Source: Bordetella sp. FB-8 (GTDB lineage: Bacteria > Pseudomonadota > Gammaproteobacteria > Burkholderiales > Burkholderiaceae_B). Taken from it: a stretch of 64,000 bases of DNA. This document shows positions 1 through 64,000 of this stretch, one piece after another. The stretch lies in NCBI RefSeq assembly GCF_000382185.1, contig NZ_KB907784.1, forward strand, positions 62,001 to 126,000. Direction: 5' to 3'. The notes beneath the pieces were generated by a model that saw nothing but the letters and a program-made list of their open reading frames with translations, was not told where the DNA came from and did not search any database. Every line of letters starts with the position of its first letter. The first letter of the stretch is position 1. Both the position numbers and the translations under genes were made by a program.

Positions 1-393
1 CTGGCCGGAATAGGCGTGCAGAACGCCGCCAACCTATATTCTTCGGCCGGCTATTTCGCGGCCCTCGATACGCCGGACGCGAGTGCTTTCGATGCGCGCT
101 ACCGCAAACGCTTCGCTGGCGACAAATCCCTGATGAATGCGTTGGCCGAATCCTGCTATGAAGGCTTTCTTATGCTCGAATCGATCGCGCGGCGCGCCGG
201 TTCGATCAGCGTCGACAAATTCGAGCCTGCAAGCGAAGGAGCGAACTACGTCGGGCCGCGCGGCAAGGTCAGGATGCACGCACGCCATGTGATCGAGGAC
301 ATCCACGTCGCCTCCGTCAGCTCCGCGGGCTTCGAGGTCGTCAAAACTTTCCCGCAAGTTGGCTCCGGCCAGACCTGCACAATCGGATCATGA
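1..393 (+). CDS. Amide/urea-type ABC transporter substrate-binding protein (3' part)
   Basis: The reading frame is open from the first base, so the 5' end lies outside the window; about 130 C-terminal residues are present. The segments YFAALDTPDASAFDARYRKR and AESCYEGFLMLESIARRAGS resemble the C-terminal lobe of periplasmic type I binding proteins of the UrtA/FmdD/AmiC group, which bind urea, short amides or branched-chain amino acids. The next gene starts 22 bp downstream and encodes a LivH/UrtB permease, so this is the binding protein of that importer. The ligand cannot be settled from the fragment; urea or an amide is an inference from the family look. Confidence 0.75.
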   Translation: MAGIGVQNAANLYSSAGYFAALDTPDASAFDARYRKRFAGDKSLMNALAESCYEGFLMLESIARRAGSISVDKFEPASEGANYVGPRGKVRMHARHVIEDIHVASVSSAGFEVVKTFPQVGSGQTCTIGS

Positions 394-414
394 GCACGGC
401 CACCGGGAAACGCC

Positions 415-1272
415 ATGCATGACGGAACGCTGGCCATCTTCGCGCTTGACCTGTGCTATGAATGCGCCATCCTTGCCCTCACCGCGCTCGGCCTGGCCAT
501 CATATTCGGCCTGCTGGGCGTGCTCAACATGGCGCACGGCGAGTTCGTGATGATGGGCGCCTACTGCTCGGTCTACGTCCAGCAGGAGGGATGGCCGGCG
601 CTGGCAGCCTTGCCGCTTGCCGTGGCGCTGTGCTGCGTGCTCGGATGGGTGATGGAACGCTGGCTGATCCGTCCGCTCTACCGCCGGCCTTTCGATACCC
701 TGCTGGCGACGTGGGGCCTGTCCATTCTGCTGCGCGAGGCGGTCAAGGCGATCTTCGGCGCCGGCTACCAGAATGTCGATCTCGTGCTGGCTCGGCCGGT
801 TCATGTCGCCGGCGCAGACTATCCGGCGTACCGCCTCGCATTGATTGCCTGCACCGCGCTCGGCCTGACCGCGCTGGGGTTATGGTTCCGGCGCAGCCAA
901 GCGGGCGCACGCATCCGGGCGATGACGGGCAATCCCCTGCTGGCGCAGGCCATGGGCATCGATACGGTGCGGCTTGCCAGCACCAGCTTCGTCATCGGTG
1001 TGGTCCTGGCTGGCGTATCGGGCGTATTGCTGGCGCCGCTCGTCAGGGTCGATCCGTACATGGGGCTGAACTATCTATTGAACGCGTTCTTCGTGCTGAT
1101 CGTCGGCGGCTTGGGCACCTTGGCCGGACTTGCGGCCGGCACCGGCATCGTTGCGGGCACGCAAAGCACGGTGGCCTCGCTGCTGGACCAGACCTACGGT
1201 TATGCGGCCGTACTGCTGGTTTCCATCGTCTTCCTGTGGCTGCGTCCTCATGGCCTCGTCGCGCGCCGCTGA
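415..1272 (+). CDS. ABC transporter inner-membrane permease, LivH/UrtB type
   Basis: A 285-residue polytopic membrane protein with the LivH/UrtB signature: an early segment LGLAIIFGLLGVLNMAHGEF followed by MMGAYCSVYV, and a later LNAFFVLIVGGLGTLAG. It forms one half of the membrane pore of an importer for branched-chain amino acids, amides or urea. It is short, like LivH/FmdE, and lacks the long N-terminal extension of many UrtB proteins. The gene overlaps the next one by 23 bp, pointing to translational coupling. Family assignment is firm, substrate is not. Confidence 0.85.
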   Translation: MHDGTLAIFALDLCYECAILALTALGLAIIFGLLGVLNMAHGEFVMMGAYCSVYVQQEGWPALAALPLAVALCCVLGWVMERWLIRPLYRRPFDTLLATWGLSILLREAVKAIFGAGYQNVDLVLARPVHVAGADYPAYRLALIACTALGLTALGLWFRRSQAGARIRAMTGNPLLAQAMGIDTVRLASTSFVIGVVLAGVSGVLLAPLVRVDPYMGLNYLLNAFFVLIVGGLGTLAGLAAGTGIVAGTQSTVASLLDQTYGYAAVLLVSIVFLWLRPHGLVARR

Positions 1273-3016
1273 TTTCGCCGTGCAGGCCCCGCTCGCGGTG
1301 ATCCTGCTCGCCGTGCCGCGGCTTTTCGGCGACTACTACGCCTATCAGATCGGACTGTATCTGCTGTACGGCATCGCCACGCAAGGCGTTGCCCTATGCT
1401 GGGGACAAGCCGGTTTCCTGAGCCTGGGACAAGCCGTCTTCTTCGGTACGGGCGCCTATCTGTCGGGACTCATTTTGCGCGCCGCCACGCAGCATGCGTC
1501 ATGGCTTGCGCTACTTCCGCTGTGCCTGCTTACGCCAGCTTTGCTTGCGTATATCGTAGGACGCCTGGTGTTCGCCCGACGCGTAGACAGCGGTCCGTAC
1601 TTTTCCCTGATCACCCTTGCGCTGGCCATGCTGGCCACCGTCCTCGCCAATAGCTGGAGCGGCATGACCGGCGGCTTCAACGGCCTGACCGGGATCCCGG
1701 ATCTTCCCGGCACGGACCGGTACGCCACACTCTATTACGTGATCGCCGCCGGAGCCATCGCCTGGACCGCGCTATTTTCGTGGCTGCGACACAAACCACT
1801 GGGCGTGCTGTGGACCGCCCTCGCGCAAAACGAAGACCGTCTGCAGTTCTTCGGCTTCGCGACCGATCGGCTGAAGGCCTGCGCCTTTGCGGTCAGCGCC
1901 GCCGCGGCCGGCTTCGCGGGTGCGCTCTACGCGCCGCAGGAGGGTATTGTCACGCCTGACGCAATCGGCATTCTGCTATCGACGCAATTTGTCATCTGGG
2001 CCGCCGTGGGCGGCCGCCACAGCCCGGTCGGTTCGCAATTGGGCGCGCTGTCCATAGGACTGCTGTCGGCCGCGTTGCGCGACCGTTATCCGTTCTGGGA
2101 AGCGTTGACTGCGCTGGTATTCATCGGTTCGGTACTATGGCTTCCGAACGGACTGGCCGGCGCCGCGGCTGCGCTCGGATCTGGCCTGACGCGCCCCAAG
2201 CGCGCGTGCCGCGGCCCCGACATCGCGGCGCCGCTTCCGGCCTATCGTTGCGACCCCATTCCGGGTGCGCCAAAACTGGTTTTCGATCAAGTTCACGTCA
2301 AACGGGGTCCCGTCGCCATTCTCGATGGCTTGGCGCTGCATATTGCCAAACGCGGCATCACTTGCCTGATTGGCCCCAATGGGGCCGGAAAAACCTCGAT
2401 TTTCAACGCCTTGACGGGCCGTCTTGCACCAAGCCTTGGCTCGATCACGCTGGACGCGCACGAAATCTCGCGGCATAAAGCCTGGCAAGTCGCCCGCCTG
2501 GGCATCGGCCGCAAATTCCAGATTCCGTCTGTCTTCATGACCCTGACCGTCGAGCAAAACCTGCTTGTCGCGCTTTGGGCCAACCGGCTAGGCGCTGCAG
2601 CCTACCTTGATCGACGGCCGTTGCGGTGGGCCACGCCGCTTAAGCACGCCTTGCTCGGGCGCCTACCCATGCTCCGCGCTTATCAGCATGCGCCCGCCGC
2701 AACGCTCTCCCAAGGCGCGCGTCAGATGCTGGAGTTCGTAATGGTGGCATTGATGGAGCCGCGCCTTTTTCTGCTCGACGAACCCTGCGCAGGACTGTCT
2801 CCCGGAGAAACCCATCAATTGCTCGGCACCATCATCTGGGTGGTAGACCAATTGGATGCCAGCGCACTGCTGATCGAACACGACATGAGCGCCGTCGAAG
2901 CGATCAACGGCCAAATCCTGGTTCTGCACCAAGGCCGCTTGCTGGCAGAGGGTCCGCTGACGCACATCAAGGCGTCCGAGCAAGTTCGCGCCGTCTATGC
3001 TGGAGGACGAAAATGA
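1250..3016 (+). CDS. Fused ABC permease-ATPase (LivM/UrtC + LivG/UrtD)
   Basis: A 588-residue fusion. Residues about 1-330 are a LivM/UrtC permease (LGQAVFFGTGAYLSG; MTGGFNGLTGIPDLPG). Residues about 340-588 are a LivG/UrtD ATPase with Walker [10 protein letters not shown] near 374, signature LSQGARQ and Walker B LFLLDEPCAGLSPGE. The start is the ATG at 1250, inside the end of the upstream permease; the open frame extends further upstream but that part only shadows the permease gene. The second permease and first ATPase are normally separate polypeptides, so this is a half-transporter fusion. The stop overlaps the start of the second ATPase (ATGA). Confidence 0.85.
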   Translation: MASSRAADFAVQAPLAVILLAVPRLFGDYYAYQIGLYLLYGIATQGVALCWGQAGFLSLGQAVFFGTGAYLSGLILRAATQHASWLALLPLCLLTPALLAYIVGRLVFARRVDSGPYFSLITLALAMLATVLANSWSGMTGGFNGLTGIPDLPGTDRYATLYYVIAAGAIAWTALFSWLRHKPLGVLWTALAQNEDRLQFFGFATDRLKACAFAVSAAAAGFAGALYAPQEGIVTPDAIGILLSTQFVIWAAVGGRHSPVGSQLGALSIGLLSAALRDRYPFWEALTALVFIGSVLWLPNGLAGAAAALGSGLTRPKRACRGPDIAAPLPAYRCDPIPGAPKLVFDQVHVKRGPVAILDGLALHIAKRGITCLIGPNGAGKTSIFNALTGRLAPSLGSITLDAHEISRHKAWQVARLGIGRKFQIPSVFMTLTVEQNLLVALWANRLGAAAYLDRRPLRWATPLKHALLGRLPMLRAYQHAPAATLSQGARQMLEFVMVALMEPRLFLLDEPCAGLSPGETHQLLGTIIWVVDQLDASALLIEHDMSAVEAINGQILVLHQGRLLAEGPLTHIKASEQVRAVYAGGRK

Positions 3017-3711
3017 GTGCCATCGCCTCTTTGGAATTCGACGACATCATCGCCGGCTATCGCGACACGACCGTGTTGCGCGGCATCAGCGGACGTATCG
3101 GTCCGGGCCAAGTATTGGGCGTCGTCGGCCGCAACGGCGTGGGCAAGACTACGCTCATGCACACATTGGCTGGCTTTATCACCCCATTCTCCGGCCGCAT
3201 CGCCTTCTCGGGCGAGCCTCTCGATGGCCTCACGCCACACCAGCGCCATGCGCGCGGCATCAGCTACGCCCCCCAGGATCGCGTCGTCTTCGATGACTTG
3301 TCGGTCGCCGACAATCTGACGATAGGCTGGCCCACGCGCAACCTCGCCCGCTATCGCCATACCTTCGAACGGTTTCCCCGCATTGCCCAACGCCTGCGTC
3401 AGAAGGCGGGACGCCTGAGCGGCGGCGAGAAGAAGCTGTTGTCCTTCGTGCGTGCAATCGGCGAAAACGCGCTTCTTACGCTGATGGACGAACCGACCGA
3501 AGGCGTCGCTCAGGAAAATATCGCCCTGACCGCGCGGACCATCACTGAACGCAAGGCGCAAGGCGCAGCATTCGTGATCGTCGAGCAAAATCTGGACTTT
3601 CTATTGTCATTGGCCGACATCTTGCTGGTACTCGACCACGGTTCGATCGTTGCGAGCGGGCCGACCGCCGAATTCGACCGCCCACGCGTCGAACAATATC
3701 TGGTGGTTTGA
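3013..3711 (+). CDS. ABC transporter ATPase, LivF/UrtE type
   Basis: A 232-residue ATPase, the second nucleotide-binding subunit of the importer. Walker A is GRNGVGKTT, the signature is LSGGEKK and Walker B is LTLMDEPTEGV, with the UrtE/LivF ending in which EQNLDFLLSLAD carries the switch region. It starts in an ATGA overlap with the fused permease-ATPase. It is the last gene of the operon; no strong terminator is visible after it. Confidence 0.87.
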   Translation: MSAIASLEFDDIIAGYRDTTVLRGISGRIGPGQVLGVVGRNGVGKTTLMHTLAGFITPFSGRIAFSGEPLDGLTPHQRHARGISYAPQDRVVFDDLSVADNLTIGWPTRNLARYRHTFERFPRIAQRLRQKAGRLSGGEKKLLSFVRAIGENALLTLMDEPTEGVAQENIALTARTITERKAQGAAFVIVEQNLDFLLSLADILLVLDHGSIVASGPTAEFDRPRVEQYLVV

Positions 3712-3721
3712 GACACGACGC

Positions 3722-3847
3722 TCAGGCCGCAGTTACCCGTCTCATTTGAAAAAAGCGAGCCGTAGTAGCCAAGCCCAGGGTCGTCAAGGCCAAGGAGCAC
3801 AGCAGGGCAGTCACACCGCAAGATACCCCCCGGATGGCGGTGTTCAT
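3722..3847 (-). CDS. Possible small membrane protein (41 aa), uncertain
   Basis: A 41-residue reading frame beginning MNTAIRGVSCG with one hydrophobic stretch (VTALLCSLALTTLGLATTA) followed by a basic tail (RFFQMRRV). An AGGAAG sequence lies about 9 nt before the ATG, a reasonable ribosome-binding site. It lies downstream of clpB on the same strand. I do not recognise a family. It may be a real small membrane protein, the remnant of a longer gene, or chance. Confidence 0.25.
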   Translation of the reverse strand: MNTAIRGVSCGVTALLCSLALTTLGLATTARFFQMRRVTAA

Positions 3848-3941
3848 CGGGCTGATCTTCCTGCGGCCATTCGCGGAAACGGCAGGAACAGCGCCCTGTC
3901 GCCCCTGCCGCCGTCCGGTGCTGCGGGTCCGGCTGCCGCCT

Positions 3942-6545
<2,604 letters not shown>

Positions 6546-6691
6546 GGTAGTCGGTTGGCGAGTGTTAATGAGCCAACCGCCAGGCAGACTGCGAGGCGCG
6601 GCTCGATGATCTACATATGGGGACCGTGCCGCGAAATTCAACACTTGCCGTTCGATGCGATCCCGATTCGTTTATATGTCCGATTCGTTTC

Positions 6692-7111
6692 ATGAGCATA
6701 ACCATTTTTGTCTACGGCACGCTACGAAGCGGCGAAATCAATGACCTGTCCCTGGCGGCGTGCCGGGCCGGCCTGCCGGCGCCCAGGCTGCTCGGTCCAG
6801 CGCGGGTGCCGGGCCGACTGGTGGATTTCGGCGACTGGCCCGGGCTGTTGCCCGGGCCAGGAACCGTGCTGGGCGACCTGTACGAAGTCGATCCCAGCCT
6901 GATCCCGCTGATGGATGAGATCGAGGAATACACGCCCGATACGCCCTGCTGCTTCGTGCGCCGGCAGGTGACGGCGCGGACCGATGATGGGCCGGTGGAC
7001 TGCCAGTACTACCCCATCGATCCGGCATTTCGCGGCACGGCCCGGGACATGCCGGGGGATGAGTATGATTGGGTCGGCTATAGATCGGAACGCTTATCGG
7101 AACGCTCATGA
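6692..7111 (+). CDS. Gamma-glutamylcyclotransferase-like (AIG2/GGCT fold) protein
   Basis: A 139-residue protein opening with MSITIFVYGTLRSGEIN. The FVYGTLRSG segment is the family's substrate-binding loop. VDPSLIPLMDEIEEYTP contains the acidic residue expected for catalysis in this fold. Members cyclise gamma-glutamyl amines or dipeptides, but bacterial YtfP-like members are mostly uncharacterised. The start is the ATG at 6692; the longer open frame upstream is non-homologous. The stop overlaps the start of the next gene (ATGA), so the two are probably co-translated. Confidence 0.7.
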   Translation: MSITIFVYGTLRSGEINDLSLAACRAGLPAPRLLGPARVPGRLVDFGDWPGLLPGPGTVLGDLYEVDPSLIPLMDEIEEYTPDTPCCFVRRQVTARTDDGPVDCQYYPIDPAFRGTARDMPGDEYDWVGYRSERLSERS

Positions 7112-8289
7112 AGCCGCTCTCTTACTTTGTCTGCGCCTTGCTGCTGTTTGCCGCTTCGGCAAGCGCGACGGCCCAGACGCCGGGTCCTTCCGGCCCTGAT
7201 GGCGATGCGCCCTACATCAACCCCTACTCAGACCCCTATGCTTCGCCCGCTCCGGCGCCGCGGCCCAGCCCGCTGATTTCGCAGCGCTTGGAGCTGGGCG
7301 CACCCGGCCACCGGTATCCATTCCCGATCTATGCCAGCTTGCCCCTGGACGCTCCTGCCGGACTGAGAAAAGTAAAGCGTCTGGTGATCGTGGTACACGA
7401 CGAGCGCCGCGACGCCGAGCGCAGCCTGCGCGACATTACCGCCCTGTATGCCGGCCAGACCCGTGTTGCAGCCGACACGCTGGTGGTCGCGCCCCGCTTT
7501 CCAAGCATGGTGGATGCCGCCTTGCGCGGCATGCCGGCCTGGCACCGCACCGGATGGATGGAGGGCCTGCCCAGCATCGCCGTACGGGGCAGGCCGCTCC
7601 CGCGCAGTTCCTTCCTCATCCTGGACGACCTGCTGCGCCATTTCACCGCGCCCGACCGGCTGCCGTCGCTGCAGACCATCGTCCTGGCCGGCCACGGCGC
7701 CGGCGCGCAGATGGTGCAGCGCTATGCGGTGCTCAATCCGCTGGACGAGAGCCTGCGCGCCACCGGCTTGGGCATAAGTTACCTCGTCGCCAACGCCGAA
7801 TCCTATCTCTACCTGTCGCCGCTGCGGCCCAGCCGCACCGGCCGCGGCTATGCCCGCTACGAGCGCGGCATATGCCCGACCTACGAGCACTACCGCTACG
7901 GACTCGAAGACATGCCGGCCGTGCTGCAGGCCTATGACGGCAGGCTGGGCCGTGCCCAGCTCGCATCGCGCTACGCCCTGCGCCATGTGACCTACTTGCT
8001 GGGCAGCGCCGACAACAACCCCGAATACCGCGGCCTGGACAAAAGCTGCGGCGCCGAGGCGGAGGGCGCCACGCCGCTGGCGCGCGGCCTGGGATATTGG
8101 GGCTATGAAATGCGCGGGCATGGCAGGAACGCGCCCAAGCCGGCGCGCCACGGCTTCACCGTCGAGGGAATCGGACACAACGAAGCGGGGATGTACGCAT
8201 CGGCCTGCGCGGCGAAGGCCCTGCTGGGCAGCGGCGATTGGGCCACCAGCGCGACATGCAAAGCCTTGCCGGCCCAGCCTCGCGGATAA
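7108..8289 (+). CDS. Exported alpha/beta-hydrolase-fold protein lacking the nucleophile serine
   Basis: A 393-residue protein with a signal peptide (MKPLSYFVCALLLFAASASA, cleavage near TAQ). Its core looks like an alpha/beta hydrolase: strand VKRLVIVVHDE, an elbow LQTIVLAGHGAGAQMVQRY, a late acidic loop LLGSADNNPE and a terminal VEGIGHNEAGMY resembling the catalytic His segment. The elbow reads G-H-G-A-G where G-x-S-x-G is expected: residue 197 is Gly (codon GGC at 7696), one base from Ser AGC. It is therefore probably not a classic serine hydrolase. It is coupled to the cyclotransferase-like gene by an ATGA overlap. Function unknown. Confidence 0.65.
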   Translation: MKPLSYFVCALLLFAASASATAQTPGPSGPDGDAPYINPYSDPYASPAPAPRPSPLISQRLELGAPGHRYPFPIYASLPLDAPAGLRKVKRLVIVVHDERRDAERSLRDITALYAGQTRVAADTLVVAPRFPSMVDAALRGMPAWHRTGWMEGLPSIAVRGRPLPRSSFLILDDLLRHFTAPDRLPSLQTIVLAGHGAGAQMVQRYAVLNPLDESLRATGLGISYLVANAESYLYLSPLRPSRTGRGYARYERGICPTYEHYRYGLEDMPAVLQAYDGRLGRAQLASRYALRHVTYLLGSADNNPEYRGLDKSCGAEAEGATPLARGLGYWGYEMRGHGRNAPKPARHGFTVEGIGHNEAGMYASACAAKALLGSGDWATSATCKALPAQPRG

Positions 8290-8299
8290 CCGGGCGAGG

Positions 8300-8650
8300 T
8301 CAGTCCCTGCGCGCGCCCGTTAGCGGAAAAGGCGTGGACTCGCGCCTTTCCAGCACGACCGCATCGGGCGCCTCGATCAGCAAGTCCGCGCGGGCCTGCG
8401 CCACGCAGGGCAGTATCCAACCATCGGCCTTCTCGTCCGAACTCAGTCCCGGCCATTGCACGACATAATCCACCTGCCCCTGCAGCATGCGGCACAGGCA
8501 GCTGCGGCAAACGCCGTTGCGGCACGAACTGGGCAAGCGTATACCCGCCCGCTGCGCCTCGAGCAGCACGGTGGCCTGCGGACGGCTCTCGAAACGCCAA
8601 TCCGAAGGCCGCAAGGCCACCGTGTATGCCGTGCCGGCCGAATCGGTCAT
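8300..8650 (-). CDS. [2Fe-2S] ferredoxin-type protein
   Basis: A 116-residue plant-type ferredoxin fold. The cluster ligands are visible as C-x4-C-x2-C in SSCRNGVCRSCLC plus a later Cys in WILPCVAQA. It would act as a small electron carrier; partner unknown. The ATG at 8650 overlaps the stop of the Nudix gene (ATGA), which fixes the start and suggests co-translation of Nudix and ferredoxin. Confidence 0.8.
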   Translation of the reverse strand: MTDSAGTAYTVALRPSDWRFESRPQATVLLEAQRAGIRLPSSCRNGVCRSCLCRMLQGQVDYVVQWPGLSSDEKADGWILPCVAQARADLLIEAPDAVVLERRESTPFPLTGARRD

Positions 8651-9237
8651 GCGTCCTGCCAGTCCAGTTGCCAGGTGCCCGCAGCCACGTTCTGCAGCCA
8701 GAGCAGGCAGGTGAGAGTCTTGGCATCGGTGATGCGGCCTTCGCGGCTGGCGGCCAGCAGTTCGGGAAGGGTCATGGCGCCCACGTCCAGGAACTCGTCC
8801 TCGTCGAGCCGGCGCTCTCCGGCCTTCATGCCGCGCGCGAAGAAAATGTGAATGATTTCGGTCGAGTAAGCAATGGCGATATGCAGGGCGCCCGCATGGG
8901 CCCATTGCGAGGCGGTATAACCGGTTTCCTCGAACAGCTCGCGCTGGGCGCAAACCAGCGGTTCTTCGCCGGGGTCGAGCTTGCCGGCCGGCAGCTCCGT
9001 CATCACCCTACCCACCGGGTAGCGATGCTGGCGCTCGACCAGCACACGGCCGTCGTCCAGTTGCGCGATCACCACCACCGCGCCGGGGTGCACGATGTAC
9101 TCGCGCCAGGCATCGCGACCATTGGGCAGGCGCACGGCATCGCGGCGCACCTTCAAGAAGCCGCCATCGTAGACCAGTTCACTGTCGAGCTTGGTCTCGA
9201 TCAGGTGCGCGTCCTCGCGCGAAGATTTTTCGCTCAT
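8647..9237 (-). CDS. Nudix hydrolase, ADP-ribose pyrophosphatase type
   Basis: A 196-residue protein with a complete Nudix box: G-KLDPG-E-EPLVCAQ-REL-F-EE-T-G. The N-terminal beta region (YIVHPGAVVVIAQLDDGRV) and C-terminal part match the NudF/ADP-ribose pyrophosphatase group, which hydrolyses ADP-ribose and related nucleoside diphosphate sugars. The start at 9237 overlaps the stop of the upstream small exported protein gene, making a three-gene ATGA-coupled set with the ferredoxin. Substrate is inferred from family only. Confidence 0.82.
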   Translation of the reverse strand: MSEKSSREDAHLIETKLDSELVYDGGFLKVRRDAVRLPNGRDAWREYIVHPGAVVVIAQLDDGRVLVERQHRYPVGRVMTELPAGKLDPGEEPLVCAQRELFEETGYTASQWAHAGALHIAIAYSTEIIHIFFARGMKAGERRLDEDEFLDVGAMTLPELLAASREGRITDAKTLTCLLWLQNVAAGTWQLDWQDA

Positions 9238-9560
9238 GGCCGTACCGCTCCCTGTTTGCGGCGCTCCTGCAGCGCCTTCAGACATTGCATGACTCCGCTC
9301 TGCCTGTCGGCATTGGTGATCGCGGCGCGATCGGACACGGTGCGGCAGCGCTGATATTGGGCCAGGCTTTCGGGCGTATCGTGAACGATGCCGGACGCGG
9401 CGGGCGGGCCGCCCGCCGCGTCCTGGGTGATGGTCAGCGTGGACGGCGGGGAAAGACTGCCTGGCGCGGCGGGGAACTGGTAGTGCTGCGTCGTCTGGGT
9501 CGGCGCCGCAGCGCACGGCAGCGCCAGGCAGGCGGCGATCAGCAGGAGGAATTTCTTCAT
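9234..9560 (-). CDS. Small exported protein of unknown function
   Basis: A 108-residue protein with a clear signal peptide (MKKFLLLIAACLALPCAAA) followed by a Pro/Ser/Thr-rich region and a C-terminal part with two Cys (YQRCRTVSD and GVMQCLKALQ) that could form a disulfide in the periplasm. I do not recognise a family. It is coupled to the Nudix gene through an ATGA overlap. Confidence 0.6.
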   Translation of the reverse strand: MKKFLLLIAACLALPCAAAPTQTTQHYQFPAAPGSLSPPSTLTITQDAAGGPPAASGIVHDTPESLAQYQRCRTVSDRAAITNADRQSGVMQCLKALQERRKQGAVRP

Positions 9561-9666
9561 GGCGGCCTCGAAATACGGCTGGAAATGGCATGGTAGCCGC
9601 TTCCAGCGTCGAATATTCGTGTAACCCGCTTTCGCCTCGATACGAGAACGCGTAATGCGGCGCCGG

Positions 9667-11454
9667 CTAAACCGCCGCCATCTGCCATCCCCCGACACCA
9701 TCGAGTATCAAGCGATGGCTGTGGAAGGCATCCAGCGAGCTGCGATGCCCGACGCTGACCAGTACGCTGTCAGGAAGGCGGGCGCGCAGCAACGTGTACA
9801 AGGCATGCTCCAGACCTTCATCGGTGGCCGAGGTGGCCTCGTCCAGGAACACGACCTTGGGCTGATTGACCAGCACGCGGGCAAACGCCACGCGCTGCTG
9901 CTCGCCGATGGACAGAATGCGCGACCAGTCGGCCGCCTCGTCCAACTTGCCGGCAAGATGTCCCAGGCTCACCTGGCCCAGGACATCCCGCAGACGGGCA
10001 TCGTCGGCCGGGTCTGCCTGGCCCGGATACACCACCGCGCCGCGCAGCTCACCCAACGGCAAATACGGACGCTGAGACAGAAAGAGCGACTGTGCGCCCA
10101 GGGGCCGTGCCACCTTGCCTTGCGCATAGGGCCACAGTCCGGCCACCGCGCGCAGCAGCGTGGTCTTGCCACTGCCCGAAGGCCCCTTGATCAGCACCGA
10201 TTCGCCCGGCAGCAGTGTCATGTCCAGGTCGCGCAGCAACGACTTTCCGTCCGGCCGGCTCACCGACAGCCCGCTCAACTGCAGGCCCGCGTCCCGCTCG
10301 TCGCTCTGCACGGCCGGCAGTGCGCGGGCGGCCGCGCTGGAATCGAGAAAACCTTCGAGACGATCCAGCGTGGCACGATAGGAGGCGAAGCTGTCGTAGG
10401 AAGAACGGAAGAAGGACAGCGAATCCTGCACTTGGCCGAAGGCCTGTGCGGTCTGGATCACGTCGCCCAGCTGGATGGCCTTGCTGAAAAAACGCGGCGC
10501 CTGCAGCAGAAACGGAAACACCACCGCCACCTGGCTTACCACCAGATTGAAGCCGTCGAACTTCAGGGTCCGGTAGATCAGCGCCCACAAATTGGCGATA
10601 TACGCCAGGAATCGCCGAATCAAGTTTGCGTTCTCGACGCGCTCACCCTGGTAGAAGGCCACGTTCTCGGCATTCTCGCGCAGGCGTATCAACGCATAGC
10701 GGTAGTTGGCCGCCAGCCGCTCGCTCAGAAAGCTCAGGCGGATCAGAGGACGGCCGATGCGAAACGCCAGCCAGGTCGCCACCAGCACATACAGATAAAC
10801 GATGAACACCATGGCACGCGGGATCTCGAGGCCCAGCACCATGAGCGGTGCCGACAACTGCCACAGGATGCCGGTGAAGGCGAACATCGATACCAGGGAG
10901 CTGATGACGCCCAGGGCCAGCGTCCTGGATCCCGAGGTGAACGAGGACACGTCCAGCTGGATGCGCTGGTCGGGGTTGTCCACGACCGGTTCGACGAATT
11001 GCCCGCGATAGTAGGAGCGTCCCTGCATCCAGTCCTGCAGCAGGCGCTCGTTGAGCCAGGTGCGCCAGTGGATGTCGAAGGCCTGGTTGATCAGGTAAGC
11101 GATCAAGGCGCGCGTCACGATAATCGCGGCCAGTATCGCGAACAGGCCCAGGAAATGCCAGAACGCCGGTTCGTCCAGCTTCTGCAAGGCGTCGTAGAAG
11201 CCCTTGTACCAGAACGAAAACAGCACATCCATGCGCACCGAGAAGAGCGACAGCAGGATCAGCAGGCAGACGACCGCCAGCGGCTTGCCGCTGCGCCTGG
11301 GCGTGAAATAAGGCCAGGCCAGGCGCCAGAACTGTCGCCCCCATTGGGTGGTGCGCGCGAAAACCGCCGCCGCGATCGCCGAGACGACGATGACAATGCA
11401 GAAGGTCTTGGCCAGCCATATCAGGCTGTCGCTCACTTGTGCGTTCCAATCCAA
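9667..11454 (-). CDS. ABC transporter permease/ATPase, SbmA-YddA type
   Basis: A 595-residue fused half-transporter. The N-terminal 330 residues are membrane-spanning with the SbmA/BacA-like segments WRTWLNERLLQDWM, YYRGQF and NPDQRI. The C-terminal ATPase has Walker A GPSGSGKTTLL, signature LSIGEQQRVAFAR and Walker B VVFLDEATSATDEG. E. coli YddA and mycobacterial Rv1819c have this build; relatives move peptides or corrinoids. It would work as a homodimer in the inner membrane. Substrate cannot be inferred here. Confidence 0.82.
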   Translation of the reverse strand: MDWNAQVSDSLIWLAKTFCIVIVVSAIAAAVFARTTQWGRQFWRLAWPYFTPRRSGKPLAVVCLLILLSLFSVRMDVLFSFWYKGFYDALQKLDEPAFWHFLGLFAILAAIIVTRALIAYLINQAFDIHWRTWLNERLLQDWMQGRSYYRGQFVEPVVDNPDQRIQLDVSSFTSGSRTLALGVISSLVSMFAFTGILWQLSAPLMVLGLEIPRAMVFIVYLYVLVATWLAFRIGRPLIRLSFLSERLAANYRYALIRLRENAENVAFYQGERVENANLIRRFLAYIANLWALIYRTLKFDGFNLVVSQVAVVFPFLLQAPRFFSKAIQLGDVIQTAQAFGQVQDSLSFFRSSYDSFASYRATLDRLEGFLDSSAAARALPAVQSDERDAGLQLSGLSVSRPDGKSLLRDLDMTLLPGESVLIKGPSGSGKTTLLRAVAGLWPYAQGKVARPLGAQSLFLSQRPYLPLGELRGAVVYPGQADPADDARLRDVLGQVSLGHLAGKLDEAADWSRILSIGEQQRVAFARVLVNQPKVVFLDEATSATDEGLEHALYTLLRARLPDSVLVSVGHRSSLDAFHSHRLILDGVGGWQMAAV

Positions 11455-11496
11455 ATCATCACCTCTGTTGTGTGGAAACGGACTCTGTGTAATTTT

Positions 11497-12030
11497 TCAG
11501 AACACGCCTGCGAACTGGCACAAAATCAGCGCCACGCCACCCAGCAGCACCAGCAGCAAGGCATTGAGACGCGTAAACATCACCAGCGCAGTCGAGACCA
11601 ATGCCACCGCCTGTGCCGCCCAGCCGCCTTCCAGCGCGCGCACCAGCACATAGACCGATGCGGCCATCATGCCGGCTGCAACGGGCCGCAGGCCCCCTTC
11701 CAATGCCAATTGCCAGATCGCGCCTTTTTGCCTGCGCCAGAAATAGGCAATGATAAAGAGCAGACAGGCCGGAGGGCCGAACATGGCCAGCGTGGTCGCC
11801 ACCGCCCCCCAGAATCCGGCCACGTGCCAGCCTATCAAGGTAACCAGCAGCGACCCCGGGCCGGGCGCCATACGGGTAATGGCAAACGCGTCGATGAACT
11901 GCGCCTGTGTCATCCAATGATGGACGTCGACCACCTGGCGGTTGATCGCCGCGATCGTGGTCTGGCCACCGCCCACGGTCACCAGCGAAATGGGAACGAA
12001 AGTGATGAACAAGGTCCAGAACAAGGACAT
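11497..12030 (-). CDS. chrA: Chromate transporter, ChrA half (second gene)
   Basis: A 177-residue membrane protein carrying one ChrA half domain: FITFVPISLVTVGGGQTTIA, then FAITRMAPGPGSLLVTLIGW. The G-G-G near the N-terminus and the A-P-G-P motif are typical of the CHR superfamily. Short ChrA proteins act as pairs encoded by adjacent genes, as here; the start overlaps the stop of the partner by one base. The pair would export chromate or a related anion across the inner membrane. Substrate is family-based. Confidence 0.85.
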   Translation of the reverse strand: MSLFWTLFITFVPISLVTVGGGQTTIAAINRQVVDVHHWMTQAQFIDAFAITRMAPGPGSLLVTLIGWHVAGFWGAVATTLAMFGPPACLLFIIAYFWRRQKGAIWQLALEGGLRPVAAGMMAASVYVLVRALEGGWAAQAVALVSTALVMFTRLNALLLVLLGGVALILCQFAGVF

Positions 12031-12608
12031 CACGCCCGTTTCCTCGCCATTCGCAGCCGCGCGTATTCCAACGCGACGCTGACGGGCGCCACGGCCACCA
12101 CCACCCACACCAGCGACTGATGCAGGACGATGATCATCACGAACACCAGCGCGACCAGAAACAGCGGCAGGACCTGCCGGCGCACACGCCGCACCGCCCG
12201 GATCGCCATGGACAGCGACAGACCGATGGCCGCCGCGGCCGCGCCATCGAGCCAGATATGCACCAGCGGGTAACCCGACAGCAGCGCAAACGCCACGCTG
12301 AGCAGCACCGCCAGGACTGCGGGAGGCAAAATGATGCCCGCCAAGGCCGCCGCCGCGCCGCGCGGACCGACCAGGTGAAAGCCGATCCAAATGGCCATAT
12401 TGGTCACGTTCACGCCGGGCAATGCCTGGGAAACCGCCAGACCATTGAGGAACGCCTCCTCTTGCATCCAGTGCCGATCCTGCACGAACTCGCGCAGCAG
12501 CCAGCCGCTCAGCCCCCCGCCAAAGCTGGTCAGGCCGATGCGCGAGAAAATGAGGAAAAGGCCCCAGGCAGTGGGGGGCCTTGCATTATCGAGCGCGGTC
12601 GATTGCAT
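12030..12608 (-). CDS. chrA: Chromate transporter, ChrA half (first gene)
   Basis: A 192-residue membrane protein with the complementary ChrA half domain: IFSRIGLTSFGGGLSGWLL and VSQALPGVNVTNMAIWIG (P-G-V-N in place of P-G-P). It lies directly upstream of the second half gene. The start used is the ATG giving MQSTALDNARP; a start 11 codons earlier is possible. Together the two proteins should form the antiparallel heterodimer described for short-chain CHR proteins. Confidence 0.83.
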   Translation of the reverse strand: MQSTALDNARPPTAWGLFLIFSRIGLTSFGGGLSGWLLREFVQDRHWMQEEAFLNGLAVSQALPGVNVTNMAIWIGFHLVGPRGAAAALAGIILPPAVLAVLLSVAFALLSGYPLVHIWLDGAAAAAIGLSLSMAIRAVRRVRRQVLPLFLVALVFVMIIVLHQSLVWVVVAVAPVSVALEYARLRMARKRA

Positions 12609-12618
12609 GAACGTCGGA

Positions 12619-12834
12619 TCAATAATGCGGCGGCAGCTCATCGCGCGGATTGCCGCCCCGCCCCGGATCGACGGGCATCTGGCGGCGCAGTTCGGCCAAT
12701 TCGCGCAGCAGCAGATCCATCTGCTGCTGCTGGCGGAAAATCGTGTGATTGAGCTGATCGAGCGTGTCCTCGGTAAAGCTCAATTTGACTTCGAGCTCGG
12801 TCAGGCGGCGTTCGGTCTCGCTTTCTTCAGTCAT
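12619..12834 (-). CDS. slyX: SlyX family protein
   Basis: A 71-residue, mostly helical protein (TELEVKLSFTEDTLDQLNHT then FRQQQQMDLLLRELAELRRQ) ending in PRDELPPHY. Length, coiled-coil character and the PPHY tail are those of SlyX. The role in the cell is not established. The gene lies 10 bp upstream of the chrA pair on the same strand. Confidence 0.9.
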   Translation of the reverse strand: MTEESETERRLTELEVKLSFTEDTLDQLNHTIFRQQQQMDLLLRELAELRRQMPVDPGRGGNPRDELPPHY

Positions 12835-12948
12835 GGCTAAGCGTCGGGGTCAGGAAAAACCGCGTGCAAAGCCGCCAGCATAACCCGCTGCGGCCACTCC
12901 CGCCGCCTCGCGCACCGGCCTGCCCGTATGCCGGAAACCCCGTGAAAC

Positions 12949-13710
12949 TTACTGCTTCATGCGATAGCCCGTGTGAAATATCCAGCGAATGATGCCCAGG
13001 CAGACCACCAGGAACAGCACCGTCATGCCCAGGCTCACACCCACCGCCACGTCGGCCACGCCATAGAAGCTCCAGCGAAAACCGTTGATCAGGTAAACCA
13101 CCGGGTTAAAGAGCGTGACCTTCTGCCAGAACGGCGGCAGCATTCTGATCGAATAGAAGGTGCCGCCCAGGAAGGTCAGCGGCGTGAGGATCATGAGCGG
13201 GATGATCTGCAGCTTCTCGAAGCCGTCGGCCCAGATGCCGATGATGAAGCCGAAAAGGCTAAAGGACAGCGAAGTGAGCACCAGAAAGCCCAGCATCAGC
13301 ACCGGATGCTCGATGTGGAAAGGCACGAAGGCACGCGCCGTGACCATGATGATGACGCCCAGCAGGATGGACTTGCTGGCCGCCGCACCTACATATCCCA
13401 TGACGATCTCGATGTAGGACACCGGCGCCGAGAGGATTTCGTAGATGGTGCCCGAGAAGCGCGGCATATAGATGCCGAACGACGCATTGGACGTGCTCTG
13501 CGTCAGAAGCGACAACATCACCATGCCCGGCACGATAAATGCCCCATAGCTCACGTTGTCGATCTGTCCCATGTGCCCGCCGATGGCCGAGCCGAAGACC
13601 ACGAAATACAGCGCGGTGGAGATTACCGGCGAAGCCACGCTCTGCATCAGCGTGCGCCAGGCGCGGGCCATTTCGAAGCGATAGATCGCTTGTATACCGT
13701 ACCAATTCAT
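12949..13710 (-). CDS. yadH: ABC-2 type exporter permease, YadH type
   Basis: A 253-residue ABC-2 permease with about six membrane segments ([46 protein letters not shown]). The [13 protein letters not shown] block is characteristic of the YadH group. It is encoded just after its ATPase, with an ATGA overlap at 13707-13710. The exported substrate is unknown. Confidence 0.87.
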
Positions 13711-14651
13711 TGTTTAGCGCCTCCCTGCCGCTCGCTCACCAGGCTGACGAAGATTTCTTCCAGCGAGCTTTCCGACGACTGCAGATCGTTGAAGGCGATG
13801 CCCGCCTCGCCCACCCGCGCCAGCAGGCCGGCGATGCTGCCGCTGCCTTCCCGATGCTGATCGTAGGTGTAGACCAGCCTCATGCCGTCGGCCGACAGTT
13901 CGAGCGGATCGCCGCGCAGCGCCTCGGGTATGGCCGCGAGCGGCGCGACCAGGCTCAGGGCGAGCTGCTTGCGGCCCAGCTTGCGCATCAGCGCGGCGGT
14001 TTCCTCGACCAGGATGATCTCGCCCTTGCGGATCACGCCGACGCGGTCGGCCATCTCCTGGGCTTCCTCGATGTAATGCGTGGTCAGAATGATGGTCACT
14101 CCGTTTTCGCGCAGATGCCGCACCATCTCCCACATGCCCCGGCGCAGCTCCACGTCGACCCCGGCGCTGGGCTCGTCCAGGAAAAGGATGCGCGGCTCGT
14201 GCGAGAGCGCCTTGGCGATCATCACGCGGCGCTTCATACCACCGGACAGGGCGCGGATGCGTTCGTCTTTTTTGTCCCACAGGGAAAGATCGCGCAGCAC
14301 CTTCTCGATGTGCGCTGGGTCGGGCGCCATGCCGAACAGGCCGCGCGAGAACGAAACCGTGTTCCATACGGTCTCGAAGGCGTCGGTGGTGAGTTCCTGC
14401 GGGACCAGGCCAATCTTGGCGCGTGCGGCGCGATAATCCCGCAGAATGTCCAGCCCGTCGGCGCGCACGTGGCCCGAACTGGCGTTGACGATGCCGCAGA
14501 TGATGCTGATCAGCGTGGTTTTGCCGGCGCCGTTCGGACCCAGCAGCGCGAAGATCTCGCCCGGCTGGATGTCGAGGTCGACGTTCTTGAGAGCCTGGTG
14601 TCCCGACGCATAAGTCTTGGACACGCCCTGCACGGAAATGACGGGCTGCAC
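13707..14651 (-). CDS. yadG: ABC exporter ATPase, YadG type
   Basis: A 314-residue ATPase. It has Walker [14 protein letters not shown], signature [16 protein letters not shown], Walker [17 protein letters not shown] and the H-loop [10 protein letters not shown]. The C-terminal 70 residues form the extra domain seen in YadG/NodI-like exporters. The start is a GTG at 14651 with a strong AGGGGG ribosome-binding site 5 to 6 nt upstream. It pairs with the YadH-type permease. Confidence 0.87.
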
Positions 14652-14712
14652 AACGCCCCCCTAGAATAAAAAGTAATGGCGCTATTCTACCGGGACACAC
14701 CGTGTCGATTAG

Positions 14713-14747
14713 CCGTATGGCCGAACAGCTGTGTTCCAGCCATACGG
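14713..14747. terminator. Hairpin between yadG promoter and ohr 3' end
   Basis: Nine-base arms CCGTATGGC and GCCATACGG flank a 17-nt loop that can itself pair (GAAC/GTTC). There is no T-run on either side. It follows ohr on the minus strand, so a factor-assisted terminator is possible. Confidence 0.35.
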
Positions 14748-14770
14748 TCCCGGATCGGTCCGGCCCTTGA

Positions 14771-15196
14771 TTACAGCAAGGTCAGCGTCACATCGATATT
14801 GCCGCGCGTGGCGTTCGAATACGGGCAGACGATGTGCGCGCGCTCGACCAGTTCCCGGGCCTGCGCCGGATCCATGCCGGGAAGGGATATCTTCAGCTCC
14901 ACTTCGATGCCAAAGCCCGTGGGAATGGGGCCGATGCCCACATTGCCCTGTACCGACACCTCCGCCGGGATGGCGAACTTGTCGCGGCCGGCCACGAACT
15001 TCATGGCCCCGATGAAACAGGCCGAATAGCCTGCCGCGAAGAGCTGCTCGGGATTAGTGCCGACATCGCCGGCACCGCCCAGTTCGCGTGGAACCGTCAA
15101 CTTGACATCCAGGACCTTGTCGGATGACACGGCGTGGCCGTCGCGGCCACCAGTAGCCTGGGCTTGGGCACGATAGAGGACTTTTTCGAGAGACAT
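14771..15196 (-). CDS. ohr: Organic hydroperoxide reductase Ohr
   Basis: A 141-residue Ohr of normal length. The two catalytic cysteines are present: Cys60 in [12 protein letters not shown] and Cys124 in [14 protein letters not shown]. Ohr reduces organic hydroperoxides with lipoylated proteins as reductant and works as a cytosolic dimer. The start is the ATG giving [11 protein letters not shown]. It lies downstream of ohrR on the same strand with a 187-bp gap that holds its own candidate OhrR operator. Confidence 0.95.
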
Positions 15197-15308
15197 GGCA
15201 AAACTCCTTGAGGATGAAGGTGCTGGGCACCGGGTGGGCACTGCCGGGATCAAGCTATGCCGCCCGTATGGCGGCATCATGAAAATTCCAACGCGTTAAA
15301 TATATATC

Positions 15309-15323
15309 AAGCTATTAAATAGT
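15309..15323. promoter_or_regulatory. Candidate OhrR operator upstream of ohr
   Basis: An AT-rich stretch AAGCTATTAAATAGT containing the palindrome CTATT-A-AATAG (15312-15322). The core CAAGCTATT is shared with the palindrome upstream of ohrR. It lies 113-127 bp upstream of the ohr start. Confidence 0.5.
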
Positions 15324-15383
15324 ACACTATATAATATTCTCCGCAAAGCGCAGGCAGTGTTCCACCCTGCCCATGCGCTTACT

Positions 15384-15866
15384 CTACTCGTACTGCGCCA
15401 GATGCCCGCGCAGTTGCACCAGTTCGTCTTTCAGCCGGTGCAAGGTTTCGGGCGCACAAGCCGTGGCGCACAGGATCTGCGGCGGAATGCCGGCCGCTTG
15501 TCGCTTGAGCGCCCTGCCCTGGGCCGTCAGGTCGATCACGACCTGGCGCTCATCGCGCTCGTCGCGGGTGCGGCGGATCAGGCCAGCGGCCTCCATGCGC
15601 TTGAGCAGCGGCGTGAGCGTGGCCGAATCCAGAAACAGGCGCCTGCCGATCTCGGACAGGATGAGTCCATCGCGCTCCCACAGCACCAGCATCACCAGAT
15701 ACTGCGGATAGGTCAGGCCCAGGCCGCCCAGCAGCTTGCGGTAGACCTTCTGCATTGCCAGCGCAGTGGAATGCAGCGCGAAACAAAGCTGGCTGTCCAA
15801 CTGCAAAGGGGCCTGGATCTCAGGCTTGGCTGCCTGATGGGACGAGACACGAGTACGGGCGTTCAT
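15384..15866 (-). CDS. ohrR: Organic peroxide sensor, MarR-family repressor OhrR
   Basis: A 160-residue MarR-type winged helix protein. The peroxide-sensing cysteine is Cys28 in [42 protein letters not shown] and the wing segment RDERDERQ match OhrR. In the family, oxidation of this Cys by organic peroxide releases the protein from DNA. It sits upstream of ohr, and both genes have a related palindrome in their promoter region. Confidence 0.92.
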
Positions 15867-15892
15867 GATGCGTGCATTTTAAATAGCTCAAA

Positions 15893-15914
15893 ATTAAATA
15901 GCAAGCTATTTAAT
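15893..15914. promoter_or_regulatory. Candidate OhrR operator upstream of ohrR
   Basis: A perfect inverted repeat: arms ATTAAATAGC and GCTATTTAAT around a central AA, ending 27 bp upstream of the ohrR start codon. A further half-site-like AAATAGCT lies between it and the gene. The position suits autorepression by OhrR. Confidence 0.6.
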
Positions 15915-15967
15915 TGCAGGCATGCCCGCCTGCCGATCACCGGAACCGGCGGGCAAAAACCGCGCAA

Positions 15968-16540
15968 TCAAGATACTGGCCCGGCGGCCCTCTCGTATTC
16001 GATATCCCACTCCGATTCGCCGGTCCGCACAAAGCCGTGCCGTCGGTAAAACGCATTCGACTCGCTGGCGCGCAGGGCCGCGACCCGCATGGGCGCCTCC
16101 TGCGTCTGCGCGCACAAAAGCCGCATCACCGCGCTGCCCACGCCGCGGCCCTGCGCGCAAGGATGCAGATAGAAATGATCCAGGCACCAGGCAGATTCGT
16201 GTGCAAAGAGCGAATAAAACCCGACGCGCTCGCCGTTCAGGCAGATCCAGCGCATACGCGCCGGCACGAAACCGGCTCGCAGGCGCCGCCGGGACCGCTC
16301 CGGATCAAAACGATCAAGCCGTTCCAGGCTGGGCTGCATGGCCAGCGCGCGCAGATCGGCCATGGCATCGAAGTCGCAGGCCTGGACTGGGTCGAATGAA
16401 AGCACGGCGGGCTGGCCCGAATCGGCCGCCCCACCGCCCGGGGTATCGCGCCAGGGCGCGCCGGCATCGGGGTAATCACCCTTGCTCAATTCATTCAGCG
16501 ACGCCTCGCCGGGAACAACTTCGATTTCGTACGGCTTCAT
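15968..16540 (-). CDS. GNAT family N-acetyltransferase
   Basis: A 190-residue protein. The C-terminal 130 residues form a GNAT fold: acetyl-CoA loop LHPCAQGRGVGSAVMRLL and the late ESNAFYRRHGFVRTGESEWD. The N-terminal 50 residues are Pro/Gly-rich and not conserved-looking. The acceptor substrate is unknown. The ATG at 16540 is chosen because the frame upstream lacks GNAT features and crosses the recO terminator region. Confidence 0.75.
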   Translation of the reverse strand: MKPYEIEVVPGEASLNELSKGDYPDAGAPWRDTPGGGAADSGQPAVLSFDPVQACDFDAMADLRALAMQPSLERLDRFDPERSRRRLRAGFVPARMRWICLNGERVGFYSLFAHESAWCLDHFYLHPCAQGRGVGSAVMRLLCAQTQEAPMRVAALRASESNAFYRRHGFVRTGESEWDIEYERAAGPVS

Positions 16541-16615
16541 CTTTCCTCTCGGAGATCGGGAGTGAAACAGGAAAGCCCGATAGGACCCGATGAATGCGCC
16601 CCCCCCTGAAAAGCC

Positions 16616-16643
16616 GAAGGCCACGAGAAATATCGTGGCCTTC
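16616..16643 (-). terminator. Rho-independent terminator after recO
   Basis: An 11-bp perfect stem (GAAGGCCACGA paired with TCGTGGCCTTC) with a 6-nt loop. Read on the minus strand it is followed by GGCTTTTCAG, a short T-run. It would end the long lepA-lepB-rnc-era-recO transcript. The rest of 16541-16819 shows no gene. Confidence 0.65.
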
Positions 16644-16819
16644 GTCGGGGAACGCTGAACCGGATGCGAACCGTCAGCCCGCGACAAAGCCACTCAACGC
16701 AAGCGTCGAGTCGTTCGTCGGCTAAACGCCGGAAAAGCGCTGATCGCGGGGCGGCAGTTCATCGTGCCGCCACGATATCGCATTGCAGCAAACGCCACAA
16801 TGGCCAGGCAGACAGCGCC

Positions 16820-17407
16820 TCAATACCGCTGCAAGGCCATCAGCACTTTGCGCGTGGACAGCGGCCTGCCGGCCAGATTGGCTTCGAGGCGGTCGCGCAG
16901 GCTGCGGCGCAGCTCGGGTTCGATGCGCGGATCCTCGAAATCGGGGTCGTCCTCGTCCAGGCCGTAGCCCGTTTCGCGTAGTAGTATCCATTCGAAACGC
17001 CGCAGCGCGCCGGCGGCGCGCGAACCGCCGGCCAGTCGAGCCAGGGCCGCATCATAGGCATCGAACAGCGCCGGATGCGCGTCTTCACGCGGCAGCAGGC
17101 GCAGCAGCAGCTCGTTCATGTACCAGGCCGACATCAGCGCGCCGCCGCCCAGCGGCCGCACGCCCGCGGGTTCGGCGCGGGTCAGCGTCTTGACCTCCCC
17201 GCCTCCCGTCCACGACAGCGACAACGGCTGGAAGGCCGAGAGCACGGGCCGCAAAACGGAGTAAGGCCGCTTGGCGCCCTTGGCCACCAGGGCCAGGCAG
17301 CCGTGCTCGCGCGAGAAGGCCTGAACCACCAGCGATGTCTCGCGCCATGCCGAGGCATGAAGCATGTAGCCCGGAGTATCGGTGATGCGCTGGGCGCGCT
17401 TGCTCAC
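16820..17407 (-). CDS. recO: DNA repair protein RecO (short form)
   Basis: A 195-residue protein. The N-terminal OB fold (GYMLHASAWRETSLVVQAFS; GGGEVKTLTRAE) and the helical part (WYMNELLLRLLPREDAHPAL; ALRRFEWILLRETGYG) match RecO, which loads RecA with RecR and anneals ssDNA. After GYGL at residue 150 the protein jumps almost at once to the family's C-terminal end (RDRLEANLAGRPLSTRKVLM). About 45-50 residues present in E. coli RecO, including the region with the conserved Cys, are missing without loss of frame. It follows era by 29 bp. Confidence 0.82.
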   Translation of the reverse strand: MSKRAQRITDTPGYMLHASAWRETSLVVQAFSREHGCLALVAKGAKRPYSVLRPVLSAFQPLSLSWTGGGEVKTLTRAEPAGVRPLGGGALMSAWYMNELLLRLLPREDAHPALFDAYDAALARLAGGSRAAGALRRFEWILLRETGYGLDEDDPDFEDPRIEPELRRSLRDRLEANLAGRPLSTRKVLMALQRY

Positions 17408-17436
17408 TGGGCCGTCCCCTGCCTCAGACCGCCGGC

Positions 17437-18345
17437 TTACTCGTAACCGAGGTCGCGCAGCGCGCTTTCACGGTCCGACCAGCCCTTGCGCACCTTGATG
17501 TAAACCTCCAGGTGCACGTTCTTGTCCAGGAGCTTGGCGATGTCCTGGCGCGCCTCGGTGGCGATGCGCTTCATGTGCTGCCCGCCCGCACCGAGCAGGA
17601 TGGGCCGGTGACTGTCGCGCTCGACCACCACACAGGCGGACACGCGGGCCGTGGCCTCGGTTTCCTCCCACTGTTCGATGACCACGGTACAGCCGTAGGG
17701 CAGTTCATCACCGACCAGGCGAAAAATCTTCTCGCGCACCAGTTCGGCGGCGATAAAGCGCATGGATCGATCGGTGAGCGTGTCCTCCTCGAACATGGGC
17801 TCGCCCTCGGGCAGGCGCGTGGCGATCTCGGCCAGCAATTGATCCAGCTGCTGCGCCTTCGCAGCGCTCACGGGCACGACAGCGCCATAGGCGTGCTGCG
17901 CCATGATCTTACCCACGAAGGGAAAGAGTTCGTCGCGGTTTTTGACCGCGTCGATCTTGCTGACCACGAGAATGGTGCGTTCGCTCGCCGGCAGCAGGGG
18001 CAGCAGTTGCGCGTCGCCGTCGGTCCATTTGCCGGCCTCGACCACGTGAACCACCACATCCACATCCGCCAGGGCCTGGGTGACCACGCGGTTCATCATG
18101 CGGTTCATGGCGCCGCCGTGACGCTTCTGAAAGCCCGGCGTGTCGACGAAAACGAACTGCTCGCGCTCGCGCGTGAGCACGCCGTGAATGCGGTGCCGCG
18201 TGGTCTGCGCCTTGCGCGAAACGATGGAGATCTTGCTGCCGATGAGTGCGTTCATCAGCGTGGACTTGCCCACGTTGGGTCGGCCCACCACGGCGACGAA
18301 GCCGGCGCGAAATCCGCCTGCGTGCGTATCGGAAACTTGGTTCAT
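17437..18345 (-). CDS. era: GTPase Era
   Basis: A 302-residue protein with G1 [13 protein letters not shown]3 DTPGFQ, G4 SKID and a C-terminal KH domain ([12 protein letters not shown] with [10 protein letters not shown] as the GxxG-like loop). Era binds the 3' end of 16S rRNA and helps 30S assembly. It overlaps rnc by 4 bp, the usual rnc-era arrangement, so both are co-translated. Confidence 0.97.
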
Positions 18346-19106
18346 TTAACCTCTTGCGCCACCGCAACGGGCAGCGACAGCTGGGTGGTCTTGCGGGCCT
18401 TGCTGGTCTTGCGAGGCGCACGCAGCGACGGACTGGCGGCCTGAGCGGCCTCGAGCGCCAGCGTGGCGGCGGACTGTTCGGCCGCGCGGCGGCTGGAGCC
18501 GGCCGCCAGGACCTTGATGTCGAAGGCCGGGACGGCGCATTCAACCTCGAACTGCTGACTGTGCGCGGCGCCATGGGTGGCCACCACGGTATACAGAGGC
18601 AGCGGCAGCTTGCGTCCCTGCAGGAATTCCTGCAAAAGCGTCTTGGCGTCCTTGCCCAGGGTCTTGGGATCGACGTTGGCCATCACCGGCTGGTAGAGCT
18701 TGAGCACGACTTTGCGCGCCGCCTCGAACCCGGCGTCCTGGAACACCGCGCCGAAGATAGCCTCGACCGCGTCGGCCAGGATGGAAGGACGGCGAAAGCC
18801 GCCACTCTTGAGTTCGCCCTCGCCTAGACGCAGATGCTGCGACAGCTCCAAGCGCTGCGCCACGTCGACCAGCGAGGCCTGCTTGACCAGGTTGGCACGC
18901 AGGCGGGAAAGATCGCCTTCGTCCAGCTTGCCGTATTTTTCGAACAGCATGGCGGCGATCACGAAATTGAGCACCGAATCACCCAGAAATTCCAGCCGCT
19001 CGTTGTGGCGCGCGCCGTGGCTGCGGTGCGTCAGCGCCTGCTCGAGCAGGGCCTGATCGCGGAAGCGGTGGTCCAGGCGGGTTTCCAGGGTGGCGAGAGG
19101 CAGCAT
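18342..19106 (-). CDS. rnc: Ribonuclease III
   Basis: A 254-residue protein. The RNase III signature is [15 protein letters not shown], followed by the second acidic site [12 protein letters not shown] dsRNA-binding domain ends near [13 protein letters not shown], then a basic/Ser-rich tail of about 30 residues. It processes rRNA precursors and structured mRNAs. Located between lepB and era as in many betaproteobacteria. Confidence 0.96.
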
Positions 19107-19134
19107 GACGTAGGTCGGGATAGACGGCGGGCCC

Positions 19135-20028
19135 TTAATGAAAGCGGCCGATACGGCTGGGATGGCTGAAATTCATCCAGATGAAGAAGGCCTTGCCCAC
19201 GATATTACCGTCAGGAACAAAGCCCCAATAGCGGCTGTCCTCACTGTTGTCGCGGTTATCACCCATGGCGAAGTAATTGCCCGGGGGCACCGTGCAGCGC
19301 TCGTCGGTGCCGGAGTACTGGCAGTCGTTCAGGTGCGGGTAGTTCCAGATTGGGCCAAGTTGCGCCGAACGTTGGTCATTTAGCAGGATTTCGTGCTTTA
19401 CGCCACCCAATTGCTCGGTGTATTTCGAGACGTATCCCTGATCGGGATCGAAATAATCGCCATCGCGAACATGCGTCACCAGTTTTCCATTGACGTAGAG
19501 GTTCTTATCCAGGTAGGCAATCTTGTCGCCCGGCAGTCCGACGACTCGCTTGATGTAGTCCTGGCTCGGGTCGGCCGGGTAGCGGAACACGATGACGTCG
19601 CCGCGCTGTATCCCCCCGGTTGTGACGATCTTGCGGTCCACGATGGGCAGCCGAATGCCGTCACTGAACTTGCTGACCAGGATCAGGTCGCCATTTTGCA
19701 AGGTGGGCAGCATCGAACCCGACGGGATGCGAAAGGGTTCGACCACGAACGATCGCAGCGCAAAGACGAACAGAATCACCGGAAAGAAGCTGATCGAGTA
19801 CTCGACCCACCAGGGCATCTTGCCGGCTTTCTCGCCCACCTCCTGGCGCTCGCGCTCGCGCTCGGCGTCCGAGAGTTGCGTGTTGTAGGCAGCGGCCGTG
19901 TCGTAAGCCGCGACGGCGGCCTGGGCGCGCGTGGCCCGGCCGCGGCGCAGCCAGGCCAGATCCAGGACCCATACGATGCCGGTCATCACCAGCAGCACAA
20001 ACAGGATCAGGGCGAAATTCCAACTCAT
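19135..20028 (-). CDS. lepB: Signal peptidase I
   Basis: A 297-residue inner-membrane protease. The first membrane segment is [20 protein letters not shown], a second precedes the catalytic region ([16 protein letters not shown]). The Ser of [12 protein letters not shown] is the nucleophile and the Lys in [13 protein letters not shown] the general base; the conserved [15 protein letters not shown] follows. It cleaves signal peptides of exported proteins. It lies 48 bp downstream of lepA. Confidence 0.96.
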
Positions 20029-20076
20029 AAGGTCAACCTATAAAGGAATGAGCGAGCGTGATTGATGCGCGGGTTC

Positions 20077-21870
20077 TTATTTGTCTTCGACCTGGAGGAT
20101 GGCCAGGAAGGCCTCCTGCGGGATTTCGACGCTGCCCACCTGCTTCATGCGTTTCTTGCCGGCCTTCTGCTTTTCCAGCAGCTTTTTCTTGCGGGAGATA
20201 TCGCCGCCGTAGCATTTGGCCAGAACGTTCTTGCGTAGCGCCTTGACGTTCTCGCGGGCGATCACCTCGGCGCCGATGGCGGCCTGGATCGCCACGTCAT
20301 ACATCTGGCGCGGAATCAGCTCGCGCATCTTGGACACCACCTCGCGCGCGCGGTAGCGCGCGTTCGAGCGGTGCACGATCATGGCCAGCGCATCGACCTT
20401 GTCGCCGTTGATGAGCAGGTCGACCCGCACCACGTCGCCGGAGCGGTATTCCAGGAACTCGTAATCCATGGACGCATAGCCGCGCGACACCGACTTGAGC
20501 TTGTCGAAGAAGTCGAGCACGATCTCGGCCAGCGGAATCTCATACTTGAGGATGACCTGCCGGCCCGAGTAGTTCATGTCCACTTGGGCGCCGCGCTTGT
20601 TGTTGCACAGCGTCATCACCGGGCCCACGTATTCCTGCGGCATGAACAGCGTGACGTTGACGACGGGCTCGCGGATGTCGAGGATCTTGCCCACTTCGGG
20701 CATGCGGGAGGGACTGTCGACCCGGATGATCTCGCCGTCGCGCTGCTCGACCTCGTACACCACCGACGGCGCGGTGGTGATGAGGTCCATGTCGAATTCG
20801 CGCTCCAGGCGCTCCTGCACGATCTCCATGTGCAGCAGGCCCAGGAAGCCGCAGCGGAAACCAAAGCCCAGTGCCTGCGACACCTCGGGCTCGAACTGCA
20901 GCGCGGCGTCGTTGAGCTTGAGCTTTTCCAGCGAGTCGCGCAGTTGGTCGTATTCGGAGCTTTCCACCGGATACAGGCCCGCGAACACCTGCGGCTTGAC
21001 TTCCTTGAAACCGGGCAGCGGCGCGGACGCGGGCTTGCCGGCAAGGGTGATGGTGTCGCCCACCTTGGCATCGGCCAGCTCCTTGATGCCGGCGATGACG
21101 AAACCCACCTCGCCTGCCGAGAGCAGATCGCGCGGCTGCGACTTGGGCGTGAACACGCCGGTCTGTTCGCACAGGTGGGTCGCGCCCGAGGCCATGAAAA
21201 GAAGCTTGTCCTTGGGCTTGAGCACGCCGTTGACGATGCGCACCAGCATGACCACGCCCACGTAGTTGTCAAACCAGGAGTCGATGATCAATGCCTGCAA
21301 CGGCTGGGCCGGATTCCCCCTGGGCGCGGGCACCTTGGCCACGATGGCTTCGAGGATCTCGTCGATGCCCATGCCCGTCTTGGCGCTGGCGGGCACGGCA
21401 TCGGCGGCGTCAATGCCGATGACATCCTCGATCTCCTGGCGCGCGCCTTCCGGATCGGCCTGCGGCAGGTCCATCTTGTTGAGCACCGGCAGCACTTCCA
21501 CGCCCAGTTCGATGGCGGTGTAGCAATTGGCCACCGTCTGCGCCTCGACGCCCTGCGAGGCGTCCACCACCAGCAGCGCGCCTTCGCAGGCCGAGAGCGA
21601 GCGGCTGACCTCGTACGAGAAGTCCACGTGCCCCGGGGTGTCGATGAGGTTGAGGTTGTAGACCTTGCCGTCCTGCGCCTTGTACTGCAGGGCGGCCGTC
21701 TGGGCCTTGATGGTGATGCCGCGCTCGCGCTCGATGTCCATCGAGTCGAGCACCTGGGCGGACATCTCGCGATCGGCCAATCCACCACAGCGCTGGATCA
21801 GGCGATCGGCCAGGGTCGATTTGCCGTGATCGATGTGGGCAATGATGGAAAAATTGCGGATGTGCTGCAT
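20077..21870 (-). CDS. lepA: Elongation factor 4 (LepA) GTPase
   Basis: A 597-residue translational GTPase with G1 [15 protein letters not shown]3 DTPGHVDF and G4 NKMDLP, then domains II, III and V like EF-G and the LepA-specific C-terminal domain. It back-translocates or remodels stalled ribosomes. The start is the ATG giving [14 protein letters not shown]; the open frame extends 18 codons upstream without family support. It is transcribed into lepB. Confidence 0.97.
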
Positions 21871-21988
21871 GAAGGCCGTACGGATGTGCGAGGCGGCTTG
21901 CCTGCTTTCTTGTAAAAGAGGCAACCCGTCCCTTTTTGGGATTAACCCATCATTTTACCGCATGGGCCAAACCTATCCCCTGACGACC

Positions 21989-23515
21989 TTACTTTTCCGG
22001 TTGGATGGCCACCCACTGCACCTGTCCGCCGCGGCGCACCAGGACGCCCACCACCTTGTGCTTGTCCAGCTTGGCCACCACCTTGGCGAAGGCTGCGGCG
22101 TCGGCGATGTCGGTGTTGTTGATGGCCAGGACGATGTCGCCCGGCTGGATGCCGGCATCGGCGCTCAGGCCCGTGACCTCGCGCACCAGCGCGCCGCCTT
22201 TGATGCTCAGTTTGTTCAACTGATCGGCCGGCACATCAACCACCCCCAGACCCAGCAGGTTATCGGTCGAGGGCTCTTTCTTGCCCTGATCGCCGCTCTG
22301 GCTGTCGGCGCCGGACTGCTTGGCAGCCTGGATCTCGATCACCTTAACCTCGAGCTTGATGCTCTTGCCCTTGCGCCAGACTTGCAGCGCCGCAGTCGTA
22401 CCCGGCTTGAGATCGCCCACCATGCGTGGCAGATCGGACCAGCGCTTGACCGGAGCGCCATTGAAGGCCGTGATGACGTCGCCCGGCTGTACCCCCGCCG
22501 TCTCGGCGGGGCTCTTGGGTTGGACACTGCCCACCATGGCGCCCTCGGCCTTGGGCAGGCCCAAGGCCTTGGCCACATCGTCGGACACCTCGCTGATCTG
22601 CACGCCGATGCGGCTGCGCGTAACCTTGCCCGACGTGCGCAGTTGGTTGACGACCCGCATGACATCGTCGATGGGGATGGCCAGCGAAATGCCCATGAAG
22701 CCGCCGCTGCGCGAGATGATCTGAGAATTGATGCCGATGACCTCGCCCTGCATGTTGATAAGCGGGCCGCCCGAGTTGCCGGGGTTGACCGCCACGTCGG
22801 TCTGGATGAAGGGCAGGTAGTCGCCCGTGTCGCGATTGATGGCGCTGATGATGCCCGCCGTCACGGTGGAGTCCAGGCCGAAGGGCGAGCCTATGGCCAG
22901 CACCCACTGCCCTTTCTTGATCTTGTCGGAATCGCCGATGGGCAGGGTTGCCATGCCCTTGGCGTTGATCTTGAGCAGCGCCACATCGGTTTGCTTGTCC
23001 GAGCCGACGACCTTGGCCTTGAATTCCCGGCCATCATTCAGAGTGACGTAGATGTCGGTAGCATCGTCGATGACGTGGTAGTTGGTCAGTACGTAGCCGT
23101 CGCTGGAAATGAAGAAGCCCGAGCCCACGCCTTGCGGGACGACGCGCTCTTGCGGCGCCGGCTGGGTCTTGGGTGCCTTGCGCTGCCCCTGGCCGGGTTG
23201 CGCGCCGCCTTGCCCCTGAGAATCCGGGCCGAAAAAGAAGCGGAACAAATCGGACGGATCCATTCCGCCGGGGCCGCCATGCAGCGACACGGTAGCCGTG
23301 GTGCGAATGTTGACCACCGCCGGGTCGGCTTTTTCGACGATGGGCGTGAAGTCCGGCAGATTGACCAGCGGCGCGGGCGTGGCGGCGGTTGTCGCCGCAG
23401 CGGCATGCTGCTCGGCAGCTTGCACGGGCGCGATGCCCGCCAGCGACAGGACGGTTGCGGCGGCGAACGCGGCGACGCGGCGCGTCAGCGGTATGGATAC
23501 AGAAGTGAAGTACAT
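21989..23515 (-). CDS. mucD: Periplasmic serine protease DegP/MucD
   Basis: A 508-residue protein with a signal peptide (about 35 residues, ending APVQA), a trypsin-like domain and two PDZ domains. The triad is visible as His in LTNYHVIDDA, Asp in KQTDVALLKI and Ser in NPGNSGGPLI. It degrades or refolds misfolded envelope proteins. The ATG at 23515 has a GGAG site 9 nt upstream; an ATG 11 codons earlier is less likely because it pushes the signal peptide inward. It sits behind rpoE-rseA-rseB, so it belongs to the envelope stress operon. Confidence 0.93.
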   Translation of the reverse strand: MYFTSVSIPLTRRVAAFAAATVLSLAGIAPVQAAEQHAAAATTAATPAPLVNLPDFTPIVEKADPAVVNIRTTATVSLHGGPGGMDPSDLFRFFFGPDSQGQGGAQPGQGQRKAPKTQPAPQERVVPQGVGSGFFISSDGYVLTNYHVIDDATDIYVTLNDGREFKAKVVGSDKQTDVALLKINAKGMATLPIGDSDKIKKGQWVLAIGSPFGLDSTVTAGIISAINRDTGDYLPFIQTDVAVNPGNSGGPLINMQGEVIGINSQIISRSGGFMGISLAIPIDDVMRVVNQLRTSGKVTRSRIGVQISEVSDDVAKALGLPKAEGAMVGSVQPKSPAETAGVQPGDVITAFNGAPVKRWSDLPRMVGDLKPGTTAALQVWRKGKSIKLEVKVIEIQAAKQSGADSQSGDQGKKEPSTDNLLGLGVVDVPADQLNKLSIKGGALVREVTGLSADAGIQPGDIVLAINNTDIADAAAFAKVVAKLDKHKVVGVLVRRGGQVQWVAIQPEK

Positions 23516-23697
23516 CAGAACGGCTCCGAAATGGCCCGCGGCGCGCAAGTGCGCGGCAACGGGCCGCCAAATCAGTCGGCAAAGTCTAGTGCAGAAAGCG
23601 ATAGGGACAAAATCCGCGACACCGGCTGATATGGGTTTCGGACTCTATGCCCGCCAGCCATGCTGGCATCTCACATTTGAGCGCGTCGCGAATGCAA

Positions 23698-24810
23698 TCA
23701 GTGCGCCGCCCCGGCAGGCGGCTTGGCGATGTAGCGGGCAGAGTTGGCCAGGCGCTCAAGCGTAACGATGGGAACTTCGCCCAGGGCGGTAAGCCAATAG
23801 CCGGCCACGCGCCGGCCATAGATGTTGATGGCTCCATGGCGGATGGGGCCGGCCGGCGGATGGCGATGTCTGCTGGCATCGTAGGGTTCGATGAAAAGAG
23901 AAATGGCGACCAGTCCGTCGGAGAGCACCATCTGGCTGACGACATGCGGGGCACCGCCCGAGGCCGGCCCTATCTGCCGCGCCACTTCCAAGATGGCTTT
24001 GAAGCCTTCGGGCATGGCGATGCGCCAGCCCTGGGCAAGCAGGTCGATCGGCTTCATGGAAGGCTGCAGCACCTTCCAATCGCCCGTATCCCAGGATGAG
24101 TCGACGCGCGCGGGGTCCACGTCCTTGCCTAGACGCACCGAAGAAAAGCTCACCTGCTCGACAATGCGTCGCGCGGAATCGAGCGTCTGCTCCTTGAGCA
24201 GCAGACCGGTTTGGGTATCGACGCACAGCCGCAAGCCGTAGCGCAGCGCATCGCGCGGCTCCAGCAGCACGACGCGGCACTCGCGGCCCGCCTCGCGGTT
24301 CAGCCTGTCGAGCACCTTGAGCTTGTAATGGCCCAGCACCTGGGCGGGGCCGCGCTGCAGCAGCCCCGGAAATCGCACGGTATGCCGGCTGTCGCGGCGC
24401 ACGATCTTGCGGTCGGGCTGCAGATACTGGACGTCATCATTGTGCCGCAGATAGATGCGCGGCTGGCCGTCCAACGTCTCGACGCGCTCGCGCTCGCCGC
24501 TGGCATCGACCACATGCACCATGCGAGACGACTGCGTGTTCTCGCCCTGCTGGTACATGAAAACGCCTTCGTAGTCCTGGTTTCTGGACGCCGCCTGGAT
24601 GTAGGCCAGCAATTGGGCGGGACTGTCGGCCAGACGGCCGATATCGTCGGCGGAGGTGGCCGGGACCGCATGGGCAGCAGGCTGCGGCGCGGCAGCGGCC
24701 GGTCTGACCAGGGCGCCGCCGCCTGCCAGGACGCCGCAGACCAGCATGCCTGCGGCCCAGACCCGGCGCGATGGCCGGACGGTGCGCCCGGACTGGCCGA
24801 GGGCACTCAA
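23698..24810 (-). CDS. rseB: Sigma-E regulator RseB (MucB)
   Basis: A 370-residue periplasmic protein with a signal peptide (hydrophobic WAAGMLVCGVLAGGGALV). The MucB/RseB body shows LLAYIQAASRNQDYEGVFMY, RIYLRHNDDVQYLQPDRKIV and the C-terminal domain around GAINIYGRRVAGYWLTALG. RseB binds the periplasmic part of RseA, protects it from DegS and senses lipid or lipoprotein stress. Its ATG overlaps the rseA stop (24807-24810). Confidence 0.92.
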   Translation of the reverse strand: MSALGQSGRTVRPSRRVWAAGMLVCGVLAGGGALVRPAAAAPQPAAHAVPATSADDIGRLADSPAQLLAYIQAASRNQDYEGVFMYQQGENTQSSRMVHVVDASGERERVETLDGQPRIYLRHNDDVQYLQPDRKIVRRDSRHTVRFPGLLQRGPAQVLGHYKLKVLDRLNREAGRECRVVLLEPRDALRYGLRLCVDTQTGLLLKEQTLDSARRIVEQVSFSSVRLGKDVDPARVDSSWDTGDWKVLQPSMKPIDLLAQGWRIAMPEGFKAILEVARQIGPASGGAPHVVSQMVLSDGLVAISLFIEPYDASRHRHPPAGPIRHGAINIYGRRVAGYWLTALGEVPIVTLERLANSARYIAKPPAGAAH

Positions 24811-25352
24811 TGGCTCGTCCCGATGTCGAAGGAAACCTGGCGCACGGCGGTGGGGCCGGCGAGCTGGCGATGCGCTTCGAGGTAATCGTGCAGGCTGGCT
24901 TCGTCCAGGGTGGCCGTATTGCCCTGGCCTGCCGAGGTCGCATCGGCCACGGCCGGGCTGCCTGCGGAGCTGCTGCCCCCCAGATAAGGCTGGATCATCC
25001 AGGCCACGGTGGCGACGGCGGCGGCCACAGCCAGCCCGGACAGGGCCATGCGCAGGCGATGGCGCCTGCTGGCGGCGCCAGCGGGTACTGCGGGCGCCAC
25101 GATGGCCGGCTCGGCCTCCAGCGCCCGCAGCACACGGGCCTGGAAAGCGGCACCCGCAGGCAAGGCCAGATCGCCGCTGCGCAGCGTGTCGCCGATCAGA
25201 TGATAGGTATCCCAGGCTTGCCGCCCCTGTGGCGTGGCCAGGATATCGGGCAGATCGCCTTCGAATTCACCGTCCATCCAGACCGAAACCTGGACATAGA
25301 GAGCGTCGTCGCGGGGGTCTTCCGGGACGGGGGGGGAAGCGACAGATTGCAT
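24807..25352 (-). CDS. rseA: Anti-sigma-E factor RseA (MucA)
   Basis: A 181-residue single-pass protein. Residues 1-100 are the cytoplasmic sigma-binding part (ALYVQVSVWMDGEFEGDLPD; WDTYHLIGDTLRSGD). One membrane segment lies at about 102-122 (LSGLAVAAAVATVAWMI) and a short periplasmic tail follows. It holds RpoE inactive until cut by site-1 and site-2 proteases. The ATG at 25352 has a GGAG site just upstream; it is 10 bp from the rpoE stop. Confidence 0.9.
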   Translation of the reverse strand: MQSVASPPVPEDPRDDALYVQVSVWMDGEFEGDLPDILATPQGRQAWDTYHLIGDTLRSGDLALPAGAAFQARVLRALEAEPAIVAPAVPAGAASRRHRLRMALSGLAVAAAVATVAWMIQPYLGGSSSAGSPAVADATSAGQGNTATLDEASLHDYLEAHRQLAGPTAVRQVSFDIGTSH

Positions 25353-25362
25353 GGGAAACTCC

Positions 25363-25962
25363 TTACCAGCGACGTTGGGCATCGGTATCCAGGATAGGGC
25401 GAAGCCGCCGGGCGATGGCTTCACGCGCACGATAAATGCGCGAGCGCACCGTACCGATGGGGCAGCCCATGGTCTGGGCGATGTCTTCGTAGCTCATACC
25501 TTCGATTTCACGCAGGACAATGGCGTTGCGCAGATCCTCGGGGAGTTCCTCGATTGCCGCATTCACTGTTTCGGCGATCTCGCGGCTGGCGGCCATGGAT
25601 TCCGGCGTACTAATATCGCTTAGGCTGTCCGTCTCGTTAAAAGTTTCACCGTCCTCACTTTCGAGTGCATTGGGCGCACTGGGGCGCTTGGCGACAGATG
25701 ACAACCAATTGCGGGCCGTATTGATGGCAATGCGGTACAACCAGGTGTAGAAGGCGCTTTCGCCGCGAAATTGCGGCAACGCCCGATAGGCCTTGATGAA
25801 GGCCTCCTGGGCGACGTCCTCGATGTCGGCGGGGTCGCGGATCATGCGGGACAGCAGCCGCAGGATCTTGCGCTGGTACTTGATGACCAGCAGGTTGAAC
25901 GCCTGCTTGTCGCCGCGTTGCACGCGTGCGACCAGCTCGGCGTCGGCGTCGCGCTCGCTCAC
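25363..25962 (-). CDS. rpoE: ECF sigma factor RpoE (sigma-E)
   Basis: A 199-residue ECF sigma factor. Region 2 shows FNLLVIKYQRKILRLLSRMI and EDVAQEAFIKAYRALPQF; region 4 shows LPEDLRNAIVLREIEGMSYE and PIGTVRSRIYRAREA. It directs transcription of envelope repair genes. It heads rpoE-rseA-rseB-mucD. In the 98 bp between it and fabF I see only a small hairpin (CCATTCC/GGAATGG, 25988-26009) and no clear GGAACTT-type autoregulated promoter. Confidence 0.95.
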   Translation of the reverse strand: MSERDADAELVARVQRGDKQAFNLLVIKYQRKILRLLSRMIRDPADIEDVAQEAFIKAYRALPQFRGESAFYTWLYRIAINTARNWLSSVAKRPSAPNALESEDGETFNETDSLSDISTPESMAASREIAETVNAAIEELPEDLRNAIVLREIEGMSYEDIAQTMGCPIGTVRSRIYRAREAIARRLRPILDTDAQRRW

Positions 25963-26060
25963 TCATTACCCCTTTTGACCCTGGACGCCATTCCCCCGAA
26001 GAGGAATGGGCACCCGCGAGCGGCCCGGCACACTCATCGGGTCCGTACGCTCCGGCCGGC

Positions 26061-27290
26061 TCAGATACGACGTACGGCCATCGAGCCGTTGGTGCCGCCG
26101 AAGCCGAAGGAGTTGGACAGGGCCACGTCTATCTTCATGGGCCGCGCCTGGTTGGCGCAGTAATCCAGGTCGCATTCCGGGTCCTGGTTGAAGATATTGA
26201 TGGTGGGCGGCGAAATCTGGTGATGCACCGCCAGAGTGGTGAACACGGCCTCGATGCCGCCGGCAGCCCCCAGCAGGTGGCCCGTCATGGACTTGGTCGA
26301 ATTGATCACCAGCTTTTTGGCGTAATCGCCGAAAGCCAGCTTGAGCGCCTCGGTTTCGTTCTTGTCCCCCAGCGGCGTAGAGGTGCCATGGGCGTTGACG
26401 TAGTCGACCTGATCGAGGTTGATGGCGCCGTTCCTGAGGGCATTGACGATGCCGCGGCGCGGGCCGTCCCGGTCCGGCGCGGTGATGTGGTGCGCGTCGG
26501 AACTCATGCCGTAGCCGGCAAATTCGCCGTAGATGCGCGCGCCGCGCTTCTTGGCGTGTTCGTATTCTTCCAGCACCAGCACGCCCGCGCCTTCGCCTAG
26601 CACGAAGCCGTCGCGGTCGCGGTCCCAAGGACGCGAAGCCGTGGCGGGATCGTCGTTGCGCGTGGACAGCGCACGCATGGCGGCAAAGCCGCCGACGCCC
26701 AAGGGCGATACGGTGGCCTCGGCGCCGCCGGCGACCATCACGTCGGCATCGCCGTACTCGATCAGACGAGCGGCGTCGCCGATGCTGTGCAGGCCTGTCG
26801 TGCAGGCCGACACCACCGCATAGCTCGGCCCCTTCAAGCCATACATGATGGACAGATGGCCCGAGATCAGGTTGATCAGCGAACCCGGAACGAAGAAGGG
26901 CGAAATGCGGCGCGGTCCCTTGGCCAGCATCTCGGCGTTGGTTTCTTCGATGCGCGGCAGGCCGCCGATGCCCGAACCCACGATCACGCCGATGCGCTCG
27001 GCATTGGCATCGGTGACCTCCAGACCGCTGTCGCGCCAAGCCTGCACGCCCGCGGCCAGGCCGTAATGGATAAACGTATCCATCTGGCGAGCATCCTTGG
27101 CCGACAGGTACTGCGTAACGTCGAAGCCCTTGACCTCGCCGGCGATTTGCGCCGTCAGCGCCGAAGAATCGAAGCGCGTAATGCGGGTAATGCCCGAACG
27201 TCCGTTGACGATATTGTCCCAGGCGGTGGGAATATCGTTACCCACGGGAGATACGATACCCAGCCCGGTGATGACGACGCGTCGCTTCAC
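26061..27290 (-). CDS. fabF: Beta-ketoacyl-ACP synthase II
   Basis: A 409-residue condensing enzyme. The nucleophile Cys is in VSACTTGLHS, the two catalytic His are in NAHGTSTPLGD and TGHLLGAAGGIE, and the glycine-rich end NSFGFGGTNGS is intact. FabF elongates acyl-ACP with malonyl-ACP in the cytoplasm. It follows acpP in the fab cluster with a 178-bp gap that holds a weak stem (CGTCCGG/CCGGACG, 27422-27442). Confidence 0.97.
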   Translation of the reverse strand: MKRRVVITGLGIVSPVGNDIPTAWDNIVNGRSGITRITRFDSSALTAQIAGEVKGFDVTQYLSAKDARQMDTFIHYGLAAGVQAWRDSGLEVTDANAERIGVIVGSGIGGLPRIEETNAEMLAKGPRRISPFFVPGSLINLISGHLSIMYGLKGPSYAVVSACTTGLHSIGDAARLIEYGDADVMVAGGAEATVSPLGVGGFAAMRALSTRNDDPATASRPWDRDRDGFVLGEGAGVLVLEEYEHAKKRGARIYGEFAGYGMSSDAHHITAPDRDGPRRGIVNALRNGAINLDQVDYVNAHGTSTPLGDKNETEALKLAFGDYAKKLVINSTKSMTGHLLGAAGGIEAVFTTLAVHHQISPPTINIFNQDPECDLDYCANQARPMKIDVALSNSFGFGGTNGSMAVRRI

Positions 27291-27468
27291 GGATGACTCC
27301 TAAAACAAAACAAAGGCGGCTCTCGGAATTTGCCCAACGGATGGCCGCGCAGCAGGCCGCTAGGCCTCTGCATGGCACCAGGTCCGCCCGGCAAACTCCT
27401 GAAACCGCCCCGCACCCGCCTCGTCCGGGATTATTCCGGACGCGCGGCATGATGGATAGCTGACAGAC

Positions 27469-27708
27469 TTATTGCTTGCTGTGCGAGTTGATGTAGTCGA
27501 TGGCCTGTTGCACCGTCGTGATCTTCTCTGCCTCTTCGTCGGGGATCTCGGTTTCGAATTCGTCCTCGAGCGCCATGACCAGTTCGACCATGTCGAGCGA
27601 ATCGGCACCGAGGTCGTCAAGGAAAGAGGACTCGTTCTTGATCTCGGCTTCGTTGACGCCAAGTTGTTCAGCGACGATCTTCTTGACGCGCTGTTCGATG
27701 CTTTCCAT
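27469..27708 (-). CDS. acpP: Acyl carrier protein
   Basis: A 79-residue acidic protein with the phosphopantetheine serine in [17 protein letters not shown]. It carries growing acyl chains for all Fab enzymes encoded around it. The ATG giving [17 protein letters not shown] is chosen; upstream codons in the same frame are not ACP-like. It lies between fabG and fabF, the standard arrangement. Confidence 0.98.
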
Positions 27709-27882
27709 GCAGATCTCCAGTAACGGGAAAAAACCCCGCGAATTATAGCCAAGCGTGGAATAAATCACACTGGCTCAGTTGTTGTCCCGCACGCCTGGCC
27801 TGACGGTCGGCCAGCACGGTGGTGTGGCTGCGGGATCAGGGCAAAATATCGCTAAATTTCTTTTACCGGCGACATTTCGACG

Positions 27883-28626
27883 TTATTGCATATACATTCC
27901 GCCGTTAACATGCAGCGTTGTACCCGTAATATACCCAGCTTGCGGACTGGCCAGGAAAGCCACCGCATGAGCGATATCTTCCGGCTGGCCCAGATGACCC
28001 AGCGGAATCTGCTGGATCAGCGAGGCGGTTTGCTCTTGGCCCAGCACGCGCGTCATGTCGGTATCGATGAAACCCGGGGCCACGCAGTTGACGGTGATGG
28101 CCCGGCTGCCCAGTTCGCGCGCCAGCGCGCGCGCCATGCCCGCCACGCCCGCCTTGGCGGCGGCATAGTTGGCCTGGCCGGCGTTGCCGCTGGCTCCGAC
28201 GACCGAGGTCACGTTGATGATGCGGCCCCAGCGGGCCTTCATCATGGGGCGCATCGCCCCACGCGAAAGGCGGAACAGCGCCGACAGGTTGGTATCGATC
28301 ACGGCGGACCAGTCATCATCCTTCATGCGCATGGCCAGGCCGTCGCGGGTGATGCCGGCGTTGTTGACCAGAATATTCGGGCCGCCCTGCCTGGTCAGTT
28401 CCTCGATCAGGGCATCGCAGGCGGTCGCATCGGTCACGTCCAGCACGACGCCGCGGCCGCCCATGGGGGCCAGCGCGTCCTGCACCGTTTTGGCACCCGA
28501 CTCGGAAGTGGCCGTGCCGACCACGGTGGCGCCGCGGCGGGCCAGCTCCAGCGCGATGGCGCGGCCGATACCGCGCGTGGCGCCGGTAACCAGCGCGATC
28601 TTGCCTTGCAGTTCGGAAGTGCTCAT
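27883..28626 (-). CDS. fabG: 3-oxoacyl-ACP reductase FabG
   Basis: A 247-residue short-chain dehydrogenase. The NADPH loop is TGATRGIGRAIA, the NNAG motif is present, and the catalytic set is Ser in INVTSVVG with Tyr and Lys in NYAAAKAG. It reduces beta-ketoacyl-ACP in each elongation cycle. It is 7 bp from the end of fabD, so tightly coupled. Confidence 0.96.
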   Translation of the reverse strand: MSTSELQGKIALVTGATRGIGRAIALELARRGATVVGTATSESGAKTVQDALAPMGGRGVVLDVTDATACDALIEELTRQGGPNILVNNAGITRDGLAMRMKDDDWSAVIDTNLSALFRLSRGAMRPMMKARWGRIINVTSVVGASGNAGQANYAAAKAGVAGMARALARELGSRAITVNCVAPGFIDTDMTRVLGQEQTASLIQQIPLGHLGQPEDIAHAVAFLASPQAGYITGTTLHVNGGMYMQ

Positions 28627-28633
28627 ATATTCC

Positions 28634-29566
28634 TTAGCTTTTCAGGGTCGCCAGAGCGGCTTCCAAAGAGGCGGGGTCAGCGATGGACAGGCCCACGAGG
28701 TCGCCGTCGATGCGTTTGACCAGGCCGGTCAGCACCTTGCCGGGACCGCACTCGATCACGTGGGTGACGCCCTGCGCCTTCATGGCTTGGATGGTTTCGA
28801 CCCAGCGCACGGGATGCCAGGCCTGGCGTACCAGCGCGTCGCGGATTGCGGCAGGGTCGCCGGCCTGGGCTACATCGACGTTGTTGATGACCGGAATGGA
28901 CGGCGCGGACACTGGGATTTTGCTCAGCGCGCCGGCCAGTACATCGGCGGCGGGCTTGAGCAGGCTCGAGTGAAACGGCGCCGACACCGGCAGCGGCAGG
29001 GCGCGCTTGGCGCCTGCGGCCTTGGCGGCTTCGCAGGCGCGCTCGACGGCCGTCTTGTGGCCGGCGATGACCACTTGGGCCGGCGCGTTGAAATTGACTG
29101 CTTCGACTACTTCGCCCTGTGCCGCCTGGGCGCACGCGGCACGCACGGCATCGTCGTCCAGGCCCAGGATGGCGGCCATGCCACCCGTACCCACCGGCAC
29201 GGCGGTCTGCATGGCATCGGCACGCACGCGCACCAGGCGAACGGCGTCTTCAAGAGCCATGGAACCCGCGGCCGCCAGGGCGGTGTACTCGCCCAGACTG
29301 TGGCCGGCCATGACGTCGGGCCTGCGGCCGCCGGCGACCGTCCAGGCGGCGTAGCAGGCATAGGCAGCCGCGAGCATGACGGGCTGCGTATGGGTGGTGA
29401 GGTTGAGCTGATCGGCAGGCCCCTGAGCGATCAGGGCGCCCAGGTCCTGGCCCAGCGCCGCACTGGCGCGGGCCAGCACATCGGTCACGGCGGCATTGCC
29501 GGCCCAGGCATCAAGCATGCCGACCGACTGCGACCCCTGGCCGGGAAAAACAAATGCGATTTTCAT
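28634..29566 (-). CDS. fabD: Malonyl-CoA:ACP transacylase
   Basis: A 310-residue enzyme with the opening KIAFVFPGQGSQSVGML, the active-site serine in AGHSLGEYTALAA and the catalytic His near PVSAPFHSSLL. It loads malonyl groups onto ACP. It lies between fabH and fabG with 37- and 7-bp gaps. Confidence 0.96.
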   Translation of the reverse strand: MKIAFVFPGQGSQSVGMLDAWAGNAAVTDVLARASAALGQDLGALIAQGPADQLNLTTHTQPVMLAAAYACYAAWTVAGGRRPDVMAGHSLGEYTALAAAGSMALEDAVRLVRVRADAMQTAVPVGTGGMAAILGLDDDAVRAACAQAAQGEVVEAVNFNAPAQVVIAGHKTAVERACEAAKAAGAKRALPLPVSAPFHSSLLKPAADVLAGALSKIPVSAPSIPVINNVDVAQAGDPAAIRDALVRQAWHPVRWVETIQAMKAQGVTHVIECGPGKVLTGLVKRIDGDLVGLSIADPASLEAALATLKS

Positions 29567-29603
29567 GAATGTGCCCCGTCTCGTTTTACCTCTGCGTGCC
29601 GGC

Positions 29604-30593
29604 TCACATGCGGACCAGCACGGAGCCCCAGGTGAAGCCGCCGCCCACGCCTTGCATCAACACCGTCTGGCCAGCCTGGATGCGGCCGTCGCGACGCGCG
29701 GCGTCCAGCGCCAGCGGCACGCTGGCGGCCGAGGTGTTGGCATGCCGGTCGACCGTGACCACCACGCGCTCGGTAGGCACGCCGAGTTTGCGGCCCAGAA
29801 AATTGATGATGCGCACATTGGCCTGGTGCGGCACCAGCCAGTCCAGGTCCGAAACCTGTAAACCCGCTTCGTCGCACACGGCGCGCGCCGAACGCTCAAG
29901 CACTGTGACGGCCTGCTTGAACACCGCCTGGCCATCCATGCGCAGGAAGGGATCTCCCGTCACTTCCCCGTAGGCCACGTTGCCCGATGCGTTCAGGATC
30001 TTGGCCAGGCTGCCGTCGGCATGCAACTGCGCGGCCATGATGCCTGGCTCCTGAGCAGCCTTGAGCACCACCGCGCCGGCACCGTCGCCGAACAGCACGC
30101 AGGTTTTACGGTCGTTCCAGTCGAGGATGCGCGAAAAGACTTCGGCGCCTATTACGAGCGCGCAGCGCGCGCGACCGGTCCGGATAAAGCTATCCGCGAT
30201 GGTAAGCGCGTAGACGAAACCGCTGCAGACGGCTTGCACGTCGAACGCCGCGCCGCCGGATATACCCAGATTGGCTTGCACCAGGCAGGCAGTGCTGGGA
30301 AACACAAAATCGGGCGTGGAAGTCGCCAGGATGATGAGATCGACGTCGCTGGCTTGCAGGTCGGCGTCCTGTAGGGCCAGGCGCGCGGCCTCGGTGGCCA
30401 ACTGGCTGGTCGTCACGCCGCGCTCGGCCAGGTGGCGCTGGCGGATGCCGGTACGCTCGACAATCCATTCGTCGGAAGTCTCGACACCGTGCGCAGCCAG
30501 ATCGGCAGCCAGGGCGTCGTTGGATACGACGCGTTCGGGCAGAAAACCGCCCGACCCCGCGATCGCGGAATAAGTCATGGGAGTATTGATCAT
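29604..30593 (-). CDS. fabH: Beta-ketoacyl-ACP synthase III
   Basis: A 329-residue enzyme with active-site Cys in [14 protein letters not shown], the His of [13 protein letters not shown] and the Asn in [11 protein letters not shown] nearby. It begins fatty acid synthesis by joining acetyl-CoA to malonyl-ACP. The first ATG overlaps the plsX stop (ATGA at 30590-30593). An ATG five codons later ([11 protein letters not shown]) matches the family start better, so the true start may be either. Confidence 0.95.
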
Positions 30594-31660
30594 GCCTGGG
30601 TCCCTGCTTCGCCGGGCGCGGTCTCGCCGCAGGCCTGATGGCGTTTGGTTATCTGCGCCACGGCGCGGGCCGTGCGCTCCAGGAGTTTACTGACCACGGC
30701 CTCGCGCGCCCGCTGCAGAGCAAAGCCGTAGGCGTAGACGTCGGCCGAACCGTGGCTCTTGATGACTACACCGCGCAGGCCCAGCAGGGCCGCGCCGTTG
30801 TAACGCCGATTATCCACGCGCTTGCGCAGGCGTCCGATCACCGGCAGGGAAAATGCCCCGGCCAGCAAGGTCAGCCAATTGCGCTTGAATTCTTCGCGGA
30901 TCACGCCCGAGAGCATCCTGGCCAGGCCTTCGATGGCCTTCAGGACCACATTGCCCACGAAACCGTCGCAAACGACCACGTCGACCGTGCCCTTGAAAAT
31001 ATCGTTTCCTTCGACGTTGCCGTAGAAGTTGAGCTGGCTGCCGCGCAGCAGTTCGGCGGCTTCCTTGACGACCTCGTTGCCCTTGATGACTTCTTCGCCG
31101 ATATTGAGCAGGCCCACGCTGGGCGACTCGCGATGGTCCAGCGCCTGAGCCAGGGCCGAACCCATGATGGCGAACTGCAACAGATGCTCGGCCGAACAGT
31201 CGACATTGGCCCCCAGATCGAGCACCGTGGTGGCGGTTCCCTTCTGGTTGGGCAGCGAAGTGGCGATGGCCGGGCGGTCGATGCCATCCAAGGTTTTCAG
31301 CACATAGCGCGAGATGGCCATCCAGGCGCCGGTATTACCGGCCGAGACGCAGGCGTCGGCGCGACCGTCCTTGACGGCCTGGGCGGCCAGGCGCATGGAG
31401 GAATCCTTCTTGCGCCGCAGCGCGATCTCGACCGAATCGTCCATGGCGACGACTTCGGAAGCAGGCACGATCTCGATGCGATCGCGCGGCACGTTGCGCT
31501 GCCCGGCCAGGGCAGCCTCAATCTGGTCGGCCAAGCCGACCAGCAACAGCCGGGTATCCGGAAACTGCCGGGCGAATTCGACAGCGGCCGGTATGGTTAC
31601 AGGCAGCCCGGCGTCGCCGCCCATGCAATCGATGGCGATGCGTATCACGGGAAACTTCAA
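30590..31660 (-). CDS. plsX: Phosphate acyltransferase PlsX
   Basis: A 356-residue protein with [16 protein letters not shown] at the start and conserved blocks [20 protein letters not shown] and [17 protein letters not shown]. It converts acyl-ACP to acyl-phosphate for phospholipid synthesis. It lies between rpmF and fabH, as in many proteobacteria, so ribosomal protein, phospholipid and fatty acid genes are linked in one transcript. Confidence 0.96.
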
Positions 31661-31720
31661 TCAGTTCGGCCGAATGTACGCATAAACACTACGCACGAAG
31701 CCGCAAATGTGGGCGACGAT

Positions 31721-31903
31721 TTACTCGTCGGCCTTGGTCTTCAGAACCTTGCGGCCACGGTAGAAACCGTTGGGGCTGATATGGTGGCGCAGATGCGCTT
31801 CGCCGGTCGTGGGTTCAACCGCGCTGGGCGGATTGACCAGGAAATCGTGCGAGCGGTGCATGCCACGCTTGGACGGGGACTTCTTGTTTTGCTGAACAGC
31901 CAT
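31721..31903 (-). CDS. rpmF: 50S ribosomal protein L32
   Basis: A 60-residue basic protein starting [20 protein letters not shown] with the typical [14 protein letters not shown] end. It lacks the zinc Cys pairs of some L32 versions, as is normal for proteobacteria. It is 60 bp upstream of plsX and 70 bp downstream of yceD. Confidence 0.97.
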
Positions 31904-31973
31904 GATGACTCCTTGAAACGGGCCGCATTGTACGCGAAGCAGTCCGTGAAAAATACCTATCTATGTTTACAAA

Positions 31974-32594
31974 TTACTTGCGCTTGAGCTGCTCGAGCAC
32001 CGCGAACGGTGACGGGCGACGTTCGGCGGGTTCTTGCTCCGCCGCGGCGCTGGCCTGCGCGCCCGGACATACATCATGCCGGGGCACATAGGGGACGTTC
32101 AATATCAGCTCGTCCTCGACCTGGGCCAACAGGTCGAAATGCCGCGAACCCACTACTTTTTCGGGGTAGCCCCCCGAGGAGGGGTCCGCCGCAGCAACAT
32201 CATCTTCCTCGTCTTCGTCATCGAAGAACGAACCCTCATCTTCCTGCAAAATGCCAAGCACATCATCCAGATCCGCATCAGACTGGACCAACTGCAGCGC
32301 GGACTGCGCATCCACCGCGAAGGTCAAAGGCTGCCCGCAGCGCTGACAATCCAGGAGCAGATCGGCCCGCACATGCATATGCAAAAGCGGCTGACCAGAA
32401 ATCACGCCAGTCTTGCCGGTACCCTGCCCCATCGAGCCTTGCACCTGCCAGACCACCCGACCCTCTTGCTCCGGCAATCCTGCGCATAGCCGCATAAAGC
32501 GTGAAAGCGCTATTTCACCCGAAACCAGGTCGGCACTTTTTGCCAAGGCAAAGACATCGATATTGCGTGGATCGGCCAAATTTCTAGCCACCAT
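31974..32594 (-). CDS. yceD: DUF177/YceD family protein
   Basis: A 206-residue protein of the YceD family, found upstream of rpmF in most bacteria. It has the CQRCGQPL pair of cysteines and a later acidic run (DDEDEEDDVAAADPSS). Homologues are linked to 23S rRNA accumulation. The ATG giving MVARNLADPRNID is chosen. The frame is open 20 codons further upstream, but that part is made by an 18-bp tandem repeat and is not family-like. Confidence 0.88.
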   Translation of the reverse strand: MVARNLADPRNIDVFALAKSADLVSGEIALSRFMRLCAGLPEQEGRVVWQVQGSMGQGTGKTGVISGQPLLHMHVRADLLLDCQRCGQPLTFAVDAQSALQLVQSDADLDDVLGILQEDEGSFFDDEDEEDDVAAADPSSGGYPEKVVGSRHFDLLAQVEDELILNVPYVPRHDVCPGAQASAAAEQEPAERRPSPFAVLEQLKRK

Positions 32595-32616
32595 TGGGCT
32601 TTCCCCGGGTCTTCCC

Positions 32617-32652
32617 CTCTTGCTGCGCACAGCCCTCTTGCTCCGCACAGCC
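32617..32652. repeat. Two-copy 18-bp tandem repeat between yceD and maf
   Basis: Units at 32617-32634 and 32635-32652 differ at one base (CTCTTGCTGCGCACAGCC versus CTCTTGCTCCGCACAGCC). They lie 23-58 bp upstream of the yceD start, inside the divergent yceD/maf promoter region, and could alter promoter spacing if copy number changes. Confidence 0.7.
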
Positions 32653-32726
32653 AAATGCCAAGCCAGACAAAGCTTGTAAAAACATTAGATAATACCGTGA
32701 CTTACGACCAATTGTCAAAAAACAGC

Positions 32727-33338
32727 ATGTCCGTAGCCTCTAATACGCCAACTCTGATCCTGGCCTCCAGCTCGCGCTACCGTCGCGAGATGCTCGCCCG
32801 CCTGCGCCTGCCCTTTTGCGCCGTGTCGCCCGACATCGACGAAACCCCCCGTCCGAGCGAAACGCCCGCCGACCTGGCGCTGCGCCTGTCTGTGGAAAAA
32901 GCCCAGGCCGTAGCGGCAGGCCGTCCGGGGGCCGTCGTCATCGGTTCGGACCAGGTGGCCACCGTGGACGGTCGACCCATAGGCAAGCCCGGCAATTTCG
33001 AGCGCGCCCTGGAGCAACTTACCCGCCTGTCGGGACGGGAGGTGCAGTTTCACAGCGCCCTGGCCGTAACCGACGGCGTCCGCGTGGAACGCACCGATAT
33101 TGTCACCTACTGCCGTTTCCGTATTCTTACGCAGGCTGCCATCGAAGCCTACCTGCATGCCGAGCAGCCCTATGACACGGCCGGCAGCGCCAAGGCAGAG
33201 AGTCTGGGCATCGCCCTGATGGAAAGCATGCGCAGCGACGATCCCACCGCGATCATCGGCCTGCCGCTGATCGCGCTCACGGGCATGCTGGTTTCGTTCG
33301 GCCTGGATCCGCTGCAGCATGCTGGAGCACAGGCATGA
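32727..33338 (+). CDS. maf: Maf family nucleotide pyrophosphatase
   Basis: A 203-residue protein with the Maf signature LILASSSRYRREMLARL, the acidic SPDIDETPRP segment, VVIGSDQVATVDG and the GLPLIAL ending. Maf proteins hydrolyse non-canonical or canonical nucleoside triphosphates and limit septum formation. The ATG giving MSVASNTPT is chosen. Its stop overlaps the start of the methylase gene (ATGA). Confidence 0.9.
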   Translation: MSVASNTPTLILASSSRYRREMLARLRLPFCAVSPDIDETPRPSETPADLALRLSVEKAQAVAAGRPGAVVIGSDQVATVDGRPIGKPGNFERALEQLTRLSGREVQFHSALAVTDGVRVERTDIVTYCRFRILTQAAIEAYLHAEQPYDTAGSAKAESLGIALMESMRSDDPTAIIGLPLIALTGMLVSFGLDPLQHAGAQA

Positions 33339-34057
33339 GCGCGGCAGACGGCGGCGCCCTGCACCTGATACCCGTAGGCCTGGGCGAATCGCCCGCGACC
33401 CGCTGGCTGCCCGACGATGTGCGCGTCCTGGCGGCGCGGCTCGACACTTATATCGCCGAAAACGCCAAGACGGCGCGCGCCTTCCTCAAGCAGGTAGGCG
33501 CTGTCCGCCCCCTGCAGGAAATCACCATCCACACCCTGTCGCCCGACATCGATGCGGACCAGATCACGCAATGGCTCAAGCCCCTGCGCGCAGGGGCCGA
33601 AGTCGGCCTGGTATCGGAAGCAGGCTGTCCGGCCGTGGCCGACCCCGGCGCGCGCGTCGTGGCCGAAGCTCACCGGCAAGGCCTGGCCGTGCGGCCCTGG
33701 GTAGGACCGTCCTCCATTCTGCTGGGCCTCATGGCCAGCGGCCTGGACGGCCAGCGCTTTGCCTTCCATGGCTACGCGCCGGTGGACCCGACCGAGCGCG
33801 CCAGGCAGTTACGCACCTGGGAGCAGCATTCGGCCAAACACGACCAGACGCAGATGCTGATCGAAACTCCCTATCGCAACGCCGCCATGTTCAAGACCCT
33901 GCTGAGCGCCCTGCGCGGCGACACCCGCCTGTGCATCGCCCGCTCGCTCACTTCCGAGGACGAACTGGTGCAAACGCGCACCGTGACCGAATGGAAGCGG
34001 ATGCCCGCGCCCGATCTGGACAGGAAGCCCACACTATTTCTGTTCCTAGCCCGCTGA
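33335..34057 (+). CDS. SAM-dependent methyltransferase, tetrapyrrole methylase (RsmI-like) fold
   Basis: A 240-residue protein: LHLIPVGLGESPATRWLPD, then VSEAGCPAVADPGARVV, the SAM-binding segment shared with RsmI/CobA-type methylases, and a late MLIETPYRNAAMF matching RsmI. RsmI itself methylates 16S rRNA C1402; this protein looks like a shorter paralog often found beside maf. The exact target is not known. Confidence 0.75.
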   Translation: MSAADGGALHLIPVGLGESPATRWLPDDVRVLAARLDTYIAENAKTARAFLKQVGAVRPLQEITIHTLSPDIDADQITQWLKPLRAGAEVGLVSEAGCPAVADPGARVVAEAHRQGLAVRPWVGPSSILLGLMASGLDGQRFAFHGYAPVDPTERARQLRTWEQHSAKHDQTQMLIETPYRNAAMFKTLLSALRGDTRLCIARSLTSEDELVQTRTVTEWKRMPAPDLDRKPTLFLFLAR

Positions 34058-34061
34058 TGTG

Positions 34062-34901
34062 ATGACGCACAGCCCTGGACCCGCAGCAATCATGCCAAAC
34101 GGCATACGACACACTATCCCACGCGCCGTTGCACGCGCCGCGGCCGTCATGGCGGCCTGCCTTGCGGCCACCCTGTCCGGCTGTGCCACCGGCCCTGTGC
34201 CCATCGACCACTCGATACACGCCGTCGCGCAGGACAGCCGTGTACGCTACGTAGTACTGCACTACACGGCCCTGCCCGCGGCCGAATCGCTGCGCGTGCT
34301 GTCCACGCAGGACGTCAGCGCCCACTACCTGATCACCGACTCTAAACCGCCGCACGTCTACCAGCTGGTGCCCGAGACACGCAGGGCCTGGCATGCCGGC
34401 GACAGTTCCTGGTATGGCGAGATCGCGCTCAATGACAGCTCGGTCGGCATCGAGATCGTCAACCTGGGCAACAGCACCGGTACCTGGCAACCCTTCACGC
34501 GGGGTCAGATCCGCACACTGATCCCTCTGCTGCGCGACATCGTGCAACGCAACGCCATCGAACCGCAGAATATCGTGGCGCACAGCGACGTCGCGCCACA
34601 GCGCAAGGTCGATCCGGGCCCCCTGTTTCCCTGGCGCCTGCTGGCGCAGCAAGGCCTGGGACGCTGGTACGATGAAGCGGCCGAGACAGCAACACGGGTG
34701 CAGTTGCAGGCCGGGCCGCTGCCCGGTGTGGCATGGTTCCAGCAGCAACTGCGGCGCCTGGGCTACGACTGCCCGCAGGACGGACTGCTCACGCCCGCCA
34801 CGCGGCGCGTGATCGCGGCGTTTCAGATGCATTACCGTCCGTCGAACTACGATGGCGAGCCGGATGCGCAGACGGCGGCAATCATGATGACAATGAAATA
34901 A
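34062..34901 (+). CDS. amiD: Lipoprotein N-acetylmuramoyl-L-alanine amidase, AmiD type
   Basis: A 279-residue protein with a lipobox (AATLSGCATG) after a hydrophobic stretch. The amidase_2 domain has the zinc His in YVVLHYTALP and AHSDVAPQRKVDPGPLFPW and the acidic site in VGIEIVNLG. A C-terminal peptidoglycan-binding domain contains LGYDCPQDGLLTPATRRVI and FQMHYRP. It would cleave the amide between MurNAc and L-Ala in envelope recycling. No clear ribosome-binding site decides between ATG at 34062 and 34092; a GTG at 34059 is also in frame. Confidence 0.85.
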   Translation: MTHSPGPAAIMPNGIRHTIPRAVARAAAVMAACLAATLSGCATGPVPIDHSIHAVAQDSRVRYVVLHYTALPAAESLRVLSTQDVSAHYLITDSKPPHVYQLVPETRRAWHAGDSSWYGEIALNDSSVGIEIVNLGNSTGTWQPFTRGQIRTLIPLLRDIVQRNAIEPQNIVAHSDVAPQRKVDPGPLFPWRLLAQQGLGRWYDEAAETATRVQLQAGPLPGVAWFQQQLRRLGYDCPQDGLLTPATRRVIAAFQMHYRPSNYDGEPDAQTAAIMMTMK

Positions 34902-34928
34902 ATTGTTCCGGAAGACGAAGCCCGGGTC

Positions 34929-36365
34929 CTACCTGACGCGTCGGCGCATCAGCGAAGCCACCAGCGGGTGAGCCAGAAAGTGCGCGAGCAGCTTTTCTTT
35001 CTGCGCGACGGTCAGCCCGGAATCGTGGATCATGGCCGGCCACTGGCGCACAGCGGCGGCAACGGCCTGACGTACGGCCGCCGCGGCGGGTTTTTCCGCA
35101 ATATCGAGCAGCGCGCAGAATTCGCGCACGACCGCGGGACTCAGTCCCGGTTTCGCGGCCTGACCGGCCTGCGCCGCGGCCGCGGACATTTTCGGCTTGG
35201 CCGCGGATCTGCCGGAATCGGGAGGCCGGCGATCCGGCGGCCGGCGATCCGGCGACTGGCGATCCGGCGGCAAAATATGCAGTGCGTGGCCTATCCGCTT
35301 GTTGTAGGCGGCATAGGCCACGATGTCGTAGGCAGGCGGCAGCAGCGGCGTCCTGCCGTCCGGATAGATCACACCAATATTCTTCAGGTGCATATCCGGA
35401 TTGCCCAGCATTTCGTTGACCGCCAGGCGGCGCAGCAGTTCATGCACAGCAGGCTCGCCCAGGGATGGAAAAGCCATCATGATGTTGGCCACGTCCAGAT
35501 AGGTGCCGCCGGTATTTTTCTGCTCGGGCATGACATCCAGGATCTGGGCAAAATCCTCGCAATGCACGCGCGCGGCCGGATTGCTGCTTGCGTCACGGTC
35601 GTAGCGGGTGACGGCGAGAAATTGCGTTTTCGCCTCGACCTCGCCGAGATCGTAGCCGTGCTCGACCTGGAGTTTTTCCAGAGGCTCCAGGTGCGCCTGG
35701 ACTACCGCCACGCCGGCTGCTTCGGCCAGGTGCAGCGACAGGGCCTCCAGCTGCGGCAGCAGGGGCTGGCCGACCACCGGAAGCTTGGCGATGATCTGTG
35801 CATCCCGCAACCGGGTACGGCCCACGTAGCGGCCCGACTCGAACTGCACGCCGAGCTTGGGCTGCACGCCGGAGAGCGATATGCCCTCTTCCAGAGGTTC
35901 GGCGGTGACCGTCATTTCCAGGGCATCCGCATCTTGCGTCACATAGCGGGCGAGCGCAGAGCGCGTTAGGTCCACGGGCTGCGCGGCAAGGTCGCCCGGC
36001 AGATCGCGACCGCAGGCCGCCAGCATCTCGAAGTGATCCTTGGGATCGCAGCCGCGCAGTTCGGCGACTCGGTCGCGAAACACGCCCTCGGGCAGCAGGT
36101 TCTGGAAGAAAGCGGGCAGCAGCCAGCCATTTTCCGGGCTGTACCGGCCGTTGAAAATCGGCGAACGGACGTCGGCCCAAAGCGCGCGCTGAGTCTGGGC
36201 ATCGTCGGCCAGCATGGAGAGCGAAACCATGGGCTGATCAGGATTGGAAGCAAAGGCGTCGTCCACCACGAAACGGGTGACGACATGGCTTGCGGCTGCG
36301 GCGTATTGGAACAGCACGCCGACGCGAAACCGGCCCAGGTGGATAGCCAGCGCTTTGACGTTCAT
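34929..36365 (-). CDS. hipA: HipA-type toxin kinase
   Basis: A 478-residue HipA protein. The regulatory loop ISLSGVQPK at 162-170 carries Ser163 at the autophosphorylation site of E. coli HipA. Catalytic Asp324 is in GNPDMHLKN and the metal-binding Asp347 in PPAYDIVAY. In E. coli HipA phosphorylates a tRNA synthetase and triggers growth arrest. Residues 366-385 hold a Pro/Asp/Arg pentapeptide repeat encoded by 15-bp tandem repeats, inserted after the catalytic core; this is not usual for HipA. The ATG overlaps the hipB stop (36362-36365). Confidence 0.9.
   Translation of the reverse strand: MNVKALAIHLGRFRVGVLFQYAAAASHVVTRFVVDDAFASNPDQPMVSLSMLADDAQTQRALWADVRSPIFNGRYSPENGWLLPAFFQNLLPEGVFRDRVAELRGCDPKDHFEMLAACGRDLPGDLAAQPVDLTRSALARYVTQDADALEMTVTAEPLEEGISLSGVQPKLGVQFESGRYVGRTRLRDAQIIAKLPVVGQPLLPQLEALSLHLAEAAGVAVVQAHLEPLEKLQVEHGYDLGEVEAKTQFLAVTRYDRDASSNPAARVHCEDFAQILDVMPEQKNTGGTYLDVANIMMAFPSLGEPAVHELLRRLAVNEMLGNPDMHLKNIGVIYPDGRTPLLPPAYDIVAYAAYNKRIGHALHILPPDRQSPDRRPPDRRPPDSGRSAAKPKMSAAAAQAGQAAKPGLSPAVVREFCALLDIAEKPAAAAVRQAVAAAVRQWPAMIHDSGLTVAQKEKLLAHFLAHPLVASLMRRRVR
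35224..35268. repeat. Three 15-bp tandem repeats inside hipA
   Basis: Units GGCCGGCGATCCGGC at 35224-35238 and 35239-35253 are identical; the third (35254-35268) differs at three positions near its start. In the hipA frame they encode pentapeptides of PPDRR type. The unit is a multiple of three, so copy-number change would lengthen or shorten the protein without a frameshift. Confidence 0.85.
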
Positions 36366-36763
36366 GATTTTTTCTTGCCGGCGGAGCGTTCCAGAACAGG
36401 AGCCCCCTTCTGGGAAGCCAGAAGCGCGGAGGAAAGGGCACGGGGGGCATGCCCGGCGGCCAAGCGTGCCTGCAGTGCCTCGCGCGCGGCCTGCAGCCGG
36501 GTCTTGACGGCAGCCTGGGCCTGCGTATGGGGAGCCAGATCGGCCAGCCCCGGCGCGGCTTCCTGGGGCACGATCACCAGTTCCAGCCCCAGGCGGTCGA
36601 GCACGGCAATCAGCGTGGTGACCTTGTAATCCACACGCCCGCTCAGCATGTTTTCCAGGGTGCGGCGGGCAAGCCCTGCCCGCGTGCTCAGCACGCGCTG
36701 AGAGATGCCTTGAGCTTTGAGCCGCGAACGTAGGAGTTCAGCGAGATCGAATAAGGATTTCAT
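36362..36763 (-). CDS. hipB: HipB-type antitoxin, XRE family
   Basis: A 133-residue protein with an N-terminal helix-turn-helix (AELLRSRLKAQGISQRVLST, then AGLARRTLENMLSGR). The C-terminal half is Ala/Gln/Leu-rich helix, longer than in E. coli HipB (88 aa). HipB binds its own promoter and neutralises HipA. It precedes hipA with an ATGA overlap. The sequence immediately before its ATG is occupied by an operator, leaving only a weak TAGG ribosome site. Confidence 0.88.
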   Translation of the reverse strand: MKSLFDLAELLRSRLKAQGISQRVLSTRAGLARRTLENMLSGRVDYKVTTLIAVLDRLGLELVIVPQEAAPGLADLAPHTQAQAAVKTRLQAAREALQARLAAGHAPRALSSALLASQKGAPVLERSAGKKKS

Positions 36764-36874
36764 GGCCTAACAAAGCAGGATTTATTACGTAAACCCTACT
36801 TTATTAGGCCAGTTCCGTCAATTAAATGGAATATTAAAGTAGTCAAAAAATAAAAATACCTACTTTAATAGGCC
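36764..36874. promoter_or_regulatory. Array of four HipB operators upstream of hipBA
   Basis: Four related 16-bp sites at 36764-36779 (minus sense), 36795-36810 (plus), 36828-36843 (minus, degenerate) and 36859-36874 (plus). Three read CCTRCTTTRWTAGGCC in their own sense. Each good site is a palindrome CCTA-N6-TAGG (CCTG in the first), like the TATCC-N8-GGATA operators of E. coli hipBA. Start-to-start spacing is 31, 33 and 31 bp, about three helical turns, so bound dimers would lie on one face. The first site abuts the hipB ATG. Confidence 0.75.
36793..36821 (-). promoter_or_regulatory. Candidate hipBA promoter
   Basis: On the minus strand, TTGACG (36821-36816) and TAGGGT (36798-36793) are 17 bp apart. 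The -35 is good and the -10 is poor. The second operator fills the spacer and -10, which fits repression by HipB. Confidence 0.35.
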
Positions 36875-36918
36875 ATTATGGCACCTGAACGCCATCGACC
36901 CATTGCGGGCAAGAAAAA

Positions 36919-36949
36919 ACCCGCGGGACGCTCGATGCATCCCGCGGGT
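36919..36949 (-). terminator. Rho-independent terminator after rne
   Basis: A 10-bp perfect stem (TCCCGCGGGT complement ACCCGCGGGA) with an 11-nt loop, followed on the minus strand by a run of six T. It ends the rne transcript 37 bp after the stop. On the plus strand it is also followed by TTTT, so it may work both ways. Confidence 0.85.
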
Positions 36950-36985
36950 TTTCATCGCCGAACCCCGCTACCGCGGGGCCGCGAT

Positions 36986-39892
36986 TCAACGGCGCGTCTC
37001 GACCTGCTGCAGCGGCACACTGGAGACCGGCGCGACGGGCTTGCGTTCGCGGCCCAAGCCCACAGGCACGAGACTCGCGGCGATACGCTGCTGGGTCTGA
37101 ACGTGACGGCTCGGATCGGTTTCCACCCAGGTCAGTCCGGCGGCATTGACGATGCCATGCAGCGTGCTGGCCTGCACCGGTTCGGCGGCGGCCGGGGCAG
37201 CCGCAATCGGAGCGGGTACCGCGACGACGGGAGCAGGCGCGGCGGGGGCAACAACGGGTGCGGCCTCCACGGCGGCAGGCGCTGCCTCGATGATAGGCTC
37301 GGTCACCGCGGGTTCGGCCGGCGCGGCGCTCGTCTGGAACTCCCGGGACTCGGCGTGCGCGGCCGCGATGGCCTTGATCACGGCACCTTCGGGATCCTGC
37401 TGCTCGGCAACTGGGGCAGGCTCGAGGGCAACCGGTGCGACAGGCGCCAAGGCCAGCGCAGCGTCCGCAGACTCGACAGGAGCCGGGGAAAGCGGCTCGG
37501 CCTGGGCCGTCTCCTGGTCTTCGTCCTGTTCGCGGACCTCATCGTCCTGGCCTTCGGCGCTTATGCCCGTCGTCTCTTCGCCATTGCGGCGGCCTCGACG
37601 GCTGCGGCGGCGGCGGCGCTTACGCTCGGGATCGGCTTCGGCCTGGTCGGCCGGCGCGTCGGACGCCCCGATGGCCTGGTCATCGACCGTATCGACGAGG
37701 GGCTGGACTGCGGCGTGCGCCGGGGTAACCGTCTCGGGCGTGACAGCAAGATTCTCAGCCTCGGACGTGCTCAGCACATCCTGATCGACCGGCGACTGAT
37801 TGGCGCCGTCTTCACGGCGACCGCGACCGCGGCGGTTGCGGCCACGGCCGTTGCGAGGCACGGCCGACTCTTCGTCCGCGGCAGCTTCCTGCACGCGCTC
37901 GGGGAGGGCCGCTGCATCGCGCTCGGCACGCTGCTCGGTGCGTTCAGTGCGCGGCACGCGTTCTTCGTTACGGCGGTTGCCGCGAGCTTGCTGCGAGCGG
38001 CCTGCATTGCCTTCCTGCTCGGCGGCAGCCTCATTGCCGCCACGGCGGCTGTTGCGCGAACGATCGGAGCCATGGCGTTCGCCGCGGCGTTCCTGGCCGT
38101 CGTGGTTGCGGCGGCCGCGGTTCGGCCCGCTGCCGCCGCGGGGCTCCTCGCTGGCCTGGACCGACGCTGCGGGCGCAGCGTCGCCGCCAGTGAACCAGTT
38201 CAACACGCGCTTGAGCAGGCCGCCGGAGGCGGGCGCCGCAACCGCGGCCGCAAGCACCGGAGCCGGCGTGTGCACCGGCGCGGGCTGAGCCGGAGTGATG
38301 CCCTTGACCAGCGCTTCGGGCTTGGCCTTGACTTCAGCGGTTTCGGAGTGCGGCGACCAGGTCTCGATGGTGGACGGCGCCTCGATCAGTTCGAAGCTGG
38401 TCCGGATTTCTTCCAGGCGCGGATCGTCGTGGCGCAGGCGCTCGATGTGGTGATGCGGCGTCTCCAGGTGCTTGTTGGGGATGAGCACCAGATTGACCTT
38501 CAGGCGCGTCTCGATCTTGGAGATGTCGGCACGCTTTTCGTTCAGCAGGAAGGTGGCCACTTCGACCGGCACCTGGGCATACACGGCGGCGGTGTTTTCC
38601 TTCATGGCCTCTTCCTGCAGCAGACGCAGCACGTGCAGGGCGCTGGACTCGGCATCGCGGATCACGCCGGTGCCGTTGCAGCGCGGGCAGGTGATGTGCG
38701 AGCCTTCGTTCAGCGCCGGGCGCAGGCGCTGGCGCGACAGCTCCATCAGGCCGAAGCGCGAGATCTTGCCCATCTGCACGCGGGCGCGGTCAAAGTGCAA
38801 GGCCTCGCGCAGGCGTTGCTCGACGGCGCGCTGGTTCTTGCCTTCTTCCATGTCGATGAAATCGATCACGATCAGGCCGCCCAGATCGCGCAGACGCAAC
38901 TGGCGGGCCACTTCCTCGGCGGCTTCCAGATTGGTGCGCAGGGCCGTCTCTTCGATGTCCGACCCCTTGGTCGAACGCGCCGAGTTCACATCCACGGCCA
39001 CCAGCGCTTCGGTGTGGTCGATGACGATGGCGCCGCCCGACGGCAGGTTGACCGTGCGCGAATAGGCCGTCTCGATCTGGTGTTCGATTTGGAAGCGCGA
39101 AAACAGGGGAATGTCGTCGCGGTAGCGCTTGACGCGCTGCACGTTGTCCGGCATCACCACGCTCATGAAAGCGATGGCCTGCTCGGCGATCTCGTCGGTA
39201 TCGATCAGGATCTCGCCAATATCGGGCGAAAAATAGTCGCGTATGGCCCGGATGACCAGGCTCGATTCCAGGTAGATGAGGATAGGCGCGGCATTGTCGC
39301 GGGCGGCGCCGTCGATAGCCGTCCAGAGCTGCATCAGGTAGGACAAGTCCCACTGCAGTTCCTCGACGTTGCGGCCGATGCCCGCGGTACGGGCGATGAT
39401 GCTCATGCCTTGCGGCACGTCCAGCTGGTCCATCGTATCGCGCAGTTCCTGGCGATCCTCGCCCTCGACGCGGCGCGAAACGCCGCCGCCACGCGGATTG
39501 TTGGGCATCAGTACCAGATAGCGGCCAGCCAGCGAGATGAAGGTGGTCAGGGCCGCGCCCTTGTTGCCACGCTCTTCCTTTTCGACCTGGACGATGAGTT
39601 CTTGGCCTTCCTTGAGGGCGTCCTGGATGCGCGCGGTACGCACATCGACGCCTTCCTTGAAATAGGTGCGGGCGACTTCCTTGAAAGGCAGGAAGCCGTG
39701 GCGGTCTTCGCCGTAGTTGACGAAACAGGCTTCGAGGCCGGGCTCGATGCGGGTGATGACGCCTTTGTAGATGTTGCCTTTGCGCTGTTCGCGGCCGGCG
39801 GTTTCGATGTCCAGATCGATGAGCTTTTGCCCATCGACGATGGCGACGCGCAGTTCTTCCTGGTGCGTCGCGTTAAACAGCATGCGCTTCAT
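36986..39892 (-). CDS. rne: Ribonuclease E
   Basis: A 968-residue protein. The catalytic half (1-510) has the S1 domain ([20 protein letters not shown]), the DNase I-like core with [13 protein letters not shown] and [10 protein letters not shown], and the zinc link CPRCNGTG. The C-terminal half is low-complexity: Arg-rich stretches ([26 protein letters not shown]) for RNA binding, then a long Ala/Pro/Glu-rich region. It is the main mRNA-decay and rRNA/tRNA-processing nuclease and scaffolds the degradosome. A 549-bp leader precedes it. Confidence 0.96.
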
Positions 39893-40441
39893 GAGTGCGA
39901 TTCTCCGTAGTCAGGAACGCGCCGGGTTCGGCGCGCGACCTCGGATCACTCGGGCGGCAAACTGAAGCGGAGAAGATGCGGACCGTACCCGGGCTTGGCA
40001 GCCAGGGCGTATCCGCCGCGAGTCAGGCGGGCACGTCGTGCCAGATGGCACGAGGTTCTTTCAGCAGGACGGTCAACTTCACGTGAGTGGGGGATGACGG
40101 GAGGGTTGCTGGGAACGACAGATGCGGCGACGGGCTAGGCCACGCCGCGCGCACCTGGTGCGTAAAACGATTGCGACGATTCTCTTGTGCTTCAGATCGC
40201 GTGCGGCTGCCAACTTAAAAAGCCAGGCGCCGCCGACCAAGGGACCCCGGAGCTGAACCCGCAGGCAGTACAATGGCGGCATCATGCCGGACGGAACCGC
40301 GCGTGGCGTTCGGATTTTGCTCGAACGCACTTCTTGTAATGTAAAACGCACATCTCTACGTCCAGCCGTACCCTCTCCATATGACGGCATAGGCGGAATC
40401 AACCCCTTAAGGTTCCGACGATTGTATCCCCGCTTTCCGCA
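39893..40441. other. rne leader and rne/rluC divergent promoter region (549 bp)
   Basis: No gene supported. It contains a strong small hairpin TCGTGCC-AGAT-GGCACGA (40036-40053). In E. coli the long rne 5' leader mediates autoregulation through such hairpins; the length here fits that model but is only analogy. A TACAAT that could be a -10 for rluC lies near 40268. Confidence 0.5.
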
Positions 40442-41398
40442 ATGCGCAAAAAAGAACCGTCTCCGACCCAACCCGCCCCCGCCGTCCGCCTGGTCGAAAT
40501 CGACGCTGAACACGACGGCCAGCGTATCGACAACTTCCTCATTCGGCTGTGCAAGGGCGTCCCAAAAAGCCATATCTACAAGGCCATCCGCGGCGGGCAG
40601 GTGCGCATTAACAAGGGACGCATTGATGCCGCCTATCGCCTGGCCGCAGGCGACGTGCTGCGTGTACCGCCGATGCGCCTGCCCGATCCGGGAATTGCGC
40701 GCCCGGTACCGGGCGCGCAATTCCCGGTGATCTTCGAGGACGAGGCCCTGCTGGTGATCGACAAGCCGTCCGGCGTGGCGGTGCACGGCGGCAGCGGCGT
40801 GTCCTTCGGCGTCATCGAGCAGCTGCGCGCCGCCCGGCCCGAAGCGAAATTCCTGGAACTGGTCCATCGGCTCGACCGCGAGACCTCGGGCCTGCTCATG
40901 GTGGCCAAAAAGCGCAGCGCCCTGCTGGCCCTGCACGCCATGCTGCGCGAAGGCAGAGGCGACAAGCACTATTACGCCCTGGTCGAAGGCCACTGGCTCA
41001 ACGACCGCCAGCACATCAAGCTGCCGCTGACCAAGTGGACCACCGCCAGCGGCGAGCGCCGCGTCAAGGTCGACCGCGAAGACGGCATGTCGGCCCACAC
41101 CATCGTCACGCTGCAGAAACGCTACGATGGCTACAGCCTGGTCGACGCCGAGCTGCGCTCCGGGCGCACCCACCAGATCCGGGTGCACCTGGCCGCCAGC
41201 GGCTTTCCCATCGCAGGCGACGACAAGTACGGCCGCGACGAAACCCGCGCCGCGCTGGCCAGGCAAGGATTCAACCGCATGTTCCTGCACGCGCACAGCC
41301 TGACGCTGCCCCATCCGCTCACGGGCGAGACTCTGGCACTGGCCGCGCCGCTGCCCGAAGCCTGCACACGGCTCCTGAATCAGTTGGAGAAAAGATGA
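40442..41398 (+). CDS. rluC: 23S rRNA pseudouridine synthase RluC
   Basis: A 318-residue protein with an N-terminal S4 domain (GQRIDNFLIRLCKGVPKSHI; IRGGQVRINKGRID) and the RluA-type catalytic domain with the aspartate in HRLDRETSGLLMVAKK and the RSGRTHQIRVHLA motif. RluC makes pseudouridines at 955, 2504 and 2580 in E. coli numbering. Residues about 83-95, joining the two domains, are encoded by a 40-bp perfect palindrome. Divergent from rne. Confidence 0.94.
   Translation: MRKKEPSPTQPAPAVRLVEIDAEHDGQRIDNFLIRLCKGVPKSHIYKAIRGGQVRINKGRIDAAYRLAAGDVLRVPPMRLPDPGIARPVPGAQFPVIFEDEALLVIDKPSGVAVHGGSGVSFGVIEQLRAARPEAKFLELVHRLDRETSGLLMVAKKRSALLALHAMLREGRGDKHYYALVEGHWLNDRQHIKLPLTKWTTASGERRVKVDREDGMSAHTIVTLQKRYDGYSLVDAELRSGRTHQIRVHLAASGFPIAGDDKYGRDETRAALARQGFNRMFLHAHSLTLPHPLTGETLALAAPLPEACTRLLNQLEKR
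40688..40727. repeat. 40-bp perfect palindrome in the rluC linker
   Basis: Left arm CCGGGAATTGCGCGCCCGGT (40688-40707) is exactly reverse-complementary to the right arm (40708-40727), with no loop. It encodes the interdomain linker of RluC (DPGIARPVPGAQFPV). It could extrude a cruciform in DNA or form a 20-bp-arm hairpin in the mRNA. Confidence 0.97.
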
Positions 41399-41400
41399 AA

Positions 41401-41468
41401 CACCCCCCACGCTCACCGCGTTCGCTGCCCCCCGAGGGGACTTCAGCCCCCTTCGGGCGGCCGAGCGG
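41401..41468. repeat. REP-like palindromic element between rluC and gph
   Basis: A C/G-rich imperfect palindrome (CGCTGCCCCCCGAGGGG near 41424-41440 facing CCCCCTTCGGGCGGCC at 41447-41462). Similar extragenic units recur in Burkholderiales genomes as I recall. It ends close to the gph ribosome-binding site. I see only this copy in the window. Confidence 0.5.
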
Positions 41469-41476
41469 AGGCTGAT

Positions 41477-42127
41477 ATGTCTTATTCCCTGGTGGTGTTC
41501 GATTGGGACGGCACCTTGATGGATTCCACCCATACCATCGTGGCCGCCATCCAGGCATCCTGCCGCGACCTCGAACTGCCCGAACCCTCTGCCTCCGAAG
41601 CCAGCTGGGTGATAGGCCTGTCGCTGGACAGCGCGCTGCTGCGCGCCGTGCCCAAGCTTACGCCGGCCCTGCTGCCGCGCTTTCTGGAGCGCTACCGCGT
41701 CCACTATCTACAGCGCGATCCCGACATCAAACTCTTTGACGGCGCGCTCGACATGCTCGATGCCCTGGCTGCGCGCAACGTGAAACTGGCCGTGGCCACG
41801 GGCAAGAGCCGCGTGGGACTGAACCGGGTGCTGGCCGCCACGGGCCTGGCCGGGCGCTTCGAAGCCACCCGCACGGCCGACGAGACTTTCAGCAAGCCGC
41901 ATCCGGCCATGCTGCTGCAGATCATGGAGGAACTGGACACAGCGCCCGAGCATGTCGCCATGGTGGGCGACACCTCGCACGACCTGCAAATGGCCAACAG
42001 CGCCGGGGTCCACGGCGTGGGCGTGGCCTACGGCGCCCATCCGCCCGACGAGTTGCAGGCCTGCGCGCCGCAGGTGGTGGTGCATAGAATGGCCGAACTG
42101 CAGGCCTGGCTGCTCGCCCGGGTTTGA
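41477..42127 (+). CDS. gph: HAD-family phosphatase, Gph-like
   Basis: A 216-residue HAD hydrolase. The motifs are VVFDWDGTLMDS (nucleophile Asp), AVATGKSRVGL, the Lys in FSKPHPAM and VGDTSHDLQMA. It groups by appearance with phosphoglycolate phosphatase-like proteins that lie beside rluC in many proteobacteria. The true substrate is uncertain. Confidence 0.82.
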   Translation: MSYSLVVFDWDGTLMDSTHTIVAAIQASCRDLELPEPSASEASWVIGLSLDSALLRAVPKLTPALLPRFLERYRVHYLQRDPDIKLFDGALDMLDALAARNVKLAVATGKSRVGLNRVLAATGLAGRFEATRTADETFSKPHPAMLLQIMEELDTAPEHVAMVGDTSHDLQMANSAGVHGVGVAYGAHPPDELQACAPQVVVHRMAELQAWLLARV

Positions 42128-42216
42128 GGCCCGGCGGATTGCCCGGCAAGCGACATATCGGCCACGCCGCGTTATCCTGGCCAGATCGGCTTATTTCTTT
42201 GGATAATGGATCACAT

Positions 42217-43182
42217 ATGGCAATTGCCACGCGCACAATAGGCCAGTCGACCCTGCAGGTCGCGCCGCTGATGCTGGGCGGCAACGTCTTCGGTTGGACG
42301 GCGAACGAAGCCGCGTCGTTCTCGATTCTGGACGCTTTCGTCGACGCAGGCTTGAACTTCATCGACACGGCCGACGTCTATTCGGCCTGGGTGCCGGGCA
42401 ACCAGGGCGGCGAGTCCGAAACCCTCATCGGCAAATGGCTGACCGGAAGCGGCAAGCGCGATCGCGTCGTGATCGCCACCAAAGTGGCCAAGCACACCGC
42501 CAAGCGTCCAGGCCTGTCGTCGGCCAACATCCAGGCCGCGATCGAAGACTCGCTCAGACGCTTGCAGACGGACTATGTCGACATCTACTTCTCGCACGAA
42601 GACGATCCCAACGTACCCATCGAAGAAACACTGGGCGCGTATCAGAAGCTGATCCAGGCGGGCAAGGTGCGGGTCATCGGGGCGTCCAATTTCAGCGGCG
42701 CGCGCACGCTGGAATCCCTGCGCGTGGCCGATGCAAATGGCTTGCCGCGCTATCAGATCCTGCAGCCCGAATACAACCTGTACAGTCGCGCGGCCTATGA
42801 GGCCGAGCTCGAGCCCATCGCTGTGGCAGAGCACCTGGGCGTGGTGCCGTATTACAGCCTGGCCTCAGGCTTTCTGTCAGGCAAGTACCGTTCTGTCGAC
42901 GATCTGTCCAAGAGCGTGCGCGGCGGTCGAGGGGTGCCCAAATATCTCAACCCGCGTGGCATGGCCATTCTAGCGGCGCTGGACCAGGTTGCCGAGCGCC
43001 AAGGCGTCACGCAGGCCTCCGTGGCACTGGCCTGGCTGATCGCGCGGCCCAGCATCACGGCGCCCATCGTGAGCGCCACTTCGGCCGCCCAGGTGGACAG
43101 TTTCGCGCAGGCGGTGCGACTCAAGCTCGACGCTTCCGACATCCAGGCTCTGGATGGGGCCAGCGCGCAAGCGCAGGCATAA
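42217..43182 (+). CDS. Aldo/keto reductase
   Basis: A 321-residue AKR barrel: FIDTADVYSAW with the catalytic Asp and Tyr, VVIATKVAKH with the Lys, and DIYFSHEDDPNVPIEETLG where His lies in the fourth catalytic position. The late PIVSATSAAQVDS matches NADP-binding in the YakC/YajO group. The ATG at 42217 is chosen; the frame extends upstream into the gph end without AKR character. Substrate unknown. Confidence 0.85.
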   Translation: MAIATRTIGQSTLQVAPLMLGGNVFGWTANEAASFSILDAFVDAGLNFIDTADVYSAWVPGNQGGESETLIGKWLTGSGKRDRVVIATKVAKHTAKRPGLSSANIQAAIEDSLRRLQTDYVDIYFSHEDDPNVPIEETLGAYQKLIQAGKVRVIGASNFSGARTLESLRVADANGLPRYQILQPEYNLYSRAAYEAELEPIAVAEHLGVVPYYSLASGFLSGKYRSVDDLSKSVRGGRGVPKYLNPRGMAILAALDQVAERQGVTQASVALAWLIARPSITAPIVSATSAAQVDSFAQAVRLKLDASDIQALDGASAQAQA

Positions 43183-43237
43183 CCTCCGCGGCGCCGCGCG
43201 AGGACCCTGGGTTCTGGGCGCCATAGCATGCCCGACA

Positions 43238-43258
43238 GTGGGCTGCTCGCCAGCCCAC
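43238..43258. terminator. Hairpin between converging genes
   Basis: Eight-base stem GTGGGCTG/CAGCCCAC with a 5-nt loop, between the stop codons of the aldo/keto reductase (plus) and the repeat-peptide gene (minus). It lacks a T-run, but position suits a bidirectional terminator. Confidence 0.5.
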
Positions 43259-43261
43259 GCC

Positions 43262-43504
43262 CTATTTCTGCATGGTGCCCTTGTCCATGGAGCTGCTCTG
43301 CATGCCCTTGTGCATGGCGCCGCTCTTTTGCATCATGCCGTCGTTCTTGCCTGCCTTGCGCATGGCCTTGTGCAGCATGGCATCGCTCTTGGCATACATG
43401 CCGGATTTCTTCATGTCGTCCTGGCCCATGCCCGCCGCATGGGCGCTGGCCAGACCCAGCAGCATCACACACGCAACCGCGCCGGAAATCGAAATTTTCT
43501 TCAT
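43262..43504 (-). CDS. Exported Met/Lys pentapeptide-repeat small protein (MXKDX-like)
   Basis: An 80-residue protein with a signal peptide (MKKISISGAVACVMLLGLAS, then AHA) followed by about 57 residues rich in Met, Lys, Gly and Asp in loose five-residue repeats (DDMKKSGMYAKSDAMLHKAM; GMMQKSGAMHKGM). This fits the pentapeptide MXKDX family. Its many methionines could be oxidation targets or metal ligands. A GTAACC-N16-CGAA element precedes it, facing the sigma gene's own copy, so it is likely under the neighbouring ECF sigma factor. Confidence 0.72.
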   Translation of the reverse strand: MKKISISGAVACVMLLGLASAHAAGMGQDDMKKSGMYAKSDAMLHKAMRKAGKNDGMMQKSGAMHKGMQSSSMDKGTMQK

Positions 43505-43559
43505 GGCTTGACTCCTATCGGGGTAAGGGCCGCGGGAAATCGCGGCCGGTACAATCCAG

Positions 43560-43585
43560 TTCGACGCACAGCCCACTCCGGTTAC
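43560..43585 (-). promoter_or_regulatory. ECF promoter (GTAACC-N16-CGAA) of the Met/Lys-repeat gene
   Basis: On the minus strand, GTAACC at 43585-43580, a spacer of exactly 16 bp and CGAA at 43563-43560. It lies 56 bp upstream of the start codon of the repeat-peptide gene and faces away from the sigma gene. Confidence 0.75.
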
Positions 43586-43613
43586 AGCCCGGGCTGAAAA
43601 AGTACGCAGCCCG

Positions 43614-43639
43614 GTAACCCGAAACGCCGGTACAACGAA
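43614..43639 (+). promoter_or_regulatory. ECF promoter (GTAACC-N16-CGAA) of the sigma gene
   Basis: GTAACC at 43614-43619, a 16-bp spacer, CGAA at 43636-43639; 21 bp upstream of the sigma factor start codon. The same bipartite motif, same spacing, occurs before the repeat-peptide gene and msrP. Confidence 0.75.
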
Positions 43640-43660
43640 TAAACAAGAAAACACATATCG

Positions 43661-44233
43661 ATGCCGCAGCGAGATAGCAACCAGGCGCAGTCGGACATAG
43701 AGGAAAGACTAAAAAGTCTTTTCTCTCGCGGCCTTGCGGGCGACGACAGGGCCTACCACGCCTTTCTGTCGGAACTCGGCAAGCGGCTGCGCGCCTATCT
43801 GCGCAACCGCTTGCGCGGCCTGCCGGACGAAGTGGAAGACCTCGTGCAGGAAGCCCTCATCGCAGTCCACAACCAGCGCCATACCTATGACATGGCGCTG
43901 CCCCTGACTGCCTGGGTGTACGCCATCGCGAAGTTCAAGCTCGTCGATCTGCTGCGCCGGCGATCGCGCCAAGAGTTGCTGACCGACCCGCTGGACGATG
44001 CGCAGGACATCCTCTGCAACTCGGACTCCGAGGCCATGCAGGCGCGGCGGGACGTGGCCAAGCTGCTGGACCTGCTGCCCGACCGGCAGCGCCTGCCTAT
44101 CGTGTACGTCAAGCTGGAGGGTTGGTCCGTAGCAGAAACAGCCGGCATGACGGGCATGTCCGAGGCGGCAGTCAAGGTAGGCGTGCATCGAGGCCTGAAG
44201 GCCTTGGCTGCAAGAATCAGGAATCAATCATGA
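43661..44233 (+). CDS. ECF sigma factor (SigF/NrsF-associated type)
   Basis: A 190-residue ECF sigma factor. Region 2 shows [40 protein letters not shown] and [20 protein letters not shown]; region 4 shows [20 protein letters not shown] and [20 protein letters not shown]. It overlaps the anti-sigma gene by ATGA. Pairing with an NrsF (DUF1109) membrane protein puts it in the SigF-type group, which in Caulobacter responds to heavy metals and oxidants. A GTAACC-N16-CGAA element just upstream suggests autoregulation. Confidence 0.88.
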
Positions 44234-44871
44234 AGACCGACGATCTTATCGCCATGCTTGCCCGCGATGCCGGCGCGGTACAACCCGATCGCGGCGGCAG
44301 ACGTTTCGCGCTGGCCCTGGGCACGGGCATGCCGTGCTCGGCGCTGCTGATGCTGGCCACGCTTGGCCTGAACCCCGCCTTGGGCCGATATCTCGAATTG
44401 CCGAACTTCTGGATGAAGCTCTCGTTTGCCGCCGCCCTCGCCTGCATCGGCCTGGTCATCGTGCTGCGCCTGGCGCGCCCCGGCGTCAAGCTGGGCCGCG
44501 CACCCCTGGCCCTGGCCATTCCCATTCTGGCGATATGGGCAATCGCGGTGGCAACGTTGGTACCGGACGATGCCGCGCAACGCGCTGAAGCCTTCTTCGG
44601 CCAGACCTGGATCGTATGCCCCTTCCTCATTGCTATGCTGTCCATACCCGTGTTTGCCGGCACGACCTGGGCCATGCGCGGTTTGGCGCCCACCCGACTG
44701 CGGCTGGCCGGCGCGGCCGTAGGCCTGCTTTCCGGCGCCGCGGGCGCGGTTGTCTATTGCCTGCATTGCCCGGAACTGGCGGCGCCGTTCGTGGGGTTCT
44801 GGTATTTGCTCGGCGTGCTCATCCCCACGGGCATCGGCGCCTTGCTGGGCAGGTATTTATTTCAATGGTAG
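44230..44871 (+). CDS. nrsF: NrsF-type (DUF1109) membrane anti-sigma factor
   Basis: A 213-residue protein starting [19 protein letters not shown], the cytosolic N-terminal part, then six membrane segments ([95 protein letters not shown]). YCLHCPE and the paired Cys match DUF1109 proteins, whose conserved cysteines are proposed sensors. It should hold the ECF sigma factor at the membrane. Confidence 0.87.
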
Positions 44872-44899
44872 AAGCGCCGTAATTAATTTCGCCCGGACG

Positions 44900-44925
44900 G
44901 TAACCATTCTTTCCCGCCCAGCGAA
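44900..44925 (+). promoter_or_regulatory. ECF promoter (GTAACC-N16-CGAA) of msrPQ
   Basis: GTAACC at 44900-44905, a spacer of exactly 16 bp, CGAA at 44922-44925; 47 bp upstream of the msrP ATG. Third copy of the motif in this locus. Confidence 0.75.
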
Positions 44926-44972
44926 TTACCAAAGGCGCACACTGCTCAAATCCCGCAAAAAAGGTGAGTCCC

Positions 44973-45941
44973 ATGCTCATACGCCAATCTTCAGATGTTC
45001 CTGCCTCCGAGATAACGCCCGAATCGGTGTGGCAATCGCGGCGTAGGTGGCTCAAGCAAACCGCCCTGGGCGGCGCCGCGCTGGGACTGGCACGCATGCC
45101 CGACGCGCTGGCCGCCGACGCGCCGGACTTGGCGCCGCTGCCCGGCACACCCAACCCGAAGTACGTGGTGATGGACACGCAGACCTCATACAAGGACATC
45201 ACGCACTACAACAACTTCTACGAATTCGGTCTGGACAAGTCCGATCCGGCCGACTATGCAGGCAAGCTCATCACCCGGCCCTGGACGGTGAGCGTCGAAG
45301 GCGAGGTCGCCAAGCCGCGCACCTTCGGCATCGACGACCTGCTCAAGCTCGCCCCCATGGAAGATCGCGTCTACCGGCTGCGCTGCGTCGAGGCCTGGTC
45401 CATGGTGATTCCCTGGGTGGGTTACTCGCTGTCGGCGCTGCTCAAACAGGTCGAGCCGACCGGCAACGCCAAGTACGTCGAATTCGTCAGCGCGGTACAG
45501 AAGGAAACCATGCCGGGCGTGACTTCGGATGTGCTCGAATGGCCCTATATCGAGGGGCTGCGCATGGACGAAGCCATGCATCCGCTGTCGATGCTGGTGT
45601 TCGGCCTGTACGGCAAGATGCTGCCCAATCAGGACGGCGCGCCGCTGCGCGTGGCCGTGCCGTGGAAGTATGGCTTCAAGTCGGGCAAGTCGCTGGTGAA
45701 GATACGCCTGGTCGAAAAGCAGCCCGCGACGGCCTGGGTCAAGGCCGCGCCGAACGAATACGGCTTCTATGCCAACGTGAACCCCAACGTGCCGCATCCG
45801 CGCTGGAGCCAAGCCACCGAGCGCCGCATCGGCGACCCGGACGGCTTGTTCGCGCCCAAGCGCAAAACGCTGATGTTCAACGGCTACGGCGACCAGGTCG
45901 CGTCGATGTACGCGGGCATGGACTTGAAGGCCAATTTCTGA
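44973..45941 (+). CDS. msrP: Periplasmic methionine sulfoxide reductase, catalytic subunit MsrP
   Basis: A 322-residue molybdoenzyme with a Tat signal ([18 protein letters not shown]). The molybdopterin-ligand Cys is Cys138 in [17 protein letters not shown]. It repairs oxidised methionines in periplasmic proteins using electrons from MsrQ. The ATG at 44973 has an AGGTGAG site 4 to 5 nt upstream; a GTG nine bases earlier lies inside that site and is unlikely. An ECF-type promoter precedes the gene. Confidence 0.95.
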
Positions 45942-45942
45942 A

Positions 45943-46572
45943 ATGGTCGAGTTGACGCAAGCGCCTATCGTGCGCCGCAAGCTTGACGTGCGGGCCGTAG
46001 GCCGCATCAAGCCTTTCCTGTTCGTGGTCGGCCTGCTGCCCTTTTTGCGCTGGATATGGCTCGGCTTTCACGATGGTCTGACGGTCAACCCGGTCGAGTT
46101 TCTGACGCGATCCTCAGGCACCTGGACGCTGGTGTGCCTGCTGGTCACGCTGGGCATCACGCCCTTGCGCCGCCTGACCAATCAGCCGGCCCTGGTGCGC
46201 GTGCGCCGCATGTGCGGGCTTTTCACCTTCTTCTACGCCTGCATGCACTTTCTGACCTGGGCCTGGTGGGACCGCAACTGGAATCTGTCTTCGATGATCG
46301 AAGACATAGGCCAGAGGCCCTTCATTCTGGTCGGCTTCACCGCTTTCGTGCTGATGAGCCTTTTGGCAATCACCTCGCCGCAAGCGATGATGCGGGCGAT
46401 GGGACGCAACTGGCAGCGTCTGCATCGCGTAATCTATGTGATTGGCATGCTGGCGATCCTGCACTTCTGGTGGATGCGGGCCGGCAAGAACAACTTCCAG
46501 GAGCCGGCCATCTACGCCTGCGTGCTGATCTCGCTGCTGGGGTGGCGGATCGCGGAGCGCCTGCGGCGGTAG
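45943..46572 (+). CDS. msrQ: MsrQ haem b membrane subunit
   Basis: A 209-residue protein with six membrane helices of the ferric-reductase-like fold. The haem-ligand His are in FYACMHFLTWAWWDRNWN, NWQRLHRVIYVIGML and AILHFWWMRAGKN. It passes electrons from the quinone pool or flavin to MsrP. It starts 1 bp after the msrP stop, so the two are one operon. Confidence 0.95.
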   Translation: MVELTQAPIVRRKLDVRAVGRIKPFLFVVGLLPFLRWIWLGFHDGLTVNPVEFLTRSSGTWTLVCLLVTLGITPLRRLTNQPALVRVRRMCGLFTFFYACMHFLTWAWWDRNWNLSSMIEDIGQRPFILVGFTAFVLMSLLAITSPQAMMRAMGRNWQRLHRVIYVIGMLAILHFWWMRAGKNNFQEPAIYACVLISLLGWRIAERLRR

Positions 46573-46580
46573 ATCGATCG

Positions 46581-46610
46581 GACCCTTCCCGCGGATCCGC
46601 GGGAAGGGTC
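46581..46610. terminator. 30-bp perfect palindrome between msrQ and glk
   Basis: Arms GACCCTTCCCGCGGA and TCCGCGGGAAGGGTC are exact reverse complements. It fills the gap between the converging msrQ and glk stops and touches the glk stop codon. There is no flanking T-run; a bidirectional terminator is the likely role. Confidence 0.65.
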
Positions 46611-47594
46611 TCAGCCCGGCTTGGACACCGCCCGCGACAAGGCCACCGACAAACCCAGCAAGGCGGGATGCGCGGCCGTCACCACGAAGATCGGCACGGC
46701 ATCCAAATAGGCGCGCATCCGGCCCTTGGCGAGAAAGCGTTCGCAAAATGGCGAGTCTCGCAGCGCGCCGATGAACCGCGGTACGATGCCGCCGCCAATG
46801 TAGACGCCGGCGCGCGCGCCCAGCACCAGTGCGACGTCGGCAGCGACCGATCCCAGCAAACCAAAGAACACGCGCATGCTGCGCAGGCACAGGGGGTCGC
46901 CCTGTTCCAGCGCGCCCGCCGTGACCGCTTCGGGCGCCAGCGGCGCAAAGGCAACGGCACCAGCTTGCGCAGCCAAGGCGTCGTGAATCAGCGACAAGCC
47001 CGCACCCGAGAGCAAACGCTCGGCCGACACATGGCCGAATTCGCGCTGAGCAGCACGCCAGGCCACCCACTCGTCGTCGGTGTCGGGCATGATTTCGATA
47101 TGCCCGCCCTCTCCCGCCACAGCGACGGCGGGCGCCCCCGCGTGACCGGGAATCAACCCCGACACGCCCAGCCCCGTTCCCGGGCCGATCAGCACGCTGG
47201 GCATCAAAGCCTGCGCCTGCCCCGGGCGGATCTGCGCCAGCCCCTGTGGCGGCAAATGCGGCAGCGCCAGCGCCAGCGCGGTGAAATCGTTGATCGCCAG
47301 GAGCGTGTCCAGACCCATCGCGCAGCGCATGCCTTCCAACGAAAAGGCCCAACTGTGATTGGTCAGTTTGACCATATCGCGGGTAACGGGGTTGGCCAGT
47401 CCGATGGCCGCATGGCGAGGCATTTCGCCGACGCTGGACAGGTAATGCCGCGCGGCGGCCTCCAGCGAGGGAAAATCGGCCACTTTGAGGGTGACGACCG
47501 GGTCGAGCCGCATGGTTTCGCGCTCCAATGCGAAGCGCACATTGGTTCCACCGACGTCGGCGAGCAAACGAGGGAAAAGTCCGTAGGAAGGCAT
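46611..47594 (-). CDS. glk: Glucokinase
   Basis: A 327-residue protein of the proteobacterial Glk family: phosphate motif LLADVGGTNVRFALE, NDFTALALALP, IGPGTGLGVSGL and the EGGHIEI motif. It phosphorylates glucose to glucose 6-phosphate. Zwf, the next enzyme, is encoded just upstream on the same strand, so the pair would feed glucose to the oxidative pentose or Entner-Doudoroff path. A MITE-like element now lies between them. Confidence 0.93.
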   Translation of the reverse strand: MPSYGLFPRLLADVGGTNVRFALERETMRLDPVVTLKVADFPSLEAAARHYLSSVGEMPRHAAIGLANPVTRDMVKLTNHSWAFSLEGMRCAMGLDTLLAINDFTALALALPHLPPQGLAQIRPGQAQALMPSVLIGPGTGLGVSGLIPGHAGAPAVAVAGEGGHIEIMPDTDDEWVAWRAAQREFGHVSAERLLSGAGLSLIHDALAAQAGAVAFAPLAPEAVTAGALEQGDPLCLRSMRVFFGLLGSVAADVALVLGARAGVYIGGGIVPRFIGALRDSPFCERFLAKGRMRAYLDAVPIFVVTAAHPALLGLSVALSRAVSKPG

Positions 47595-47658
47595 GAAATA
47601 GCGTAATTCGGATTTCAGGAAAACAAAAACTCAGATCGATCGCGGTGACGGCTGCCAC

Positions 47659-47825
47659 CTAGTGTTCTGTCCCATAAGTTCGCGTCCATGAAATCGCGTC
47701 TTCGCCCGCAAGGCGTTGTTGCGAATCCTCGCGATAGCTTGGGCTATCGCTGTGGTTCGCGCCTAGCCTTGCGGACGTATCCATCAATTTCATCTTGGCC
47801 GTGAACTTATGGGATAGAACACTAG
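47659..47825. mobile_element. MITE-like palindromic element (167 bp)
   Basis: Terminal inverted repeats of 23 bp (47659-47681 and 47803-47825) differ at one base. The outer ends read CTAGTGTTCT and AGAACACTAG. Inside, the arms stay complementary in patches down to a central stem GCGATAGC-TTGG-GCTATCGC (47731-47750), so the whole element is one long imperfect hairpin. No transposase. Ends are CTAG, compatible with a TA or CTAG target. It sits between zwf and glk; the zwf stop TAG (47822-47824) is part of the element end. Confidence 0.8.
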
Positions 47826-49273
47826 CTTTCTTCGTGCCAGGAGGAGGCGTCGCGCGACAGCAGCGCCGACGAAGCCGCCGGCCCCCAGGTACCGGACGTA
47901 TAGGACTTGGGCGGTATGGGGCTATCGCGCCAGGTATCGAGAATGGGTTCGACCCAACGCCAGGCCTGCACCTGCTCGTCGCGCCGCACGAACAGACCCA
48001 GCCGGCCGCGGATCACGTCCAGCAACAGGCGCTCGTAGGCGCCGGCGCGGCGCACTTTGGAAGACGCAGCCAGATCCAGATCGAGCGAGGTCTGCGTCAA
48101 CGCCACCGTGTCTCCCGGCTGCTTGACCAAAAAGTAAAGGCGGATGCTTTCCTGCGGCTGCAGCCGGATCACCAGCCGGTTCGGCGCAGTCAGACCGTAG
48201 GGACGCGGAAAAATGGCATGGGGCACGTCGCGAAAATGGATCACAATCTCGGCCACGCGCGCCTGCATGCGCTTGCCGGTGCGCAGAAAAAAAGGCACGC
48301 CGGCCCAGCGCCAATTGGCGATCTCGGCCTTGATTGCGACAAACGTCTCCGTGCCGCTGCCGGCAACGATGCCCTGCTCCTGCAAATAGCCCGGCACGGG
48401 CTGGCCCTGGATGGCCCCGGCGTGATATTGCCCGCGCACGGTTTTTTCGGCCACGTCTCGATGCAGGATGGGCTTGAGCGCCTTGAGGATCTTGATCTTT
48501 TCGTCACGGATAGCGTCTTCGGCCAGACTGGCCGGCGGTTCCATCGCCACCATGCATACGAGCTGAAGCAGGTGGTTCTGCACCATATCGCGCAACGCCC
48601 CCGTACGGTCGTAGAAATCGCCGCGCGCTTCCACACCCAGTTCTTCGGCGATAGTGATCTGCACCTCGCGCACCCACTCGCGCCGCCACAGCGGGTCGAA
48701 CAGCGCGTTGCCAAAGCGGATCGCCATGAGATTCTGCACCGACTCCTTGCCCAGATAATGATCAATGCGATAAATCTGGTCTTCGGCGAAGTGGCGCGCG
48801 ACCGCGTCGTTGATCGACTCGGACGAATCCAGGTCGTGCCCCAGCGGCTTTTCCAGCACGACCCGCGCGCCCGGATGGTTCAGGCCGACGCGACCCAGTT
48901 GCTCGCAGACCGGCACGAAAAGATGCGGCGCGGTAGCCAGATAGAACACCACCACCTGCGGCGAACGCGCCTGGATCCGTTGCGCCAAGGTATCGAAATG
49001 CGCCGGATCGAGCGCATCAACCTGCATGTAGACAATACGATTCGCAAAACTCGCCCAGTCTTGCGGCGCGCCGTGCCGCTGCTCCCTCATGGCCTCTTCC
49101 AGCTGCGCCACATAGTCTTGCGTGCTGGCGGCGCGGCTGCCGGTGGCGACGATGCGCGCGTCTGGATGCAGCTGCCCCGCGCAATGCGCGCAGAACAGCG
49201 CCGGCAGCAGCTTGCGCCGCGCCAGATCGCCGGTGCCGCCGAACAGCACCATATCGAAATCAGGTTTGCTCAC
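47822..49273 (-). CDS. zwf: Glucose-6-phosphate dehydrogenase
   Basis: A 483-residue protein: nucleotide loop FGGTGDLARRKLLPAL, active-site RIDHYLGKESVQNLMAIRF with the catalytic Lys and His, and late GQYHAGAIQGQPVPGY. It oxidises glucose 6-phosphate with NADP. The start is a GTG at 49273 with an AAGGA site about 9 nt upstream. A LacI-type operator lies 49 bp upstream, between zwf and the divergent regulator. The stop is within the MITE terminus. Confidence 0.94.
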   Translation of the reverse strand: MSKPDFDMVLFGGTGDLARRKLLPALFCAHCAGQLHPDARIVATGSRAASTQDYVAQLEEAMREQRHGAPQDWASFANRIVYMQVDALDPAHFDTLAQRIQARSPQVVVFYLATAPHLFVPVCEQLGRVGLNHPGARVVLEKPLGHDLDSSESINDAVARHFAEDQIYRIDHYLGKESVQNLMAIRFGNALFDPLWRREWVREVQITIAEELGVEARGDFYDRTGALRDMVQNHLLQLVCMVAMEPPASLAEDAIRDEKIKILKALKPILHRDVAEKTVRGQYHAGAIQGQPVPGYLQEQGIVAGSGTETFVAIKAEIANWRWAGVPFFLRTGKRMQARVAEIVIHFRDVPHAIFPRPYGLTAPNRLVIRLQPQESIRLYFLVKQPGDTVALTQTSLDLDLAASSKVRRAGAYERLLLDVIRGRLGLFVRRDEQVQAWRWVEPILDTWRDSPIPPKSYTSGTWGPAASSALLSRDASSWHEES

Positions 49274-49321
49274 CCGGTATTCCTTGTGGCTTCTTTGATG
49301 TAGAAGTGAAAGAATCTCTAA

Positions 49322-49341
49322 AATTGACAGCGCTGTCAATT
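49322..49341. promoter_or_regulatory. LacI-family operator in the zwf/lacI divergent promoter
   Basis: A perfect 20-bp palindrome AATTGACAGCGCTGTCAATT, with the central CG-rich core typical of LacI/GalR operators. An identical copy precedes oprB. Confidence 0.82.
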
Positions 49342-49432
49342 AGGAATTATGCCTATTTGTACTCGAGGCGCCGTGCGACGCCGCTTCGTTCTTGGCCTTA
49401 GAATTCCCACTCCCTCTTTTTTCACCCGCCTC

Positions 49433-50482
49433 ATGAAAAACAGCAGGATCACCACGGGATCCATCACGGTCGACGACGTCGCCGAGGATGCCGGCGTTTC
49501 GATCAAGACGGTCTCGCGCGTGCTCAACCACGAGCCCAACGTTAGCGAGAAAACCCGCCAGAAAGTCGCCGAATCGATGGCTAGACTAGGCTATCAGCCC
49601 AACCCTTCGGCGCGCGGGCTGGCAAGCAAACGCACCGACATCATCGCCTTGGTCTACGACAACCCCAGCGACAACTACGTCGTCAATCTGCAGCGCGGCG
49701 CGCTGCAGGCCTGCGGCCTCTACGGCTACAGCCTGCTGCTCTTGCCCTGCAATTACCGCGCGCCCGACCTTAGCGCGCATATCGTGCAAAACCTGCGCCA
49801 GCGCGCCCTGACCGGCTTGATCCTGACCCCGCCCGTCTGCGACGTGGCGGCACTGACGCAGGCATTGGACGAAACCGGCGTGGACTATGTCCGGCTATCG
49901 CCCATCGACCGCCAACACCATGGCATGTCCGTCAGCATGGACGACCGCTCGGCGGCGCGCGACATGACGCTGCACCTGATCGAACTCGGGCATCGTCGCA
50001 TCGGTTTTGTCTGCGGTCATCCCGATCACGGCGCCGCGCACGAACGCCTGGCGGGCTACCGCGAAGCGATGCGGCAAAGTGGCCTGCCCGTGGACGAGAA
50101 CCTGATCGAGCAAGGCACGCACGCCTTCGAGTCAGGCATCGAGTGCGGGCGGCGGCTACTGGCACGCCCCCCCCGCCCCACCGCCATCTTCGCCGGCAAC
50201 GACGACATGGCGGCCGGCGTGCTCTATGCGGCGCATGCACAAGGCCTGGACGTTCCGGGCGCGCTATCGGTGGTCGGCTACGACGACACGCCCCTATCGC
50301 GCCAAGTATGGCCCAGCCTGACGACGGTGCGCCAGCCCATTCAGGCCATGGCCTATGCGGCAATCGAACAGATCGTCGCCGTGCAGCGCCCCCAGCACCC
50401 CGGCCTGAAGCGCCATCCGGTAAGCGAAATACTGGAATACGAACTGGTGATCCGCGATTCAACCCGCAGACCGTCGGCATAA
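49433..50482 (+). CDS. LacI-family sugar-responsive regulator
   Basis: A 349-residue regulator. The N-terminal HTH (TVDDVAEDAGVSIKTVSRVL) and hinge NPSARGLAS are typical LacI family; the rest is a periplasmic-binding-protein-like domain (FAGNDDMAAGVLYAA; SVVGYDDTPLSRQVWPSLTT). The ATG at 49433 is chosen because it places the HTH at the usual position. It lies divergent from zwf and convergent with xylH. It most likely represses oprB-xylFGH, zwf and itself through the shared palindrome; the inducer, perhaps xylose, glucose or a phosphate ester, is unknown. Confidence 0.87.
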   Translation: MKNSRITTGSITVDDVAEDAGVSIKTVSRVLNHEPNVSEKTRQKVAESMARLGYQPNPSARGLASKRTDIIALVYDNPSDNYVVNLQRGALQACGLYGYSLLLLPCNYRAPDLSAHIVQNLRQRALTGLILTPPVCDVAALTQALDETGVDYVRLSPIDRQHHGMSVSMDDRSAARDMTLHLIELGHRRIGFVCGHPDHGAAHERLAGYREAMRQSGLPVDENLIEQGTHAFESGIECGRRLLARPPRPTAIFAGNDDMAAGVLYAAHAQGLDVPGALSVVGYDDTPLSRQVWPSLTTVRQPIQAMAYAAIEQIVAVQRPQHPGLKRHPVSEILEYELVIRDSTRRPSA

Positions 50483-50516
50483 AACGGCAGCGCAGCCTGA
50501 CCGCAGGCCTGCCGTT
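50483..50516. terminator. Bidirectional terminator between lacI and xylH
   Basis: Outer stem AACGGCAG/CTGCCGTT and inner stem GCCTG/CAGGC around loop ACCG, exactly filling the gap between the two converging stop codons. AAA precedes it on the plus strand. Confidence 0.6.
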
Positions 50517-51718
50517 CAGTTCCGGCTGGAACCCGATAGCACGTCGACCCAGACCGCCAGCACCAGCACGAGACCTTTGACGATCATCTGCCACGAGCTG
50601 TCGACGTTCATCTGTTCCATGCCGTTGTCCAGACTGGCCATCACCAGCGCGCCAATCAGCGCGCCGTAGACCGTGCCGGAGCCGCCGCGCATCGACGTGC
50701 CGCCGATGAAGCAGGCCGAGATCGCATCGAGTTCACCGCCGTCGCCGGCCGAAGGCGAACCGGCCGCAGAACGCGCGGTCGTGACGATGCCGGCAAAGGC
50801 GCACATCAGTCCCATCAGCGCGAACACCGCCAGCTTGACGCGATTGACGTTGACGCCGGACAGGCGCGTGGCTTCCAGGTTGCCGCCCACGGCATAGACG
50901 TGACGGCCGAACACGGTCTGCATGGCAATGTACGAGAAGATCGCAAGCAGAATCAGCAGAATCAGCACGGGAATCGGCACACCATTGGCGCGATTCAGTT
51001 CGGCGACGAAGCCGATCACGGCGGCCGCGATGACCAGCAGGCGCAGCGCGTCGGCCCAGAAGGGCGAGGACGCAATATGCATGCGCGCGCGATTGCGGCG
51101 GCGGCGCACGGTAAAAAAGCAGGCGCTCGCGACGACCACGGCTGCCAGCCCCCAGGACAGCGCCACCGGCACGAAGCCCTGCGAAATCGACACCAGATCA
51201 TCGGGCACCGGCGCGATGGTCACGGAATTCGTGCTCCATTGCAACACGCCGCGAAAGGCCAGCATGCCGCCCAGACCGACGATGAAGGACGGAATGCGCA
51301 TGCGTGTCGTGATGAAGCCGTTGAGCATGCCGATCAAGGTGCCCGCTATCAGCACGACAATGACCGCGGGCCAGGTCGGCCAGTGCAGATTGACTGTCAA
51401 GATGGCGACCAGACCGCCCAGGAGGCCGAGCAATGACCCGACCGACAAGTCGATCTCGCCGGCGATGATGACGAACACCATGCCGCAGGCCAGCATGCCC
51501 GTCACCGACATCTGCAGGAACAGATTGGACAGGCTGCGCGGCGTCAGAAAGGTACCGTGAGTCTGGCTCCAGAAGAACAGCCAGATCAACGCCACCGCGA
51601 ACAACAGGGCAAGTATCTTGTAGCGCGTAAAAAGCAGTTGTATTTGGCGGGCGTCCACGCGCGGCACGCCCGCAGCGCGGGCGATACGGCCATTGGCCTG
51701 GGTAGGAAATTGGTTCAT
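50516..51718 (-). CDS. xylH: Xylose-type sugar ABC permease XylH
   Basis: A 400-residue permease with the signature IIAGEIDLSVGSLLGLLGGL and RIPSFIVGLGGML, then the second half with GGNLEATRLSGVNVNRVKL and FIGGTSMRGGSGTVYGALIG. Length and segments match XylH rather than the 320-residue RbsC. It forms the pore of the XylFGH importer. The ATG at 51718 starts 5 bp after the xylG stop. Confidence 0.88.
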   Translation of the reverse strand: MNQFPTQANGRIARAAGVPRVDARQIQLLFTRYKILALLFAVALIWLFFWSQTHGTFLTPRSLSNLFLQMSVTGMLACGMVFVIIAGEIDLSVGSLLGLLGGLVAILTVNLHWPTWPAVIVVLIAGTLIGMLNGFITTRMRIPSFIVGLGGMLAFRGVLQWSTNSVTIAPVPDDLVSISQGFVPVALSWGLAAVVVASACFFTVRRRRNRARMHIASSPFWADALRLLVIAAAVIGFVAELNRANGVPIPVLILLILLAIFSYIAMQTVFGRHVYAVGGNLEATRLSGVNVNRVKLAVFALMGLMCAFAGIVTTARSAAGSPSAGDGGELDAISACFIGGTSMRGGSGTVYGALIGALVMASLDNGMEQMNVDSSWQMIVKGLVLVLAVWVDVLSGSSRN

Positions 51719-51723
51719 GGGAT

Positions 51724-53271
51724 TCAAGCAGCGCGAGGCTGCTGTCGGGTGTTGAGCGCGGCGGCCAGGATGTCCTCCTGGGTCAGGCCCTGGTTGATGA
51801 AGTCGCCACGCACCTGGCCTTCGCCGATCACGAGCACGCGATCGCTCATGCCCAGGACCTCCTGCAATTCGGAAGAGACCATAATGATGGCCACGCCCGC
51901 GGCGGCGAGTTCGAAAATAAGTTTGTAGATGTCGTACTTGGCGCCCACGTCCACGCCGCGCGTGGGTTCATCGAGAATCAGCACCTTGGGTTTGGCCAGG
52001 ATCATCTTGGTCAGCACCGCCTTCTGCTGGTTGCCGCCCGACAAACCGGCGATGGCCAGCTCCGGGCTGGCCGCCTTGATCCGCAGCCGATGGATCGAAT
52101 CTTTTACGGTGCGCAGTTCTGCGTCGCGGTCGACGGTGCCGCCGCGCGCATAGGTTTGCAGCGTAGCCAAGGTGATGTTGTCGCCCACTCCCATCAGGGG
52201 AACGATACCCTGGCGCTTGCGGTCTTCCGGCACCAGGCAAACGCCGTTGGCAATGGCTCGATTGGGGTCTTTAAGCGTTATCGGCTTGCCTTCGAGCATC
52301 AACGACAAGGCGCAACGGCCGGGATAAGCGCCGAAAATGGCCGACACCAGTTCGGTGCGCCCCGCGCCGACCAGCCCGGCGATGCCGAGTATCTCGCCGC
52401 GCCGCACACTGAGCGAAACGTCATCGACGCGCTTGCGGCTGGGGTTGGTCGCGTCCCAGCACGTCACGCCGCGGGCTTCGAGCACCACCTCGCCAATGTC
52501 GTGTTCGATGCGGGGAAAGAGCGAATCCATACGACGCCCGACCATCAGGGCGATGATGTCGTCCACGCTCATCTGCGCCGCGGCGCGAGTACCCACCTGC
52601 GCGCCGTCGCGGATCACCGCGACGGTATCGCAGACGCGAGCGACCTCTTCGAGCTTGTGCGAAATGTAGATGCACGCCACGCCGCTGCGCTTGAGTTCCT
52701 CGATGATGTCCAGGAGCACGGCGATTTCCTTGGCGCTCAAGGACGACGTCGGCTCGTCCAGGATCAGCAGCCTGGCGTTTTTGGCCAGCGCCCGCGCGAT
52801 CTCGAACAGCTGCTGGTGGCCGCTGCCGTAGTGCATGACCGGCGCGGTGACGTCGATGTCAGTCAGCTTGAGCCGCGCCAGCAGCTTCTCGGTTTCGCGG
52901 TACATGGCGTCGTAGTCCATGCGCCCGCCAGGCCGCGCGATTTCGTTGCCGAGAAAGACGTTCTCGGCAACCGAGAGCTGCTGCACCAGCATCAATTCCT
53001 GGTGGATGATGACAATGCCGCGCCGCTCGCTGTCGCGCACCGAATGCGCGCGCAGCGGCTGGCCCTCCCAGCGTATCTCCCCCTCGTAGCTGCCGTACGG
53101 ATAAACGCCGGACAGGACCTTCATCAGGGTCGACTTTCCCGCGCCGTTTTCGCCGCACAGGCCGACACATTCGCCCGGCCGCACCGCCAGATTAATGCCG
53201 TCCAGCGCGCGAACTCCGGAGAACGCCTTGACGATATTGCGCATCTCCAGCAGGTAGCCGTTGCCGCTCAT
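51724..53271 (-). CDS. xylG: Xylose-type sugar ABC ATPase XylG
   Basis: A 515-residue double ATPase. The first domain has [33 protein letters not shown] and [11 protein letters not shown]; the second has [16 protein letters not shown] and [31 protein letters not shown] and the overall pattern match E. coli XylG. It powers sugar import. It lies between xylF and xylH; no other ATPase gene is needed because both domains are in one chain. Confidence 0.92.
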
Positions 53272-53287
53272 CGATCGCCCCTTGCGT

Positions 53288-54301
53288 TTATTTGCCGAAG
53301 ACCTGCTGATGCGTGTAGAAGCCGTCCTTGACGACGACATCGACATTGTCCTTGGTCAGCAGGATCGGCTTGAGCAGCAGCGTATCGACCTTCTCTTTGC
53401 CGTTGCCGATCTGGGTATTGAACTTCGGCTTGACGCCCTTGACCAGATCAACGGCCATTTCGGCGGCCGAGCTGGCCAGTGCACGCAGAGGCTTGTAGAC
53501 CGTCATAGTCTGGGTGCCCGCAACCACGCGGCGCACGCCCGCCAAGTCGGCATCCTGCCCCGACACGGCCACCTTGCCCTCGAGCTTTTGCTCTGTGAGG
53601 GCCTGGATCGCCCCGCCGGCCGTGCCATCGTTGGAGGCGACAATGCCCTGGATATTATTGTTGTTCGCGGTCAATGCGTTCTCGATGATGCTCTGCGCCT
53701 TTTCCGGCTCCCACTGCGGCGTCCACTGTTTGCCGACGATCTTGATGTCGCCTTTGTCGACCAGAGGCTGCAGCACCTTCATCTGCCCTTCGCGCAGCAG
53801 GCGGGCATTGTTGTCGGTGGACGCGCCGCCCAGCAGAAAGTAATTGCCTTTGGGCGCGGCGTTCACAACGCCCTGGGCCTGCATTTCGCCGACCTTCTCG
53901 TTATCGAACGAAACATAGCCGTCGACAGCGGCATCCAGGATCAGTCGATCGTAGGACACCACCTTGATGCCGGCGCTGTGGGCGCTGGCGATCACGTTGC
54001 CCAGCACCTTGGAATTGAACGGCACGATCACCAGCACATCCACGCCCTGGGCGATGAGATTCTGGATCTGCGAAATCTGGCGCGATTCGTTGGCGTTGGC
54101 CGATTCCACGTCGACGGTGGCGCCCAGCTTCTTGGCGGCCTGGACGAAAAAGTCACGATCGTGCGTCCAGCGCTCGACGCGCAGATCGTCGATCGAAAAG
54201 CCGATGACAGGGTGAGTCTTGCTCGCGTGGGCCGGCGCGGCGGACAAGGCGGCGGCGGTGGCCAGCGCGGTGACGGTGATCTTGAAAGCGCGGGAAATCA
54301 T
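53288..54301 (-). CDS. xylF: Xylose-type sugar-binding protein XylF
   Basis: A 337-residue periplasmic protein with a signal peptide ([15 protein letters not shown]). Segments [61 protein letters not shown] and [20 protein letters not shown] closely parallel E. coli XylF, so D-xylose is the best guess; related proteins in other betaproteobacteria and rhizobia also take glucose. First gene of the transporter set, downstream of oprB. Confidence 0.9.
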
Positions 54302-54325
54302 GAAGTGTCTCCTTGAATTCGAATT

Positions 54326-54347
54326 TTGGCCTTTCTCGGACGGCCAA
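54326..54347 (-). promoter_or_regulatory. Hairpin in the oprB-xylF gap
   Basis: Six-base stem TTGGCC/GGCCAA with a 10-nt loop and A/T-rich flanks, 25 bp upstream of the xylF start. It may trim or slow transcription between the porin and the transporter genes, or protect the xylF mRNA end. Confidence 0.35.
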
Positions 54348-54400
54348 TTTTTGCAAGGGGTCCATGCCGCTCCGACCTTGGACGGCATGGCCTGGTTTGA

Positions 54401-55747
54401 TCAGAACGTGATGCCTGTCTTCAGCCCCACGACGAACGCGTTGTGGTTGAGCGAAGTGCCGCCCGGATGCACGACATACTGCAAGTTCAGGCGCATGAAT
54501 ACCGACGGGATGGGGGACCAGCTGTAATACACCTCGGTGGCGTACTCGTTGCCGTCACCGGCGACCGTATGCGAGCCAGTGAGCGCATTGAGCTGATTGA
54601 CATAGTCGGCGTAGCGGCCGTTGTTGTGCGTCGCGCCGATGCCAAAACCGATGCTGTCGTTCGGCCGGCCAAAGGGTCCCTTGTACTGCACGCCCATTGC
54701 GATCTGCCGATCAGTCTGCGCGGTGGCCCTGTCCGCCTGGGAGATGTTCAGGAACAGGCTCGCGCCGCGCCCGCCGGGTTCGCCCGTGATCTGTTGCTGG
54801 AAATTGATGTAGGCGCCGTATTGGCCGCCATGGTTGAGCGCAGCCAGACCCGTCTGCGCGCGCGAATTGTTGTTGATGTCGTAGTACAGATCCTTGCCGC
54901 TGGACGTGTTGTACCAGACGCCGACCTTGTACGAACCGGGCAGGCCGTTCACCTTGGGCGTCCAGCCGCCTTCCAACGGAATCAGAGCGCCGGTGGTGCC
55001 GCTGGGATTCTGTAAGGTCCAGCCGTAAGTGCGCGCGTAATCGTCATTCACATAATTCGGATTGACTTGGTAGACGCCGACCTGCGCATAGGTCTCTTTG
55101 GAGGTCGTCAACTTGACGCGTGCCGCCCATTGGCTGGTCGGCCAGTTGACCCAGTAGCTGCCCACCAGATTGCCGGGCTGCGATCCGCAAAAGGTCAGAT
55201 TCTGAAAATCGCAGGAGAAGCTGGCGAAATCTTCGCCCACCGTCATTCGTCCCAGCTTGACCGACAGCTTATTGTCGAAGAGTTTCTGATCCAGCCAGAA
55301 ATCGGTCAGATGCACGGTCTGTCCACGTCCGTAGACTTCCTGCAGCAGCATGTTGTTGCCGATATTGGCGTCCGCGCCCAAGTTGCGGCCATTGCGCTCG
55401 GTGAACGTAGTCTGGAAGGTGGCGCCCTTCCAGCCGACCAGCTTGTCCAGGTCGAACGTCGTGCCCAGCGCCCACTGGTCGGAATAGCGCGTTATCCGCT
55501 TGTCGCCGCCGGTGAAGTTGTGCGCCAGTTCGCCGGTGTAGCCCAGGTTGAACGACACCCCGTCATTTGCCAGACGCGTGCGCCAACCGCCCCAATCGCC
55601 CAGCAAATAAGGGCTGGAGGTAATGCCCTCGGCATGGGCATAGGCGCCCGTTGTGCCAAGGATCAGCGCGCCAATCGCGGCGCTCGCCAACTTGCGTGCG
55701 AAACGGGCTTGCCGCGTGCGGGGCGGGATCCGACTTGCGTTGTCCAT
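54401..55747 (-). CDS. oprB: Carbohydrate-selective porin, OprB family
   Basis: A 448-residue outer-membrane porin with a signal peptide (ASAAIGALILGTTGAYAHA). LLGDWGGWRTRLANDGVSFN is the OprB N-terminal signature; the beta-strand pattern ends with HNAFVVGLKTGITF, a terminal Phe. In pseudomonads OprB admits glucose and other sugars. The ATG at 55747 has a GGAGA site about 7 nt upstream. It lies at the head of an oprB-xylFGH unit with a LacI-type palindrome 127 bp upstream. Confidence 0.9.
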   Translation of the reverse strand: MDNASRIPPRTRQARFARKLASAAIGALILGTTGAYAHAEGITSSPYLLGDWGGWRTRLANDGVSFNLGYTGELAHNFTGGDKRITRYSDQWALGTTFDLDKLVGWKGATFQTTFTERNGRNLGADANIGNNMLLQEVYGRGQTVHLTDFWLDQKLFDNKLSVKLGRMTVGEDFASFSCDFQNLTFCGSQPGNLVGSYWVNWPTSQWAARVKLTTSKETYAQVGVYQVNPNYVNDDYARTYGWTLQNPSGTTGALIPLEGGWTPKVNGLPGSYKVGVWYNTSSGKDLYYDINNNSRAQTGLAALNHGGQYGAYINFQQQITGEPGGRGASLFLNISQADRATAQTDRQIAMGVQYKGPFGRPNDSIGFGIGATHNNGRYADYVNQLNALTGSHTVAGDGNEYATEVYYSWSPIPSVFMRLNLQYVVHPGGTSLNHNAFVVGLKTGITF

Positions 55748-55873
55748 CGACTGTCTCCTAATGTGCGGCCCGCCGCAGCATGCGCGGCACATGGGCTCTA
55801 ATTTTTTTGACTCGCCTTGCCAAGCGCGCGTCGCGCTGACTTCACAAATCGGCGCAGATGGGAGAATCGGCCG

Positions 55874-55893
55874 AATTGACAGCGCTGTCAATT
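55874..55893. promoter_or_regulatory. LacI-family operator upstream of oprB
   Basis: The same 20-bp palindrome AATTGACAGCGCTGTCAATT as in the zwf/lacI promoter, 127 bp upstream of the oprB start. Two identical copies 6.5 kb apart argue for one regulator acting at both. Confidence 0.82.
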
Positions 55894-55943
55894 AAGGGAT
55901 TATCCTGACACGACCAAGATGGCTCGCAAAAAGGGCAGAGGCG

Positions 55944-56289
55944 TCAAGCGGCCGTGGCGCCTCCCTCGCCCCAGGACACGTCAGCCGGCAGGATCAGCGT
56001 GGCGATCTGCCCGGGAAACGTCCGCGCGACACGTTGTGCTGATTCGCCAGGCCGTTGGCTAGCCCCGGCCCGCAATGCAGCAGGGGGCATGCCGGCTTGC
56101 GGGCGATGCGGTAGTAACCGTGCCTACCATGCCAGTCACGACACACTCCTGCAGGCCAAGCACGCATTGCATGCCGGGAACCTGGTCCAGTGCCGCCACA
56201 AAGTGCATCTTGCTGGTTCCCGGATTTACAGCAACCGTATCCACGGCGGACGCGAGCAAGGCCTGCACGAGGCTCCTGGCGCCACTCAT
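55944..56289 (-). pseudogene. Decayed TPP-dependent enzyme gene (acetolactate synthase-like)
   Basis: The first frame encodes MSGARSLVQALLASAVDTVA, then NPGTSKMHFVAALDQVPGM and CVLGLQECVVTG, the N-terminus of IlvB/MdlC-like enzymes. A frameshift near 56120 moves the homologous text to another frame (RIARKPACPLLHCGPGLANG), which then runs through a large internal deletion into FPGQIATLILPADVSWGEGG and a stop at 55944. About 345 bp remain of a gene normally near 1.6 kb. It is a dead remnant beside the sugar region. Confidence 0.8.
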
Positions 56290-56312
56290 CCGTCTATTTC
56301 CGGCCGGCACAG

Positions 56313-56885
56313 TCAGAATTGGTAGGTATAGGTCGCCTGGATCACATCCATGCCCGGATTCGGCGTCTTGATATCGGCGTTGGAAAAGTGCGAGAAACGC
56401 ATGCCCACGCGACTGTGCCTGTCCAGCAGATAGCCCATGCCGATGTGGTCGCCGAACTGGAAGGCCGTGGAATAGTGCTTGTCCGCAAACGCGGTGTGGC
56501 TAAATACGGTGGGACCGATGCCGGCCTCGACGTAAAAGCGCTGGCTCGCTCCCAGCCACCACCGGAACATGGGGATGGCGCTGAGCTGCCAGACCGAGGA
56601 AGGCTGCTGCCGGCCGTGCGCCTGCCAGTAAGCCACGCCGATCTCGGGTGTGAGATCCACCCGGCCCAGGCTGCCGCCGAAGGAATACGTCCAGATGGGC
56701 GAAGTTTCATACTGCAGTCCGAGCCGCGAATAGCGATTGCCAAGGCCGTAATGGATGCCGATGCCGCCCCGGACGCCCGCGCTGTCGGTCTGGGCCTGAG
56801 TTTGGGCCTGGACCGTCGAAGCAATGCCGGTCAAGGCCAGCCCGGCAAGACCTGCCAGAACCCTAAATTTGATATCAGAAAGCAT
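56313..56885 (-). CDS. pagL: Lipid A 3-O-deacylase PagL
   Basis: A 190-residue outer-membrane protein with a signal peptide ([18 protein letters not shown]). The catalytic pair is His166 and Ser168 in RFSHFSNADIKTPNPGMD, and it ends in YQF. PagL removes the 3-position acyl chain of lipid A, which changes endotoxin activity; Bordetella species carry PagL. The ATG at 56885 has an AAGG about 7 nt upstream; another ATG lies six codons earlier. Confidence 0.9.
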   Translation of the reverse strand: MLSDIKFRVLAGLAGLALTGIASTVQAQTQAQTDSAGVRGGIGIHYGLGNRYSRLGLQYETSPIWTYSFGGSLGRVDLTPEIGVAYWQAHGRQQPSSVWQLSAIPMFRWWLGASQRFYVEAGIGPTVFSHTAFADKHYSTAFQFGDHIGMGYLLDRHSRVGMRFSHFSNADIKTPNPGMDVIQATYTYQF

Positions 56886-56990
56886 AAAAACCTTTCTTAT
56901 CAAAAATTTACAGGAATAACCTTATCAGAAATCTAGTTATTGCAAGCTGAAAATGCTTTACCTTTATCAGGGACTGATATAGGCCATAAT

Positions 56991-57036
56991 GTGCAAAGAC
57001 AACGGCCGCCCTCGCGGGCGGCCGTTGTCTTTGCAC
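56991..57036 (-). terminator. Terminator after accD
   Basis: Perfect 20-bp arms (GTGCAAAGACAACGGCCGCC and its complement at 57017-57036) around a CTCGCG loop. The GTTGTCTTT part supplies the U-rich side on the minus strand. It ends the trpB-trpA-accD transcript 18 bp after the accD stop. Confidence 0.85.
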
Positions 57037-57053
57037 AACTGGCGCGCGGCGGA

Positions 57054-57932
57054 TCAGGCCGCGACGACGTCGACCGGCTGGCGGCTCATGAGCGCCATCA
57101 GACGGGCCAGTTCTTCACGCAACTGGCGACGATCGACCACCATGTCGATCGCGCCCTTCTGCAGCAGCAGTTCGGAACGCTGGAAGCCTTCTGGCAGCTT
57201 TTCACGCACGGTTTGTTCGATCACGCGCGGGCCGGCAAAGCCGATCAGCGCCTTGGGTTCGGCGATGACCACATCGCCCACGAAGGCGAAGCTGGCCGAT
57301 ACGCCGCCCATGGTGGGGTCGGTCAACACGCTGATGAAGGCCTGGCCAGCCTCGGCCAGGCGCGTGAGCATGGCGTTGGTCTTGGCCATCTGCATCAACG
57401 ACAACAGGCTTTCCTGCATACGCGCGCCGCCCGATGCTGCCACGCAGATGAAGGGCGTACGGCTGGCGATGGCGGCCTGCACGCCGCGCACAAAGCGCTC
57501 GCCCACCACCGAACCCATGGAACCGCCCATGAATTCGAACTCGAAGCAGGCGACGACCGCTGGCACATTGCGAATCGAGCCGCTCATCACCACCAGTGCA
57601 TCGGTCTCGCCCGTCTGCTTGACGGCCTCGGCAATACGTTCGGGATACTTGCGCGTGTCCTTGAACTTGAGCGTGTCGACCGAACGCGTGTTCGAGCCGA
57701 TTTCGATCCGGCCTTCCAGGTCCAGCAGCATGTCCAGCCGGGCCCGGGCGCCCACGCGCATGTGATGGTCGCACTTGGGACAGACGTGCAGGTTGGCGGC
57801 CAGGTCTTCGTTATAGAGCACCGATTCGCACGACGGACACTTGACCCACAGGCCTTCGGGCACGCGACGAGCGGCGTTCTCATTGCTGCCCTTGTTGATG
57901 CGCGGGGGCAGAAGCTTTTCGATCCAGCTCAT
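57054..57932 (-). CDS. accD: Acetyl-CoA carboxylase carboxyltransferase beta subunit
   Basis: A 292-residue protein with the four-Cys zinc ribbon ([12 protein letters not shown], then VCPKCDHHM) and crotonase-type core [19 protein letters not shown] and [12 protein letters not shown]. With AccA it makes malonyl-CoA, the start of fatty acid synthesis. It lies 30 bp after trpA, a typical betaproteobacterial linkage. Confidence 0.97.
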
Positions 57933-57962
57933 GTGTCTTATTCTCTTTGATGAAGCGCAGGT

Positions 57963-58820
57963 TCAGGCCGACGGCACAGCGGGTTTGCGGGCGGCGTCCA
58001 GCGCAGTGCGGATCGCGCTCAGCCATTGCCTGGCCGCAGCCGCCGCGACGCCAGCCTGCTCGCCGACCGGCGCGCAGGCCACGGCCTGCTCAATGGTTTC
58101 GATGAGTTTGGTGCCAATTACCACGGCATCCGCGTGGCGCGCCACGCGCACCGCGCTGTCGGCGTCGCGGATGCCAAAGCCAACACCCACGGGAATCTTC
58201 ACGTGCCGGCGGATCGCCTCCAGCCGCTTGGCCACGTCGTCGGTATTCAGGCTGGCCGAGCCGGTGGTGCCCTTGAGCGAGACATAGTAGACGTAGCCGC
58301 GCGCCATGCGGGCCACGGACTGGATGCGCGCCTCGGTCGAGGTCGGCGCCAGCAGGAAAATGGGATGGATGCCGTTGCGATCGAGCAGTTCGGCGAATTC
58401 GCCGGTTTCCTCGGGCGGACAGTCCACCACCAGAAGGCCGTCCACACCGGCCTCGCGGGCGCGCTGTGAAAATACGGCCTGCCCCATGCGTTCGATGGGG
58501 TTGGCATAACCCATGAGCACGATAGGCGTATGCGGATCGTCGCGGCGGAACTGCGCCACCAGGTCCAGCAGATGCGGCAGTGTCATGCCTCGCGCCAGTG
58601 CGCGCTCGACGGCGCGCTGGATGACGGGGCCGTCGGCCATGGGATCCGAAAACGGCACGCCCAGTTCGATGATGTCGGCGCCGGCCTGAACCAACGCATG
58701 CATCAAGGGCACGGTCGCATCCGGCGACGGGTCGCCAGCAGCAATATAGGGCACCAGCGCGACGCGGCCGGCATCGGCCAGTTGGCGCAGTGTGATATCG
58801 ATACGGTTCGCTTGTGTCAT
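57963..58820 (-). CDS. trpA: Tryptophan synthase alpha chain
   Basis: A 285-residue TIM barrel. Catalytic residues lie in [20 protein letters not shown] (Glu) and [10 protein letters not shown] (Asp); [11 protein letters not shown] binds phosphate. It cleaves indole glycerol phosphate and passes indole to TrpB. The ATG giving [14 protein letters not shown] is chosen, 10 bp after the trpB stop. Confidence 0.97.
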
Positions 58821-58830
58821 GCTGCCTGCC

Positions 58831-60030
58831 TCACAGTTCGATGCCCGCGCGCTCGGCGACGGTATGCATGTCCTTGTCGCCCCGCCCCGAAAGGTTGACC
58901 AGGATGATCTGGTCCTTGGGCAGCGTAGGGGCCATCTTGACCGCATGGGCGATGGCGTGCGAGGACTCCAGCGCGGGGATGATGCCCTCGATGCGGCAGC
59001 AGTGGTGAAAAGCCGCCAGGGCTTCGTCGTCGGTGATGTTGACGTACTGGGCGCGCCCGCTGTCGTTCAGCCAGGCGTGCTCGGGGCCGACGCCGGGATA
59101 GTCCAGGCCCGCGGACACGGAGTGGGATTCGATGATCTGGCCGCCGTCGTCCTGCATGAGATAGGTGCGGTTGCCGTGCAGCACGCCCACCTTGCCTGCG
59201 GCAATGGACGCTGCATGGCGTCCGGTCTGCATGCCCTCGCCAGCCGCCTCGACGCCGATCAGGCGCACGGACTCATAAGGGATATAGGGGTGGAAGATGC
59301 CGATGGCGTTGGAACCGCCGCCCACAGCCGCCAACACATAGTCGGGCTGGCGGCCGGCGGCCTCGGGCATCTGCGTCAGGCATTCCTTGCCGATGATGGT
59401 TTGGAAGTCGCGCACCATGCGCGGATAGGGGTCGGGGCCGGCCACCGTACCGATGATGTAGAAGGTGTTCTCGATGTTGGTGACCCAGTCGCGCATGGCC
59501 TCGTTGAGCGCGTCCTTCAAGGTGCGCGAGCCGGACTCGACCGGCACGACCTGGGCGCCCAACAGCTTCATGCGGTAGACGTTGGCTGCCTGGCGGCGCA
59601 CGTCTTCGCTGCCCATGTAGACCACGCACTCCATGCCATAGCGCGCTGCCACGGTGGCCGAGGCCACGCCGTGCTGGCCGGCGCCAGTCTCGGCGATGAC
59701 GCGGGTCTTGCCCATGCGGCGAGCCATCAGGGCCTGCCCGATGCAATTGTTGATCTTGTGCGCGCCGGTGTGGTTCAGGTCTTCGCGCTTGAACCAGATC
59801 TGGGCGCCGCCCAGTTCACGTGACCAGCGCTCGGCATGGTAGACGGGACTGGGACGGCCGACGTAGTGCTTCAGTTCATAATCATAGGCCTGAATGAAGG
59901 CAGGATCGACGCGGGCGTGGTCGTAAGCCGCACGCAGTTCGTCCAGGGCGTGCATCAGCGTTTCGGCCACGAACACGCCGCCGTAGGGGCCGAAATGGCC
60001 ACGCGAGTCGGGCAGGTCGTAAGGTTTCAC
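58831..60030 (-). CDS. trpB: Tryptophan synthase beta chain
   Basis: A 399-residue PLP enzyme. The PLP Lys is in [15 protein letters not shown], the phosphate loop is VGGGSNAIG and the Glu lies in [11 protein letters not shown]. It joins indole and serine to tryptophan. It heads a trpB-trpA-accD set; trpF is not present upstream, where argE lies 104 bp away. Confidence 0.97.
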
Positions 60031-60134
60031 AACAAGTTCTCCACGAATTGGGCATTTTACCGCGTATGAGGCCGATCCTATTTCGCGAGGCGCCGCCGAT
60101 TGCAGGGCGGACGGACCCGCTGCGCCGCAGGGGC

Positions 60135-61286
60135 TTACAAGGATTGTCCCAGTCGGCGCAGGAAGCGTTCGCAGCCCTCGAGCTGGCTCAGTTCTATGAA
60201 TTCATTGGGCTTGTGCGCCTGCTGGATATCGCCGGGCCCACAGACCACCGCGGGGATGCCCACGCTCTGGAACAGGCCCGCTTCCGTGCCGTAGGCCACC
60301 TTGCGCACGGACCGGTCGGCGGTCAGGGCGCGGGCCAGCTGGGTGATGGCTTCTTCTTCCGTGGCGTCCAGGCCGGGCGCCGACGCGCCGGTATGGATGT
60401 CGATACGGGCATCGGCGTATTCGGCCTGCATGCGCGGCAGCAGTTCCTCGCGCACGTAGCGCTCGACCTGGGATTGGATCTGATCGGCAGGAATGCCGGG
60501 CAGATTGCGGAATTCATAATTGAACTCGCACAAGGCGGGAATGGTGTTGACCGCGATGCCGCCCCGGATCTGGTTCGTGGTCATGGTCGAGAACGGCACG
60601 TCGAAGAACGCGTCGTAGGGGCCTTGCGCCTTCATGGCATCGGCAATATCGCGGATGCGGCAGATGAGCCGGGCTGCGTATTCGATAGCGTTGCAACCCT
60701 GGGGCGTGAGCGAGGAGTGGGCCGCCTTGCCATGCACGCGGCAGTTAAAGAGATTCACGCCCTTGTGCGCCACCACCACCTGCATATTGGTCGGTTCGCC
60801 CACCACGCATCCGTCGGCCTTGATGCCGCGGCCCTGCAATTCGGCCAGCATCACGGGCGCGCCCACGCAACCCACTTCCTCGTCGTAGGAAAAGGCCAGG
60901 TGTATGGGCTTCTTGCGCGGCATGGCCAGGAATTCCGGCACCAGGGCCAGCGACGTGGCAATGAAGCTTTTCATGTCGGCGGTGCCCCGCCCGTAGAGAC
61001 GGCCGTCCTTCTCGGCGAGGACAAAAGGATCGGAATCCCAGTCTTGCCCGTCCACCGGCACCACGTCGGTGTGGCCCGACAGCACCACGCCGCCCTGCAC
61101 CGTGCCGTCGGCAGCCGGCAACGTGGCGAAGAGGTTGGCCTTGTCGCCGCTTTCGTTGTGGGCCAGCCACGATTGGACACCCTGGCCGCCAAGCCAGTCT
61201 CTGACGGTTTCGATGAGGGCCAGGTTGGAGTTGCGGCTGGTGGTGTCAATGCCTACCAGCGTGCTTAGCCAGGTACGGGTATCCAT
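60135..61286 (-). CDS. argE: Acetylornithine deacetylase
   Basis: A 383-residue M20-family deacetylase. Zinc ligands appear in [22 protein letters not shown] and the [11 protein letters not shown] segment with the catalytic Glu. [20 protein letters not shown] is typical for ArgE. It releases ornithine from N2-acetylornithine in arginine synthesis. A succinyl-diaminopimelate or other M20 role is less likely. Confidence 0.92.
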
Positions 61287-61475
61287 GCTAGGAATCCTTG
61301 GGGCGAAAAGTAGGAGTTTATAGGTTGCCGGGGGAATTGTTCGAGTTCTTGCGCCGCCGGAGCTGCCCTGCGCAATCCCGATGCCCGGCGCTGGAGGTGC
61401 CTGCGCTCGGACACCCCACGCTTCGGATTGCTGCGGTGTTCCCGGCTTGCGGCATCTGAGTTCATCCAGGAGCTG

Positions 61476-63686
61476 TCAGCGCCGCGTTGCCGAAATCGCG
61501 CCCGGAACGACGGCCAGCGCGTCCAGCGCGCGCTGCAGGGCCTGGCCGTCTCGCACTTCCACGGTGAACACCATGTGCGCCAGCGATTGCTTGCTCTGGG
61601 TGTTCACGCCCACCACGTTCAGGCGCAGCCGGGCAAAGACCTCGGACAAGTCGCGCAGCAGGCCCGGACGGTCGTGGGCGCGCACGCTTACGTCCACCGG
61701 ATAGAAGGTGTCGGCGGTATTGCCCCAACCCACGTCAATGATCCGTTCGGGCTCGCGCGCCGCCAGAGCCCGGTAGCTGGCGCAATCGGCGCGGTGGATG
61801 GACACGCCGCGCCCGCGCGTGACGAAACCGCGGATCGCGTCAGGCGGCGCGGGCCGGCAGCAGCGCGCCAACTGGGTCAGGAGCGACCCCACGCCCACCA
61901 CGAGCACGCCGCTCTTGCCGCTGGCCTCCGCACTTTCGGCGCTGCGCGTGAATTTGGGCACGTGCGGCGTGTCCTCGGCCGGCACCGGCTGCTGGAAAGC
62001 GTCGTCGATGTGGCGCAGGCTGAACTCTTCCTTGGCCACCGCCACGTACAGGTCGTCGGCGCGCGCGAAGCCCAGCGTCTGCGCCAGTTGCTCCAGGTTG
62101 ACAGCCGTCTTGCCCAGGCGCTGCAACTCCTTCTCCACCAGGGCCTGCCCCTGGGCGATGCGCTGCGCCAGCTCGATAGCGTTGAACCACATGCGCACCT
62201 TGCTGCGCGCGCGCGGGCTGGCCAGATAGCCCAGTTGAGGATTGAGCCAATCGCGCGAGGGGCCGCCCGACTTGGCCGCAACGATTTCCACTGTCTGGCC
62301 TGTGGCTAGACGCGTGTGCAGCGGCACCATCTGGCCGTCGATGCGCGCGCCGCGGCAGCGATGACCCAGGTCGGTGTGCAGGTGGTAGGCGAAATCGACC
62401 GGCGTGGACCCTTCGGGCAGCTCGATCACGCGCGCCTGCGGCGTGAGCACGTAGATGTGCCCACCCGTCTGAGCGGCCGCGGCGTCCTCCCGAGTATCCA
62501 GATCGCTGTTCCAGGCCAGCAGTTGACGCATCCACGATAGCTGCCGGTCGTAGTCGCTGGAGGCTGCCACCTGACCGCCCCTGGCCCCGGCCTCTTTGTA
62601 GCGCCAATGCGCGGCCATACCGTACTCGGCGAACTGGTGCATTTCGCGCGTGCGGATCTGCACTTCGAAGGGCCGCCCTTGGGCGTCAGTGACGACGGTG
62701 TGCAGCGAGCGGTAGCCGTTGGGCTTGGGACGCGAGATGTAGTCATCGAAAGCCTCAATCATCGGCATCCACATCTCGTGCACCAGGGCCAGCGCGGCAT
62801 AGCAGGCGCGCACGTCCCCGACGATCACGCGCAAGGCGCGCAAATCAAGGAGTTCGGAAAAATCCAGCCGCTTGATGCGCATCTTGTTCCAGATGCTGTA
62901 GATGTGCTTGGGCCGGCCGTAGACCTCGGCCTCGATGCCGGCCTGCTTCAGGGCCTGGCTCAGGCGTGCGACCGCGTCGGCGATGAAAGCCTCGCGCTCG
63001 GCCCGTTTTTCCTCGAGCAGGCGGGCGATCTGCTTGTAACGCTCGGGTTCGAGAAAACGGAAGGACAGGTCTTCGAGTTCCCACTTGACCTGCCAGATGC
63101 CCAGGCGATTGGCCAGCGGGGTGTACAGGTCCAGCGTTTCGCGCGCCAGCTCGGGCGGGCACAGCGTCCTGGTCTCGGCATGCCAGCGCAGCGTCTGCAG
63201 ACGCGAAGCCAGGCGCATCAGCACGATGCGCAGGTCGGCTGCCATGGCCAGCAGCATCTTGCGCTGCATTTCCTTCTGGTCGCCGGTCGCGGCCGTGATA
63301 TCGCTGGCCTGCCGGGCTGCGACATTCAGGCGCAGCAAGGCATGCGAGCCGGCCAGGAGCCTGGCGGTCTGCGCGCCGAATTCGACGGCGACGGGATCGT
63401 TGCGCGCGTTGCCGGCCGGCAAGGCATCGGACGGCAAGGCGGCCAACAAAGCGGCTGCGCGGGTGGAGGCGTCGGTTTGCAGGCCCGCCAGCAGGCGCAC
63501 GACGCCCGCGGCATGGCCGACCAGCGGTTCGCCGGTAAGCGCTTGCTGCGCCTGAAAGCGCGGTTCCGCCCAGGCGGCTGCCCGGGCCAGAAGCTGCACG
63601 CCATCCTCGTCCAGACCCGCGCCGGCCGCCTGCAGCCAGCTCGCGTCAAAAGGCGCGGCAAGCGGCGGGAAAGGCGAGGCGGACAT
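61476..63686 (-). CDS. relA: (p)ppGpp synthetase RelA
   Basis: A 736-residue RelA/SpoT-family enzyme. In the N-terminal hydrolase domain the usual HD pair is absent (AALLAALPSDA where ALLHDVVED is expected), so only synthesis is predicted. The synthetase domain has GRPKHIYSIWNKM and PKPNGYRSLHTVVTDAQGRP. TGS (YVLTPQARVIELPEGSTPVD) and a C-terminal ACT domain follow. It makes ppGpp in response to uncharged tRNA. The ATG giving MSASPFPPLAAPFD is chosen. No gene is seen in 61287-61475. Confidence 0.94.
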   Translation of the reverse strand: MSASPFPPLAAPFDASWLQAAGAGLDEDGVQLLARAAAWAEPRFQAQQALTGEPLVGHAAGVVRLLAGLQTDASTRAAALLAALPSDALPAGNARNDPVAVEFGAQTARLLAGSHALLRLNVAARQASDITAATGDQKEMQRKMLLAMAADLRIVLMRLASRLQTLRWHAETRTLCPPELARETLDLYTPLANRLGIWQVKWELEDLSFRFLEPERYKQIARLLEEKRAEREAFIADAVARLSQALKQAGIEAEVYGRPKHIYSIWNKMRIKRLDFSELLDLRALRVIVGDVRACYAALALVHEMWMPMIEAFDDYISRPKPNGYRSLHTVVTDAQGRPFEVQIRTREMHQFAEYGMAAHWRYKEAGARGGQVAASSDYDRQLSWMRQLLAWNSDLDTREDAAAAQTGGHIYVLTPQARVIELPEGSTPVDFAYHLHTDLGHRCRGARIDGQMVPLHTRLATGQTVEIVAAKSGGPSRDWLNPQLGYLASPRARSKVRMWFNAIELAQRIAQGQALVEKELQRLGKTAVNLEQLAQTLGFARADDLYVAVAKEEFSLRHIDDAFQQPVPAEDTPHVPKFTRSAESAEASGKSGVLVVGVGSLLTQLARCCRPAPPDAIRGFVTRGRGVSIHRADCASYRALAAREPERIIDVGWGNTADTFYPVDVSVRAHDRPGLLRDLSEVFARLRLNVVGVNTQSKQSLAHMVFTVEVRDGQALQRALDALAVVPGAISATRR

Positions 63687-63742
63687 GGTGAGATAGCTTA
63701 GAAAAAATGCAGCACAATTTAACACTCTACCGCAAAAAATAA

Positions 63743-63760
63743 GGCCGCCCGAAGGCGGCC
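63743..63760 (-). terminator. Terminator after the ridA-family gene
   Basis: Seven-base stem GGCCGCC/GGCGGCC with a CGAA loop, followed on the minus strand by TTATTTTTTG. Confidence 0.82.
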
Positions 63761-63784
63761 CTACACCGATCAGGGCCGGCGCAA

Positions 63785-64000
63785 TCAGACCGCGGCGGTG
63801 ACGACGATCTCGACCTTGATGTCGGGATTGGCCAGGCGCGCTTCGATGGTGGCGCGCGCGGGCGCTGCACCCTCTGCGACCCAGGCGTCCCAGGCCGTGT
63901 TCATGCCGGCGAACTCGGCGATATTGGCCACGAACACCTGCGCCATCAGGATGCGCGACTTGTCGCTGCCGACCTCGGCCAGCAACTGGTCGATGGTGGC
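63785..64000 (-). CDS. RidA/YjgF-family protein (3' part)
   Basis: The last 72 codons of a gene that runs out of the window. IDQLLAEVGSDKSRILMAQV, NTAWDAWVAEGAAPARATIE and LANPDIKVEIVVTAAV match the RidA family, which hydrolyses reactive enamine/imine intermediates made by PLP enzymes. This copy has ATIEARLANP where classical RidA has RxxVxVxxLP and is nearer the YER057c/UK114-like subgroup. Its 5' end is not seen. Confidence 0.85.
   Translation of the reverse strand, partial: ATIDQLLAEVGSDKSRILMAQVFVANIAEFAGMNTAWDAWVAEGAAPARATIEARLANPDIKVEIVVTAAV

Follow-up and report, generated by a model that had tools for sequence, protein, structure and literature searches.

The closest described systems are those of Azospira, Brucella, Caulobacter, and Bradyrhizobium, and they are presented here as far as the covered parts of the cited papers describe them. 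In Azospira suillum, SigF/NrsF controls the hypochlorite-scavenging, methionine-rich peptide MrpX and the MsrP-type reductase YedY1 (Melnyk et al. 2015, doi 10.1128/mBio.00233-15, via PMC5748585, PMC4623255, and PMC8315932), and the system sits among the genes of perchlorate-reduction islands (via the same three papers). In Brucella, the peptide–reductase operon is inducible by hypochlorite, and a role of the peptide as a sink was proposed there (PMC8315932). The Caulobacter SigF system is induced by chromium and cadmium (PMC3511200). The ECF16 consensus is quoted as tGTAACc-N16-CGAA in PMC3420878, and an ECF16-type motif is quoted with N17 in PMC8315932. Sigma-factor and NrsF genes also occur in Buf1 clusters (PMC12452194).

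Genes and promoter motifs of the locus

The locus described here lies in the window, i.e., the whole 64-kb stretch of DNA that was analyzed, and the gene identities in the first-pass annotation (ECF sigma factor, NrsF-family protein, MsrP, and MsrQ) were upheld by the Pfam and NCBIfam models. The sigF gene (43661..44233, + strand) encodes an ECF sigma factor of 190 amino acids, in which sigma regions 2 and 4 (PF04542 and PF08281) scored above the cut-off and which matched NF009188 with 295.3 bits (cut-off, 250). It overlaps, in the sequence ATGA, with nrsF (44230..44871, + strand), the 213-amino-acid product of which matched PF06532 with 221.5 bits (cut-off, 26.8) and contains both conserved anti-sigma cysteines, Cys130 and Cys180. 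Because its score against the NCBIfam equivalog NF042994 was below the cut-off (151.8 vs 300 bits), we call this anti-sigma factor an NrsF-family protein and not the equivalog. The same strand encodes MsrP, the catalytic subunit of a methionine sulfoxide reductase (44973..45941; NF003767, 475.9 bits; cut-off, 207), and MsrQ, its heme-binding membrane partner (45943..46572; NF003831, 171.5 bits; cut-off, 130). MsrP contains the twin-arginine-like signal SRRRWLK, with a TIGR01409 score of 16.0 bits (cut-off, 16.7). On the − strand, an mrpX-like gene (43262..43504) encodes a Met/Lys-rich protein of 80 amino acids, recognized from its open reading frame, its composition, and a comparison with a sister species. 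Judged from the sigma domains, the adjacent anti-sigma gene, the cysteines, and the promoters, the locus is very probably an ECF16-type SigF/NrsF envelope-stress locus.

An exact-match scan of both strands detected three copies of GTAACC-N16-CGAA in the whole window and none besides, in agreement with the positions and 16-base spacers reported in the first-pass annotation. These SigF-type promoters precede the mrpX-like gene (43585-43560, − strand), sigF-nrsF (43614-43639, + strand), and msrPQ (44900-44925, + strand), at distances of 55, 21, and 47 bases, respectively, from the start codons of the mrpX-like gene, sigF, and msrP. All three spacers are exactly 16 bases long, and the three motifs are packed within 1.4 kb. 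The motif is identical to that of Caulobacter SigF (PMC3511200), as the first-pass annotation had stated. In 100 shuffles of the window, the mean number of exact motifs was 0.01, and three copies were reached in none. A scan allowing one mismatch was uninformative (5 matches vs 1.96 expected). In the sister species (L151), whose SigF is 94% identical, the gene arrangement is kept, and each of the three promoters retains its two boxes and the N16 spacing; the spacer sequences have diverged. The head-to-head -35 boxes are 28 bases apart in the window and 44 in the sister species, owing to a 16-base length change.

The genome scan for the motif that the first-pass annotation had proposed covered 4.08 Mb in two contigs (99% complete). 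It revealed an extra head-to-head pair at a second locus, but the total of seven exact motifs vs five copies of the reversed control pattern is weak evidence alone, and the bare motif is therefore near chance level genome-wide. It is the clustering of the motifs, not their bare genome-wide count, that is beyond chance. If the three motifs were coincidental and the genes ran from housekeeping promoters, a genome-wide number barely above that of the control would be expected; the clustering of all three in the window and their retention in the sister species argue against this explanation. The seven motifs comprise the three in the window, the pair at the second locus, and two strays, both of which were rejected as promoters. 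Downstream of the stray in L008 (2990, + strand), a transporter-like frame lies on the opposite strand (3217-4515, − strand), and the plus-strand frames listed there overlap this frame antisense; the stray in L010 (3045, − strand) lies inside a 216-amino-acid frame of the other strand.

Head-to-head promoter pairs in other genomes

Taking a single genome from each species, we searched for the head-to-head pair of motifs with no further criterion than a gap of 15–45 bases, and at least 120 stretches were obtained. The flanking genes were identified with tblastn, using the proteins of this genome, within 2.5 kb of the pair (less at stretch ends). Among the 120 matches listed, 113 were flanked on one or both sides by SigF/NrsF, BufA/B/C, or MsrP: SigF or NrsF was found at 108, bufferin genes at 85, and MsrP at 12. 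The other 7 of the 120 listed pairs were judged by eye from their first frames. Because of this co-location with SigF-system genes, we infer that the head-to-head pair marks SigF-type loci in many bacteria.

The distribution of the system was patchy: at an E-value threshold of 1e-20, 9 of 61 genomes, including this one, had a SigF match. Among the 14 other genus mates, four had SigF, which was only 39% identical in one of them (G519). Head-to-head pairs with gaps of 15–45 bases occurred in 5 of 121 family genomes, and pairs with gaps of 4–64 bases in 6 of 398 genomes phylum-wide (this genome included in both counts), the latter being too few for the question of phasing. The -35 gaps of 93 of the 125 loci with listed pairs were 23–24, 32–34, or 42–45 bases, in a search that covered gaps of 15–45 only. 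After near-identical loci had been combined (80 clusters, 103 values), this clustering was not matched in any of 2000 random draws from a uniform distribution, but with coarser merging of relatives, 602 of 2000 (29 clusters, 48 values) and 241 of 2000 (14 clusters, 38 values) did so. Helical phasing is not claimed because random draws often match under these coarser clusters, in which the signal is lost. The gap of 28 bases in the window is itself off the peaks.

Other genes beside the pairs were noted by eye. At L022 and L063, head-to-head SigF-type promoters lie between back-to-back genes resembling exported MsrA and MsrB, and at L118, a gene resembling that of a Met-rich peptide lies opposite a DUF1223 gene. 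Other frames lie beside the pair at L024, L026, L031, and L123. At the head-to-head pairs of L056, L066, L115, L128, and L129, the first frames opposite sigF/nrsF are thioredoxin-like or DsbD-like.

A/T tract upstream of the -35 box

An A5/T5 tract at 43597..43601 (no strand assigned) is located 13–17 bases upstream of the -35 box of sigF and 12–16 bases upstream of that of the mrpX-like gene, and an A/T tract was also read upstream of the msrP promoter (44880..44889, + strand). In a pooled profile of 132 pair loci (including the window, the second locus, and the sister species), A/T accounted for 58–77% at positions 11–19 upstream of GTAACC, with eight of the nine positions at least 64%. Elsewhere, it accounted for 19–38% at positions 2–9, 44–56% at positions 20–34, and 26–45% at positions 35–45, where the opposite promoter is already reached in many loci. 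An A/T run, defined as at least five A/T within 9–20 bases upstream of the motif, was present at 157 of the 240 promoters of the 120 listed pairs vs 15 of 360 control windows (12 bases each, 150–262 downstream), which are imperfect controls because they are mostly coding sequence. In this genome, the run occurs at all five placed promoters and at neither of the two stray motif copies (L008 and L010). This difference, and the location of 113 of the 120 listed head-to-head pairs beside SigF/NrsF, Buf, or MsrP genes, are further evidence that the three window motifs are not coincidental; we regard a coincidental origin as extremely improbable.

The SigF-type promoters remain the preferred reading. 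The tract resembles an UP element, to which the alpha subunit of the polymerase binds, and is a candidate for one. Genome-wide prediction of SigF promoters could become more precise if the A/T tract were considered as well, given that the motif by itself hardly exceeds chance level in a genome of 4 Mb.

Second locus and extent of the predicted regulon

The second head-to-head pair of exact motifs (C1:2990510-2990610) lies at a distance of 2.9 Mb on the contig and divides bufA-bufB-bufC-doxX-nrsF2 from a divergent DUF1223 gene (L009:4143-4841), which lies beside a SigF-type promoter. The bufferin (Buf1) cluster was recognized from PF10048 (DUF2282 precursor, 78.0 bits), PF05114 (MNIO enzyme, 354.1 bits), and PF09836 (DUF2063 partner, 77.8 bits), all above the cut-off. 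From these motifs, the regulon is predicted to consist of five promoters and transcription units at two loci. The three-promoter mini-regulon proposed in the first-pass annotation is therefore retained as an arrangement, which is kept in the sister species, but the predicted regulon is larger, the second locus adding two promoters. A DUF1223 gene was found within 2.5 kb of 5 among the 120 listed pairs (L071, on the opposite strand, L075, L083, L111, and L118). DUF1223 also occurs at L171, and its position beside SigF-type promoters or sigF-nrsF genes is thus recurrent.

Methionine-rich peptide

In the mrpX-like protein, a Sec-type signal peptide was predicted by reading of the sequence, and the part from residue 24 on consists of 57 amino acids, including 11 Met, 10 Lys, and 2 His, but no Cys. 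The label MXKDX pentapeptide repeat (TIGR02953) was rejected for this peptide (19.5 bits; cut-off, 41). In the comparison of the mature peptide with the sister species, a single species pair, 11 of 11 Met and 9 of 10 Lys were unchanged, as were 25 of 35 other residues. The dN and dS values from the same comparison were 0.089 and 0.227 for mrpX, 0.031 and 0.311 for sigF, and 0.031 and 0.318 for nrsF, and in this one species pair mrpX is overall under weaker constraint than sigF. Between the mrpX promoter and the start codon, we also read an inverted repeat, GGCCGCG-N6-CGCGGCC (43528..43547, − strand), whose arms are identical in the sister species and whose loop is altered; it could form a transcript-stabilizing hairpin.

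In its size, predicted export, Met content, and position beside sigF-nrsF and msrPQ, the peptide appears to work like those of the MrpX/BcrX type, and by analogy with these relatives, it may serve as a repairable oxidant sink. The first-pass annotation had regarded a Met reservoir repaired by MsrPQ as not generally described, but the covered sources attribute this model to Azospira MrpX/YedY1, and a sink was also proposed for Brucella BcrX/BcrPQ (PMC8315932). Alternatively, the peptide might chiefly bind metal (copper) beside the co-regulated bufferins, with MsrPQ keeping its Met residues as metal-binding thioethers. Such a role would suit a peptide whose putative sigma factor would also govern the bufferin operon, since bufferins chelate copper (PMC12452194), and whose 11 mature Met positions are all common to the sister species. 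It accords less well with the absence of Cys and the presence of only two His, and with the 10 Lys among the 57 mature residues, which would be more in keeping with a soluble sink for oxidants than with a site for cations; moreover, the published counterparts are described as oxidant scavengers (Brucella, PMC8315932; Azospira, via PMC5748585 and PMC4623255). Metal binding as the chief role is considered improbable, and the oxidant sink is the reading that we retain.

A second NrsF

The last gene of the bufferin operon behind the SigF-type promoter, nrsF2 (C1:2987250-2987888, corresponding to L009:751-1389, − strand), encodes a second NrsF, which matched PF06532 with 209.5 bits (cut-off, 26.8). 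The genome contains two NrsF genes (PF06532) vs one close SigF, the next ECF matches having E values of 1.6e-7 or weaker. NrsF2 has Thr at the position of the first conserved cysteine (Cys130 of the window NrsF), which corresponds to Cys129 of OsrA (PMC3420878) and Cys131 of Caulobacter NrsF (PMC3511200), and retains the second cysteine.

Of the 97 NrsF rows collected from the surroundings of the available loci, in which the NrsF of the window appears twice, 93 had both cysteines. The four rows lacking the first cysteine were the NrsF2 of this genome and one NrsF2-like protein from each of three genus mates; in those of L152 and L153, the second cysteine is missing as well. An NrsF2 homolog labeled Bordetella sp. 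is a single residue away from the protein of the genus mate G526, so the genus is probably Bordetella. In the NrsF of L064, the second cysteine was missing in the first alignment and present in a later one. An order-wide search gave 27 NrsF reads, all with both cysteines (some loci twice, and one the window's own). Among the best 120 of 381 NrsF2 homologs (query included), none had the first cysteine, which was replaced by Thr in 101 and Ala in 19, and 112 kept the second; because these sequences were chosen by their similarity to NrsF2, the 120 of 120 shows constancy within the NrsF2 subfamily, not frequency. Within the family of G442, 15 of 249 genomes had an NrsF2 match at E up to 1e-60, and in the wider stretches obtained for 10 of these 15, the protein lacked the first cysteine in eight and had it in two (L217 and L218).

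We read 15 loci, namely, those 10, this genome, two genus mates, and two plasmids. In 12 of them, bufABC and nrsF2 are co-directional behind an exact promoter motif, with nrsF2 last, and doxX is present in 9 of the 12. The exceptions are L217 and L218, which have other orientations, and L219, in which the gene is divergent from sigF and has its own motif. A canonical NrsF with SigF was also present in the stretch at 8 of the 12 loci, including an annotated Paraburkholderia plasmid (L209), and was not found in the stretch read at the other four, this genome's included. The MKT.DL start and LAPTRL block of the N-terminal consensus are common to both NrsF groups, and 16 of the 30 consensus residues at positions 1–30 agree between them. 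In the NrsF tree, the 121 distinct sequences without the first cysteine split exactly from the rest, with a local support of 0.31, because of which a single origin of the NrsF2 subfamily is not claimed.

In the covered parts of the published work, mutation of the two cysteines had different effects. OsrA C129S showed background-level two-hybrid activity and no repression, and OsrA C179S still repressed but had lost the peroxide response (PMC3420878). Taken literally, the C129S result means that NrsF2 should bind SigF poorly. In Caulobacter, NrsF mutants in either single cysteine still allowed further stress induction (PMC3511200), so the loss of the first cysteine need not abolish function.

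One SigF may face two anti-sigma factors, with NrsF as a stress-sensing latch and NrsF2 as a second brake that SigF induces and whose redox release differs or is absent; shut-off would then be encoded in the output operon itself, and the Met sink and copper-chelating bufferins would be joined in one two-input circuit. This is a tentative proposal, which we think rather unlikely to hold as a whole. Alternatively, NrsF2 does not act on SigF but, having evolved from an anti-sigma factor, is a membrane partner in the making of bufferins or senses metal. The lack of a residue matching Cys129 of OsrA, whose C129S form is inactive (PMC3420878), and the position of nrsF2 as the last bufferin-operon gene in 12 of the 15 loci read point in this direction, and we regard it as a serious possibility, if short of probable. 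The PF06532 match of 209.5 bits and the MKT.DL start and LAPTRL block shared by both groups speak against it, as does the stress inducibility of the Caulobacter single-cysteine mutants (PMC3511200); furthermore, Thr or Ala occurs throughout the listed subfamily (the best 120 of 381), so that compensation is possible. We give similar weight to the induced second brake and to the bufferin-associated membrane protein not acting on SigF. Among the matches listed in a literature search, which were judged by titles and abstract starts and largely came from outside the subscription journals, no paper described a cysteine-less NrsF or a single sigma factor paired with two NrsF proteins. The NrsF2 subfamily poses a testable question: is the response shut down by an anti-sigma factor encoded in the operon that it induces?

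Proposed mechanism

The observed genes, conserved promoter motifs, second locus, and two NrsF types can be combined into a circuit in which the regulation, the sensing, and the role of the peptide are modeled on relatives in Caulobacter, Brucella, Azospira, and Bradyrhizobium. NrsF, a predicted membrane anti-sigma factor with two conserved cysteines, would hold SigF until an oxidant or a thiol-reactive metal acts on NrsF and SigF is freed. Free SigF would then transcribe its own operon (a probable autoregulation), the divergent mrpX-like gene, and msrPQ, as well as bufABC-doxX-nrsF2 and the DUF1223 gene at the second locus. The exported Met-rich peptide would take up oxidation that would otherwise strike other envelope proteins, and the oxidized peptide would be re-reduced by MsrPQ with respiratory electrons. 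We consider this SigF/NrsF circuit as a whole, with its two-locus regulon, Met-rich sink, and MsrPQ repair, to be very probable.

Comparison with known systems

The likenesses and differences given here refer to the covered parts of the cited papers. The Azospira system resembles this locus in that SigF/NrsF occurs beside genes for a Met-rich peptide and an MsrP-type reductase; one difference is the second locus detected in this genome, which carries genes for bufferin, DUF1223, and NrsF2. In Brucella melitensis (BcrS/AbcS), head-to-head ECF16 promoters likewise lie between the Met-rich peptide and sigma genes, and MsrPQ is in the regulon (PMC8315932). However, bcrX-Q-P form one operon there, whereas msrPQ here follows nrsF and has its own promoter, and the gap between the -35 boxes is 38 bases in Brucella (from the coordinates in PMC8315932) vs 28 bases here. 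Caulobacter shares the identical promoter motif, an NrsF with two conserved cysteines, and a SigF regulon with YedY/MsrP and DUF2282-DUF692-DUF2063-DoxX genes, but the eight regulon genes named in the covered part of PMC3511200 do not include one for a Met-rich peptide. Bradyrhizobium EcfF/OsrA also combines an ECF16 sigma factor with a DUF1109 anti-sigma factor and has methionine sulfoxide reductases in its regulon, but its motif is the variant GTAAC(g,a)-N14-15-(c,t)CG(t,a), and no Met-rich peptide gene appears in the covered parts of PMC3420878.

The sink-plus-repair design is thus already published in other bacteria; the present analysis contributes a further member, its second locus, the A/T tract, and the NrsF2 subfamily. 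For this published design of hypochlorite defense, promoter evidence at the sequence level now comes from a further betaproteobacterial lineage, in which one genome also links the design to bufferins. Among the additions to the known systems, the NrsF2 subfamily is the one most worth a bench test.
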